A stretch of DNA of 51,486 bases from Nocardioides sp. (lineage in GTDB: Bacteria; Actinomycetota; Actinomycetes; Propionibacteriales; Nocardioidaceae): contig NZ_JAOPXV010000180.1 in assembly GCF_025964975.1 (NCBI RefSeq), positions 1 to 51,486 of the forward strand, in the 5' to 3' direction. The position numbers and the translations under genes are program-made. The notes beneath the pieces are model-generated. The model worked only from the letters and a program-made list of their open reading frames with translations. It had not been told where the DNA came from and made no database searches. Shown piece by piece: positions 1 to 51,486 of this stretch (position 1 is its first letter; every line of letters starts with the position of its first letter).

Positions 1-395
1 CGGACGTCGTACGACGCAGCGGTCTGCAGCGGCAGCGACACGACCACGACGGCGAGCCCCTGCACCACGAAGACCTTGCGGATCACCGTGCCGAAGCCGG
101 CGTCACCGAGCATCTCGGCGTAGCGCGGGTCCTCGCCGTGGCCGCGCGACCGGCGCTGGATGTGGAGCGCGAGGCGACCGCCCCCGATCGTGACCAGCAC
201 GGCGAGCAGCCAGGAGAGCCGCTGGCCGGAGACGACGGCGAGCACGAGGGCGACGGCGACGAAGGCCAGTCCCCATGCCACGTCGACGACCGAGACACGG
301 CCCACCCGCCAGCTGACCCATGCGGTGAGCCCCATGGCCACGACACAGGTCAGCAGGCCGATGCCGGCAGCTGCGGGCCAGCCGAGATCACCCAC
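1..395 (-). CDS. DUF1295 / steroid 5-alpha-reductase-family membrane protein (C-terminus runs off the window)
   Basis: Manual minus-strand translation from GTG at 395: VGDLGWPAAAGIGLLTCVVAMGLTAWVSWRVGRVSVVDVAWGLAF...GGGRLALHIQRRSRGHGEDPRYAEML; typical DUF1295 motif; follows the CFAS genes as in the actinobacterial sigK locus. Confidence 0.8.
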   Translation of the reverse strand, partial: MGDLGWPAAAGIGLLTCVVAMGLTAWVSWRVGRVSVVDVAWGLAFVAVALVLAVVSGQRLSWLLAVLVTIGGGRLALHIQRRSRGHGEDPRYAEMLGDAGFGTVIRKVFVVQGLAVVVVSLPLQTAASYDV

Positions 396-416
396 GTGGG
401 GATCCCGTCATGCCGT

Positions 417-1718
417 TCACCAGCTCCGCTGGGCAGGCAGCGAGTGTGCAGCGCCCGGGCGCACGGCGAGGATCTGGTCGACCCTCATGCGCCCGTCCCG
501 GAAGGCCATGGAGCCGCCGACGAGGTAGAGCCGCCACACGCGGACGACCTCCTCGCCGACCAGCTCGGTCAGCCGCGGCACGCTGGCCTCGAAGCGCTCG
601 AGCCAACCCGCCACCGTGAGGACGTAGTGCTCGCGCAGTGCGTGCACGTCACGGACCTCGAGCCCTCCCCGCTCCAGGTGCGCGACCGTCTCCCCGACGG
701 GGCGCATGTGCATGTCCGGAGCGATGAACGACTCGATGAACGGGCCGCCCCCGGGGTGCCGGCCGGTCCGCGACATCTGCTGCACGAGGACGCGGCCTCC
801 TGGCCGGACCGCGCCCTGCAGCACCTTGACGTAGGTGGGGTAGTTGGCCTCACCGACGTGCTCGCCCATCTCGAGGGACCCGACGGCGTCGAAGTGCCCG
901 CGCTGGGGGACTTCGCGATAGTCCTGGAGCCGGATCTCGACCCGGTCGCCCAGCCCGCGCTCGGCGATGCGGGCGTCGATGAACTTCTTCTGCTCCGCGG
1001 CGATGGTCACGCCGACGACGTTGGCCCCGAAGTGCTCGGCCGCGTGCAGGGACAACGAGCCCCAGCCGCACCCGACGTCGAGCATCCGCATGCCCGGATC
1101 GAGCCCGAGCTTGGTGCACACCAGGTCCAGCTTGGCGCGCTGGGCGTCCTCCAGGGTGGTGTGCGCGTTGTCGTGGTAGCCGCAGCTGTAGGCCATCGAC
1201 GGGTCGAGGATCGCGGCGTAGAACTCGTTGCTGAGGTCGTAGTGGTGGCTGATCGCGCGCCGGTCGCGGATGGCGCTGTGCAGCCGGCCCTTGACCCGCG
1301 CCTGGCTGGCAGGAAGCTTCGGCGGAGCGCCGAGCACCCCCAGGCCGGCAGCGGTGCGGAGCGCCTGCACGAGGGCGAGCGGCGATCGGCGTACGCCCTC
1401 GAGGCCGCGCGCCTTGCCGACCGCGAACGCGTGGGTCAGCGCCGAGTCGAGGTCCCAACCGTCCTGCGCGGGGACGTCGAGGTCGCCGGTGACGTAGGCC
1501 TGGGCAGCGCCGAGCTCTCCCGGGTGCCACAGCAGCCGACGCAGGGCGTCAGGGCTACGGAGCACCACGAGCGGCGCATCCTCGGGGCCGGCGACGGAGC
1601 CGTCCCAGAGCTGCAGCCGCACCGGGAGGTCGCCGCCGATGAACGGACGGGCCGCCTCGGCGAGGCGTTGCGCGATGCCGACCGAGGTCAGGGTCGGACG
1701 CTGGCTGGTCGCGGTCAC
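417..1718 (-). CDS. Cyclopropane-fatty-acyl-phospholipid synthase family SAM methyltransferase (second copy)
   Basis: AISHHYDLSNEFYAAILDPSMAYSCGY, LDVGCGWGSLSLHAAEHFGANVVGVTI, 4-bp overlap with upstream gene. Confidence 0.92.
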   Translation of the reverse strand: MTATSQRPTLTSVGIAQRLAEAARPFIGGDLPVRLQLWDGSVAGPEDAPLVVLRSPDALRRLLWHPGELGAAQAYVTGDLDVPAQDGWDLDSALTHAFAVGKARGLEGVRRSPLALVQALRTAAGLGVLGAPPKLPASQARVKGRLHSAIRDRRAISHHYDLSNEFYAAILDPSMAYSCGYHDNAHTTLEDAQRAKLDLVCTKLGLDPGMRMLDVGCGWGSLSLHAAEHFGANVVGVTIAAEQKKFIDARIAERGLGDRVEIRLQDYREVPQRGHFDAVGSLEMGEHVGEANYPTYVKVLQGAVRPGGRVLVQQMSRTGRHPGGGPFIESFIAPDMHMRPVGETVAHLERGGLEVRDVHALREHYVLTVAGWLERFEASVPRLTELVGEEVVRVWRLYLVGGSMAFRDGRMRVDQILAVRPGAAHSLPAQRSW

Positions 1719-3127
1719 CGGTCGCCCCTGATGTCAGCCTTGACGAAGGTGAGCTGCTGGACGTTGATGTAGCCGCTGGCGAAGCCGGCTCGGGAGTACT
1801 CGAGGTAGAAGTGCCACATCCGCATGAAGAGGTCGTCGAAGCCGAGGGCCAGGACCGCCTCGCGCTGCGCGAGGAAGCGCTCGTCCCAGCGGCGCAACGT
1901 CTCGGCGTAGTGGCTGCCCATCTCGAGCAGGCCGGTCCGGCGCAGGGACGTCTGCTCCGAGGTGATCTCGTCGATGACGTGCACGCTGGGCAGGAAGCCG
2001 CCCGGGAAGACATATTTGTTGATCCACGTCTCGGTGCCCTGCGTCGCCAGCATCCGGTCGTGCGGCATCGTGATCGCCTGGATCGCGACCCGGCCGCCGG
2101 GGGCCAGTGCGTGGTCGAGCGTCTGGAAGTAGGTGCCCCAGAACTCGTGTCCGACGGCCTCGATCATCTCCACGCTGACGATGGCGTCGTACGCCGAGGC
2201 GAACTCCGGCTCCGCGAGCGCCCGATAGTCCTGGAGCTCGATCCGCACGAGGTCCGAGCAGCCGGCAGCGGCCACGCGTCGCTCCGCGAGCTCGAGCTGC
2301 TCCACGGACAACGTGATGCTGTGCACCGTGGCGCCCCGTCGTGCTGCCCGGATGGCGAGCTCGCCCCAGCCGGTGCCGATCTCCAGCAGCCGGGTGCCGG
2401 CGGTGACGCCGGCCTCGTCGAGGAGGCGGTCGATCTTGCGGCCCTGGGCCTCAGCGAAGTCGGCACCGTGCCCGGTGCCCTGATCGACCACCATGTCGCC
2501 TGCCACCGGGGGAATGGCAACCCGACCACTGGAGCCGTCCACGACCGGGGTGTCGAACAGCGCCGACGAATAGCTCAGCGTCTCGTCGAGGAAGAGGGCG
2601 AAGAGCTCGTTGGACAGGTCGTAGTGATGCGCGATGTTGGCCTGGGTGTTGTCGGTGGTGCCTCGGTGGTGGCCGGGGGTCCGGTGCGTCACGTAGGCGC
2701 GGGCCCGCTGCAACGGTTCCGGGACGAGGGTCGCGATCCGCGCGGCCGGGATCGTCAGGAACTCGGCGAGGTCGTCGGCGTCCCAGGCGCCCGTGAGGTA
2801 GGCCTCCCCGAAGCCGATCAGGCCGTCCCGACCGACGCGCGCATAGAACTCGTCGGGACGGTGGATCACCATGCGCGGGCCGCCGCGGCCGAAGATGCGG
2901 CCGACGCCGCGACTGTTGGGTGCCTCTTCCACGCTGACGTCCAGGTGACGGATGGCGGCGGTGAAGAGCCGGCGCGCGATCACGGCGGAGACGGCGGTGC
3001 GGGCGCCGGTGCGCACGGGTTCGAGTGCCGGCACGCGGGACGTGGCCCCGTCGCCGATGAGGTCGGCGTCCGTGTGGGCGGCGAGACCCGTCATGGGCTC
3101 GCTGGGGCGTGACTGCAGAGTGGTCAT
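1715..3127 (-). CDS. Cyclopropane-fatty-acyl-phospholipid synthase family SAM methyltransferase (UfaA1-like), start MTTLQSRPS
   Basis: IAHHYDLSNELFALFLDETLSYSSALF, LLEIGTGWGELAIRAARRGATVHSITLS; ATGA overlap with the FAD/DUF1365 gene. Confidence 0.92.
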   Translation of the reverse strand: MTTLQSRPSEPMTGLAAHTDADLIGDGATSRVPALEPVRTGARTAVSAVIARRLFTAAIRHLDVSVEEAPNSRGVGRIFGRGGPRMVIHRPDEFYARVGRDGLIGFGEAYLTGAWDADDLAEFLTIPAARIATLVPEPLQRARAYVTHRTPGHHRGTTDNTQANIAHHYDLSNELFALFLDETLSYSSALFDTPVVDGSSGRVAIPPVAGDMVVDQGTGHGADFAEAQGRKIDRLLDEAGVTAGTRLLEIGTGWGELAIRAARRGATVHSITLSVEQLELAERRVAAAGCSDLVRIELQDYRALAEPEFASAYDAIVSVEMIEAVGHEFWGTYFQTLDHALAPGGRVAIQAITMPHDRMLATQGTETWINKYVFPGGFLPSVHVIDEITSEQTSLRRTGLLEMGSHYAETLRRWDERFLAQREAVLALGFDDLFMRMWHFYLEYSRAGFASGYINVQQLTFVKADIRGDR

Positions 3128-5127
3128 CGGACGCCTTCTTGCTGGTGATGTGGACGGGGGTGGACGGGAAGCCGGCGCAGCCACAGCCAGATCCCGTGGG
3201 CTCGGATGAACGCGCTCCCGCGGAGGGCGGTGCCGGCGTTGCCCCAGGTGCTGGGGTCTTCGACGCGTTCGCCGCTCACCCGCGCGCTGAACGGCTGGCC
3301 GTCCGCCGTGTGCAGGGTGACGGTGATGTCGATGCGGTCACCGGGAATGGGCACCGCCATCTCGTAGTGGCCGTCGACGCCATGGAACGGCGAGACGTAC
3401 ATCGCCTTGTCCGTGCGCGCACGACCTTGCCCGTCGGGGTGGACGAGGTAGGCGTGGCGGTCGCCGTACGTGTTGTGGACCTCGACGACGACCGCGGCTT
3501 GCGCACCCGTGGAGTCGAAGCACCAGAACACCGAGATGGGGTTGAAGGAGTAGCCGAGCGAACGCGGGTTGGCCGCCATCAGGATGCGGCCGCCGCCGAG
3601 GTCGACTCCGCTCGCTGCGAGGAAGGCTTCGACGTTGGCGCGGATCGAGATGTCCGGCGACCCGAGGTGGTCGCGGGCCTCGAAGCTGGCGAGCGGGGTG
3701 CCCTTCGGCAGGTCGTCGAGGTCGACGAGCCACAGGTGCGACTGGTGCTCGAAGGTGCGCTTGAAGGGCGTACGTCGCGTGTGCCTGACCGTGGTCCGGA
3801 ACAGTCCCGGCTCGACCCGCTCGGCGGCGGACCCGGCCGTCGGCCAGGTGAGCCCGAGCCGGTTGATGGCCGCCAGCCCCGACCGCGCGCCGTCCTCGTG
3901 GAAGCCCCACCCGTGGTAGGCGCCGGCGAAGGCGATCCGGTCGGAGCTGATGGACGGGAGCCGTTGCTGCGCGGCAACGGAGGCCGGGGTGTAGAGCGGG
4001 TGCTCGTACTCCATCCGGTCGATCACGGTCGCCGGGTCCACGAGGTCCTCGCCGCCCAGGGTGACGAGGTAGTGCGTCTGCGTGGGCAGCCGCTGCAGGC
4101 GGGTGAGGTCGTAGGTGACGGTGACCTGCCCGGTCGGCGACGCGGGTCGCTGGAAGTTCCAGCTCGACCGCGCGTTGGCGGCGCGCGGCAGGAGGGAGGT
4201 GTCGGTGTGCAGCAGGGCGGTGTTGGCCGAGTAGGGCAGGGCGGACAGCACCTCGCGCTGGTCGGTCGTCGGCGACTCGAGCATCGTGAGCGCCTGCTCG
4301 GGGTGGCAGGCGATGACGACCGCGTCAAAGGTGTGGACCCCGCCGTTGCCGTCGGTGACCTCGACGCCGCACGCGCCGTCACGGACAGAGGTGACCTTGG
4401 TGCCGGTGCGCACCGACTGGATGTGGGCGGCCACCGCTGCGACGTACGTCCCGGACCCGCCGGTCACCGTGCGCCACTGGGGCGAACCGAAGACGCCGAG
4501 CATCCCGTGGTGCTCGAGGAAGGTGAAGAGGTAGCGCGCGGGGTAGTCGAGCGACGTCTCGGGGGCGCACGACCACACGGCCGCCACCATCGGCTCCATG
4601 AAGTGGTGCACGAAGTGCTGGCTGAAGCCCCCGGCGGTGAGGAACTCCCGCAGGGTCTGGTCGGTGGCCACGTCGTACGCGGCGTCGCCGGCTGACCCGC
4701 CGGAGGCAAGCACTGCCTTCGCCCGACGGTGGAAGCGGGGGATCTCGGCGAGCATCCGCCAGTGCGCAGGCGAGGTCGCGGCAGCCCTGGTCGGGAAGAG
4801 TCCCTTGGCGCCCAGTGCTCCGGCGAACTCCACGCCGGTCCCCTGGTCGGAGACCGACAGCGACATCTCGGAGGGCTGGGTGGCGATGTCCAGCTCGGCG
4901 AAGAGTCGCAGCAGCGTGGGGTAGGTGCGCCGGTTGTGGACGATGAAGCCGGTGTCGATCCGCAGCTCGCCTTCGGCTGCTTGGACGACATGGGTGTCGG
5001 CGTGCCCGCCGAGGCGGTCGTCGGCCTCGAACAACGTCACGTGCGCGGTGCGCGAGGCGACGTAGGCCGCGGTCAAGCCAGCCACACCGGAGCCGACGAC
5101 TCCGATGCGGCGGTGCGCGGTGGTCAT
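3124..5127 (-). CDS. Fusion protein: FAD-dependent amine-oxidase-like oxidoreductase (N-term) + DUF1365 (C-term)
   Basis: N-term RIGVVGSGVAGLTAAYVAS...LFEADDRLGGHADTH; C-term LFRTTVRHTRRTPFKRTFEHQSHLWLVDLDDLP...NPRSLGYSFNPISVFWCFD...VVEVHNTYGDRHAYLV. Confidence 0.93.
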   Translation of the reverse strand: MTTAHRRIGVVGSGVAGLTAAYVASRTAHVTLFEADDRLGGHADTHVVQAAEGELRIDTGFIVHNRRTYPTLLRLFAELDIATQPSEMSLSVSDQGTGVEFAGALGAKGLFPTRAAATSPAHWRMLAEIPRFHRRAKAVLASGGSAGDAAYDVATDQTLREFLTAGGFSQHFVHHFMEPMVAAVWSCAPETSLDYPARYLFTFLEHHGMLGVFGSPQWRTVTGGSGTYVAAVAAHIQSVRTGTKVTSVRDGACGVEVTDGNGGVHTFDAVVIACHPEQALTMLESPTTDQREVLSALPYSANTALLHTDTSLLPRAANARSSWNFQRPASPTGQVTVTYDLTRLQRLPTQTHYLVTLGGEDLVDPATVIDRMEYEHPLYTPASVAAQQRLPSISSDRIAFAGAYHGWGFHEDGARSGLAAINRLGLTWPTAGSAAERVEPGLFRTTVRHTRRTPFKRTFEHQSHLWLVDLDDLPKGTPLASFEARDHLGSPDISIRANVEAFLAASGVDLGGGRILMAANPRSLGYSFNPISVFWCFDSTGAQAAVVVEVHNTYGDRHAYLVHPDGQGRARTDKAMYVSPFHGVDGHYEMAVPIPGDRIDITVTLHTADGQPFSARVSGERVEDPSTWGNAGTALRGSAFIRAHGIWLWLRRLPVHPRPHHQQEGVR

Positions 5128-5834
5128 GTCGCCTGGGAGAAGTCAAAGACGGCGACGATGGGCAGGGTCGGCTCGACGTGCGGCTCACCCTCCGGCTCGA
5201 CCGTGATGCCGGCAGCGGTGGCGGTGGCGGCGTCGCCCTCGAGCACGACGGTCGCGTTGGGCTCGTCGGGCATCTCGCCAGCGGGGAGCATCTGGCCCTC
5301 AGCCGACTCGAGCCACAGCACGAACTCCTGGCCGGCCGGGGCCGGGGCCATGTCCTCGGTCGTGATGACGGCCTTGCCGACCGACTTCGAGCGGACGACG
5401 GCGGCCCGACCGGCCTCGCCGAGGTCGACCTCCACCCGCTGGGCGTCGGATGCCTGGATGACTTGCTCGGCCGCGGTCAGCGATCCTTCGTCGGACGGTG
5501 CCCACGGCTGCCAAAGGGCAGCTCCGACGCCGAGAACGGCGACGAGGGCCGCGGCGACCAGAACTGGAAACCAGGCAGCTCGCCTGGGCGGAGCGACGAT
5601 GGGGGGCAGCGGGCGGACCTGGGAGATGCCGGAGAGCACCGAGTCGCGCAGCGAGGGCGGGGGCATGACGATGGCGGACTCGGCGAGCATGGCCGTGGTC
5701 TCGCGCAGGCTGGAGACCTCGCTCCGGCAGTCCTCGCACTCGACCAGGTGACGCTCGAAGGCGGCCCGCTCGATGTCGTCGACCGCGTCCAGGGCGTACG
5801 CGCCCGTGAGCTTGTGAATGTCGCTGTCGCTCAT
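5124..5834 (-). CDS. rskA: Anti-sigma-K factor RskA-like, zinc-finger HxxxCxxC plus one TM helix
   Basis: FERHLVECEDCRSEVSSLRETTAML; TM AWFPVLVAAALVAVLGVGAAL; C-terminal RskA-like domain; overlaps sigK by 4 bp. Confidence 0.88.
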   Translation of the reverse strand: MSDSDIHKLTGAYALDAVDDIERAAFERHLVECEDCRSEVSSLRETTAMLAESAIVMPPPSLRDSVLSGISQVRPLPPIVAPPRRAAWFPVLVAAALVAVLGVGAALWQPWAPSDEGSLTAAEQVIQASDAQRVEVDLGEAGRAAVVRSKSVGKAVITTEDMAPAPAGQEFVLWLESAEGQMLPAGEMPDEPNATVVLEGDAATATAAGITVEPEGEPHVEPTLPIVAVFDFSQAT

Positions 5835-6457
5835 GACCCAACTCCCATCGCGTCGCGCAACCGGATGAGTCCATCCCGGATGCGGGTCTTGGCCGTGCCG
5901 ACAGGAACGTCAAGCATCGTTGCCACCTCTGTGTGTGTGTAGCCGCCGAAGAAGGCGAGCTCCACTGCTTCTCTCTGCACCGCGGTCAGACCGGAGACCG
6001 CTGTCCGGACCCGCTGGGCATCCAGCGAGGCGTGCACGGCTTCGACGGTCGAGTCGTGCTCGACCGGCTCGGTCTCCCGGTGGTACGCCGCGTCCCGAGC
6101 CGTGGCGGCCTCAGCTGAGCGGACCCGGTCCACCGACTTGCGGTGCACGATCGTCAACAGCCAGCCAGCGGCGCTCCCACGTGCGGGATCGAAGCGACTG
6201 CTGGTGCGCCAGGCATCGAGGTAGGCCTCTTGGACCACTTCTTCTGCCTGCGCGGGGTTGCGGACCACTCTCAGCGCCAGACCGTAGGCGCGAGCCGAGG
6301 TGGCGTCGTAGAGCTCGGCGAAAGCCGCCTCGTCTCCTCGGCTGGAGCGCTGCATCAACGAGGCGAGCCGGGCGGCTGCCCCGTCTGCGGGCTGGGAGCC
6401 CCCGGACGGGGTGCCCTCGGAGGGCACCCCGTCGGGAACGGGCTTCAGGTGATCCAC
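5831..6457 (-). CDS. sigK: ECF RNA polymerase sigma factor SigK-like
   Basis: FAELYDATSARAYGLALRVVRNPAQAEEVVQEAYLDAWRTSSRFDPARGSAAGWLLTIVHRKSVDRVR...GYTHTEVATMLDVPVGTAKTRIRDGLIRLR. Confidence 0.9.
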   Translation of the reverse strand: MDHLKPVPDGVPSEGTPSGGSQPADGAAARLASLMQRSSRGDEAAFAELYDATSARAYGLALRVVRNPAQAEEVVQEAYLDAWRTSSRFDPARGSAAGWLLTIVHRKSVDRVRSAEAATARDAAYHRETEPVEHDSTVEAVHASLDAQRVRTAVSGLTAVQREAVELAFFGGYTHTEVATMLDVPVGTAKTRIRDGLIRLRDAMGVGS

Positions 6458-6492
6458 GGTGTGATCCTTGCCTGCCTGGTGTCAGGGGACAA

Positions 6493-7176
6493 TCAGGGCA
6501 TCAGGACCGTGTCGACGATGTAGACCGTCGCGTTGGCCGTGGGGACGTTTCCACACAGGACTGCCGAGGTCGTGGTGCCCTTGCTGGAGACGGTGAAGTC
6601 CTCGCCGGAGCCCTTGACGTTCAGCGTGCCACCAGCAAGCGACATCTGCTTGCCGACGACGTCCTCGGGCGAGAGCTTGCCCTCGACCACGTGGTTGGTC
6701 AGGATCGTGGTCAGGAGTTTCTTGTTGGCGAGGACGGCCTCGAGGTCGGCGGCCGGGATCTTGGCGAAGGCGTCGTTGGTCGGCGCGAACACGGTGATCT
6801 CGGGAGCCGAGTTGAGGGTGTCGCCCAGGTCGGCCTGCGTCACTGCGGCAACCAGCGTCTCGAGGAGCGGGTTGGCCGAAGCGGCGGTGGCGACCGGCTC
6901 GGTGGCCATGCCGTTGAAGGAGGCTGCACCGTCCGCGGGGATGAGCTTGCAGCCCGGGCCGAAGGTGTCCGCGCCGGCGTCAGCCATGGGCTCCTCGGTC
7001 TCCTCCGTGGGCTCTGCCGACTCTGCGGTCATGGGCTCTTCGGAGGTGCTCTCGCTGGCGCTGGCGCTGGTGTCGGAGCCGGTGCCGGCCTCGTCGTCGC
7101 TGCCACAGGCAGCCATACCGAGGGACATCGTCAGGGCCATCGCGGCGAGGCCGGTGTTGCGAGCAATGCGGTTCAT
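6493..7176 (-). CDS. Fasciclin (FAS1)-domain lipoprotein, Mpt70/Mpt83-like
   Basis: Lipobox LGMAACGSDD; ANPLLETLVAAVTQADLGDTLNSAPEITVFAPTNDAFAKIP...LLTTILTNHVVEGKL. Confidence 0.93.
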   Translation of the reverse strand: MNRIARNTGLAAMALTMSLGMAACGSDDEAGTGSDTSASASESTSEEPMTAESAEPTEETEEPMADAGADTFGPGCKLIPADGAASFNGMATEPVATAASANPLLETLVAAVTQADLGDTLNSAPEITVFAPTNDAFAKIPAADLEAVLANKKLLTTILTNHVVEGKLSPEDVVGKQMSLAGGTLNVKGSGEDFTVSSKGTTTSAVLCGNVPTANATVYIVDTVLMP

Positions 7177-7241
7177 GGGGTGCTGCCTTTCGTGTGGGGC
7201 TCCGGAGCGGAAGCCCGGGAGTGTTTCTCTAGTCGGGAGGT

Positions 7242-7268
7242 GTTCGGTGCCTGCGGTGAGGCGGATTG
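7242..7268 (-). promoter_or_regulatory. Candidate SigK-type promoter upstream of the fasciclin gene
   Basis: Minus strand CAATCC-N15-CCGAAC, about 66 bp upstream of the ATG; resembles the mycobacterial SigK consensus as I recall it (CCATCC / CCGAAT-like). Confidence 0.4.
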
Positions 7269-7311
7269 GTCCGACTTCGAAAAAGTCGCGAAGCTGCCTG
7301 AAATCGCCGGA

Positions 7312-7343
7312 CGGGACCGGGCTCAGACGAGAGCCCTGTCCCG
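7312..7343 (-). terminator. Hairpin terminator after the molybdopterin oxidoreductase gene
   Basis: CGGGAC-c-GGGCTC agacga GAGCCC-t-GTCCCG; 12 paired bases, 6-nt loop. Confidence 0.65.
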
Positions 7344-7380
7344 ATCGCGTAGATGCTCGCCGGCCTGGGGCCGGGAGCGT

Positions 7381-8889
7381 TCAGGTGACGGTGACGGAGA
7401 TGTTCTGGATGCCGCTCGAGCCCTCGGGGAAGGTCTTCATGCGCACGTCCGTCTGCACGTTGCCGTCCTTGTTGGTCGCTCGACAGGACAGGAAGTGCTG
7501 CCCGGGCTTGGCGTCCCACTCGACGTACCACTGGCGCCAGTAGTCGTTGCCGCCGTCGGGACCCATCTCGGCCTTCTGCCAGGCCCCGCCGTCGATGGCC
7601 ACCTCGACGGTGTCGATGCCGACGCCCTGGGCCCACGCCACGCCACCGATGAACGTCTTGCCGGCGTCCGTGCTCGACAGCGCCTTGGGGGTGTCGATGC
7701 GGCTGGAGATCTTGATGGGCGCGTCCGTTGCCCACTCGCGCTCGGTCCAGTAGACGTCCTGCTCGTCGTACGTCGTGAGGGTGATCTTGGTGATCCACTT
7801 GCAGGCGCTCACGAAGCCGTAGAGGCCGGGCACGACCATACGGACGGGGAAGCCGTGCTCGCGGGGCAGCGCCTCGCCGTTCATCCCGAAGACGATCATC
7901 GCGTCGCGACCGTCGGTGGCGACGCTGAACGGCGTGCCGATGGTCATGCCCTCGACATCGGTGGAGACGATCTGGTCGGCCTTGGTGTTGTCGATCCCGG
8001 CCAGGTCGAGGACGTCGGTGAGGCGGACGCCGAGCCAGCGCGCTGCGCCGACGTAGGGACCGCCGACGTCGTTGGAGACGCAGGTCAGGGTGATGTCGCG
8101 TTCGATGACCTCCAGCTCGTAGAGGTCCGCGAGGGTCAGCGTGACCTCCTCGTCGACGTCACCGTCGATGGTCAGCGTCCACGAGTCGGCGTCGACGATC
8201 GGCAGGGTGAGCCGGGTGTCGACGCGGTAGAAGTCCTCGGTGGGGGTGACGAAGGACGAGATGGCCTTGACCTTGTCCTCGAGCCCGGCCGGCAGCGGCT
8301 TGACGGACTTGGCTGCGGTGGGGAGCTCGATGTCGGTGGCCTTGAGGCGGTACGACGAGATGAACCGGCCCGCGGTCCCGAAGGCCGCCGCCGCGAAGGC
8401 GAGTCCGCCGGCCGCGATCAGGACGCCGCGACGGGTCGGTCCGGTCGCGCCGTCCTCAGAGCCGGAGACCTCGAGCCGGTGCAGCCACCACAGCGCGGCG
8501 ACACCGATGAGGGCGGCGACCAGGCTCGGCAGCAGGTCGAGCGGCCCGGCGGCGGGGCGGAGCATCGCCAGGACGCCGGCTAGCGCAGCCAGGCCGGCAA
8601 TCATCGCCAGGCCGACGGTGATGCGCCGCGCCGCGATGATGCCCGCGATGCCGGCGAGCACCAGCACGCCGATCATGACCGAGCCGATGAGGATCGGCTT
8701 GTCGGCCGTCCCGAAGTTCTCGATCGCCCACGTCTTGACGGGCGTGGGGGTCAGGTCGATCACCGTGGATCCCACGACCAGCACGGGGGAGGCCGCAGGC
8801 ACGGTCAGCGCCGCCACCAGGTGGGCGGCGGCAACGCCGGCAAGGGTGGCGAGGATTCCCCAGGTCGCGTGGAGCAGTCGTGTGAGCAC
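7381..8889 (-). CDS. Membrane-anchored molybdopterin-dependent oxidoreductase (sulfite-oxidase family)
   Basis: N-terminal TM segments, then LTLTCVSNDVGGPYVGAARWLGVRLTDVLDLAG...GEALPREHGFPVRMVVPGLYGFVSACKWITKI; GTG start at 8889. Confidence 0.9.
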   Translation of the reverse strand: MLTRLLHATWGILATLAGVAAAHLVAALTVPAASPVLVVGSTVIDLTPTPVKTWAIENFGTADKPILIGSVMIGVLVLAGIAGIIAARRITVGLAMIAGLAALAGVLAMLRPAAGPLDLLPSLVAALIGVAALWWLHRLEVSGSEDGATGPTRRGVLIAAGGLAFAAAAFGTAGRFISSYRLKATDIELPTAAKSVKPLPAGLEDKVKAISSFVTPTEDFYRVDTRLTLPIVDADSWTLTIDGDVDEEVTLTLADLYELEVIERDITLTCVSNDVGGPYVGAARWLGVRLTDVLDLAGIDNTKADQIVSTDVEGMTIGTPFSVATDGRDAMIVFGMNGEALPREHGFPVRMVVPGLYGFVSACKWITKITLTTYDEQDVYWTEREWATDAPIKISSRIDTPKALSSTDAGKTFIGGVAWAQGVGIDTVEVAIDGGAWQKAEMGPDGGNDYWRQWYVEWDAKPGQHFLSCRATNKDGNVQTDVRMKTFPEGSSGIQNISVTVT

Positions 8890-8958
8890 GATGAGTGTTC
8901 GACGCGGGCGGCCCGCCGGATTGGCTGGGCCGGCGCTGGGACAGGGCAGGATGCCCCC

Positions 8959-9705
8959 ATGACCGAACTCGTCCACTGCACGGTCGCCGACGCCGTCGCC
9001 ACCATCACCCTCGACTCACCTCACAACCGAAACGCGCTGTCCCGCCAGCTGGTGACCGAGCTCTTCGAGCACCTTCGGGCCGCGGCGGCCGACGACACGG
9101 TGCGGGTCGTGCTCATCGACTCCTCAGGAAAGGTCTTCTGCTCCGGCGCCGACCTCTCCGAGGCCACCGCCGACGGGATGGAGGAAGGCGCCCGGCGCAT
9201 CGTGGAGCTCCAACGGCTGATCGTGTCCCTCGACAAGCCGGTCGTGGTGCGCGCGTATGGCGCCGTGCGGGCCGGCGGCATCGGCATCGTGGCCGCTGCG
9301 GACATCGCGGTGGCGAACGAGTCGGCGACCTTCGCGCTGACGGAGGTAAAGCTGGGCCTGGCGGCGGCGATCATCTCCCTGACCGTGCACTACCGGATGA
9401 ACCCCCGCGCCGCCGCGCTCACCACGCTGGGCGGTGAGGTCTTCAGCGGGGCCGACGCTGCGGCGTACGGCCTCGTCACGCTCGCGGTGCCCGAGGAGGA
9501 GATCGACGAGCGCGTCGCTGCGGTGTGCCGGTCGCTGGCCTCCGGCGCTCCCCAGGGGCTCCGCGAGTCGAAAAGGATCCTCAACGCCGACCTGCTGGCG
9601 CGCATCGACGCCCGCGGCGACGAGCTGGCCGCGCTGAGTGCCCGGTTGTTCGCCTCCGATGAGGCACGCGAGGCGATGACGGCGTTCCTGAGCCGGAAGA
9701 GGTAG
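8959..9705 (+). CDS. Enoyl-CoA hydratase/isomerase family protein
   Basis: MTELVHCTVADAVATITLDSPHNRNALSRQL...SSGKVFCSGADLSEA...RAGGIGIVAAADIAVANESATFALTEVKLGL. Confidence 0.93.
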   Translation: MTELVHCTVADAVATITLDSPHNRNALSRQLVTELFEHLRAAAADDTVRVVLIDSSGKVFCSGADLSEATADGMEEGARRIVELQRLIVSLDKPVVVRAYGAVRAGGIGIVAAADIAVANESATFALTEVKLGLAAAIISLTVHYRMNPRAAALTTLGGEVFSGADAAAYGLVTLAVPEEEIDERVAAVCRSLASGAPQGLRESKRILNADLLARIDARGDELAALSARLFASDEAREAMTAFLSRKR

Positions 9706-9821
9706 CTCCGAGGGGCCACACGTTCCGGGCGGGGCGTTGCTGGAACGGCGTGTCGACCATCAGGGGCCGGCGTGTCGCGGCTTGCCCACGTCGAAGCGGC
9801 CCCGGGCTGAACGGCTGGAGC

Positions 9822-10592
9822 TCAGCCAGCGGAGGTGAGCAGCTCCGTCACGCGGTGGTCGGAGCCGAGGTAGGACTCCTCTGGAGGAGCGCCGACCGTG
9901 GCCGCCACTGCGCCGCACGAGGTGCCGTCGATGGAGACCGCTCGCCGGGTGCCGGTGAGATCTTCGAGCACGATGACGAAGGACGGCTGAACCGTCCCGG
10001 AGCAGTCGGTGATGCCCGGTTGCGTCGCCGTGTGGAGGATCGGCTGGCGAGACCGGGGCTGTTCGTCGAACCAGCCCAGGTCCGCGGCCGACGCACCGTC
10101 GGCGGCGAGACCGGCGGGAGTGAGCCGGTCGGGACATGCCGGCCATAGCTGAGGAGTTGCGGCGGCGTACGTCGCCTGGCGACCTGTTCCGATGGACCTG
10201 ACCAGGCTCGCAGCGACCCTGCTCGGGACGCACTCATCGCTCGGGGCCACGAGGGCCAGGTCCCTATCGGCTCCCAGCGTGCTGATCGTCCCGTCCGACC
10301 AACCGATCTGAACTCGAAGTTGCGTGTTGTCCGGACGCAATCCATGGTCAGGTCGTCGTCCCGCCAGGAGCCGACGAGCTCAGCGGCCGACCGACCCTCG
10401 ACAACGGTGTCCGGCGCCAGCACCCAGCCGGGGTGTCCTTCGGCAGGCGGACAGAAGCGGACCCATGCGGCGGTGCCCTCCTCGAGGGCGCCGTCCACCG
10501 CCGCCGGCGATGCGTCGGCTGCACACTGGCCCTGCGCCCGGGAAGCCTCCTCGCTCCCGTCCCAGGAACCGCAGCCCAGGCCGGGCGGTCAA
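9822..10592 (-). pseudogene. Hypothetical protein gene with an apparent 1-nt frameshift near 10342; N-terminus not resolved
   Basis: Natural-looking protein ...VRFCPPAEGHPGWVLAPDTVVEGRSAAELVGSWRDDDLTM in one frame continues as LRPDNTQLRVQIGWSDGTISTLGADRDLALVAPSDE in the next; adding one G (ATGGATTG to ATGGGATTG) joins them. Confidence 0.55.
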
Positions 10593-10723
10593 CAGGGTAG
10601 ACGTGCCTCGGAGTCCCGGGGACCTCGAAGCGGCCGGGCGTGGACCGAGTCGGTAGTCTTGGTCGTCTGCCGTTTTGCTGCGGCCAGGACCGAGACCGCG
10701 ATCGAAAATGGGGGAGTGCCCGG

Positions 10724-12901
10724 GTGAGTGACGAGCTTGTGAAGCAGGAGGTCGCCACCGAGCAGGAGTACGTCGATCGCGTCTATCTCCAGCTCGAGGC
10801 CAGCGCCCGCAACGCCCAGCAGCTCGCCAAGGAAGGCCACGAGCGCGGCAAGCTCGAGCACGAGGGCGGGCTCGTCGAGCGCGACGCGATGGTCTTCCAG
10901 GCGGCGCGGCGGATCGCCCAGCTCGACGCGGCCCACGAGGGCTTGGTGTTCGGGCGGCTCGACCTGGTCGCCGAGGTGGACAAGGAACCCCGCTACATCG
11001 GCCGGATCGGCCTGCGCGACGCCAACCGCGACACGTTGCTGATCGACTGGCGTGCGCCCGCGGCCTCGGTCTTCTACCAGGCCACGGCCGCCGAGCCGCA
11101 GGGCGTGATCCGTCGTCGGGTGCTGAGCGCCGAGCACCGCACCGTCGTCGGCGTCGAGGACGAGCTGCTCGACTCCAACGCGGAGACCGACCTCCCGATC
11201 ATCGGCGAGGGCGCGCTCATGGCCCAGCTCGGCCGCGCCCGCGACCGCTCCATGCACTCGATCGTCGCGACCATCCAGGCCGAGCAGGACAAGGCGATCC
11301 GCGCCCCGGGAAAGGGCGTCGTGTCGATCTCCGGTGGCCCCGGCACCGGCAAGACCGTGGTGGCCCTGCACCGGGCGGCCTTCCTCCTCTACTCCGACCG
11401 CCGCCGCTACGAGTCCGGCGGCGTGCTCGTCGTCGGCCCCAGCGGCGTGTTCATGCGCTACATCGAGCGCGTCCTGCCCAGCCTCGGGGAGACGGCCGTC
11501 GCGCTGCGCTCGCTCGGCGAGGTCGTTGACGGACTCCGCGCGACCCGGCACGACGAGCCCGCGGTCGCCGACGTCAAGGGCTCTGCCCGGATGGCAGAGG
11601 TCCTGCGGCGTACCGCGCGGCAGCAGGTCCCGGGCAGTGTCGACGAGTTCGACTACTTCTGGCGCGACGACCGGCTCAAGCTCGACCGCGGGACGTTGGG
11701 GCGCGTACGGCGCCAGCTGATGTCGCAGGGCGGGCGCAACCGCCAGCTCCCGCGCGTGGCCAATGCGCTGCTCGACGCCCTGTGGCGGCAGGTCCGCGGT
11801 GAGCGCGGCCGCGAGCAGGGACGGGAGTACTTCAACGACGAGCTCCTCTCAGACCAGCGCTTCGTCGACTTCGCGACCGGTTGGTGGCCGCCGCTGGACG
11901 CGCCGACGGTGCTGTCGTGGCTGCGCGAGCCGGAGTTCCTGCGCCGCGTCTCCGACGGCGTGCTGACGCCTGAGGAGCAGCTGCTGCTCACCAAGTCCTG
12001 GGGCGCCGACGGCATTGCCATCGAGGACGTCCCGCTCATCGACGAGCTGCGCTACGCCCTGGGCGACGTGCCCCTCAAGACCGACGCCGACCACGACCGC
12101 GACGACACCCTGACCGCGCTCGAGGGCGGCGTCGACCTGCAGGAGCTGACCACCGCCTCTGAGCGGGAGTACGCCCCCACCGGCCGGACCTGGACGGCCC
12201 CGACGCACCGGATCGAGGACGACGGCTTCGCCCACGTCCTGATCGACGAGGCCCAGGACCTCACCCCGATGCAGTGGCGCATGGTGGGTCGTCGCGGACG
12301 CACCGCCAGCTGGACCATCGTCGGTGATCCCGCGCAGTCGTCGTGGCCGATCCCGGCCGAGTCCGCCGCCGCGCGCGCCGAGGCGCTCGACGGAAAGCAG
12401 TCCCACGAGTTCCACCTCTCGACCAACTACCGCAACTCGGCGGAGATCTACGAGTTCGCTGCTGCCTACGCGCAGCGGGTCGGTCTCGACGCCGACCTGC
12501 CCACCGCCGTACGCCGCACCGGCACCCCGCCCCGCGAGGTCACCGCCGACGACCTCGAGCGTGCAGTCCGCGAGGCCGTGCTCACCACGGCGGGCCAGGT
12601 CTCGGGCACCGTCGGCATCGTGGTCCCGGTCGCCCGCCGTTCGGAGGTCAACGGCTGGCTGGCGTCGTGGCCCGAGCTCGCCGACGACGCCGCAGGTGCC
12701 CGCGCTGCGGTCGACTCCTCCCGCACGCCGAGCGGAGAGGACCGGGTCGTCGTCCTGACGGGGCTCGACACCAAGGGCCTGGAGTTCGACGGCATCGTGG
12801 TCGTGCGGCCGCAGGAGATCGAGGACGAGTCGGCGACCGGCCGGGCCACCCTCTACGTCGTGCTCACCCGCGCCACGCAGCTGTTGACCACCGTCAGCTG
12901 A
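10724..12901 (+). CDS. UvrD/Rep-like helicase, HelD/HelR family (RNA polymerase recycling ATPase)
   Basis: ISGGPGTGKTVVALHRAAFLLY; HVLIDEAQDLTPMQWRMVGRRGRTASWTIVGDPAQSSW; FHLSTNYRNSAEIYEFAA; coiled-coil N-term EQEYVDRVYLQLEASARNAQQLAKEG. Confidence 0.85.
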   Translation: MSDELVKQEVATEQEYVDRVYLQLEASARNAQQLAKEGHERGKLEHEGGLVERDAMVFQAARRIAQLDAAHEGLVFGRLDLVAEVDKEPRYIGRIGLRDANRDTLLIDWRAPAASVFYQATAAEPQGVIRRRVLSAEHRTVVGVEDELLDSNAETDLPIIGEGALMAQLGRARDRSMHSIVATIQAEQDKAIRAPGKGVVSISGGPGTGKTVVALHRAAFLLYSDRRRYESGGVLVVGPSGVFMRYIERVLPSLGETAVALRSLGEVVDGLRATRHDEPAVADVKGSARMAEVLRRTARQQVPGSVDEFDYFWRDDRLKLDRGTLGRVRRQLMSQGGRNRQLPRVANALLDALWRQVRGERGREQGREYFNDELLSDQRFVDFATGWWPPLDAPTVLSWLREPEFLRRVSDGVLTPEEQLLLTKSWGADGIAIEDVPLIDELRYALGDVPLKTDADHDRDDTLTALEGGVDLQELTTASEREYAPTGRTWTAPTHRIEDDGFAHVLIDEAQDLTPMQWRMVGRRGRTASWTIVGDPAQSSWPIPAESAAARAEALDGKQSHEFHLSTNYRNSAEIYEFAAAYAQRVGLDADLPTAVRRTGTPPREVTADDLERAVREAVLTTAGQVSGTVGIVVPVARRSEVNGWLASWPELADDAAGARAAVDSSRTPSGEDRVVVLTGLDTKGLEFDGIVVVRPQEIEDESATGRATLYVVLTRATQLLTTVS

Positions 12902-12922
12902 GCACCGGCAAGTCCGTGCACA

Positions 12923-12995
12923 GCGTCGGCAGTTCGAGGCTTCGCCGTACGCCGTGAGCGTGCGGCAGGCGCGGAGGCGCGCGAACTGCCGACGC
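12923..12995. repeat. Compound dyad structure (outer 14-bp perfect inverted repeat, inner 9-bp hairpin) between helD and the phzE-like gene
   Basis: GCGTCGGCAGTTCG (12923-12936) / CGAACTGCCGACGC (12982-12995), inside it GCCGTACGC cgtga GCGTGCGGC (12944-12966). Confidence 0.75.
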
Positions 12996-13061
12996 CGGGA
13001 CGAGGACCGGAGGGCGGGAGTGGGCTCGGAGTGAGGCGCGGGGGACCGTAGGGTTCCGGCC

Positions 13062-14993
13062 ATGACTTCCGGTGTCGACGTCCGCTCCCTCCTGGCGCAG
13101 GTCCAGGAGCAGCCGGCGTGGGCGGTCATCCGCCGCAAGGCAGCACCGACGGCCGGGATCATCGGGGGCACGCCGAGCGAGGTCGGGTCCATCCTCGACA
13201 TACCCCTCGAGGACGGCATCCCCGAGCCGGGCCGCAGCGCCGACCGGCTCGTCGCGGTGCCGTTCCGCCAGATCGCCGAGCGTGGCTTCGACGCGATCGA
13301 CGACGGGACGCCGCTGGTGGTCGTCGACATCACCGAGGAGCACGAGGTCCGGGTCGACGATCTCCTGGCCGCGCTGCCCGACGTGCCGATCGAGTTCGCC
13401 GACAAGGGCGGGTTCGTGATCGAGGACGACGACTACGCAGCCATCGTGGAGCGGATCATCGCCGACGAGATCGGGCAGGGTGAGGGCGCCAACCTCGTCA
13501 TCGGTCGTCACTACCGCGCGGTCGTCGCCGACTGGGACACCGACCGCGCGCTCACGGTGTTCCGCCGACTGCTCGAGCGGGAGCGGGGCGCCTACTGGAC
13601 CTTCATCTTCTTCACCGGGGACCGCTTCCTGATCGGTGCCAGCCCTGAGCGGCACGTCTCGGTCAAGGGGTCACGAGACGGCGCCAGCGACGTCCGGATG
13701 AACCCCATCTCGGGGACCTTCCGCGTCGGGGATGCCAGCGACGAGGAGGCGCTGAAGGAACGGCTGCTCGACTTCCTCGCCGACGAGAAGGAGATCTACG
13801 AGCTCTTCATGGTCGTCGACGAAGAGCTCAAGATGATGTGCGACATCTGCACCGAGGGCGGCCAGGTGCTGGGGCCGTTCCTCAAGCCGATGACGCACCT
13901 GGTGCACACCGAGTACCTCCTCGCCGGACGCAGCGACCGTGACCCGCGCGAGATCCTGCGCGACACGATGTTTGCCGCCACGGTCACGGGCGCCCCGGTG
14001 GAGAACGCGTGCCAGCTGATCAGCGCCTACGAGACGGAGGGCCGCGGCTACTACGGTTCGGCGCTGGCGCTCTTCGGCCGCGACAAGAACGGCAACCCCA
14101 CGATGGACAGCCCGATCCTGATCCGGACGGCCGACGTCTCCACCGCCGGCGAGCTCAAGGTGACCGCGGGCGCCACCCTCGTGCGCGACAGCGTCGCGGC
14201 CTACGAGGTCGCGGAGACCCACGCCAAGGCCGGCGGCATCCTGAGCGCCTTCGGGCTCGTGCCCGCCGCGATGGGCGACGCCGACGCGGTGGCCGCGCTC
14301 GCCCGGGACGAGGACGTGGTGCTGGCGCTGGGCTCGCGCAACCAGCGGCTGAGCCGCTTCTGGCTGACCGACCAGGAAGGCGCCCCGCCCGACCCGGTGC
14401 TGAAGGGCAAGCACGCGGTCATCCTGCACGGCGAGGACGACTTCGTGAACATGCTGCGCCACCTCCTCGGCGTCTTCGGGATGACCTCAGCCGTGGTCCG
14501 CCACGAGGACTACGCGACGGGCGCCTTCGACGGTGCCGACCTCGTGATCGTCGGGCCGGGACCGGGCGACCCCCGCGACGGCGCGCACCCGAAGGTGGCT
14601 GCGTTCCGGCGAGCGGTGGACGACCTGTTGTCCGATGGCCAGCCCTTCCTCGCCGTGTGCCTGGGCCACCAGACGCTGTGCGAGCGCCTCGGGATCCCCC
14701 TGGTGTTCAAGGACATCGTGTTCCAGGGCACGCAGTCCCCGATCGACTACGACGGTCGCGTCGAGCGGGTCGGGTTCTACAACACCTTCGTGGGCCGGGT
14801 GCGCGACGGTGACGCGCTCCCCGACGGCGTGACGGTCCAGAGCGACGAGGCCACCGGCGACGTGCACCTACTGTCCGGGCCGCACTACCGCGGCATCCAG
14901 TTCCACGCCGAGTCGATCCTCACCGAGCACGGCTACGACCTCATCCACGACCTGGTCCAGGGCCTCGTCGGCGATTCTCTACTGATTAAGTAG
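13062..14993 (+). CDS. PhzE-like fused chorismate-binding + glutamine amidotransferase (ADIC/anthranilate synthase family)
   Basis: ASPERHVSV...MNPISGTFR...MVVDEELKMMCDICTEGGQVLGPFLKPMTHLVHTEYLLAG...TVTGAPVENACQLISAYE...DSPILIRTADV; GATase VIVGPGPGDPRD...AVCLGHQTLCERLG...GIQFHAESI. Confidence 0.88.
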   Translation: MTSGVDVRSLLAQVQEQPAWAVIRRKAAPTAGIIGGTPSEVGSILDIPLEDGIPEPGRSADRLVAVPFRQIAERGFDAIDDGTPLVVVDITEEHEVRVDDLLAALPDVPIEFADKGGFVIEDDDYAAIVERIIADEIGQGEGANLVIGRHYRAVVADWDTDRALTVFRRLLERERGAYWTFIFFTGDRFLIGASPERHVSVKGSRDGASDVRMNPISGTFRVGDASDEEALKERLLDFLADEKEIYELFMVVDEELKMMCDICTEGGQVLGPFLKPMTHLVHTEYLLAGRSDRDPREILRDTMFAATVTGAPVENACQLISAYETEGRGYYGSALALFGRDKNGNPTMDSPILIRTADVSTAGELKVTAGATLVRDSVAAYEVAETHAKAGGILSAFGLVPAAMGDADAVAALARDEDVVLALGSRNQRLSRFWLTDQEGAPPDPVLKGKHAVILHGEDDFVNMLRHLLGVFGMTSAVVRHEDYATGAFDGADLVIVGPGPGDPRDGAHPKVAAFRRAVDDLLSDGQPFLAVCLGHQTLCERLGIPLVFKDIVFQGTQSPIDYDGRVERVGFYNTFVGRVRDGDALPDGVTVQSDEATGDVHLLSGPHYRGIQFHAESILTEHGYDLIHDLVQGLVGDSLLIK

Positions 14994-15079
14994 ACGTTGC
15001 CGTACGGTGAGCCGGTGACCAGCGAGCTGGTCCCATACGTCACGATCTCCGCAGCACACATCTCTGGACGGGGGAGTCC

Positions 15080-16807
15080 TTGTCGAACGTACGCCGCCTG
15101 GCAGCGGCCGTCTGCCTGCTCGCGCTGAGCGCGACGGGGACCGCCGTCGCAGGCACCGGCACCGCGGGCGCTGAGGCCTCGGCCGGCGGCGGCGCGACCA
15201 CCCGATCCGTCGCGCTGTCGCCACCCCTGTCATCGGCCCGGGCGAAGAAGGCATCCGGCAGGCCCAACATCGTCCTGGTCCTGATGGACGACTTCTCGAT
15301 GGACCTGTTGCAGACCATGCGCTCGGCCCGGGACATGAAGCGCCGCGGTGCGTCCTACTCCCATGCCTTCGTCGTGGACTCGCTGTGCTGCGTCTCCCGC
15401 GCCAGCCTGTTCACCGGCCAGTACCCGCACCAGACCGGGGTGCGCACCAACCTGTCCGGGGAGGCGCCCGGGATGCCGCTCGGCGGCTGGTCCGCCTTCG
15501 CGGGCTACGGCAACCCGGACCGGTCGTTCAACGTCGCGCTCCAGCAGGGCGGATACACGACCGGGTTCGTCGGCAAGTACCTCAACGAGTACGAGTGGGT
15601 GCCGGGTCGCGCGGTCCCGCCGGCCCCTCCGGGCTGGTCGGAGTTCAACGCGGTCTTCGGCTCCGCCTACGACGGCTGGGACTTCGCCTCGACCCGCCTC
15701 AGCAACGGACAGCTCCAGATCCGCCAGCACGACGCGCCGCCGCTGTCGGCGCCGATGGCCGAGCGTGACCGGGCGTACGCCGGCAGCGTGATCGAGCGCT
15801 ATGCGATGGGCTTCATCAAGCAGCACCGGGACGACGCGGCGCCGTACTTCCTCGAGGTCTCGCCCTACGCCCCGCACAACCGCACCCAGCCGCAGCCGTA
15901 CTACCCCGGCGACCCGGTCTTCCCGCCGATGTTCCGCGACCGGCCCCACGACGGCAAGCCCGGCAACTGCGGGCTGGTGGCCTGCTCCAGCCTGACCACC
16001 AAGGACCTCCCGGGCTTCGGCGACAACCGCAAGGACAACCGGCCGCTGACCCGCAAGGGCAAGCTCGCCCAGGCGTGGAACACCCGAGCCAACCCCTTCA
16101 GCCCGGCCGCCAACGTCAACGACCTCCGCGACCGCGCCATGATGACGCAGTCGGTCGACCGGACGGTCCGCAAGATCCTGCGGACCGTCGACGACAACAC
16201 CTACGTCGTCCTGACCTCCGACAACGGCTTCCACCTCGGCCAGAACGGCCTGGGCCGGGGCAAGGGCACGGCTTATGACGCCGACGTCCACGTGCCTCTC
16301 CTCGTCGTCGGCCCGGGAGTGGTCAAGGGCACCCGTGCCGAGCTGACGTCGAACATCGATCTCGCGCCCACCTTCGAGGAGATCGCGGGGCTCACGCCGC
16401 GGCCCTACCGGTTCGGTGCCTCGCTGGTGCCGACCTTCGCCGACTCGGCCCTGGTGCGCCGCAACCACGTCTTCTTCGAGCACACCGCGCAGGCGCTCAC
16501 CAAGAAGGACCCCGACTCGGCGCTGCGAGGCGATGAGCTCGACCGCATCCCGTCGTACGTCGCCGTGCGCAGCCGCAGCGGGTTGCTGATCCGCTACGAC
16601 TTCGACAACACGGAAGACCGCACCACGTACGGCTACGAGTTCTACACCTACAAGAATCGCGTCTGGGAGAAGACCAACGCCTTCGCCAAGGCCCGCCACG
16701 CGCCCGAGGTGAACGCGCTGCTCGCGAAGCTGTCAGCCTTCGACGCGTGCGCCGGCCGGTCCGGCAACGATCCGGTCGACGGCTCCTGCCGCGGCATCAC
16801 CTCCTGA
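15080..16807 (+). CDS. Secreted sulfatase family protein (TTG start)
   Basis: Signal peptide VRRLAAAVCLLALSATGTAVAG; PNIVLVLMDDFSMDLL; SLCCVSRASLFTGQYPHQTGV; YVVLTSDNGFHLGQNGLGRGKGTAYDADVHVPLLVVGPG. Confidence 0.9.
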   Translation: MSNVRRLAAAVCLLALSATGTAVAGTGTAGAEASAGGGATTRSVALSPPLSSARAKKASGRPNIVLVLMDDFSMDLLQTMRSARDMKRRGASYSHAFVVDSLCCVSRASLFTGQYPHQTGVRTNLSGEAPGMPLGGWSAFAGYGNPDRSFNVALQQGGYTTGFVGKYLNEYEWVPGRAVPPAPPGWSEFNAVFGSAYDGWDFASTRLSNGQLQIRQHDAPPLSAPMAERDRAYAGSVIERYAMGFIKQHRDDAAPYFLEVSPYAPHNRTQPQPYYPGDPVFPPMFRDRPHDGKPGNCGLVACSSLTTKDLPGFGDNRKDNRPLTRKGKLAQAWNTRANPFSPAANVNDLRDRAMMTQSVDRTVRKILRTVDDNTYVVLTSDNGFHLGQNGLGRGKGTAYDADVHVPLLVVGPGVVKGTRAELTSNIDLAPTFEEIAGLTPRPYRFGASLVPTFADSALVRRNHVFFEHTAQALTKKDPDSALRGDELDRIPSYVAVRSRSGLLIRYDFDNTEDRTTYGYEFYTYKNRVWEKTNAFAKARHAPEVNALLAKLSAFDACAGRSGNDPVDGSCRGITS

Positions 16808-16832
16808 TCCGCGACCGACTAACGTGCGGGCT

Positions 16833-17393
16833 GTGCCGCCGGACGTCATCGTGGTCGACCACCACGACTCCTACACGTGGAGCCTCGTCCACCTGATCGC
16901 GGCCGTCACCGGGGTCCTGCCCAGGGTCGTCCAGCACGACGAGGTGGAGCTGGACGACGTGTTGCGCCACTCCCACGTGATCCTCTCGCCCGGGCCGGGA
17001 CATCCCGACTCGCACAGCGACTTCGCCGTCGGCCGCGAGGTGCTGCTGGCGGGGACCCGGCCGGTGCTCGGCGTGTGTCTCGGCATGCAGGGCCTGGTGA
17101 CGGCGTACGGCGGGGTGGTGGAGCGCGTCGCGCCCGCGCACGGCGACGTCGACTCGATCAGGCACGACGGCCAGGGCGTCTTCGCCGGTCTCCCGGCGAC
17201 CTTCGACGCGGTGCGCTACCACTCGCTGGCCGCCACCTCGATCCCTGACTCGCTCGTCGCGACCGCGTGGTCGCCCGACGGCGTGGTGATGGGCGTCCGG
17301 CACGGCACTCTCCCGCTCGAGGGCGTGCAGTTCCACCCTGAGTCGGTCCTGTCCTCCCACGGGCTCGCGATGATCACGAACTTCCTCTCATGA
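16833..17393 (+). CDS. Aminodeoxychorismate/anthranilate synthase glutamine amidotransferase subunit (PabA/TrpG-like)
   Basis: VPPDVIVVDHHDSYTWSLVHLI...HVILSPGPGHPD...PVLGVCLGMQGL...EGVQFHPESVLSSHG. Confidence 0.88.
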   Translation: MPPDVIVVDHHDSYTWSLVHLIAAVTGVLPRVVQHDEVELDDVLRHSHVILSPGPGHPDSHSDFAVGREVLLAGTRPVLGVCLGMQGLVTAYGGVVERVAPAHGDVDSIRHDGQGVFAGLPATFDAVRYHSLAATSIPDSLVATAWSPDGVVMGVRHGTLPLEGVQFHPESVLSSHGLAMITNFLS

Positions 17394-17460
17394 ACACCCC
17401 ACGACGTTCTCCGTCTCCTCCGCTGCGCTCCACCGCCGCACACCGCCGCAGGGACCCCGC

Positions 17461-18738
17461 ATGAGCGACCCCGTGGAGTTCTTCCACACCGTGGCGGCCG
17501 AGCAGCCCCGGTGCTTCTGGCTCGACGGGGGCGGCGCCCGCGAGTGGTCCGGCCGCCGCTCGCTGATCGGCTGGCTCGACGAGGACGACGTGTCGTTGAC
17601 CTATGACGCCGCGCGCCGCGAGGTCACCCGGCACGCCGGCGGCGGCTCGGAGGTCGTCGGAGACGACATCTTCGCCGTACTCGCGCATTCGATGCGCCCC
17701 GGCGAGCAGTGGTTCGGCTACTTCGGCTACGCCTGCCGGCCCGACCTGCCCGCCCGCCCCGACCCGGCCCTGCCCGACGCCGTGTGGATGCAGGCCCGGC
17801 ACGTGCGGGTCTTCGAGCACCCGGTGCCCGACGCCCGTTCGGTTCCCCCGGCTAGCCGGGGGAATGGAACGTTCACCGGTGTTGCAACACGTGTGAAGGT
17901 GACAGAACCCGGGGGGAGTCCACCCGAGGCGTACGCCGACGCGTTCGCGCAGGTCCAGGAGCACCTCCACGCCGGCAACTCGTACGAGGTCAATCTCACC
18001 TACCGCCTCACCGAGGAGACCGACCTGGAACCGGCGGCGGCCTACACCCGGCTCCGGGAGCTCAACCCTGCGCCGTACGCCGGGTTCCTCCAGCACGACG
18101 TGGCCGGCCACCGTGCGTGGCTGCTCAGCTCGAGTCCCGAGCGCTATGCGCTGATCACGCCCGACCGGACGCTGCAGACCAAGCCGATCAAGGGCACGAC
18201 CCCGCGCGGGACGACCGCGGCCGAGGACGAGGAGCTCCGGCAGTCGCTGGCACGCGACCCGAAGACCCGCGCCGAGAACCTCATGATCGTCGACCTGCTC
18301 CGCAACGACCTCGCGACGGTGTGCGAGGTCGGCTCGGTCGAGGTGGCGTCGCTCATGCAGGTCGAGAGTTACGAGTCGGTGCACCAGCTCGTCTCGGAGG
18401 TGACCGGCCGCCTGCGCGCCGACGTCTCGACGATGGAGGCGCTGCGCGCACTCTTCCCCGCCGGCTCGATGACCGGCGCCCCGAAGCGACGGACGATGGA
18501 GATCATCGAGGAGGTGGAGGAGACGGCGCGGGGGGCCTATGCCGGAGCGTTCGGCTGGATCAGTGGCGACGGCCCCGCCGACCTCGGGGTCGTGATCCGC
18601 TCGGTGATGACCTCCGGGGACGGGACCTGGACGATGGGGACCGGCGGGGGGATCACCGTCCGGTCGCAGGTCGACGACGAGTGGGCCGAGTCCAGGTGGA
18701 AGGCCGCCCGGCTGCTCTCGGTCTTCGGCTCCGGCTGA
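17461..18738 (+). CDS. Chorismate-binding aminodeoxychorismate synthase component I (PabB-like)
   Basis: GNSYEVNLTYRL...WLLSSSPERYALITPDRTLQTKPIKGTTPRG...RAENLMIVDLLRNDLATVCEVGSV...LFPAGSMTGAPKRRTMEII. Confidence 0.92.
   Translation: MSDPVEFFHTVAAEQPRCFWLDGGGAREWSGRRSLIGWLDEDDVSLTYDAARREVTRHAGGGSEVVGDDIFAVLAHSMRPGEQWFGYFGYACRPDLPARPDPALPDAVWMQARHVRVFEHPVPDARSVPPASRGNGTFTGVATRVKVTEPGGSPPEAYADAFAQVQEHLHAGNSYEVNLTYRLTEETDLEPAAAYTRLRELNPAPYAGFLQHDVAGHRAWLLSSSPERYALITPDRTLQTKPIKGTTPRGTTAAEDEELRQSLARDPKTRAENLMIVDLLRNDLATVCEVGSVEVASLMQVESYESVHQLVSEVTGRLRADVSTMEALRALFPAGSMTGAPKRRTMEIIEEVEETARGAYAGAFGWISGDGPADLGVVIRSVMTSGDGTWTMGTGGGITVRSQVDDEWAESRWKAARLLSVFGSG
17843..17864. repeat. 22-bp perfect palindrome inside the PabB-like coding sequence
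   Basis: TTCCCCCGGCTAGCCGGGGGAA, self reverse-complementary over its full length. Confidence 0.9.
17872..17897. repeat. Second dyad immediately downstream, also within the PabB-like ORF
   Basis: TTCAC-CG-GTGTTGCAACAC-GT-GTGAA; 12-bp perfect core with matching 5-bp flanks. Confidence 0.75.
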
Positions 18739-18744
18739 GGTCTC

Positions 18745-18763
18745 GAACCGGCGGGACCGGTTC
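18745..18763. terminator. Hairpin between convergent PabB-like gene and histidine kinase
   Basis: GAACCGG CGGGA CCGGTTC perfect 7-bp stem overlapping the HK stop codon. Confidence 0.55.
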
Positions 18764-20150
18764 AGACAGGGGCCGAGGCCGTCCCGGGTATCTCCAGCGA
18801 CATCCGCGCGCCCCCGCCCGGGGACTCGTCGATCTCGAGGTGGCCCTCGTGCTGGTCGACGACCTGGCGGACGATGGCCAGACCGAGGCCCGACCCGGGC
18901 ATCGAGCGCGACTCGTCCGCACGCCAGAACCGGTCGAAGACGTGCGCTCGGTCGGCCGCCTTGATCCCGGGCCCCTCGTCGTCGACGGTCAGCACTCCGG
19001 CGCTGAGCCGCACCGTGATGGTCCCGCCGGGCGGGCTCCACTTAGCGGCGTTGTCGAGCAGGTTGGTGATCGCCCGCTCCAGCCCGGTCGCATCGCCCTG
19101 CGAAGGCCACGGTTCGAGGCGTACGTCGAACTCGAGCCCCGGCGCCCGGCGGCGGACCCTGGTCACAGCGCGATCGACGACCTCGGCCAGGTCGAGGGAG
19201 GAGACCGCGGCCTCCGGCTCCTCGTCGCGGGCGAGGACCACGAGATCGCCCACCAGGATCGTCAACTCCTCGATCTGGCCCCGCACGTCCTCGAGCAGTT
19301 CGCGTCGGGCGGCTTCGGGGAGGCCCTCGGCCCCCATCGGGTCGGCGCCGTCTGCCTGGGCCAGGAGGTCGAGGTTGGTGCGCAGGGAGGTGAGTGGCGT
19401 CCGGAGCTCGTGGCCGGCATCGGCGACGAGGCGGCGTTGGCGATCGCGCGACGCAGCCAGCGCGCCGAGCATCTGGTTGAACGCCGCGGCGAGGCGGGCG
19501 ATCTCGTCGTCGCCCTCCACGCGCAGGGGGGTCAGGTCCTCGGTCACGGCGATCTTCTCGACCGACCGGGTCAGCCGGCGCACCGGTCGAAGGCCGTTGC
19601 TCGCTACCGCCCAGCCCGCCAGTGCCGCTGCCAGGACTCCGAGCCCACCCGAGATCAGCATGACCGTGCCGAGCTTGCGCATCGTGAGGTCCTGCGACTC
19701 CAGCGACTGGGCCAGGACGAGCGCCTCCCCGCTCCCTGCAGGAACGGTGGCGACCCGATATCGCGTCCCGCCCTCGTCGCTGAGCGTCCGGATCGAGTGT
19801 GGTTTCTCGCCCGCGGCCACTGCGAGCTCGGGCTTGCCCAGCGCAAAGGACGGGAGGTCGTCGGCCGAGAGGATCTCCCCGCGCTCGACATTGATGAAGA
19901 TGATCCTGACGTCGGCGGCGCCCAGCATCCAGGCCGGCGCTCCCCGGACGGTCACCTCCGACAGGGCGCTGGAGCTCGCCGCCTGGGTGGCGCGGTTGAG
20001 GAGCGACTCGTCGAGGGTGGCCTGCATCTGGTGGCGCATCACCATGAAGGCACCGAGGGCCATCACGGCGATCGAGGCGCCGACCGCCATCGTGGTCAAC
20101 AACGCCACCCGCGAGGCCAGCGAGCGCTTGTAGTGCCAGCGCCGAGCCAT
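18762..20150 (-). CDS. Sensor histidine kinase, MprB-like
   Basis: [39 protein letters not shown] region; RLVADAGHELRTPLTSLRTNLDLL; NLLDNAAKWSPPGGTITV; GSGLGLAIVRQVVDQHEG. Confidence 0.93.
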   Translation of the reverse strand: MARRWHYKRSLASRVALLTTMAVGASIAVMALGAFMVMRHQMQATLDESLLNRATQAASSSALSEVTVRGAPAWMLGAADVRIIFINVERGEILSADDLPSFALGKPELAVAAGEKPHSIRTLSDEGGTRYRVATVPAGSGEALVLAQSLESQDLTMRKLGTVMLISGGLGVLAAALAGWAVASNGLRPVRRLTRSVEKIAVTEDLTPLRVEGDDEIARLAAAFNQMLGALAASRDRQRRLVADAGHELRTPLTSLRTNLDLLAQADGADPMGAEGLPEAARRELLEDVRGQIEELTILVGDLVVLARDEEPEAAVSSLDLAEVVDRAVTRVRRRAPGLEFDVRLEPWPSQGDATGLERAITNLLDNAAKWSPPGGTITVRLSAGVLTVDDEGPGIKAADRAHVFDRFWRADESRSMPGSGLGLAIVRQVVDQHEGHLEIDESPGGGARMSLEIPGTASAPV

Positions 20151-20866
20151 CAGGGGTTCTTCAAGACGTAGCCGACACCGCGGACGGTGTGGATGAGGCG
20201 CGGCTCGCCCTCCGCCTCGGTCTTGCGCCGGAGGTAGCCGACGTAGACCTCCAGGGAGTTGGCGCTGGTCGGGAAGTCGAAGCCCCAGACCTCCTCCAGG
20301 ATGAAGGACCGTTCCAGCACGCGGCGCGGCCGCCGCAGGAACATCTCCAGCAGCGTGAACTCGGTGCGGGTCAGCTCGATGCGGCGACCGCCCCGGCGGA
20401 CGTCGCGGGAGGCGATCTCCATCGTGAGGTCGGCAAAGGACAGCGTCTCGTCCTCCTCGCTGGGCACCACGCGACGCAGCAGCGCCCGCAGCCGGGCAAG
20501 GAGCTCCTGGAGGGCGAAGGGCTTGGTGAGGTAGTCGTCGGCACCGGCGTCCAGGCCTTCCACCCGGTCGCCCACGGCGTCTCGGGCGGTCAGGACCAGG
20601 ACCGGGACGTCGTTGCCGGTCGCCCTCAGTGCGCGGGTGGTCTCGATCCCGCCGAGCCGCGGCATCATCACGTCCATCACGACCACATCGGGGTGGGAGG
20701 AGCCCAGCGTCGCCAGGGCCTCGGCTCCGTCGGCGGCCAGCGACACGTCGTACCCGTTGAACTCCAGCGAGCGCCGCAGGGACTCGCGCACCGCCCTGTC
20801 GTCGTCGACGACGAGCACGCGGGGACGGGACTGGGGCACGGGCCAAGGATGCCAGTCGCTCCGCAA
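20150..20866 (-). CDS. Response regulator, OmpR family, MprA-like (true start may be internal)
   Basis: [33 protein letters not shown]...[14 protein letters not shown]...[26 protein letters not shown]...[11 protein letters not shown]. Confidence 0.94.
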
Positions 20867-20943
20867 CTGGGGGTCCTGATGGGTGTAGTGACGGTTCGCA
20901 GGCGGGCACAGTATGGGTCGGGGAGACTAGTGAAGGAGGCCCG

Positions 20944-21624
20944 ATGGAGTTCCTGCACCGCACGCAAGAGGCGCTGGACGAATACGTGAGCCTCAGCGAG
21001 CCCGACCTCGAGGGATCCCTCCTGACGATGGGGGACCGCGCCGAACGGATCGTCTCGGAGTGTGTCGGACTGTGCTTCACCCTGCTCGACGAGGACCTGA
21101 CCTTCGCGCTCGTCGCGCCCGGTATGCCGACGAAGCCCGCGGAGCCCATCGACGACCCGGACGTCGTGCGACTGCCGACCCGGATCGTCGGCGCGCCTGC
21201 ACGCGAGCTGCTGGACGAGGACCAGTGGGCGCAGATGGCCCGGGCCGACAGCGCGGAAGGTGTCGCGAGCAGCCTGTCCCTCCCGGTGCTCGACGACGGC
21301 CGGGTGGTCGGCGGCATCACCTTGTACGCCTCGTCCAAGGACGCCTTTGCCGGACACCACGACGAGCTGGCCGCAGCGCTCGGAGCCTCCGCCGAAGGCG
21401 CGGTGACCAACGCCGACCTCGGTTTCGAGGCGCGCCGGCGTGCCGAGGAGGCCCCCCGCCGCGTGCGGGACGAGCAGGTCGTGGAGGTGGGGACCGGCAT
21501 CCTGGCAGCGCGCCTGGGGCTCGAGCTGGAGACCGCACGACGGCGACTTCACGAGGCAGCGCTGCAGGCGGACGTCACGGACGCTCAAGCAGCGACGGTG
21601 GTCATCACCGCTCACCGAGCCTGA
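20944..21624 (+). CDS. GAF and ANTAR-domain protein
   Basis: MEFLHRTQEALDEYVSLSEPDLEGSLLTMGDRAERIVSECVGLCFTL...SSLSLPVLDDGRVVGGITLYASSKDAFA; short C-terminal ANTAR-like helices; SD GGAGG. Confidence 0.7.
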   Translation: MEFLHRTQEALDEYVSLSEPDLEGSLLTMGDRAERIVSECVGLCFTLLDEDLTFALVAPGMPTKPAEPIDDPDVVRLPTRIVGAPARELLDEDQWAQMARADSAEGVASSLSLPVLDDGRVVGGITLYASSKDAFAGHHDELAAALGASAEGAVTNADLGFEARRRAEEAPRRVRDEQVVEVGTGILAARLGLELETARRRLHEAALQADVTDAQAATVVITAHRA

Positions 21625-21891
21625 GACGGCGGCATTCGCCGGTTTTCGGACGTTCCAACAATCCACCCCGTCGGAGGTAACGGACGCCTGCGCCGCGCCG
21701 ATAACGTCGAAGCATTGTGGGTTGGGAGGCTCGCCATCGCTGAAGAACGACGGCCGGCCGCAGCCCGCACCCGACCACGGTGCGCCTGCGACCTGCGCCC
21801 GGGCCTTCCGCACTTGTAGCAATGATCGACAACGACTGCGTCTCGGCGATCCCGAACAGAACAGTCGTTCCTGGAGGCTGGGAGGTCGCTG

Positions 21892-23060
21892 TGCTGGATC
21901 GAGCTGAAGAACGTCAGGGCAGGGTCGAGGGACAGGCCCGCCTGGATGATGACAGCGTCGGTGACGTCGCGCGCCCCATCGTGGTCGCCTCGGTCCCCGC
22001 CAACCACGTCTACGTCCGGCACCTCAGCGCGGAGACCGGCAGCAACGCCGTACGCCTGCCTGACCCGGACCCCGCGGGCGGAACGGCGGCAGCGTCCCAG
22101 AAGTGGTGGCCGCCGGTGATGCTGGAGCCGAGCTGGGTCGAGACCCACGACTTCGACGTGTTCCACCTGCACTTCGGCTTCGACGCCCGGAGCGTCGCCG
22201 ACCTGCAGGCGCTCGTGGCGAGCCTGCGCGAGCGCGGCCGACCCTTCGTCTTCACCGTCCACGACCTGCGCAACCCCCACCACGTCGACCGCGAGCTGCA
22301 CGACCAGCAGCTCGACGTCCTGGTCCCCGCAGCAGACCGACTGATCACGCTCACCCCGGGTGCTGCCGACGAGATCAGGCGCCGGTGGGGCCGCGAGGCG
22401 GTCATCCTGCCGCATCCCCACGTGGTGCCCTTCGAGACCATGGGTGCTGCCAGCGCCAGGAGGTCGGTGCGCCGCAGCGGCCGTCTCCAGTCCGACTTCC
22501 GGGTCGGCGTCCACGTCAAGAGCCTGCGCGCCGGCATGCACCCGCACCCGCTCGTGCCGACGCTGGTCGAGACGCTGAGCGAGCTGACCGGCGCCGTGCT
22601 GCAGGTCAACGGTCATTGCGACGTCCTGGATGAAGGCGGAGCGCGCTACGACGCCGAGCTGGCGACGCTCCTGCACGACTACGCCGAACGCGGGCTGCTC
22701 GACCTGCGCGTGCACGACTACTTCACCGACGACGAGCTGTGGCGCTATCTCTCCTCGCTGGACGTCTCGGTCCTGCCCTACCGCTTCGGCACGCACAGCG
22801 GCTGGCTGGAGGCGTGTCGGGACCTCGGGACCGCGGTCATCGCTCCGACGTGTGGCTACTTCGCCGACCAGGCGCCCGTGCTGAGCTATCAGCACGACGA
22901 GTCCGGCTTCGACCCCGAGTCGTTGGCTCGGGCGGTCAGGACGGCGTACGACGGTCATGCCGTCGCTGCGACGAGCGTCGAGGAGCGTCGCCACCAGCGC
23001 AGCGTCGTGGGGTCGATGCACGACCGGCTCTATGCCGAGCTCCTCCGGACGTCGGCATGA
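21892..23060 (+). CDS. Glycosyltransferase (GT4-like), start uncertain (ORF opens at 21780)
   Basis: DFDVFHLHFGFDARSVADLQALVASLRERGRPFVFTVHDLRNPHH...DRLITLTPGAADEIRRRWGREAVILPHPHVV. Confidence 0.8.
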
Positions 23061-24124
23061 GGATCTGCCTGATCGCCTCCAGCCGCTACCCCATCCGCGA
23101 GCCGTTCGCCGGTGGTCTCGAGGCGATGACCCACACGATGGTGCGCGGGCTCGCCGCCCGGGGGCACGACGTGACGCTGTTTGCGGGCCCGGGCTCGGAC
23201 GCCAGCCTGCCCGCCCGGGTCCTGCCGCTCAAGACCTTCACGCCGAGTGCAGCCGCCCTGGCCGATCGCAACGCACCGCCGCCGGCATGGTTGGCGGACC
23301 ACCACGCCTACCTCGGGCTGATGCTCGAGCTGGCGCGCACGGGTGCTGACGACTACGACGTCATCCACAACCACAGCCTGCACCCGCTGCCGCTCGCCAT
23401 GGCGCCGGCGGTCGGGGTGCCGATGCTGACCACGCTGCACACGCCGCCGCTTCCGCTGATCGAGTCCGCCATGAGCCTGGGCGGTGACCGCTCCTCGTTC
23501 GTCGCGGTGAGCGGCTGGACGTCACGGGCCTGGAGCCACGTCGTTCCGAGCCGGGTCATCACCAACGGCCTCGACCTGGCTGCCTGGACACAGGGCCCCG
23601 GCGGGGGTCCTGCGGTGTGGTCGGGACGCCTGGTGCCCGAGAAGGCGCCGCACCACGCGATGGAGGCGGCCCAGCGAGCCGGACTTCCCCTCGTGCTGGC
23701 CGGGCCCGTCCAGGACGAGAGCTACTTCGCGCGCGAGATCGCGCCCCGGCTCACCGACGACGTCACCTACGCCGGCCATCTCACCCAGGAGGAGCTCGCC
23801 GGCCTGGTGCGCGGCGCCTCGGTCACCGTCGTCACCCCGATGTGGGACGAGCCCTACGGTCTCGTCGCCGCGGAGTCGATCGCCTGCGGGACCCCGGTCG
23901 CGGGCTATGCGCGCGGCGGACTGCCCGAGGTCGTGGGCGACGAAGGCGGCTTCCTGGTCGCTCGGGGCGACGTCGACGCCCTCGCGGATGCCATGCACGC
24001 GGCTCGCCGGCTCGACCGTGATGCCGTACGCCGACATGCCGTGCGCACCTGCGGGGCCGAGGCGATGATCGACGCCTACGAACGTCTCTATCTCGCCTCG
24101 TTGGGCACCGGCGCGGCCGCGTGA
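23057..24124 (+). CDS. Glycosyltransferase family 4
   Basis: MRICLIASSRYPIREPFAGGLEAMTHTMVRGLAARGHDVTLFAGPGS...YDVIHNHSLHPLPL...GRLVPEKAPHHAMEAA...EPYGLVAAESIACGTPVAGYARGGLPEVV. Confidence 0.92.
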   Translation: MRICLIASSRYPIREPFAGGLEAMTHTMVRGLAARGHDVTLFAGPGSDASLPARVLPLKTFTPSAAALADRNAPPPAWLADHHAYLGLMLELARTGADDYDVIHNHSLHPLPLAMAPAVGVPMLTTLHTPPLPLIESAMSLGGDRSSFVAVSGWTSRAWSHVVPSRVITNGLDLAAWTQGPGGGPAVWSGRLVPEKAPHHAMEAAQRAGLPLVLAGPVQDESYFAREIAPRLTDDVTYAGHLTQEELAGLVRGASVTVVTPMWDEPYGLVAAESIACGTPVAGYARGGLPEVVGDEGGFLVARGDVDALADAMHAARRLDRDAVRRHAVRTCGAEAMIDAYERLYLASLGTGAAA

Positions 24125-25152
24125 TCGGCTACTACGTCCACCACGTCGGCCGGGGGCACCTCCATCGCGCCCAGGCGCTCGCCGGGGAGCTCGAGGCCCA
24201 CGGTGAGCAGGTGACCGGCCTCTCGTCGCTGGGGCGTCCCGCCGGGTGGCCCGGTGAGTGGATCCTGCTTCCCCGCGATGACGAGGGCCCCGGTGCCAGT
24301 GCCCGTGACGTCACCGCCAACGGCCGCCTGCACTGGGCGCCCCTGCGGGACGAGGGGCTCCGGGCGCGGATGGCTGCGGTCTCAGCCTGGATCGGTCTCG
24401 CCCACCCCGACCTGATGGTCGTCGACGTGTCGGTGGAGCTGGTGCTGCTGTCGCGGCTCCACGGTGTCCCCACGCTGGCGGTGGTGCTTCCGGGGCGACG
24501 TGACGATCCGGCACACACCCTCGGCTTCGAGGCGGCGGACGCCCTCGTCTCGTTCTGGCCGGCGGACGTCACCGGCATGACGCACGGACTCTCGGCCACC
24601 GCCCTGGAGCGCCTGGTGCCGGTGGGCGCGATGTCGCGCCATCCCGTCCGGTCAGAGGCCCTGCCCGTATGCCGCAGCGTTGGGCGACGGCGGGTGGTGG
24701 TCCTGCTCGGGGCGGGCGGGCATGACATCAGGTCCGCCGACGTCGAACGAGCCCGACGCATGACCCCCGAGTGGGACTGGACGGTCCTGGACGGCAGTCC
24801 CGGCACCTGGGTGGCCGACACGTCGGCGGTGCTCGCCGCGGCGGACGTCGTCGTCACCCATGCCGGACAGAACGCCATCGCCGAGACGGCCAGCGCCAGG
24901 CGCCCCGCAGTGGTGATCCCCCAGTCGCGTCCGCATGACGAGCAGCAGGTGACGGGATCGGTGCTGGGCACCGGTTGGCCGGCGGTGGTGTGCGCCACCT
25001 GGCCGGCGACAGGCTGGCCCGACCTCCTCGATCGCGTGGCGGCCCTCGACGGCCAGGAGTGGTCGCGCTGGTGCGACGGACTGGCCGGCGCTCGCTTCGC
25101 CGAGCTCGCCCTCAGGGTGCGCGGTGAGATCGCCGTCGGGGCCCGGTCATGA
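24121..25152 (+). CDS. Glycosyltransferase, MurG/GT28-like
   Basis: MIGYYVHHVGRGHLHRAQALAGEL...VVVLLGAGGHDI...LAAADVVVTHAGQNAIAETASARRPAVVIPQSRPHDEQQVTG. Confidence 0.85.
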   Translation: MIGYYVHHVGRGHLHRAQALAGELEAHGEQVTGLSSLGRPAGWPGEWILLPRDDEGPGASARDVTANGRLHWAPLRDEGLRARMAAVSAWIGLAHPDLMVVDVSVELVLLSRLHGVPTLAVVLPGRRDDPAHTLGFEAADALVSFWPADVTGMTHGLSATALERLVPVGAMSRHPVRSEALPVCRSVGRRRVVVLLGAGGHDIRSADVERARRMTPEWDWTVLDGSPGTWVADTSAVLAAADVVVTHAGQNAIAETASARRPAVVIPQSRPHDEQQVTGSVLGTGWPAVVCATWPATGWPDLLDRVAALDGQEWSRWCDGLAGARFAELALRVRGEIAVGARS

Positions 25153-25985
25153 CGCGGGTCGGCGTGGTCACGCTCGCCCACGGTCGGCACCAGCACCTCG
25201 CCGGACAGCACCGTTCGCTCGCTGCAGGCTCGCGGGCGCCCGATGTCTACGTCGCGGTCGCGATGGGAGACCCCAGCATCGAGCCATCCACCGTCGGCGG
25301 GGTCACCCGACAGGTGGTCCACGTGCCCATCGACGACGGTGAGCTCCCGCTGGCGGCTGCCCGCAACCGCGGAGTCCGCGAGGTGGTGGAGCAAGGGGTC
25401 GACGCCGTGGTGCTGCTCGACGTGGACTGCCTCGCCGGCGGTGAGCTCGTTGCGGCGTACGCCGACGTCGTCAGCCAGCGCCCGGAGTCCATCTGGTCCG
25501 GGCCGGTCACCTACCTCCCCCCGCCGCCCCCGGAGGGCTACCCCGACGCCGACCCGGAGGCGCTGGCGCGCCTCGACGCCCCGCACCCGGCCCGTCCGGC
25601 GCCGCCGGCGGGGGAGACGCTGTCGTCCGACGATCCCGACCTCTTCTGGTCGTTGTCCTGCGCCGTCGCTCCGGAGACGTGGGCCCGGACCGGCGGGTTC
25701 TGCGAGGACTACGTGGGGTACGGCGGCGAGGACACCGACTTCGGCAGGGCTGCCCTCGCTGCGGGGGTCGGACTGGGCTGGGTCGGCGGGGCATGCGCCT
25801 ACCACCAGCACCACCCGGTCAGCAGCCCGCCGGTCGAGCACCTCGACGCGATCCTGCGCAACGGACGGCTCTTCAGCAGTCGGTGGGGTCACTGGCCGAT
25901 GGCCGGCTGGCTCGAGGCGTTCGAGCAGCAGGGGCTCGTGCATCGCGTCGGCGGCGACTGGGTGCGCTCTCCAGCGTCTCTCTAG
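25149..25985 (+). CDS. Glycosyltransferase family 2 (galactosyltransferase-like)
   Basis: AARNRGVREVVEQGVDAVVLLDVDCLAGGELV...DLFWSLSCAVAPETWARTGGFCEDYVGYGGEDTDFGRAALAAG. Confidence 0.9.
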   Translation: MTRVGVVTLAHGRHQHLAGQHRSLAAGSRAPDVYVAVAMGDPSIEPSTVGGVTRQVVHVPIDDGELPLAAARNRGVREVVEQGVDAVVLLDVDCLAGGELVAAYADVVSQRPESIWSGPVTYLPPPPPEGYPDADPEALARLDAPHPARPAPPAGETLSSDDPDLFWSLSCAVAPETWARTGGFCEDYVGYGGEDTDFGRAALAAGVGLGWVGGACAYHQHHPVSSPPVEHLDAILRNGRLFSSRWGHWPMAGWLEAFEQQGLVHRVGGDWVRSPASL

Positions 25986-26058
25986 CGTGCCTGGAGGGCA
26001 TCCCTTGTGCGCCTGGCTGGAATGCCAAGCTCACACTCTCTTCTGCCCTGGGTGTGCA

Positions 26059-26089
26059 AGACCTCTTGCCTTGATCTTGCAAGGGGTCT
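26059..26089. promoter_or_regulatory. Inverted repeat upstream of hicA (candidate HicB operator) beside a -10-like TAGACT
   Basis: AGACCTCTTGC cttgatctt GCAAGGGGTCT (11 bp, one wobble); TAGACT at 26089-26094 lies 7 nt before the GTG at 26102. Confidence 0.45.
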
Positions 26090-26101
26090 AGACTTAGTCT
26101 G

Positions 26102-26291
26102 GTGAAGCGAACCGATCTGATGAAGAAGTTGAGGAAGACGCGAAGGCGTCCCGCCTCGACATGGTCGTGACCGGAGGGGGCAGCCACACCAAGGTCGTCA
26201 TCGGCGAGAAGCGCACCGTGTTGCCCGCCACAACGAGATCAACGAGATCACGGCGAAGGCGATCCTCAAGCAGATGGGAGTTGAGAAATGA
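26102..26291 (+). pseudogene. hicA: HicA-family mRNA interferase toxin gene, disrupted by two apparent 1-nt deletions
   Basis: VKRTDLMKKL (frame 1) / EEDAKASRLDMVVTGGGSHTKVVIGEKRTVLP (frame 2) / RHNEINEITAKAILKQMGVEK-stop (frame 3) reconstruct a complete HicA; ATGA overlap with hicB. Confidence 0.75.
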
Positions 26292-26758
26292 AGGTGACCG
26301 CGAAGGTCCAGCGCTCAGGCGACTGGTGGGCGATCGAGGTCCCCGAGATCGAAGGCGTCTTCACCCAGGCGAAGCGGCTGGACCAGGTCGCGGACACGGT
26401 GACCGACGCCGTCCGCACGATCCTCGACCTTGACGGATCGGCGGCCATCGAGGTCGAGGTGCTGCCAGAGATCGACGACGCCCTGAAGCGCATGGTTGAC
26501 CAAGCCGTACTGGCGAGCGCTCAGGCATCTGCGGCTCAGGACGAGGCCTCGAAAGCGACGCGCCATGCGGTGGCTGTGCTGCGCGACCAGGGTCTGCCTG
26601 TGCGTGACGTGGCCGAGCTGCTGCACGTGTCGCACCAGCGGGTGTCCCAGTTGAGCAAGCCGGCGCCGAGCGGCAACTACCGCGCGTCGGTCACCTACAC
26701 GCGAGCCGATGTCGGAAAAACTAGCCGTGCCGGGAAGCCGGAGTCGAAGGACGCGTGA
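26288..26758 (+). CDS. hicB: HicB-family antitoxin with C-terminal HTH
   Basis: MKVTAKVQRSGDWWAIEVPEIEGVFTQAKRLDQVADTVTDAVRTILDLD; HTH LRDQGLPVRDVAELLHVSHQRVSQLSK. Confidence 0.8.
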   Translation: MKVTAKVQRSGDWWAIEVPEIEGVFTQAKRLDQVADTVTDAVRTILDLDGSAAIEVEVLPEIDDALKRMVDQAVLASAQASAAQDEASKATRHAVAVLRDQGLPVRDVAELLHVSHQRVSQLSKPAPSGNYRASVTYTRADVGKTSRAGKPESKDA

Positions 26759-26803
26759 CGCCCGACGCGGAGGTGTCCACGCCGGCTTGAGCCGGTCGAC
26801 CAG

Positions 26804-27667
26804 TCAGCCGAAGCGCGCCGCGACGGCGGCGGCGCGGGCGCCGTACCCGCCACCGAACATGCACGCGTGGACCAGCAGCGGGAAGAGCTGGTGCAGGGGC
26901 AGGCGGTCCTCCCAGCCCTCGGCGAGCGGGTGGGCCTCGTCGTAGGCCTGCATCACCCGGGGCAGGTGGGGCAGGCCGAAGAGGTGCAGCATCGCCAGGT
27001 CGGCCTCGCGGTGCCCGCCGTGGGCGGCCGGGTCGATGACGTGGACGGCACCGTCGAGCCCCCACAGGCAGTTGCCGTTCCACAGGTCGCCGTGCAGACG
27101 CGCGGGCGGCTCGTCCGGGATCAGCTCGGCGAGCCTGCCGATGACCGACTCGACGGTCGTGGCCTCGTCCTCGGTGACGGCGCCCCGGTCGCGCGCGAGC
27201 TTGAGGTAGGGCAGCACGCGGCGTACGGCGTAGAACTCCGGCCACGTGGCGCACGCCGTGTTGGGCATGGGCAGCCGGCCGATGAAGCCGTCGTGCTCGA
27301 AGCCGAACGACGCGGCGCCGGCCCGGTGCGTGGCCGCCAGCGCCTGGCCGAAACCGCTCGCCGCCTCGGCATGGTGCTTCGGGGTGGGCTCGACCCAGGC
27401 GAGGATCACGCAGTCGGCGCTGGCTGCCAGCACGTCGGGGACGCGGACGCCCTCGGGGACCTCCGCCAACCAGCGCAGTCCCGCCGCCTCGGCCTCGAAG
27501 AAGCCCTCCGGCGCGTGCGCGACCGTCTTCATCAACGCCGTCTGTCCGCTCGAGAGACGCAGCCGCGTGGCCGTGGCGATGTCGCCCCCGGCAACCGGCG
27601 CGGTGGACACGACGGCAGACCCGAGGAGCTCCTCGGCGCGTCTGGCGACCAGCGGCTGGCGGGTCAT
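26804..27667 (-). CDS. Fructosamine kinase family protein
   Basis: GGDIATATRLRLSSGQTALMKT...FFEAEAAGLRWLAE...ARLHGDLWNGNCLWGLDGAVHVIDPAAHGGHREADLAML. Confidence 0.92.
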   Translation of the reverse strand: MTRQPLVARRAEELLGSAVVSTAPVAGGDIATATRLRLSSGQTALMKTVAHAPEGFFEAEAAGLRWLAEVPEGVRVPDVLAASADCVILAWVEPTPKHHAEAASGFGQALAATHRAGAASFGFEHDGFIGRLPMPNTACATWPEFYAVRRVLPYLKLARDRGAVTEDEATTVESVIGRLAELIPDEPPARLHGDLWNGNCLWGLDGAVHVIDPAAHGGHREADLAMLHLFGLPHLPRVMQAYDEAHPLAEGWEDRLPLHQLFPLLVHACMFGGGYGARAAAVAARFG

Positions 27668-28167
27668 GAGGGCGAGAGGACTCGCTCGATCCGGGGGACC
27701 AGGGCGCGGCACGTGCGCTCGATCATGTCCAGCACCTCCTCGAAGCCGTCGGTGCCACCGTAGTAGGGATCTGGTACTTCCACCCCCGGAGTCTCCGGAT
27801 CGAAGTCCCCGAAGAGCCGGACCCGGTCACCGCCACCCAGCCGCAGGAGGTCACCGCGGTGGCTCTGGTCCATCGCGAACAGCACGTCGTCGCGCTCGAA
27901 CCACCCGACCTGCACCTGTTGCGCGCGGTGCCGGGAGGAGTCATAGCCACGCCTGCTGAGGGCGCTCGCCGAACGCTCGTCCATCGGGTTGCCGACGTGC
28001 CAGTCGCCCATTCCACCCGAGGCCACCTCGACCCGGCCTGCCAGGCCTGCCTCCGCCAGCTGGTGGGCCAGCACGACGTCGGCGCTCGGGGACCGACAGA
28101 TGTTGCCCGCGCAGATGAAGGAGACGCGATAGCGCCCAGCCACCTGCGGCGGGGGAAGCACGCTCAA
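27664..28167 (-). CDS. Low-molecular-weight protein-tyrosine phosphatase
   Basis: VSFICAGNICRSPSADVVL (CX5R loop); VEVPDPYYGGTDGFEEVLDMIERTC. Confidence 0.94.
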   Translation of the reverse strand: MSVLPPPQVAGRYRVSFICAGNICRSPSADVVLAHQLAEAGLAGRVEVASGGMGDWHVGNPMDERSASALSRRGYDSSRHRAQQVQVGWFERDDVLFAMDQSHRGDLLRLGGGDRVRLFGDFDPETPGVEVPDPYYGGTDGFEEVLDMIERTCRALVPRIERVLSPS

Positions 28168-28550
28168 TCGTCGCCCAGCGCGAGGTCCGCGATCCAGCCC
28201 ACGATCGTGACGATCACGGCACCGATCCCGGCGGAGTAGTAGTTCTCGACCTGGAAACCGAGCCCGACCTCCTCGGCGACCGCTGCGGTGAGCAGCAGCA
28301 TCAACCCGTTGATGACCAGCATGAACAAGCCCAGCGTCACCACGAGCAGCGGGAACGAGAGCGCCTTGATCACCGGCCGGACGACGCTGTTGACCACGGT
28401 CAGGATCAGTGCGACGCCCAGCAGCGGGAGCAGCTTCCCCTCGAGCTCGCTGTTCTGATCCAGGGGACCGATGAAGTAGATGCCGGTGAGCAGCCAGGCG
28501 GCGATGGCCAGACCTGCGGCGTGCGCAAGCAGCTTGAGCAGGAATCCCAT
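28164..28550 (-). CDS. Phage-holin-family (superfamily IV) small membrane protein
   Basis: Four hydrophobic helices: LTVVNSVVRPVIKALSFPLLVVTLGLFMLVINGLMLLLTAAV; typical chromosomal actinobacterial PF04020-like protein. Confidence 0.88.
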   Translation of the reverse strand: MGFLLKLLAHAAGLAIAAWLLTGIYFIGPLDQNSELEGKLLPLLGVALILTVVNSVVRPVIKALSFPLLVVTLGLFMLVINGLMLLLTAAVAEEVGLGFQVENYYSAGIGAVIVTIVGWIADLALGDD

Positions 28551-28647
28551 GGGCTCAGAGTAGGGGTCGGTGGCGGCAAACGCGGGACGGTCTCTCCCAG
28601 CCGGTGGCGGGGCCCACGGCCGGTCGGGTCTGCGGCGCGATCGGGCG

Positions 28648-29003
28648 TCAGCGTCCGTGGAGGAAGCCGATCACCATGGCGCCCCACCAGCCCAGCTGCG
28701 ACACCGATGCGGTGGCGGCGCAGATACACCGGAGGCGTAGCCGGCCGGGGTCCCGGCTGAGCCGAGCGTGTAGCCAGGTCGCGAGCAGGCCGTTCCAGCC
28801 GATCAGCAGGACCAGGCCAAGCTTCGCCTGGGTGAGGGGACTGGTGATGTCAGGCTCCAGCAGGGGGGCGAGCGCTGCGGCAACGGGCGTGGTGGCGAGG
28901 GCGACGCGGTGCAGGAAAAGCGTCCTTCGATAGGGGTTAGTCAGGTACCCCTGACCTACTTTCCAGCGATGCGCAACAGGGCTCCCCGGGCCCTGAGACA
29001 AGC
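28648..29003 (-). CDS. Hypothetical three-TM membrane protein (start uncertain, possibly TTG near 29003)
   Basis: NPYRRTLFLHRVALATTPVAAALAPLLEPDITSPLTQAKLGLVLLIGWNGLLATWLHARLSRDPGRLRLRCICAATASVSQLGWWGAMVIGFLHGR. Confidence 0.5.
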
Positions 29004-29036
29004 GCTGTGGCTCGCTCGGCGGGTGCCGGACCGGGC

Positions 29037-29660
29037 TCAGGCGTACGGCGCCGCGAGCCGCAGGTCGTTGACGAGCTCGCCGAAGGCCTCGTCGTACCCG
29101 CCCCTGCCGCGCAACCGCAGCACTGCCGACGGGTGGGAGGTGATGATCGCCGACCGCTCCTGCGTCAGGTCCAGGAGCCGACCGCGGGATTCGCCGATCT
29201 TCATCGTCCGGCCGAAGACCGCGCGCGCAGCGGTCGCACCGAGGGCGACCACGACGCGGGGCTGCACCGCCTCGAGCTCGGCGTCGAACCACGGGTGGCA
29301 GGCGTTGACGTGCCGGAGCTCCGGCTTCTGGTGGATCCGTCGCTTGCCGCGCTGCTCGAAGCGGAAGTGCTTGACGGCGTTGGTGAGGTAGACCGCCCCC
29401 CGGTCGATCGCCGCAGCCGAGAGCGCGTCGTCGAGGACCCGTCCCGCAGGACCGATGAACGGCTCGCCCTGCCGGTCCTCCTGGTCGCCGGGCTGCTCGC
29501 CGACGAGCATCACGCTCGCGGAGCGAGCCCCGGAGGAGAAGACGACCTGCGTCGCCGGCTCCCACAGCTCGCAACCGCGGCACTCGTGGGCCGCGGTCTC
29601 CAGGTCCGCAAGGTCGCGCGAGGGAGGGACCCACGGGCTGGCGTCCTGGTGTCCGGCCAT
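29037..29660 (-). CDS. udgX: UdgX-family uracil-DNA-binding/glycosylase protein
   Basis: LVGEQPGDQEDRQGEPFIGPAGRVLDDAL; diagnostic KRRIHQKP loop; ITSHPSAVLR. Confidence 0.92.
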   Translation of the reverse strand: MAGHQDASPWVPPSRDLADLETAAHECRGCELWEPATQVVFSSGARSASVMLVGEQPGDQEDRQGEPFIGPAGRVLDDALSAAAIDRGAVYLTNAVKHFRFEQRGKRRIHQKPELRHVNACHPWFDAELEAVQPRVVVALGATAARAVFGRTMKIGESRGRLLDLTQERSAIITSHPSAVLRLRGRGGYDEAFGELVNDLRLAAPYA

Positions 29661-29723
29661 GCGTCAAACCTGCCAGCCCGGGCGGTCTGGGTCACCACCC
29701 ATCGGGGTCGCTACCCTCGCCGG

Positions 29724-30269
29724 GTGACGATCGGCGGGACGGGCGTGATGCTCGTGGGTTCGCTGGCCACCCTCGCCGCCTTCGCGCTCATCGCCCAGGC
29801 CCTGGCGCCCAGGCTCGGCGGCGTCACGGCCATCGCGCTGTCGGGCTGCGCGTGGACGGTCGTCGCGATCGGCATCCTCACGCTGCTGCCGGCGCAGTGG
29901 GACACCGGCATCGTGCCTGCGGATGCGCGCCCGGACACGTGCTCCATGGACTACGGCGGCCCGGCGCCCGACGGGTTCTGGATCTTGTCCGGTAGCCAGC
30001 GGATGCTCAACGTCGCTGTCTTCGTGCCGGCTGGCGCGCTCTGGGTGCTCGGCGTCGCGCGGTGGCGGCGAGCCTGGGTCCTGGCTCCACTGGGCCTGGC
30101 CGCGCTCGCCCTCTACAGCTTCGGCATCGAGGTGCTCCAGTTCGAGCTGGCCCGCATCGACCGGTCGTGCGACGTCACCGACGTGGTCGACAACATCACC
30201 GGCGCGCTTGTGGGCGGCGTGATCGGCCTCGTCCTTGCCCTGCTGCTGCGCCCGTGGGGGCAGCGCTAG
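29724..30269 (+). CDS. VanZ-like membrane protein
   Basis: GTG start; NVAVFVPAGALWVLGVARWRRAWVLAPLGLAALALYSFGIEVLQFELARIDRSCDVTDVVDNITGALVGGVIG. Confidence 0.8.
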   Translation: MTIGGTGVMLVGSLATLAAFALIAQALAPRLGGVTAIALSGCAWTVVAIGILTLLPAQWDTGIVPADARPDTCSMDYGGPAPDGFWILSGSQRMLNVAVFVPAGALWVLGVARWRRAWVLAPLGLAALALYSFGIEVLQFELARIDRSCDVTDVVDNITGALVGGVIGLVLALLLRPWGQR

Positions 30270-30279
30270 CCTGCTCGAC

Positions 30280-31353
30280 ATGGCCCAGACTCCCCAGCCC
30301 CGCAGCAACGTCGCGCAGATCCCGACGTACGTGCCGGGCAAGCCGCCGACGCCGCGCCCCGGCCTCACGACGTACAAGCTCTCCTCCAACGAGAACCCCT
30401 ACCCGCCGCTCCCCGGGGTCGTGGAGGCAGCCACCCGCGCCGCCGAGGCGATGAACCGCTATCCCGACATGGGCAACACCGCGTTGTACGACGCACTGTC
30501 GGCCAATCTCGGGGTGCCGGTCGAGGACATCGCAGCTGCCACCGGCTCGGTCGCGCTGATCTACCAGCTCTTCAACGCCTTCTGCGACCCCGGCGACGAG
30601 GTCGTCTACGCGTGGCGTTCCTTCGAGGCCTACCCGATCGCGGCGACCGCGGCCGCGGCGACCTCGGTGCAGGTGCCGGTGCTCGAGGACGGTCGCCACG
30701 ACCTGGACTCGATGGCAGCGGCGGTGACCGACCGCACCAAGGTCGTCATCGTCTGCACCCCCAACAATCCGACCGGCCCGGCCGTCACCCAGTCCGAGCT
30801 CGACGCCTTCCTGGCCAAGGTGCCGCCGCACGTGCTGGTCGTCGTCGACGAGGCCTACCTCGAATTCGTCCGGATGGACGACCCCATCGACGGGATCGCG
30901 ACCTACCGCACCCACTCCAACGTGGTGCTGACCCGCACCTTCTCCAAGGCCTACGGCCTCGCGGGCTTCCGGGTCGGCTACGCGGTCGGACCGGCCGAGC
31001 TGGCGGGGGCCCTGCGCGCGGTCTCGCTGCCCTTCGGTGTCTCGTCCGTCGCCCAGGCCGCGGCGATCGCGTCGCTGTCCGCCACCGATGCCCTCTTCGA
31101 GCGGGTCGACGCCCTCGTCGCCGAGCGCGCGCGTGTCCTCAGCGCCGTCCGGGACGCCGGCTGGGAGCTCCCCGACGCGCAGGGCAACTTCATCTGGTTC
31201 CCGCTGGGCGAGCGGACGATGGAGTTCGCCGCTGCCGCCGACGAGCTCGGCATCGTCGTCCGGCCCTTCGCGGGCGTCGGCGCCCGGGTCTCCATCGGGG
31301 AGGACGAGGGCAACGACCGGCTGATCCAGCTGGCGCAGACCTTCCCGCGCTGA
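30280..31353 (+). CDS. hisC: Histidinol-phosphate/aromatic aminotransferase
   Basis: YKLSSNENPYPPLPGVVEA...VIVCTPNNPTGPAVTQSEL...VVVDEAYLEFV...VVLTRTFSKAYGLAGFRVGYAVG. Confidence 0.93.
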   Translation: MAQTPQPRSNVAQIPTYVPGKPPTPRPGLTTYKLSSNENPYPPLPGVVEAATRAAEAMNRYPDMGNTALYDALSANLGVPVEDIAAATGSVALIYQLFNAFCDPGDEVVYAWRSFEAYPIAATAAAATSVQVPVLEDGRHDLDSMAAAVTDRTKVVIVCTPNNPTGPAVTQSELDAFLAKVPPHVLVVVDEAYLEFVRMDDPIDGIATYRTHSNVVLTRTFSKAYGLAGFRVGYAVGPAELAGALRAVSLPFGVSSVAQAAAIASLSATDALFERVDALVAERARVLSAVRDAGWELPDAQGNFIWFPLGERTMEFAAAADELGIVVRPFAGVGARVSIGEDEGNDRLIQLAQTFPR

Positions 31354-31396
31354 AGCCACGTGGACACGCGGACCTGGGTCCCTGGTCAGGGCGGCC

Positions 31397-32675
31397 CTAT
31401 GCGGGGCCGACCGGGTCGGTGGCGACCAAGGTCCGCGTGTCCACGACGTCGGCCCGGTCCATGACCCGGAAGCTCGGCACGCGGGTGGGCGCCATCGTGG
31501 TGATCGCGTAGGCGATGCCGGCGACGAGGAGGGCGGGGGACAGGCCGAGCGCCGTCACGGCGAGCACGCCGAGCACACCGCCGAGCGGCATCAGGGACCA
31601 GCACAGGGCAGTGTTGAACGAGGAGACCCGTCCGAGGAGCGGAGCCGGGATCCGCTCGAGGATGACCGCCCCGAGGATCGGGTTTGAGGAAGCCCGCCGC
31701 GACGCCGGCGACCGCGGTCACCACGAAGACGGCCCACACCGGCGACTCCGAGGCCATCACCACGAACCGCGGTGCGCCTGCGACCAGGAACGCGATGACG
31801 TAGGTCCGGTAGCGCGGCAGCGTCTCGCCCCACTTCGCCGCCGCGAGCGCCCCCAGCACCGACGCACCGCTCATCACCGCGAAGAGCGCACCCAGCACGG
31901 CCACTCCCGCCCCCGACTCCTTGGCCCACACGGGCGCGAGCACCGCGGCGTATGCCTGGTCGATCAGGTTGGTCGTCGCCACCATCGCGCACACCGCCAC
32001 GAGGACGGGGTCGGTGCGCAGGAACCGCCAGCCTTCACGCAGTTCTTGGGTGTACGTCGACGAGTCGGCCGGCCCCGTCGGAGAAGCCGACGGGACGGGT
32101 CGGCCCAGCGCGGTCGTGGCCAGCGCGAAGACGACGAACGAGACGAGGAAGGACAGCGCGTCGGCGTACAACGCGTTGGCCGCACCGACCCCCGCGACGA
32201 GCAGCCCGGCGAGCGCAGCCCCGGCCATGGTCGACGTCCGCTCGACGGCGCTGGCGAGCCCACTGACGCGCTCGAAGGAGATGCCGGCCACCCGGGCGAT
32301 CTCGGGAGTCATGGCGGCCTTGCCCGCGTCGCCCGGTCCCCGCAGAGCACCCGTGACCGCGACGAGGACGAGGAGCAGCGCGAAGCTGAGCAGGCCGAAG
32401 TGGTGCAGCAGCGGAATCGTCGCGACGGCGAATGCTGACGCCAGGTCGCAGGCGAGGGTCACCCGACGCGGGCCAACCCGGTCGAGGAGCGGTCCGCCGA
32501 GCGCCTTGAAGACGACCAGGGGCGTGATCTCGACGGCCGCGACCAGGCCCGTCTGGGTCGCCGAGCCCGTGGTCGACAGGACGAACCAGGGGATCGCGAT
32601 CATCGAGACCCGGGTCCCGACGAAGGAGATGCCCTCGGCGACCAGGCCGCCGACGAGCGGCCCCCGCCGGCTCAC
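31397..32675 (-). pseudogene. MFS transporter gene with an apparent 1-nt insertion near 31683-31685
   Basis: VSRRGPLVGGLVAEGISFVGTRVSMIAIPWFVLSTTGSATQTGLVAAVEI...VAAGFL then frame change; in the next frame NPILGAVILERIPAPLLGRVSSFNTALCWSLMPLGGVLGVLAVTALG continues to the stop at 31397. Confidence 0.75.
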
Positions 32676-33232
32676 TCGCCCGTTCCGAGGGCCCCCGGCC
32701 GGGGGAAGGCGTTGAGCTTGACCGAGAACGGCGCGGCGCCCTCGTCCTCGCTGTCGGGGGTCTGCTCGATGATCGCGGTGAGCTTCTCGACCAGGGCCTC
32801 GGCATCGGCGGGGGTCAGGGAGCGTTCCCAGTCGCTGAGGGTGCCGACCGTGCGCCACTCGTCCGGCAGGAAGCGCATCTCCGCGGCCCCCGCGCGCAGC
32901 CGGTCGCCGTACACGAGGGCCACGGTGGAGAGGTAGGCCTCGACGTCCTCGTCGTCCTGCTGCTGCTCCTGGAAGTCGGCGCGCGTGCTGTCGTGGGTCG
33001 CGCGCCACCAGCGGTCGCGAGCGTTGCCCCGGTCGGTGTCCTCGGTGATGAAGCCGTGCTGGGCGAGCTGACACAGGTGGTAGGAGGTCGCACCGGTGTT
33101 GAGGTCGAGCCGTTGGGCGAGGGTCGTGGCGGTGGCCGCGCCCTCGGTGCGCAGGAGGCCCAGCATCCGCAGCCGGACGGGGTGGCTCAGGGCGCGGAGA
33201 CCAGCGATGTCGGGGGTGACGGAGGAGGGCAT
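32672..33232 (-). CDS. ArsR-type HTH transcriptional regulator
   Basis: MPSSVTPDIAGLRALSHPVRLRMLGLLRTEGAATATTLAQRLDLNTGATSYHLCQLAQHGFI. Confidence 0.92.
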   Translation of the reverse strand: MPSSVTPDIAGLRALSHPVRLRMLGLLRTEGAATATTLAQRLDLNTGATSYHLCQLAQHGFITEDTDRGNARDRWWRATHDSTRADFQEQQQDDEDVEAYLSTVALVYGDRLRAGAAEMRFLPDEWRTVGTLSDWERSLTPADAEALVEKLTAIIEQTPDSEDEGAAPFSVKLNAFPRPGALGTGE

Positions 33233-33257
33233 GAGGCCGACCCCAGACTGCAGAGAG

Positions 33258-33301
33258 TTATTTGCAAACAGTTCTTTGGCAAAGTGCTGAACTCTTTGCA
33301 C
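33258..33301. promoter_or_regulatory. Candidate multi-site operator between arsR-like and GST genes
   Basis: TTTGCAAA (33261-33268), TTTGGCAAA (33275-33283), TTTGCA (33295-33300), and AGTTC...GAACT dyad around the centre; locally AT-rich in a GC-rich region. Confidence 0.5.
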
Positions 33302-33361
33302 GTAGGAGGTGCGTTGCTGGGGCATCTCGATCGATGTGGTTGAAACCGGCATGATGGACCC

Positions 33362-34336
<975 letters not shown>

Positions 34337-34445
34337 CCGTCCAGGCAGGCGCCGGACACGCCGCCGAGCGGTGACACAGCCACATTCGGGCGACCCAGAA
34401 GGTGGCTCACGCACTGCTCTGGCATCGCGAGCAGGGCTTCCTCGA

Positions 34446-35696
34446 TCAGTTCGTCGGGCTCGGCGACACTGTCGTGGACGGCGGGGGCGACGGCGGCCCA
34501 GGGCTCGGCGGGAAGGTCGTCGGGGTCGGCGTGGGTGTCGGCGTCGCGGTCGGGGTCGGCGTCGGGACGGGCTCGAGTCCCTGGACGAACTCCGAGAGCA
34601 TCGGGCCGTCCTTGGTCCACAGCAACCGGGCGGCGTACAAGGCACGCTTGCCGACGTCCTCGTAGTCCTGCGCTCCCTGGTAGCTCTGGTAGCACGGGAG
34701 GTTGGTGCCCTTGCAGACCCAGCCGTGGAAGAACAAGCGGTTGGCGTGGGTGCTCGTCGCCTCGACGTAGTCGGCGCCGCCCGGGCCGCAGACCCCGGAA
34801 TTCTGCCGGTTGACGAGCGCGTGGCCGGGGGTGCCCTGCCAGCCCTGGTGGCGGAACTTCGAGCGGCGCCAGATCGTGCGGTAGCGGCAGTCGCCGTAGC
34901 TGCCGCGGGAGGTGATCAGGTAGTGCCACTCACCGTGCCTGACCATGACCGGGTTCTCCAGGACGCCCACGTCGCGGATGAGCTCACGGCTGAGGCCGAA
35001 GGTGCCGGTGCCGGCGGCGTTGAGCCGGATCATCCGGATCGTCGACGGGGTCCCCTGGGTGCGGTAGAGCAGGAAGCGACGGCCGTCGGGAGCGACGTAC
35101 GACGATGGGTCGATCACGCCCCGGCGCGGGAGACCCACGCGACCGCCGACCGGGTCGAAGGCGGGCTGCGTCGTGGAGTAGTCGGGGCACACGAGCGGTC
35201 GGTTGCTGACCGGGGTGAACGTGTCGGACAGCGTCGGTGCCGTGGCGACGCCGATGCAGCGGTCCTGCTCATGGGGGAGGCCGCGCGAGGGCATCGTGTA
35301 GTAGGCGAGCCAGCCGGCGGGGCCCTGCTCGATCTCCGGGCCCCAGACGCCGGCGAACTTCGCCCACGCCGGCCTCGCGTTGAGCAGGTCGCCCGTCGGG
35401 TTCCACGCCGCGTAGTCCTGCTCCGCGCTCGAGCCGCGCCCGCGGAAGCCGGTCGCTGCGCCGAACCACCGGGTGCCGTCGTAGACGACCGTCGGGTCGC
35501 CGAAGTCACGTGTCCAGACGAGGGGACGCGGCGCGGGGGCTGCCCGGCGGGCCCGGTCCGCACTGGTGGGTGCCTCATCGCCTGCGCCACTGGCCGGGAT
35601 CGAGATCGGCGAGAGGGCGAGCAGGACAGGAAGAGCGGCCAGCGCGGTGATCGCGCCGGCCCGGCGGACGAGGTGTCCACTGTGGCGTGTGTTCAT
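34446..35696 (-). CDS. Secreted beta-propeller protein (GH43-like) with Pro/Thr-rich C-terminal tail
   Basis: MNTRHSGHLVRRAGAITALAALPVLLALSPISIPASG; FGDPTVVYDGTRWFGAATG; GVIDPSSYVAPDGRRFLLYRT; CRYRTIWRRS; tail PVPTPTPTATPTPTPTPTTFPPSPGPPSPPPS. Confidence 0.75.
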   Translation of the reverse strand: MNTRHSGHLVRRAGAITALAALPVLLALSPISIPASGAGDEAPTSADRARRAAPAPRPLVWTRDFGDPTVVYDGTRWFGAATGFRGRGSSAEQDYAAWNPTGDLLNARPAWAKFAGVWGPEIEQGPAGWLAYYTMPSRGLPHEQDRCIGVATAPTLSDTFTPVSNRPLVCPDYSTTQPAFDPVGGRVGLPRRGVIDPSSYVAPDGRRFLLYRTQGTPSTIRMIRLNAAGTGTFGLSRELIRDVGVLENPVMVRHGEWHYLITSRGSYGDCRYRTIWRRSKFRHQGWQGTPGHALVNRQNSGVCGPGGADYVEATSTHANRLFFHGWVCKGTNLPCYQSYQGAQDYEDVGKRALYAARLLWTKDGPMLSEFVQGLEPVPTPTPTATPTPTPTPTTFPPSPGPPSPPPSTTVSPSPTN

Positions 35697-35781
35697 GGTG
35701 GGGCCCCCTTGGACGTCACCACCTTGATACCCCGAGGTGAGGGGGTCAACGCAAAACGCCGCCCATCCCCTACCGACTCGC

Positions 35782-35848
35782 GGGATATCCATGGGCGAGA
35801 TGGCTGGAGATCAACCGGGCTCACAGCCGTTTCGCCCATGGATATCCC
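35782..35848. repeat. Long perfect inverted repeat between the two GH43-like paralogs
   Basis: GGGATATCCATGGGCGA (35782-35798) / TCGCCCATGGATATCCC (35832-35848), plus inner GGCTG/CAGCC. Confidence 0.9.
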
Positions 35849-35889
35849 CCGAGAGAGGAGGTGACCGCGAACCGACGGGCGTCGGGCCC

Positions 35890-36933
35890 CTACAGGAACC
35901 CGGCGATCACCGGGACGCCGTCGACCCAGTCGAGGTCGGCGGCATACATCGGCCGGACGGCCTGCGACCGCCTCCTGACCCGTTCCTTGCGGATGACCGG
36001 ACCGCACGGGGTGGTGGTGCCGTGGCAGGTCCAGGCGTGGAAGTAGATGCGCAGCCGCTTCGAGTGGGGCATCGGGGTCACGTCGGCGCCGCCCGGTCCG
36101 CAGAGTCGGCTCGAGGAGTCGAGGAGCACGCCCGTGGTCGCCTCGGTCCAGTTGAAGATCGACGTCGATCGGCGCCAGATCGTCCGGTAGGAGCAGCCGG
36201 TGAAGTCGCCCTGGGAGAGCAGCATCACCCAGCCGGCCGGGCGCTCGATCAGCACCGGGTTCTCCAGGACGCCGTCGTGCCGGAACAGCTCCACGCTGGG
36301 CGAGGCGGCGTGCTGGCCGTTCTTCGTCAGCGGCAGCAGCCGGATCGACGAGGGGATCCGGTCGGTCTTGTAGACGAGGTGCGGCCGACCGCCGGCCATC
36401 ACGTGCGACGGGTCGATCACGCCGGCACGGGGCAGGCCGGGCAGGGCGATCGGAACGGCGTCGTCGGCGGCCGGCACGTCGACGAACGACGGACACACGA
36501 GGGGCTGATCGCCGACCGGCTTGAAGCCGGTGACGGCGGAGCGGGACCGTGCGACGCCGATGCACCTGCCGTACTCGCCGAGTCCCCGCACGGGGGCAGC
36601 GAAGTACAACACCCACCAGCGGCCGACCCGGGCGATGTCGGAGGCCCAGATGTCGCCGTCGTCGTGCGACCAGGACGGCAGGCGCATCAGGGCGGAGCCG
36701 GTCGCGCGCCAGGACGCGTCCGGGCCTGCGGCGTACGCCCGCGGGACCAGGCTGCCGGTGGAGAACCCGACGAAGCCGTCGCCGCGCACCGTCACGGTCG
36801 GGTCGGCGAAACCTTCTGCCAACACCGGGCGGGGGATCCGCTCCGCGCTCGCGGGGCCACCCGCCACGACGACTCCGAGCAGCATGGGGCCCAGGAGCAG
36901 GCTCGAGACGGCCAGTCGGAGTCGGAGGTGCAC
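35890..36933 (-). CDS. Secreted beta-propeller protein (GH43-like), paralog of the neighbouring gene
   Basis: VHLRLRLAVSSLLLGPMLLGVVVAGGPASA; GFADPTVTVRGDGFVGFSTG; GVIDPSHVMAGGRPHLVYKT; CSYRTIWRRS; LCGPGGADV. Confidence 0.75.
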   Translation of the reverse strand: MHLRLRLAVSSLLLGPMLLGVVVAGGPASAERIPRPVLAEGFADPTVTVRGDGFVGFSTGSLVPRAYAAGPDASWRATGSALMRLPSWSHDDGDIWASDIARVGRWWVLYFAAPVRGLGEYGRCIGVARSRSAVTGFKPVGDQPLVCPSFVDVPAADDAVPIALPGLPRAGVIDPSHVMAGGRPHLVYKTDRIPSSIRLLPLTKNGQHAASPSVELFRHDGVLENPVLIERPAGWVMLLSQGDFTGCSYRTIWRRSTSIFNWTEATTGVLLDSSSRLCGPGGADVTPMPHSKRLRIYFHAWTCHGTTTPCGPVIRKERVRRRSQAVRPMYAADLDWVDGVPVIAGFL

Positions 36934-37093
36934 GGCCGACAACCTAACCCGGGCCGATTCGCCCCGGGGGTGGCGTGGCGGATAACTTTGGCGCCACCAT
37001 GTGCTCGGGGTCACACACGCCCACGAGAGCATGGGCACAGTCAGCCATCGGCGTGCAGGAGACCCCGCGCAGCCGCCAGCGAAATGGAGTGTC

Positions 37094-38263
37094 ATGAACG
37101 ACACCACAGGAGTCAGCTCAGGAGCGTTCGGCCCGGATCTCGTGGAGGTCTTCGGACCATCGCAGCGAGACGGCGGACCCGACCTCGTGCAGCTGCTCAC
37201 ACCCGAGGGCGAGCGGGTCCACCACGCCGAGTTCGACTACGACTTCTCCGCCGAGCAGCTCCGCGGCTTCTACCGCGACATGGTGCTCACCCGGCGCATC
37301 GACACCGAGGCGACGGCCCTCCAGCGGCACGGCGAGCTGGGCATCTGGGCCCAGCTTCTCGGCCAGGAGGCCGCGCAGATCGGCGCCGGTCGCGCGCTGC
37401 GCCCCCAGGACTACGTCTTCCCGACCTACCGCGAGCACGGCGTCGCCTACTGCCGCGGTGTCGACCCGCTCGACCTGCTCGGGCTCTTCCGCGGCGTCGA
37501 CCAGGGCGCCTGGGACCCGGCCGACAACAACTTCGGTCTCTACACGATCGTCATCGGCGCGCAGGTGCTGCACGGCGTGGGCTACGCCATGGGCATCCAG
37601 CGTGACGGGGCCGTCGGCACGGGCGACGCCGAGCGCGACGCGGCCGTCATCGCCCACTTCGGCGACGGCGCGTCCTCGCAGGGCGACGTCAACGAGGCCT
37701 TCATCTTCGCGGCCTCCTACAACGCCCCGGTGGTCTTCTTCTGCCAGAACAACCAGTGGGCCATCTCCGAGCCGATCGAGCGCCAGACGCGCATCCCGCT
37801 CTACCAGCGCGCCCTCGGCTTCGGCTTCCCCGGCGTCCGCGTCGACGGCAACGACGTGCTCGCGACGTACGCCGTCACGCAGGCCGCCCTCCAGCGCGCA
37901 CGCGACGGCCAGGGCCCCACGCTCGTGGAGGCCTACACCTACCGCATGGGTGCGCACACCACGACCGACGACCCGACGCGCTACCGCCTCTCCGACGACG
38001 TCGAGCACTGGAAGCTCAAGGACCCGATCAAGCGGCTGGAGGTCTACCTACGCCGCAACGGCCTCGTCGACCAGCAGTTCTTCGACGAGCTCGACCAGGA
38101 GGCCAAGGACCTCGGCCACCACCTCCGTGAAGGCTGCAAGGCCCTGCCCGACCCGAATCCGATGAGCGTCTTCGACCACGTCTACACCGAGATGACCGAC
38201 GAGCTCGCCGCCCAGCGCGACCGCTACGCCACCTACCTCGCGTCCTTCGAGGAGTCGCACTGA
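37094..38263 (+). CDS. pdhA: 2-oxo acid (pyruvate/branched-chain) dehydrogenase E1 alpha subunit
   Basis: FYRDMVLTRRIDTEATALQRHGELGIWAQLLGQEAAQIGAGRAL...HFGDGASSQGDVNEAFIFAA...FFCQNNQWAISEP. Confidence 0.92.
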   Translation: MNDTTGVSSGAFGPDLVEVFGPSQRDGGPDLVQLLTPEGERVHHAEFDYDFSAEQLRGFYRDMVLTRRIDTEATALQRHGELGIWAQLLGQEAAQIGAGRALRPQDYVFPTYREHGVAYCRGVDPLDLLGLFRGVDQGAWDPADNNFGLYTIVIGAQVLHGVGYAMGIQRDGAVGTGDAERDAAVIAHFGDGASSQGDVNEAFIFAASYNAPVVFFCQNNQWAISEPIERQTRIPLYQRALGFGFPGVRVDGNDVLATYAVTQAALQRARDGQGPTLVEAYTYRMGAHTTTDDPTRYRLSDDVEHWKLKDPIKRLEVYLRRNGLVDQQFFDELDQEAKDLGHHLREGCKALPDPNPMSVFDHVYTEMTDELAAQRDRYATYLASFEESH

Positions 38264-39249
38264 TGAGCACGACGCAGAAGATCACCCTGGCCAAGGGCCT
38301 CAACATGGGCCTGCGCAAGGCCATGGAGGACGACCCCAAGGTCCTCATCATGGGCGAGGACGTCGGCAAGCTCGGCGGCGTCTTCCGCATCACCGACGGC
38401 CTGCAGAAGGACTTCGGTGAGGACCGCGTCATCGACTCCCCGCTGGCCGAGTCCGGCATCGTCGGCACCGCGGTCGGGATGGCCCTGCGTGGCTACCGGC
38501 CCGTCGTCGAGATCCAGTTCGACGGCTTCGTCTACCCGGCCTACGACCAGATCGTCTGCCAGGTCGCGAAGATGACCTTCCGCTCGCAGGGCAAGTCGAA
38601 GATGCCGATGGTCATCCGCATCCCCTTCGGCGGCGGCATCGGCGCGGTCGAGCACCACAGCGAGTCGCCGGAGGCGCAGTTCGCGCACACCCCCGGCCTC
38701 AAGGTCGTGGCGTGCTCCAACCCCGTCGACGGCTACTGGATGATCCAGCAGGCCATCGCGTGCGACGACCCGGTCATCTTCCTCGAGCCCAAGCGGCAGT
38801 ACCACGCCGACAAGCTTGAGCTCGACGAGTCGGCGACGCCCGACCCGCTCTTCACCTCGCGCACCGTCCGTGCCGGCACCGACCTCACCGTCCTCGCCTA
38901 CGGCCCCACGGTGAAGACCGCGCTCAAGGCCGCCGAGGCTGCTGCGACCGAGGGCAAGTCGCTCGAGGTCATCGACCTCCGCACGCTCTCCCCGCTCGAC
39001 ATGGCTCCGGTGCTGGAGTCCGCCCGACGCACCGGCCGCGTCGTGGTCATCCACGAGGCGCACGTCAACCTCGGCATGGGTGCCGAGCTGTCGGCCCGCA
39101 TCACCGAGGAGTGCTTCTACTCCCTCGAGGCCCCGGTGCTCCGCGTCGGCGGCTTCGACACGCCCTACCCGCCCTCGCGCATCGAGGAGGAGTGGTTGCC
39201 GGACCTGGACCGCGTCCTCGACGCCGTCGACCGCTCCCTGGAGTTCTGA
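38263..39249 (+). CDS. 2-oxo acid dehydrogenase E1 beta subunit
   Basis: MGEDVGKLGGVFRITDGLQKDFGEDRVIDSPLAESGIVGTAVGMALRGYRPVVEIQFDGFVYPAYDQI. Confidence 0.94.
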   Translation: MSTTQKITLAKGLNMGLRKAMEDDPKVLIMGEDVGKLGGVFRITDGLQKDFGEDRVIDSPLAESGIVGTAVGMALRGYRPVVEIQFDGFVYPAYDQIVCQVAKMTFRSQGKSKMPMVIRIPFGGGIGAVEHHSESPEAQFAHTPGLKVVACSNPVDGYWMIQQAIACDDPVIFLEPKRQYHADKLELDESATPDPLFTSRTVRAGTDLTVLAYGPTVKTALKAAEAAATEGKSLEVIDLRTLSPLDMAPVLESARRTGRVVVIHEAHVNLGMGAELSARITEECFYSLEAPVLRVGGFDTPYPPSRIEEEWLPDLDRVLDAVDRSLEF

Positions 39250-39250
39250 G

Positions 39251-40753
39251 ATGGCTGACTTCAAGCTGCCCGACGTCGGCGAGGGCCTGACCGAGGCCGA
39301 GATCGTCTCCTGGAAGGTCAAGGAGGGCGACGTCATCGAGATCAACGACATCATCGTCGAGATCGAGACCGCCAAGTCGCTGGTCGAGCTGCCCTCGCCG
39401 TACGAGGGGACCGTGCTCGCCCTGATGGTCGCCGAGGGCGAGATGGTGCAGGTCGGGACTCCGATCATCTCGGTCGGCTCCGCGTCCGACGCCGCCGCTC
39501 CCGCTGCTGCGGCCCCGGCGGCCGCTGCGCCCGAGGTCGACCTCTCCGACATGGACCTCTCCAACCCGGCCGCCTCCGGTGGCGGTGAGGGCGAGTCGCT
39601 CGTCGGCCGCAACAAGGCCGAGCGCGGACCTCAGCGTCGGGCCCGTCGCGGCCCGGCGTCGCCGTCGACCGCGGCCGGTGCCCAGGCACAGATGCAGGTG
39701 CAGGGTTCCTTCGCTCCTGGTGGCGCACAGTCCGAGGAGGTCGCGGCCGCCGACGAGCCGGCCGTCCCCGCGACGTCCGCCCGTCCGGCACCCGCCGCCG
39801 CGCCCGCCGAGGCGCTGGTGCCCCCCGCCGCGCAGTCCCCGAGCGAGGTGCGCGCGCTGGCGAAGCCGCCGGTGCGCAAGCTCGCCAAGGACCTCGGCAT
39901 CGACCTCAAGACCCTCACCGGGTCCGGTCGCAACGGTGTCATCACGCGAGCGGACGTCGAGGCCGCGACCTCGACGGCCGCGTCCGGGACTGCCCAAGCT
40001 GCTCCGGCTGCGACGGGTGTGCTCCAGGTGGCTCGCCCGGGCGAGCGGGAGACCCGCGAGCCCATCAAGGGCGTGCGCAAGATGATGGCGCAGGCCATGA
40101 GCCAGTCGGCCTTCACCAGCCCGCACGTCACCGAGTGGATCACGGTCGACGTGACGGCCACCATGGAGTTCGTGGCGCGGTTGAAGAAGCGTCGCGAGTT
40201 CAAGGACGCCAAGGTCAGCCCGCTGCTCGTCCTGAGTCGCGCGGTCATGCTGGCGATGAAGCGCACCCCCGAGATCAACTCCTTCTGGGACGACGCCGCC
40301 CAGGAGGTCGTCTTCAAGAACTACGTCAACCTCGGCATCTCCGCAGCGACCCCGCGGGGACTGGTCGTGCACAACATCAAGGACGCCGACCAGCTCTCGA
40401 TGCTCGGGCTCGCCGGAGCGCTGGCCAGCCTGACCGCCACCGCCCGCGAGGGCAGGACGCAGCCGGCCGAGATGGCGGGCGGCACCTTCACGATCACCAA
40501 CGTGGGTGTCTTCGGCGTCGATGCTGGTACGCCCATCATCAACCCGGGCGAGGCTGCGATCCTGTGCTTCGGCGCGGTGCGCAAGCAGCCGTGGGTCGTC
40601 TCCAAGGACGGCGTGGACGAGATCGTCGTCCGCGACATCACCACCTTGGCGCTCTCCTTCGACCACCGGCACATCGACGGCGAGAAGGGCTCGCGCTTCC
40701 TCGCCGACGTCGCCGGGATCCTCGAGGACCCGGGCACGGCGCTGCTCTTCTGA
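39251..40753 (+). CDS. 2-oxo acid dehydrogenase E2 (dihydrolipoamide acyltransferase), single lipoyl domain
   Basis: MADFKLPDVGEGLTEAEIVSWKVKEGDVIEINDIIVEIETAKSLVELPSPYEG; VRKLAKDLGIDLKTLTGSGRNGVITRADV; LSFDHRHIDGEKGSRFLADV. Confidence 0.95.
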   Translation: MADFKLPDVGEGLTEAEIVSWKVKEGDVIEINDIIVEIETAKSLVELPSPYEGTVLALMVAEGEMVQVGTPIISVGSASDAAAPAAAAPAAAAPEVDLSDMDLSNPAASGGGEGESLVGRNKAERGPQRRARRGPASPSTAAGAQAQMQVQGSFAPGGAQSEEVAAADEPAVPATSARPAPAAAPAEALVPPAAQSPSEVRALAKPPVRKLAKDLGIDLKTLTGSGRNGVITRADVEAATSTAASGTAQAAPAATGVLQVARPGERETREPIKGVRKMMAQAMSQSAFTSPHVTEWITVDVTATMEFVARLKKRREFKDAKVSPLLVLSRAVMLAMKRTPEINSFWDDAAQEVVFKNYVNLGISAATPRGLVVHNIKDADQLSMLGLAGALASLTATAREGRTQPAEMAGGTFTITNVGVFGVDAGTPIINPGEAAILCFGAVRKQPWVVSKDGVDEIVVRDITTLALSFDHRHIDGEKGSRFLADVAGILEDPGTALLF

Positions 40754-40756
40754 GAG

Positions 40757-40805
40757 CGACCGTGTGGTTTCCCTGTCATCCGATGACCCGGAAGCCACAC
40801 GGTCG
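40757..40805. terminator. Bidirectional terminator between convergent E2 and epimerase genes
   Basis: CGACCGTGTGGTTTCC ... GGAAGCCACACGGTCG: 16-bp stem with one G-T wobble. Confidence 0.8.
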
Positions 40806-40811
40806 GCTGCG

Positions 40812-41780
40812 TCAATCGCTCTCGGCGGGCGATGCCTCCCGGGTGTGCCAGGCGGCCAGGACCTCGGCCTCGCGCTCGGTGCTGATGCCGACGGCCGTCT
40901 CCCCGAGGGTGTCGCGGGCGGTCTCCGCGATCGGCCGCAGACGGAGTCCGGCAGCCAGCGCGGGCTGCGGGGAGTGGGACATCATGCCGTCGTACTCCGC
41001 TCGCGGCAGCCACAACGGGACCGACCCCTCGCCGGCCCAGGGCTCCACGCCCTGCTCGGTCAGGAAGTCCGAGTCCACCCAGGTGAACGACGGCTCGGCT
41101 GCCACGCCGTCAGCTGCCTGCGACAACAGGTCCCGCAGCGGCATCAGCTCACCGACGGCGTCGAAAGCGCCGGTGGTCCGCGTCTCGCACGCCTCGAGGA
41201 TCCACGCAGCCAGGTCGCGTACGTCGATCACCTGGACGACGTCGTCAGGCGACCCCGGCGCCAGCACCTCCCCGCCCCGGGACAGCCGGTCGGGCCAGTA
41301 GGAGAACCTGCCGCTCCCGTCGCCGGGACCGACGATCAGGCCGGGCCGCACGATCATCGACGTGCTGGCGCCGGCCGACACGATCTCCTCGCAGGCGACC
41401 TTCATCGGTCCGTAGGCCTCCGGGTCCTCCGTCAGGTCGACGTCGGCGGTGACCGGTTCGACGAGTGGCCCCATCGCCGACGAGCCGTTGTCGGCGTAGA
41501 CGTTGATCGTCGAGACGAAGACCCAGTGGGCCTCCGTGACGGCTTCGACTGCGCGGCGCACGTGCGAGGGCAGCCGCGCGACGTCGACGACCGCGTCCCA
41601 CGTGCCCTCCCTCAGCTCGGCCGGGGCGTCCTCGGTGCGGTCCCACGGGAGGTGGGTCGCGCCGGCAGGCACCGGGGACGAGCCGCGGCAGGCGCAGGTG
41701 ACGTCCCAGCCGCGCTGGACCGCCTGCTCCGCCACAGTGCGGGAGAGGAACCTGGTGCCGCCGAGGACGAGAAGTTGCAT
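40812..41780 (-). CDS. NAD-dependent epimerase/dehydratase-family protein
   Basis: MQLLVLGGTRFLSRTVAEQAVQRGWDVTCACRG...HWVFVSTINVYADN...YGPMKVACEEIV. Confidence 0.9.
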   Translation of the reverse strand: MQLLVLGGTRFLSRTVAEQAVQRGWDVTCACRGSSPVPAGATHLPWDRTEDAPAELREGTWDAVVDVARLPSHVRRAVEAVTEAHWVFVSTINVYADNGSSAMGPLVEPVTADVDLTEDPEAYGPMKVACEEIVSAGASTSMIVRPGLIVGPGDGSGRFSYWPDRLSRGGEVLAPGSPDDVVQVIDVRDLAAWILEACETRTTGAFDAVGELMPLRDLLSQAADGVAAEPSFTWVDSDFLTEQGVEPWAGEGSVPLWLPRAEYDGMMSHSPQPALAAGLRLRPIAETARDTLGETAVGISTEREAEVLAAWHTREASPAESD

Positions 41781-41854
41781 GGCGCCACCTCACCTTGCCC
41801 GCGCGCCCGGGGCAAGGGGGGGTTCACTCTGGGCGGAACGTGCGTCACCCCTCC

Positions 41855-42301
41855 CTACCAGGCTGGACGCAGCGGACCGGGCACGCCGATCACCCGCAGC
41901 GCCTCCTGGAGGTGTTCGAACTGTGCGGGCGTCAGCTGGTCACGCCACCGCTGCAGGGTGTCTGCCGCGGCGGCGTCGGCGGCCTCCGTGCAGGCCCAGC
42001 CCTTCTGCGTCAGCACGAGCAGCCGGGACCGTCGATCTGCCGGGTCGGTCTTGCGACGGAGGTAGCCACGCTCGACCAGGTGGTCGGCCAGCTGGGCCGC
42101 CGCCTGCTTCGTGACCCCCAGATGGGCGGCGAGCTCGGATGCCGTGGCCGGGCTCCCGCTCAGCCGGGCGAACGCATAGCCATGGGCGGGGCGGACATCG
42201 GTGAAACCCCTGGCCGCCAGTCCCTGCTGGATGCCGTCCACGAGCTGGCTGGCGACCCGGAGGACCGCTGCGGCCAAGGCAGGGTCGTTGTTCGTCGTCA
42301 T
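41855..42301 (-). CDS. MarR-family transcriptional regulator
   Basis: AHGYAFARLSGSPATASELAAHLGVTKQAAAQLADHLVERGYLRRKTDPADRRSRLLVLTQKG. Confidence 0.93.
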   Translation of the reverse strand: MTTNNDPALAAAVLRVASQLVDGIQQGLAARGFTDVRPAHGYAFARLSGSPATASELAAHLGVTKQAAAQLADHLVERGYLRRKTDPADRRSRLLVLTQKGWACTEAADAAAADTLQRWRDQLTPAQFEHLQEALRVIGVPGPLRPAW

Positions 42302-42303
42302 GG

Positions 42304-42324
42304 GTCCATCGTGAGACGATGGAC
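42304..42324. promoter_or_regulatory. Perfect 9-bp inverted repeat immediately upstream of marR-like ATG
   Basis: GTCCATCGT gag ACGATGGAC. Confidence 0.6.
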
Positions 42325-42330
42325 AAGAAG

Positions 42331-42363
42331 CTTGACTATATAGACACGTTACTTGGCTATATA
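42331..42363. promoter_or_regulatory. Direct-repeat operator candidate for the MarR regulator
   Basis: CTTGACTATATA (42331-42342) and CTTGGCTATATA (42352-42363), 11/12 identical, 21-bp period. Confidence 0.65.
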
Positions 42364-42370
42364 AGGCATC

Positions 42371-42546
42371 GTGCCTGTCATTCGTCCGACCGACGCCGTC
42401 CCGGAGACGTCGTCCTGGTCCCGGCAGGCAGTGAGCTCTGCGTGGACGCCGGACCGCAGGGAGCGACGGCGTGGGTGACCACGACCCCGGGCCTCGAGGC
42501 TGTGATGTCGGACGGCACTCGGCTCAGCCCGCCGTGGGTCCGCTGA
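42371..42546 (+). pseudogene. Remnant of a cupin-domain gene (N-terminus fused out of frame to C-terminus; core missing)
   Basis: Frame 1 VPVIRPTDAVPE from GTG 42371; frame +1 PGDVVLVPAGSELCVDAGPQGATAWVTTTPGLEAVMSDGTRLSPPWVR to stop; switch occurs at CCCGGAGAC. Confidence 0.6.
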
Positions 42547-42557
42547 CCAAGGATTCC

Positions 42558-44096
42558 TCAAACGCCCGGCGCTGGCGTGGTCGTCCCCAGGATCCACGCG
42601 TCGAAGAAGGCGGACAGCTCGAGCCCGGTCTCCTTCTCCCAGTGCTCGTAGATGTCGTCGCGGGTCACGGACCTGTTGTCGTTGGCCGTCAGCCACGAAC
42701 GGGCGATCGCGAAGAACTGGTCGTCGCCGAGCTCGAGGCGCAGCTCGTTCCACATCAGGGCCGGCGAGTAGTAGACGTTCGACCCGGCGAACTGGGTCGG
42801 GTCGTAGGCGCCCGGAGGGCCGTACTCGTCGCGCAGCTGCTGGTCGATGCCGCGCCAGCTGTCGGTGGTCGCGCTGATCTTGGCGCCGTCGTGGTCGGCC
42901 TCCCACAGCCCCTGCATCAGCATCGTCATGCCCTCGTTGAGCCACACGTCGCTCCAGTCCGCCGGCGAGACCTGGTCGCCGTACCACTGGTGGACGAGCT
43001 CGTGCACGATCACCTCGGGTTCCCGGACGTACTCGTTGTTGCCGATCGTGACCAGCGTCTGGGTCTCCATCGCGGACTGCGAGTCGGTCGCGACGATGCC
43101 GGCCGAGCTGAACGGGTAGGGCCCGAGGCGGGACTCGATCCAGTCGATCGCAGCGCCCCCGGCCCGCATGGCGTCGACCACGAGGGGCTGGCCACGGGGA
43201 TACCAGTAGTCGAGGGTCACGCCGCTCTTCGACGTCTGGGCGGCGTGCGCGTAGTCACCGATCGCGAGGGTGACGAGGTAGGACGCCGCGGGTTCGTCGA
43301 GCTGGAACTCCGTCGTGCGCCGGCCGTCCTCGGTCGTGTCGCCGACGAACCGTCCGTTGGCGACGCCGGTCCACGGCTCAGGGACAGTGACGGAGATGTC
43401 GTAGAGCGCCTTGTCGGCCGGCTGGTCGTTCACGGGGTACCAGCTGTAGGCGCCGTACGGCTCCTGCATCGTCCACACCTCGCCCCGGTCGGTGACCGTG
43501 AAGCCGACGGTGGAGAAGTCCCTGCGCGTGGTGGGGGCCGGCACCGGGCGAGGCTTGCCCGCGTAGGAGACCACCAGCTCGTGCCGGTCGTCGGTGACGA
43601 TCGGCGCTGTGACGACGAGGTTCTTGCCGCGATGGGTGTACGCCGCCTCCTGCCCGTCGAGGGTGAGGCTCTCGACCTCCAGGAACGGGGAGAAGTCGAG
43701 ACCGAACTTCTTCGCGTCCCGAGCGGCGCGGAAGGTGATGGTGGAGGTGCCGGTCAGCGACCGTTTCGTCGGGTCCCACGACAGGTCGAGGTCGTAGAGC
43801 AGGGCGTCGACGTCGGGCCCGCCGACCGCCGGATAGACCGAGTCCTCGACGGGGGCGCTCAGGGCGAGCAGAAGGTCGGGCTCGGTCCGCTCGTTCAGGG
43901 CCGGGGTCCCAGCCGGTGCGGACTCGCCCCCGGTGTCGGTGGGGGTGGAGGGCGCGGGGGCGGCCTCGGACGAGGACGCAGATCCTGGCTCGCGCTCGTC
44001 GTCCTTGTCGGAACCGGAGCCGCCGGCCGAGCACCCGGCGAGCAGGCCGGCTGCGACGGCGAGCGCACATCGCCTCATCCCCCGTCGCGTCATCAT
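42558..44096 (-). CDS. M1-family metallopeptidase lipoprotein
   Basis: Lipobox LAAGLLAGCSAGG; VIVHELVHQWYGDQVSPADWSDVWLNEGMTMLMQ (HExxH...E). Confidence 0.93.
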   Translation of the reverse strand: MMTRRGMRRCALAVAAGLLAGCSAGGSGSDKDDEREPGSASSSEAAPAPSTPTDTGGESAPAGTPALNERTEPDLLLALSAPVEDSVYPAVGGPDVDALLYDLDLSWDPTKRSLTGTSTITFRAARDAKKFGLDFSPFLEVESLTLDGQEAAYTHRGKNLVVTAPIVTDDRHELVVSYAGKPRPVPAPTTRRDFSTVGFTVTDRGEVWTMQEPYGAYSWYPVNDQPADKALYDISVTVPEPWTGVANGRFVGDTTEDGRRTTEFQLDEPAASYLVTLAIGDYAHAAQTSKSGVTLDYWYPRGQPLVVDAMRAGGAAIDWIESRLGPYPFSSAGIVATDSQSAMETQTLVTIGNNEYVREPEVIVHELVHQWYGDQVSPADWSDVWLNEGMTMLMQGLWEADHDGAKISATTDSWRGIDQQLRDEYGPPGAYDPTQFAGSNVYYSPALMWNELRLELGDDQFFAIARSWLTANDNRSVTRDDIYEHWEKETGLELSAFFDAWILGTTTPAPGV

Positions 44097-44641
44097 CACT
44101 CGCCCCGGAGCAGGGGTCGCGCGAGCTTCCGGCCGTGGTGGATCTGCGCCTTCACCGTCCCGAGGGGCACGTCGATGAGCTGCGCGATGTCCTCGTAGGC
44201 CATGCCGTAGACGTCGCGGAGGAGCAGCGGCTCGACGTATTGCGGGTGCTCCTTCTCGATCGTCTCCATGGCGTCGAGGAGGTCCAGCCGGGTGCCCGCG
44301 ATGACCGAGGTGGTGCGCGGATCGGGTCGGTCGTGCTTGCCACCCTCGAAGTCGGTGGGCACGGCCTGGTTCTTCAGCTTGCGGTAGGTCGTGCGCGCGC
44401 TGTTCAGCGCCACGACGTGCATCCACGTGGTGAAGCGGCCGCGGCCGTTCCACGAACCGATCTTCGTGGCGACGTTGAGCAGCGCCTCCTGACAGGCGTC
44501 CTCCGCGTCGCCGGAGTAGGGGAGGACCCCGCGGCAGACGTTGAGCGCACGGGGGCGAACTGCCTCCAGAAGGCTCTCCAGCGCAGCACGGTCACCCTCG
44601 CGGGCGCGCCGCGCGAAGTCATCGATGTCGTCCGGAGTCAC
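44096..44641 (-). CDS. ECF RNA polymerase sigma factor, adjacent to Ser/Thr kinase
   Basis: VTPDDIDDFARRAREGDRAALESLLEAVRPRALNVCRGVLPYSGDAEDACQEALLNVATKIGSWNGRGRFTTWMHVVALNSAR...GMAYEDIAQLIDVPLGTVKAQIHHGRK. Confidence 0.92.
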   Translation of the reverse strand: MTPDDIDDFARRAREGDRAALESLLEAVRPRALNVCRGVLPYSGDAEDACQEALLNVATKIGSWNGRGRFTTWMHVVALNSARTTYRKLKNQAVPTDFEGGKHDRPDPRTTSVIAGTRLDLLDAMETIEKEHPQYVEPLLLRDVYGMAYEDIAQLIDVPLGTVKAQIHHGRKLARPLLRGE

Positions 44642-44661
44642 GCCTGCAACATAATGCAGGT
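44642..44661. promoter_or_regulatory. 20-bp divergent spacer holding a CCTGCA...TGCAGG dyad and a -10-like hexamer for each direction
   Basis: CCTGCAACATAATGCAGG; plus: CATAAT-GCAGGT-GTG; minus: TATGTT-GCAGGC-GTG. Confidence 0.6.
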
Positions 44662-46089
44662 GTGTCCGTCCCCTCCCGTCTTGGTCGCTACCCCGTGCGG
44701 CGTCGCATCGGGGCGGGCGCATTCGCGACGGTGTGGCTGGCCTACGACGAGCAGCTGGACTGTCCCGTCGCGATCAAGGTGCTCGCCGAGAACTGGACCG
44801 AGGACCTTCATGTCCGCCAGCGCTTCGTCGAGGAAGGCCGCTTCCTGCGCAAGGTCGAGTCGCCCCACGTGGTGTCGGTCTACGACGCCGGCGAGCTGGA
44901 GGACTCCCGTCCGTTCCTGGTCATGTCGTATGCCGACCAGGGCACGCTCGCAGACCGCCTGGACGTCGAGCCGCTGACCGTCCCGCAGGCGCTCCATGTC
45001 ATCGGGCAGATCGGCGCCGGGCTCCACGCCCTCCACCGGCGTGGCGTGCTGCACCGCGACGTGAAGCCCGCCAACGTCCTGTTCCGCACCGTCGAGGTCG
45101 ATGGGGCGCGGCAGGTCAGCGCGATGCTCGGCGACCTCGGTCTCGGCAAGGCGATGGACATGTCGTCGCGACTGACGATGATCGGCGGCACCCCGTCCTT
45201 CATCGCTCCTGAGCAGGCCCAGGGCGAGCCGCTCGATGGGCGTGCCGACCAGTTCTCCCTTGCTGCGCTGGCCTACCTGATGCTGGCCGGGCGGGCGCCG
45301 TACGACCATGCGTCGCTCAGCGCTGCCGCTGATCCCGGTCCGTTGCCTCCGCTGGACAACGGGCTGCCCGACGACGCGGAGAAGGTGCTCGCGACCGCCC
45401 TCTCGAAGGACCGGGCCGGGAGATATCCCGATGTGCCCAGTTTCGTCGAGGCCCTGAACAGCGCCCTCGTCGACCACGCCGAGGAGTCGCCGACCTGGAT
45501 CCCGGTGGATGAGGACCTGACCAAGCCGGCGCCACGACCCGTCTTCACCCTCACGCCGCGTCGAGCGAAGCGGATGCTGGTGGCGGTCGGGGCCGCGGCC
45601 CTCCTCGTCGGTCTCGGGACGGGCTTCGCTGCCCAGCGCCTGCTCGACACCGAGCACACGATCTCGAGCTCGACGGGCAGCATCTCGGTCACGGTTCCCG
45701 ACGACTGGACGCGAGCGGTCGACGCCGAGTCCTGGCGACCACCCGGTGGGGCAGGCGACGAGCCGTCGGTCTCGGCGGGGGACGCCGTGGGGTGGAACGA
45801 GAACCAGGAACCCGGAGAAGGCGTCTTCATCGGGGTGCTTCCCGGTGACTCGCTGCCGACCAACCTGCCGCGGCATCCCGAGTGCGAGGTCCAGCTCGGG
45901 GCCAGGGACGACCAGTACCTCGGAGACCAGGCCACCACGGTGGAGTTCACCGGGTGCACCGACGGTGGGATCACCATCGAGCGGGTCGTGCAGGTCAATG
46001 ACGACCAGCTGCTGTGGGTGCAGGTGCGCGCCGCTGACCGCGTCGTCGCCTACGACGTCATCGAGTCCATCGAGACGTCCGGACTCTGA
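44662..46089 (+). CDS. Serine/threonine protein kinase with TM segment and extracytoplasmic C-terminal domain
   Basis: RIGAGAFATVWLAYDEQLDCPVAIKVLAENW; GVLHRDVKPANVLF; GDLGLGKAM; GGTPSFIAPEQ; TM RMLVAVGAAALLVGLGTGFAA. Confidence 0.94.
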   Translation: MSVPSRLGRYPVRRRIGAGAFATVWLAYDEQLDCPVAIKVLAENWTEDLHVRQRFVEEGRFLRKVESPHVVSVYDAGELEDSRPFLVMSYADQGTLADRLDVEPLTVPQALHVIGQIGAGLHALHRRGVLHRDVKPANVLFRTVEVDGARQVSAMLGDLGLGKAMDMSSRLTMIGGTPSFIAPEQAQGEPLDGRADQFSLAALAYLMLAGRAPYDHASLSAAADPGPLPPLDNGLPDDAEKVLATALSKDRAGRYPDVPSFVEALNSALVDHAEESPTWIPVDEDLTKPAPRPVFTLTPRRAKRMLVAVGAAALLVGLGTGFAAQRLLDTEHTISSSTGSISVTVPDDWTRAVDAESWRPPGGAGDEPSVSAGDAVGWNENQEPGEGVFIGVLPGDSLPTNLPRHPECEVQLGARDDQYLGDQATTVEFTGCTDGGITIERVVQVNDDQLLWVQVRAADRVVAYDVIESIETSGL

Positions 46090-46106
46090 GGTGGACGTCA
46101 CGGGCG

Positions 46107-46739
46107 TCAGTTGGTCCTGATGCCCCGGATGACCTTCGCCAGGAGCTCGCTCATGCCGGTGAGGTCCTTCTCCCGGCCCGTCACCGCGATCTCCGCCTCT
46201 GCCTGGTCGGAGTCGCTGACGTCCATCCAGGTGAGGAAGCCGAACCGGCGGTAGCCCTCGTAGAGGTAGTTGAACTCCAGCGAGTCATAGGTTCGTCGCG
46301 TCAGCTTGAAGTCGTCGAAGTCTCGGTCGAGCTCGGCGAGGGTGTCCTCGACGATGTCGGGGATCGCCTCGTGCTGCGACTTCACCTGCTCCACGCGGAG
46401 GACGAAGGTGTTGCCCGGGTAGCCGGACATCTTGTACTTCACCTCGTTGGAGCCGGACTCGAACCGGCTCCAGTCCACGGGCGCCGGGAAGACGAAGGCG
46501 TTGCGCCCCGACCCCACCATGACGTCCTCCATCACCAGGTCCGTCGGTAGGGCAGGCTCGGTCGGATCGTCCTGCAGGGCTGCCGTCGGATTGCCGGGGA
46601 TGCTGGGGCTCGGCGCTGCCACCGGGGTGGGAATGCCAGTGGAGTCGGGATCCGCGGCGAGGTAGGAGGCAGCAACGAAGCCGCCGACGATGCCCGCCGC
46701 CAGCAACGCCACGATTGCGACGAGTCCCCGCAAACCCAT
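46107..46739 (-). CDS. Membrane-anchored hypothetical protein
   Basis: MGLRGLVAIVALLAAGIVGGFVAASYLAA; ...NAFVFPAPVDWSRFESGSNEVKYKMSGYPGNTFVLRVEQVKSQHEAI...; leaderless-like TAGATT-N7-ATG. Confidence 0.7.
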   Translation of the reverse strand: MGLRGLVAIVALLAAGIVGGFVAASYLAADPDSTGIPTPVAAPSPSIPGNPTAALQDDPTEPALPTDLVMEDVMVGSGRNAFVFPAPVDWSRFESGSNEVKYKMSGYPGNTFVLRVEQVKSQHEAIPDIVEDTLAELDRDFDDFKLTRRTYDSLEFNYLYEGYRRFGFLTWMDVSDSDQAEAEIAVTGREKDLTGMSELLAKVIRGIRTN

Positions 46740-46781
46740 GGGAGGCAATCTAGCCCTGCGGTCTCCCACTAGCGTGAGCGC

Positions 46782-48677
46782 ATGCGTTCTCGGCTCGCTG
46801 CCCCTGTCCTCGCCCCTGTCCTCGCCACTGTCCTCGCGGCCCCGCTCGCGCTCACCGGTTGTCAGCTCCTCGGTGACGACGAAGGCCCGGGGGCGACGCT
46901 CGCTGCACTGCAGGACGGACTCACCTCGGGGGACCTCAGCGCTGTCGCCTTCACCTCCGCCGACCCGACCGACGACTACACAGTCGTTGTGGAAGGGCTC
47001 GGCGAGGTGGAGCCGGACGTGGAGGTGGGCGACGCCGAGGTCGCAGACGACACCGCGAGCGCGGAGGTGAGCTGGACCTGGGACCTGGACGGTGAGTCGT
47101 GGACCTACGCCACCTCCGCCGACCTGACGCGGGTCGAGGACACCTGGCAGGTGGCCTGGGCGCCGTCGCTGGTCGAGCCGTCGCTGGTCGAGGGGGAGCG
47201 GCTGGCCCTGCAGCGCACGAGCGCCGAGCGGGGCCGGATCACCGGGGCCGGGGACCGGGCGATCGTCGCGCCCCGGGACGTCGTCCTTCTCGGGCTGGAC
47301 AAGACCAAGCTGACCGCCGACCAGGTGGCCGACGGCCAGGTCGCGATCTCCGCGCAGGCGATCGCCGAGGCGCTGAAGGTCGACGCTGCGGCGTACACCG
47401 AACAGGCCGAGGCGGCGGGGGAGAAGGCGTTCGTCCAGGCGCTCGTGCTGCGCGCGGAGGAGGCGACGACGCTCGTCCCGCCCCGCTACGCCGAGATCCC
47501 GGGCGCCGTCTCGCTCGCGACCCAGCAGGACCTTGCGCCGTCGCGCGGGTTCGCCGCCCCGATCCTCGGCAGCGTCGGCGAAGCCACTGCGGAGCTCATC
47601 GAGGAGTCGGCCGGTGAGGTCGAGGCAGGCGACGTGGTGGGTCTGTCGGGCCTCCAGGCACGGTACGACGACCAGCTCGCCGGCACCCCCGGTCTGACCG
47701 TCATCGCGGCCGGTGCGGACAACGACCGCGCCGTGCACGAGGTGCCCGCCGTGGCCGGAGCAGACCTGCGCACGACGCTGGACATCGACCTGCAGACCAA
47801 GGCGGAGTCCGCCCTCGCCTCGGTCGGGCCCCCCAGCGCGGTCGTGGCGATCCGCCCCTCGGACGGGGCCATCCTGGCCGCGGCCAGCGGACCCGGGAGC
47901 AAGGGCCTCAACACCGCGACGTACGGGCAGTACGCGCCGGGCTCGACCTTCAAGGTGGTCTCGTCGCTGGCGCTGCTCCGGACCGGTCTGCGGCCCGAGG
48001 GGCCCGTGCAGTGCCCGGCCAGCACCGTGGTTGACGGCAAGACGTTCAAGAACTACGACGACTACCCCGCGTCCGGGCTCGGCACGATCACGCTCCGCCA
48101 GGCCGTCGCCAACTCGTGCAACACCGCCTTCATCACCGCCCGCGACCGGCTGCGCGACGGCGACCTGGCCGAAGCTGCTGCCGCTCTGGGCTCGGGCGTC
48201 GATCACGACCTCGGGTTCCCCGCCTACTTCGGGCAGGTGCCGGCCCCCGAGGGGGAGACCGAGGCCGCGGCCGACCTGATCGGCCAAGGCAAGGTGCTGG
48301 CGTCGCCGATGACGATGGCGACCGTGGCGGCCTCGGTGGCCGCGGGTCGGGCCGTGCTGCCCGTGCTGCTGCCCGACCACGAGGTGACGCAGACCGCCCC
48401 GGCGGCGCCGTTGACGCCTGCGGAGGCCGGCGACCTCAGGGCGCTGATGCGGGCGGTCGTGACCGAGGGGTCGGCCTCGTTCCTCGCTGACCTGCCTGGC
48501 GAGGTGGGAGCCAAGACCGGCACCGCGGAGTACGGCTCGCCCGACGCGTCCGGCTCGCTGCCCACCCACACCTGGATGATCGCGACGCAGGGCGACCTCG
48601 CCGTCGCCGTCTTCGTCGAGACCGGGGAGTCGGGCTCCCGGACCGCGGGGCCCGTCCTGGAGCGCTTCCTGTCCTGA
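46782..48677 (+). CDS. Penicillin-binding protein, MecA-N (NTF2-like) domain + transpeptidase
   Basis: Lipobox ALTGCQLLG; YGQYAPGSTFKVVSSLALL (SxxK); VANSCNTAF (SxN); GAKTGTAEYG (KTG). Confidence 0.93.
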   Translation: MRSRLAAPVLAPVLATVLAAPLALTGCQLLGDDEGPGATLAALQDGLTSGDLSAVAFTSADPTDDYTVVVEGLGEVEPDVEVGDAEVADDTASAEVSWTWDLDGESWTYATSADLTRVEDTWQVAWAPSLVEPSLVEGERLALQRTSAERGRITGAGDRAIVAPRDVVLLGLDKTKLTADQVADGQVAISAQAIAEALKVDAAAYTEQAEAAGEKAFVQALVLRAEEATTLVPPRYAEIPGAVSLATQQDLAPSRGFAAPILGSVGEATAELIEESAGEVEAGDVVGLSGLQARYDDQLAGTPGLTVIAAGADNDRAVHEVPAVAGADLRTTLDIDLQTKAESALASVGPPSAVVAIRPSDGAILAAASGPGSKGLNTATYGQYAPGSTFKVVSSLALLRTGLRPEGPVQCPASTVVDGKTFKNYDDYPASGLGTITLRQAVANSCNTAFITARDRLRDGDLAEAAAALGSGVDHDLGFPAYFGQVPAPEGETEAAADLIGQGKVLASPMTMATVAASVAAGRAVLPVLLPDHEVTQTAPAAPLTPAEAGDLRALMRAVVTEGSASFLADLPGEVGAKTGTAEYGSPDASGSLPTHTWMIATQGDLAVAVFVETGESGSRTAGPVLERFLS

Positions 48678-48686
48678 GCGGTCGCG

Positions 48687-49568
48687 TCATCCCGACTTGA
48701 GCGAGACCACGTCCCACTGGAGCGCCTGCGTCTCGCGGGGGGCCCGGCAGGTCAGCTGCGCCTGTGCTCGCCGGCTGCTCGTCACGAGCACGCGGACATC
48801 ACGTGGCAGGGGCGCCGTACCGACGACCTCGACGGTCCACGTGCCCGCGTCGACGGTGCCGGTCTGCTCCACCAGCGCCGGCAGCGCGCTGGTGACCGGA
48901 GCCGGACCCCACCGCCGCAGCACTGCGGCCTGCGCCACCTGCTCGGCGGGATGCAGGCCCACCACGCCGCGCAGCCGGTCGACGTCGACGCGACCCTGCA
49001 GGTGGGCGGCCACCGTGGTCACCGACTGCTCGGGTGACATCCCCGCGTAGCAGGCGCCGTCGGGCAGCAGCAGCACGTTGGGCGCGAACCGGTCGCCGCC
49101 GAGGTGGCTGCACTCGAATGTCCCTTCCCGCCACTCCCGGGCGAGCGCTGCGGCGACGGGCCGGCCCTTGATCGCGCAGCAGACGTCGTGGACGCCGTGG
49201 GTGCACACAAGCACCAGCGGTCCGGGGTATGGCGCCCCGGCACCGGGCTCCGACGTGGCGAGCAGGTCGTCGGGGTGGTCCCACTGACCGGTCCGCAGCT
49301 CGCCTTCCACACACCTGAACCAGCGCCGGCGGGCCGGGTCGACGGACTCGCGCCGGCCCGCCTCCCGGCCGTGTGGCCGGATGAGCAGGATCCGCAGCCG
49401 AGGATGCTCGAGTCGCCGGAGGAGTGCTGTTGGCAGGTCGGTGTCGAAGGGGGCGTTCACCGGCCAGGGTCCGGGGTGCTCGACCAGCAGCCAGTCTCGT
49501 TGTGGCGGGGCAGTCCCGACGATGGGATCACCCCGCTCGAGGGCCCCGTCGGAGCAGCGGAAGGTCAT
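48687..49568 (-). CDS. Sucrase/ferredoxin-like (AIM32/Apd1-type thioredoxin-like ferredoxin) protein
   Basis: LVLVCTHGVHDVCCAIKGRPVAAALAREWREGTFECSHLGGDRFAPNVLLLPDGACYAGM; ATGA overlap with upstream cupin gene. Confidence 0.87.
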   Translation of the reverse strand: MTFRCSDGALERGDPIVGTAPPQRDWLLVEHPGPWPVNAPFDTDLPTALLRRLEHPRLRILLIRPHGREAGRRESVDPARRRWFRCVEGELRTGQWDHPDDLLATSEPGAGAPYPGPLVLVCTHGVHDVCCAIKGRPVAAALAREWREGTFECSHLGGDRFAPNVLLLPDGACYAGMSPEQSVTTVAAHLQGRVDVDRLRGVVGLHPAEQVAQAAVLRRWGPAPVTSALPALVEQTGTVDAGTWTVEVVGTAPLPRDVRVLVTSSRRAQAQLTCRAPRETQALQWDVVSLKSG

Positions 49569-50815
49569 CCGGCGACGACCAGTCCAGCCTCGATCAGCCG
49601 GCGTGCCGTGGTCGTCCCGAGCTCCTCGGCGAGGAGCACGGCGCCGGCCAGCAGGCGCTTGAGCACCGCCTCCGGCACGTCTCCCACCGGCACGGTCCCC
49701 GCCCGGGTGCGCAGCAGACGGTCGGCGCCAGTCGCGTCGAGGTCGGCATCGAGGTGCTGGCGGAGCCTGAGGGCCGTCGGCCCGGTCAACGCCGTGGCCA
49801 ACGCGTGCTGCGCGAGGGGCCCGATCGGTTCCGCCCGCTGAGCAGCCCGGCGCTGGGCTCGCAGCCGGGCCGCGACCTCCGCCGGGTCGAGCTCCTCGAG
49901 AGCATCTCGGATCTTGGCAGCGACGAGCTCTGCGTCCAGCTGCTCGGGAGCCAGCGTGGTGCCGAGGTCGAGCGACGCCCGGGCGTCGGGGTCGTCGGCG
50001 AGAACCTCGAGGGCCATCGCGACGAGCTGCTCGGCCACGGAGTAGCGCGTCCAGCTGTGGACGCCCAGCGTCAGGTGGACGGTGACACCGCCCAACGCCG
50101 TGGCGGAGTGCAGGTAGCCGCGCGGGAGGTAGAGGACGTCGCCCGGCTCCAGCACGACGTCGATGACCGGCGCCTGCTCGGCGGCCGACGCGACCTCGTC
50201 GCGCCGGTCGGTCCACGGCTGGTCGCGCAGGGGCGACGGCAGCACCGGCGGGTGGATCGACCACCTCTTGCGCCCGCTGACCTGGAGGACGAAGACGTCG
50301 TGGACGTCGTAGTGGTCCGCGAAGCCCTGGTTGTCGGGAGGCGTGACGTACGCGTTGGCCTGGACGGGGTGTCCCAGGTCGGTGGCGAGCTGCTGGCAGA
50401 AGTCGATGACGGGCGGCCACGTGCGGTGGAGTCCCTGCAGGACGAGCGTGGAGCCGCCCGCGAAGAGAGCTGCGAGTTTATCGTCGCTGACCTGGTCGGC
50501 GATGCCTGCTCCCACGCCCCCTGGGGCCGTGAACGCCGTGTTGCCCAGGGTGGTGCCGTCCTTGGCGACGCGCAGGAAGGGCGTGCGCAGTCCCCGACGG
50601 CCGAGCAGCTCATCGACCGAGTCCTCGCTGAGCAGGTCGGCGAAGCCGGCAGGGTCCGCTGCGGCGTACGACGTGGCCTCGCGAGCCCACGTCGCCTGCG
50701 CGAACGACCCCACGTCACCGACGAGGCGCGCCAGCGCCGGCCGCTCGCCGAGGGTCGAGCCGGCGGGCCCGGGGTCGTCCCCGGGCCCGCCGTCATCAAC
50801 GATCTCCTGCTGCAT
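49565..50815 (-). CDS. JmjC/cupin-4-type Fe(II)/2-oxoglutarate oxygenase
   Basis: GFADHYDVHDVFVLQVSGRKRWSIH (HxD) and VVLEPGDVLYLPRGYLHSATALGGVTVHLTLGVH (distal His); TGATG coupling with the upstream repeat-peptide ORF. Confidence 0.88.
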   Translation of the reverse strand: MQQEIVDDGGPGDDPGPAGSTLGERPALARLVGDVGSFAQATWAREATSYAAADPAGFADLLSEDSVDELLGRRGLRTPFLRVAKDGTTLGNTAFTAPGGVGAGIADQVSDDKLAALFAGGSTLVLQGLHRTWPPVIDFCQQLATDLGHPVQANAYVTPPDNQGFADHYDVHDVFVLQVSGRKRWSIHPPVLPSPLRDQPWTDRRDEVASAAEQAPVIDVVLEPGDVLYLPRGYLHSATALGGVTVHLTLGVHSWTRYSVAEQLVAMALEVLADDPDARASLDLGTTLAPEQLDAELVAAKIRDALEELDPAEVAARLRAQRRAAQRAEPIGPLAQHALATALTGPTALRLRQHLDADLDATGADRLLRTRAGTVPVGDVPEAVLKRLLAGAVLLAEELGTTTARRLIEAGLVVAG

Positions 50816-51030
50816 CAAGAAGTGCTGTCGGCACCGCTGTCAGCGCCACCATCAGCGCCGCCTGCGCCGCCTGCGCCACCGTCGGCCCCGCCGTCCGCGC
50901 CGCCATCGGCCCCGCCGTCAGCGCCACCGTCAGCGCCACCGTCAGCGCCACCGTCTGCCCCGCCGTCACCGCCCGGAGCACCGCCTTCGGCACCGCCGTC
51001 GGCCGGTTCTTCGATCTGGGAGTCAGTCAT
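50815..51030 (-). CDS. 71-aa DGGA tandem-repeat peptide
   Basis: MTDSQIEEPADGGAEGGAPGG(DGGA)x8 GGAGGADGGADSGADSTS; SD GGAGGacgacATG; stop overlaps the next start (TGATG); synonymous codon variation between repeats. Confidence 0.8.
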   Translation of the reverse strand: MTDSQIEEPADGGAEGGAPGGDGGADGGADGGADGGADGGADGGADGGADGGAGGAGGADGGADSGADSTS

Positions 51031-51181
51031 GTCGTCCTCCATTCACGTCGTGGCCGCGAGGGCCGTAAGTGCGACGCCGTGCAGCGCCGTCTCCCTCTGT
51101 ATAGCGGGAACCGGTCGGCCTGCCCACCCCCCGAGGGAAGGCGCCGAGCTCCGCCCATGGCTACGCATCTAGCGTGAGCGC

Positions 51182-51486
51182 ATGCGGTTCGAAGCAGTGC
51201 ACCTCGTCTCCCTCACCGACCCCGCACCCGACGGGCCGGTCGACGTGACGCTCACCGACGGCGTCGTGAGGGCGATCGGGCCCGCAGCCGACCCGAGCGC
51301 CGACGGCGGATGGTTGATGCCGGGGCTGTGGGACCAGCACGTCCACCTCGGCCAGTGGTCACTGACGTCCGCACGGCTCGACCTGGCGCCGGCGAGGTCG
51401 AGCGCGCACGCGGTGGAGCTCGTCCGCGAACGGCTGGCCGAGTCCCCCGACCTGCCCGTCATCGGCTGGGGGCATCGGCCCACCGC
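51182..51486 (+). CDS. Amidohydrolase-family protein (N-terminus; runs off the window)
   Basis: MRFEAVHLVSLTDPAPDGPVDVTLTDGVVRAIGPAADPSADGGWLMPGLWDQHVHLGQWS (HxH metal motif). Confidence 0.88.
   Translation, partial: MRFEAVHLVSLTDPAPDGPVDVTLTDGVVRAIGPAADPSADGGWLMPGLWDQHVHLGQWSLTSARLDLAPARSSAHAVELVRERLAESPDLPVIGWGHRPT

Follow-up and report, generated by a model that had tools for sequence, protein, structure and literature searches.

An Asp-rich repeat peptide and a JmjC/cupin-4 oxygenase constitute the core of a small actinobacterial gene system, to which a sucrase/ferredoxin-like (Suc_Fer) protein is accessory. We favour, with moderate confidence, a RiPP-like pathway as the best explanation, in which the JmjC enzyme would hydroxylate Asp residues of the repeat peptide at C-beta. 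The peptide itself is likely the substrate of the oxygenase and, provided that it is, the C-beta of Asp is quite likely the modified site; that the product binds metal is rather doubtful. The system was analysed in a window of 51,486 nucleotides from Nocardioides sp., which comprises an entire contig of a 3.66 Mb assembly in 238 contigs.

The operon and its occurrence in Actinomycetota

The peptide encoded in the window (MTDSQIEEPADGGAEGGAPGGDGGADGGA...GADSTS) contains ten DGGA units in all, and every feature that the initial annotation had ascribed to its ORF is present, i.e. the length of 71 codons, the N-terminus MTDSQIEEP and eight DGGA units in series. Both gene overlaps described there were confirmed in the sequence as well: the stop codon of the peptide gene and the ATG of the JmjC gene share TGATG, while the JmjC stop codon and the Suc_Fer ATG share ATGA. 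The interval originally delimited starts at position 48687, the 3' end of the Suc_Fer gene (Table 1). A GGAGG ribosome-binding site is situated just 5' of the peptide ATG at 51030; a second in-frame ATG at 51042 precedes it, and the relatives align to the 51030 start.

Table 1. Features of the peptide-JmjC operon, with positions in the window
Feature	Position	Strand	Remarks
Precursor-like peptide, 71 aa	50815..51030	(-)	acidic N-terminus MTDSQIEEP, then Asp/Gly/Ala repeat
JmjC/cupin-4 Fe(II)/2OG oxygenase, 416 aa	49565..50815	(-)	PF08007, E=7.6e-29
Sucrase/ferredoxin-like (Suc_Fer) protein, 293 aa	48687..49568	(-)	PF06999, E=4e-16; accessory
Probable promoter, conserved (G)CTATACA -10-like box, then a degenerate GACGGCGTCGNCCGGCGCCGC copy	51085..51115, approximate	(-)	alignment of 11 Nocardioides upstream regions

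Comparison of the upstream regions of L003-L012 and L039-L050 revealed a conserved box, GGCTATACA, in Nocardioides loci (~51085-51115 in the window), and a 5'UTR element, GACGGCGTCGNCCGGCGCCGC, that is common to Nocardioides and Terrabacter-type loci. The latter was rejected as a regulon motif, since its perfect matches in genome-wide searches of two relatives are confined to the peptide-JmjC operon. The operon is flanked by a convergent gene that appears penicillin-binding-protein-like and a divergent one that appears amidohydrolase-like, both named by reading of the sequence only.

Among 250 genomes from the window's own family, 135 contain a relative of the JmjC enzyme, and at least 573 confirmed genome stretches encoding one were recovered from the GTDB genome collection. 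All 80 matches listed for this collection belong to Actinomycetota; the nearest named relatives of the window there are Nocardioides species. The carriers include streptomycetes, arthrobacters and nocardioids, and of 397 genomes sampled evenly across the phylum 59 gave a match. Among the matches listed from plasmid records there were only distant cupins with an identity of at most ~35%, none of which covers 80% of the query.

In order to assess the pairing, loci were deduplicated and the sequence 5' of every JmjC gene was read, a locus being judged if the HMM score was at least 300 and at least 350 nt of upstream sequence were available (n=158). The initial annotation would have been refuted if the adjacent small ORF were generally missing; in fact, an Asp-rich repeat ORF lies directly upstream of JmjC in 157 of the 158 subfamily loci. 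This count comprises 129 loci recognised by an automatic threshold (Asp fraction of at least 0.15), 27 loci below it that plainly carry repeats on reading (26 of the DGGA type and L134), and L108, where the repeats are present in an ORF that runs off the contig edge. At randomly chosen positions of these loci, a repeat ORF was found in 2 of 670 cases (0.3%). Within the window's genus, the peptide is found in 11/11 JmjC-bearing and in 0/20 JmjC-less genomes. Moreover, distant cupin-4 controls (score below 200) feature neither the peptide (0/11) nor Suc_Fer (0/11), and the borderline cupin-4 loci L156 and L174, at 206 and 230 bits, are devoid of both. Of all the JmjC-subfamily loci judged, only L106 of Piscicoccus intestinalis lacks a repeat peptide, and Suc_Fer is absent from it too. 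In the neighbourhoods of 70 loci, with flanks of up to 6 kb, no gene besides JmjC and Suc_Fer recurs widely; a larger biosynthetic cluster was rejected, as these two are the sole widely conserved neighbours.

The repeat peptide and its oxygenase

Pairwise comparison of the window's ten DGGA units gave 0, 0 and 103 differences at codon positions 1, 2 and 3, respectively, and 90, 57 and 10022 were counted among the 1115 DGGx units of the relatives. Because all 103 codon differences between the DGGA units are synonymous, the repeat is under strong selection at the protein level. Hence, one hallmark of a RiPP, a linked small precursor ORF under such selection, is found both in the linkage (157/158 loci) and in the synonymous-only divergence.

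None of the Pfam and NCBIfam models searched covers the peptide and its diverse relatives. In close relatives the unit comprises ~23 aa, EGPADGGAEGTPGVQDGGADGGA, and usually occurs three times, the copy in the window constituting a degenerate, pure-DGGA version. The cores of deep lineages combine Asp with Gly, Ala, Ser or Thr, e.g. DADGTDGDGTDGTDGD, in DGTDGD or DATDGD patterns. The four-residue Asp period emphasised in the initial annotation thus describes the DGGA array of the window but is not a rule of the family. Most deep-clade precursors carry a leader motif, L/V-x-D-[DE]-[DE]-[IM]-x-T, ahead of the variable Asp-rich core; the DGGA clade to which the window belongs has a short, variable and weakly conserved leader that mostly does not show the D-D-I-x-T motif. 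Asp accounts for 18% of the core in the close, DGGA-type group (median 13 Asp per core, range 6-33) and for 29% in the remainder, Gly follows Asp in most cases, and Cys and aromatic residues are nearly absent. The core in the window is devoid of His, Asn, Arg and Lys, and the HDGG found in many DGGA-type units does not occur in it. In general, the core type tracks the enzyme tree, with 8 changes. Other, non-DGGA cores reside beside the same JmjC enzyme at L053, L054, L116, L163, L133, L134 and L182; DDPELAGADLDEDQSEGRGPTIEPGA and repeats of ADGTDQGVxGGTYGPRDAS are examples of alternative cores. Taken together, the conserved leader, the repetitive and fast-changing core and the coupled oxygenase constitute the anatomy of a RiPP precursor.

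The JmjC protein of the window is a NO66-like enzyme with an intact predicted Fe(II)/2-oxoglutarate (2OG) site. The facial triad H168-x-D170...H236 and the 2OG-binding K183 are invariant in 179 family members; together with the alignment to NO66, the closest solved relative by sequence (E=6.3e-34), and the fold match, they assign the enzyme to JmjC_2. Foldseek matches of the model are NO66, MINA53 and YcfD, with FIH further down; the model reaches a pLDDT of 77 and a pTM of 0.60, and the global TM-scores are therefore modest. In addition, R77, R131, Q152 and R352 show complete or almost complete conservation in the subfamily but vary in seven control cupins, and may represent contacts for the acidic peptide. 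The AF2 model displays a strand-then-helix, winged-helix-like order in the C-terminal region, which, as modelled, is reminiscent of the RRE-like domain described for PF08007 proteins; the bacterial homologues of these proteins are reported to occur in RiPP-like contexts (PMC12710340). The ribosomal oxygenases among the JmjC proteins place the hydroxyl group on C-3 of His or Arg; Asp is additionally accepted by FIH (PMC4543633).

Several described systems share individual traits with this pair. NO66, MINA53 and YcfD (JmjC_2, PF08007) agree with the enzyme in fold, HxD...H triad, 2OG lysine and affiliation to a protein side-chain hydroxylase family, but their targets are ribosomal proteins, whereas the present enzyme is set apart by invariant Arg/Gln positions of its subfamily and by a repeat peptide that is co-transcribed with it. 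We know of no adjacent dedicated peptide for NO66, MINA53 or YcfD. The Asp/Asn beta-hydroxylases FIH and AspH perform, as proposed here, Asp beta-hydroxylation in repeated modules (ankyrin, EGF), and FIH is also of the JmjC fold (PMC4543633); however, they are eukaryotic and act on repeat domains of other proteins instead of an operon-encoded dedicated peptide. In the biphenomycin pathway, with BipG/BpmG and the cupin PbsQ, a JmjC/cupin hydroxylase acts on a ribosomal precursor peptide, as is proposed for the present pair (PMC12707348, PMC12257519), yet that pathway encompasses an MNIO, a B12-radical SAM enzyme, an arginase and a TldD protease, and its short motif has Orn as target. The system described here features one oxygenase and a repetitive Asp-Gly core, with neither protease nor transporter. 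Corallotide shares with the proposed pathway the repeated-core precursor hydroxylated by a 2OG oxygenase, and the SmaO/SmaX cluster the Asp beta-hydroxylation by SmaO within a RiPP cluster (PMC13097080); in contrast, both clusters contain a graspetide synthetase, which is absent here, and their oxygenases differ.

The ferredoxin-like protein

Suc_Fer adjoins JmjC in 150 of 175 loci and is accessory because it is missing in the other 25 (~14%). Of the three-gene order whose conservation the initial annotation had put forward as a check, the peptide-JmjC part endures (157/158), but the ferredoxin, although present in the window and coupled by the ATGA overlap, is not obligatory. Since its presence requires 11 state changes on the tree, Suc_Fer was lost or replaced repeatedly; it is absent in Terrabacter/Humibacillus loci and others, and of the genomes without it at the locus some harbour a homologue elsewhere and others none. 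At L043 and seven related loci of this Terrabacter/Humibacillus type (among L039-L050), a convergent gene adjoins JmjC that, by reading of its sequence only, resembles a cobalamin/iron-type substrate-binding protein. A second, stand-alone Suc_Fer-like gene was observed in the same genome as the window (G000:C7:38655-39299), and stand-alone copies are also found in the JmjC-less genomes G044, G054 and G272. These copies imply that the Suc_Fer family has roles outside the operon.

The thioredoxin-like core of the protein carries the motifs CTHGxHDxCC...HxGGDRFAxN and is extended by a C-terminal beta domain. For the AF2 model (pLDDT 88.5), the best PDB match is the thioredoxin-like [2Fe-2S] ferredoxin 1f37, which corresponds to the central domain and with which the sequence agrees. 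C122, C130, C131 and H155 are invariant and are candidate [2Fe-2S] ligands, the exact set being uncertain. Thioredoxin-like [2Fe-2S] ferredoxins of the Apd1/Aim32 type (PF06999) share the central fold and the C...CC...H motif region, whereas Suc_Fer shows HxGGD and the additional C-terminal beta domain. The corresponding motif of Apd1 is HxGGH. JmjC enzymes turn over without a ferredoxin and the gene is not obligatory, and for these reasons a role of Suc_Fer as electron donor to JmjC is a guess.

Proposed pathway and alternatives

In the proposed pathway, the small gene would give rise to a two-part precursor, in which a short segment for recognition at the N-terminus precedes a disordered, Asp-Gly-rich repetitive core. 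This precursor would be bound by the coupled Fe(II)/2-oxoglutarate JmjC oxygenase of the NO66/YcfD type, which would hydroxylate the repeated Asp at C-beta and so introduce numerous beta-hydroxyaspartates into the peptide. In loci that have it, the thioredoxin-fold ferredoxin may support the enzyme, e.g. by keeping its iron reduced or by supplying iron, or act on the product. The product, in turn, could be either a modified acidic peptide that stays inside the cell or a multivalent ligand of a hard metal, namely Fe(III) or Ca(II). Asp is the strongest candidate for the modified residue, being the sole classical target of JmjC hydroxylation in every peptide, so that the earlier designation of Asp as the hydroxylation site is retained but not its exact four-residue spacing. 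The dedicated peptide-oxygenase pair, as originally postulated, is borne out by gene association, co-occurrence, leader plus repetitive core and the intact predicted hydroxylase site. Two points speak against the pathway: the leader of the DGGA clade mostly departs from the D-D-I-x-T motif, and NO66 itself acts on histidine, a residue that many DGGA-type units contain as HDGG, though not the peptide of the window.

The fate of the product is less well substantiated. In siderophores, beta-hydroxyaspartate is known to coordinate Fe(III). Upstream of the operon, however, IdeR, Fur and Zur boxes showed no excess over shuffled sequence, leaving a metallophore role without regulatory support, and no transporter gene recurs in the 70 loci; membership of a metal regulon was rejected on the basis of these boxes. 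Near the same loci (flanks of up to 6 kb), neither a leader protease nor an exporter recurs, and maturation and release are therefore unsupported, though such genes are not obligatory for all RiPPs and could be encoded elsewhere. Hence, for the mature RiPP-like or metal-binding product suggested by the initial annotation, no backing by secretion, protease or metal-regulator genes was found.

Alternatively, the peptide might serve as a disordered acidic partner dedicated to the oxygenase (chaperone, inhibitor or scaffold), while JmjC modifies a ribosomal or another cellular protein. The kinship of the enzyme to ribosomal oxygenases and the acidic, low-complexity nature of the peptide accord with such a role, and the invariant R77, R131 and R352 could bind acid side chains in either case. 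Nevertheless, we deem this unlikely: a variable repeat number and a fast-changing core beside a conserved enzyme look substrate-like, and tandem near-identical 23-aa units are rarely kept in fixed binding partners.

Clearly unlikely, too, is a modification of the peptide at another atom or by another reaction, be it hydroxylation of Ala, Gly, Pro, Ser or Thr, desaturation, backbone cleavage or cross-linking. Asp is enriched in both core types (18% and 29%) and is present as the classical JmjC target in each of them, and to our knowledge there is little precedent for Gly or Ala hydroxylation among protein JmjC hydroxylases. On the other hand, Gly and Ala match Asp in their conservation within the DGGA clade, and 2OG oxygenases are versatile, with RiPP macrocyclisation among their reactions (cited in PMC12710340).

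The ORF could also act as a regulatory leader: its acidic chain, while being synthesised, would destabilise the ribosome or cause it to stall, and would thereby couple JmjC expression to Mg2+, the translation state or the Asp/Gly supply. Acidic nascent chains can indeed destabilise ribosomes, and the ORF is short, lies directly upstream of JmjC and overlaps it at the stop and start codons. Yet its distance to the JmjC start varies across loci, ~80 aa of amino-acid sequence are kept by selection while synonymous codons are freely exchanged, repeats and leader motif persist across classes, and alternative non-repeat cores exist (L053, L116), all of which renders this explanation highly improbable. 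Finally, although high-GC repeats readily give long open frames in several phases, a chance overlap of a GC-rich tandem repeat devoid of coding function with an ordinary cupin-4/ferredoxin pair is ruled out by the 0/0/103 substitution pattern, the conservation in 157/158 loci and the perfect co-occurrence in the genomes tested.

JmjC hydroxylases in RiPPs, as established for BipG (PMC12707348), RiPP Asp beta-hydroxylation by SmaO and the hydroxylation of repeated cores in corallotide (PMC13097080) are already known. In the literature searched, outside of which most subscription journals lie, no description of a two- to three-gene, JmjC-only system with an Asp-Gly repeat was found; neither RiPPs that combine a cupin with a ferredoxin nor the repeat strings of the peptide were found there, and the Suc_Fer literature retrieved is unrelated. 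We tentatively propose, at somewhat less than even confidence, an undescribed actinobacteria-wide peptide class, in which a single NO66-like JmjC enzyme would turn the tandemly repeated Asp-Gly core of a ribosomally made peptide into a poly-beta-hydroxyaspartyl chain acting as a multivalent metal ligand or structural acid, with the help of a thioredoxin-fold ferredoxin.

If the Asp hydroxylation of the repeat peptide were confirmed, an orphan JmjC subfamily would gain a defined, genetically linked substrate, and Asp hydroxylation would be extended to a repeat, polymer-like RiPP. Likewise, the function of actinobacterial cupin-4/ferredoxin pairs would become directly testable, and the D-D/E-D/E-I/M-x-T leader offers a handle for genome mining. 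Moreover, such a class, if real, could shed light on the relationship between JmjC ribosomal oxygenases and enzymes of peptide maturation.
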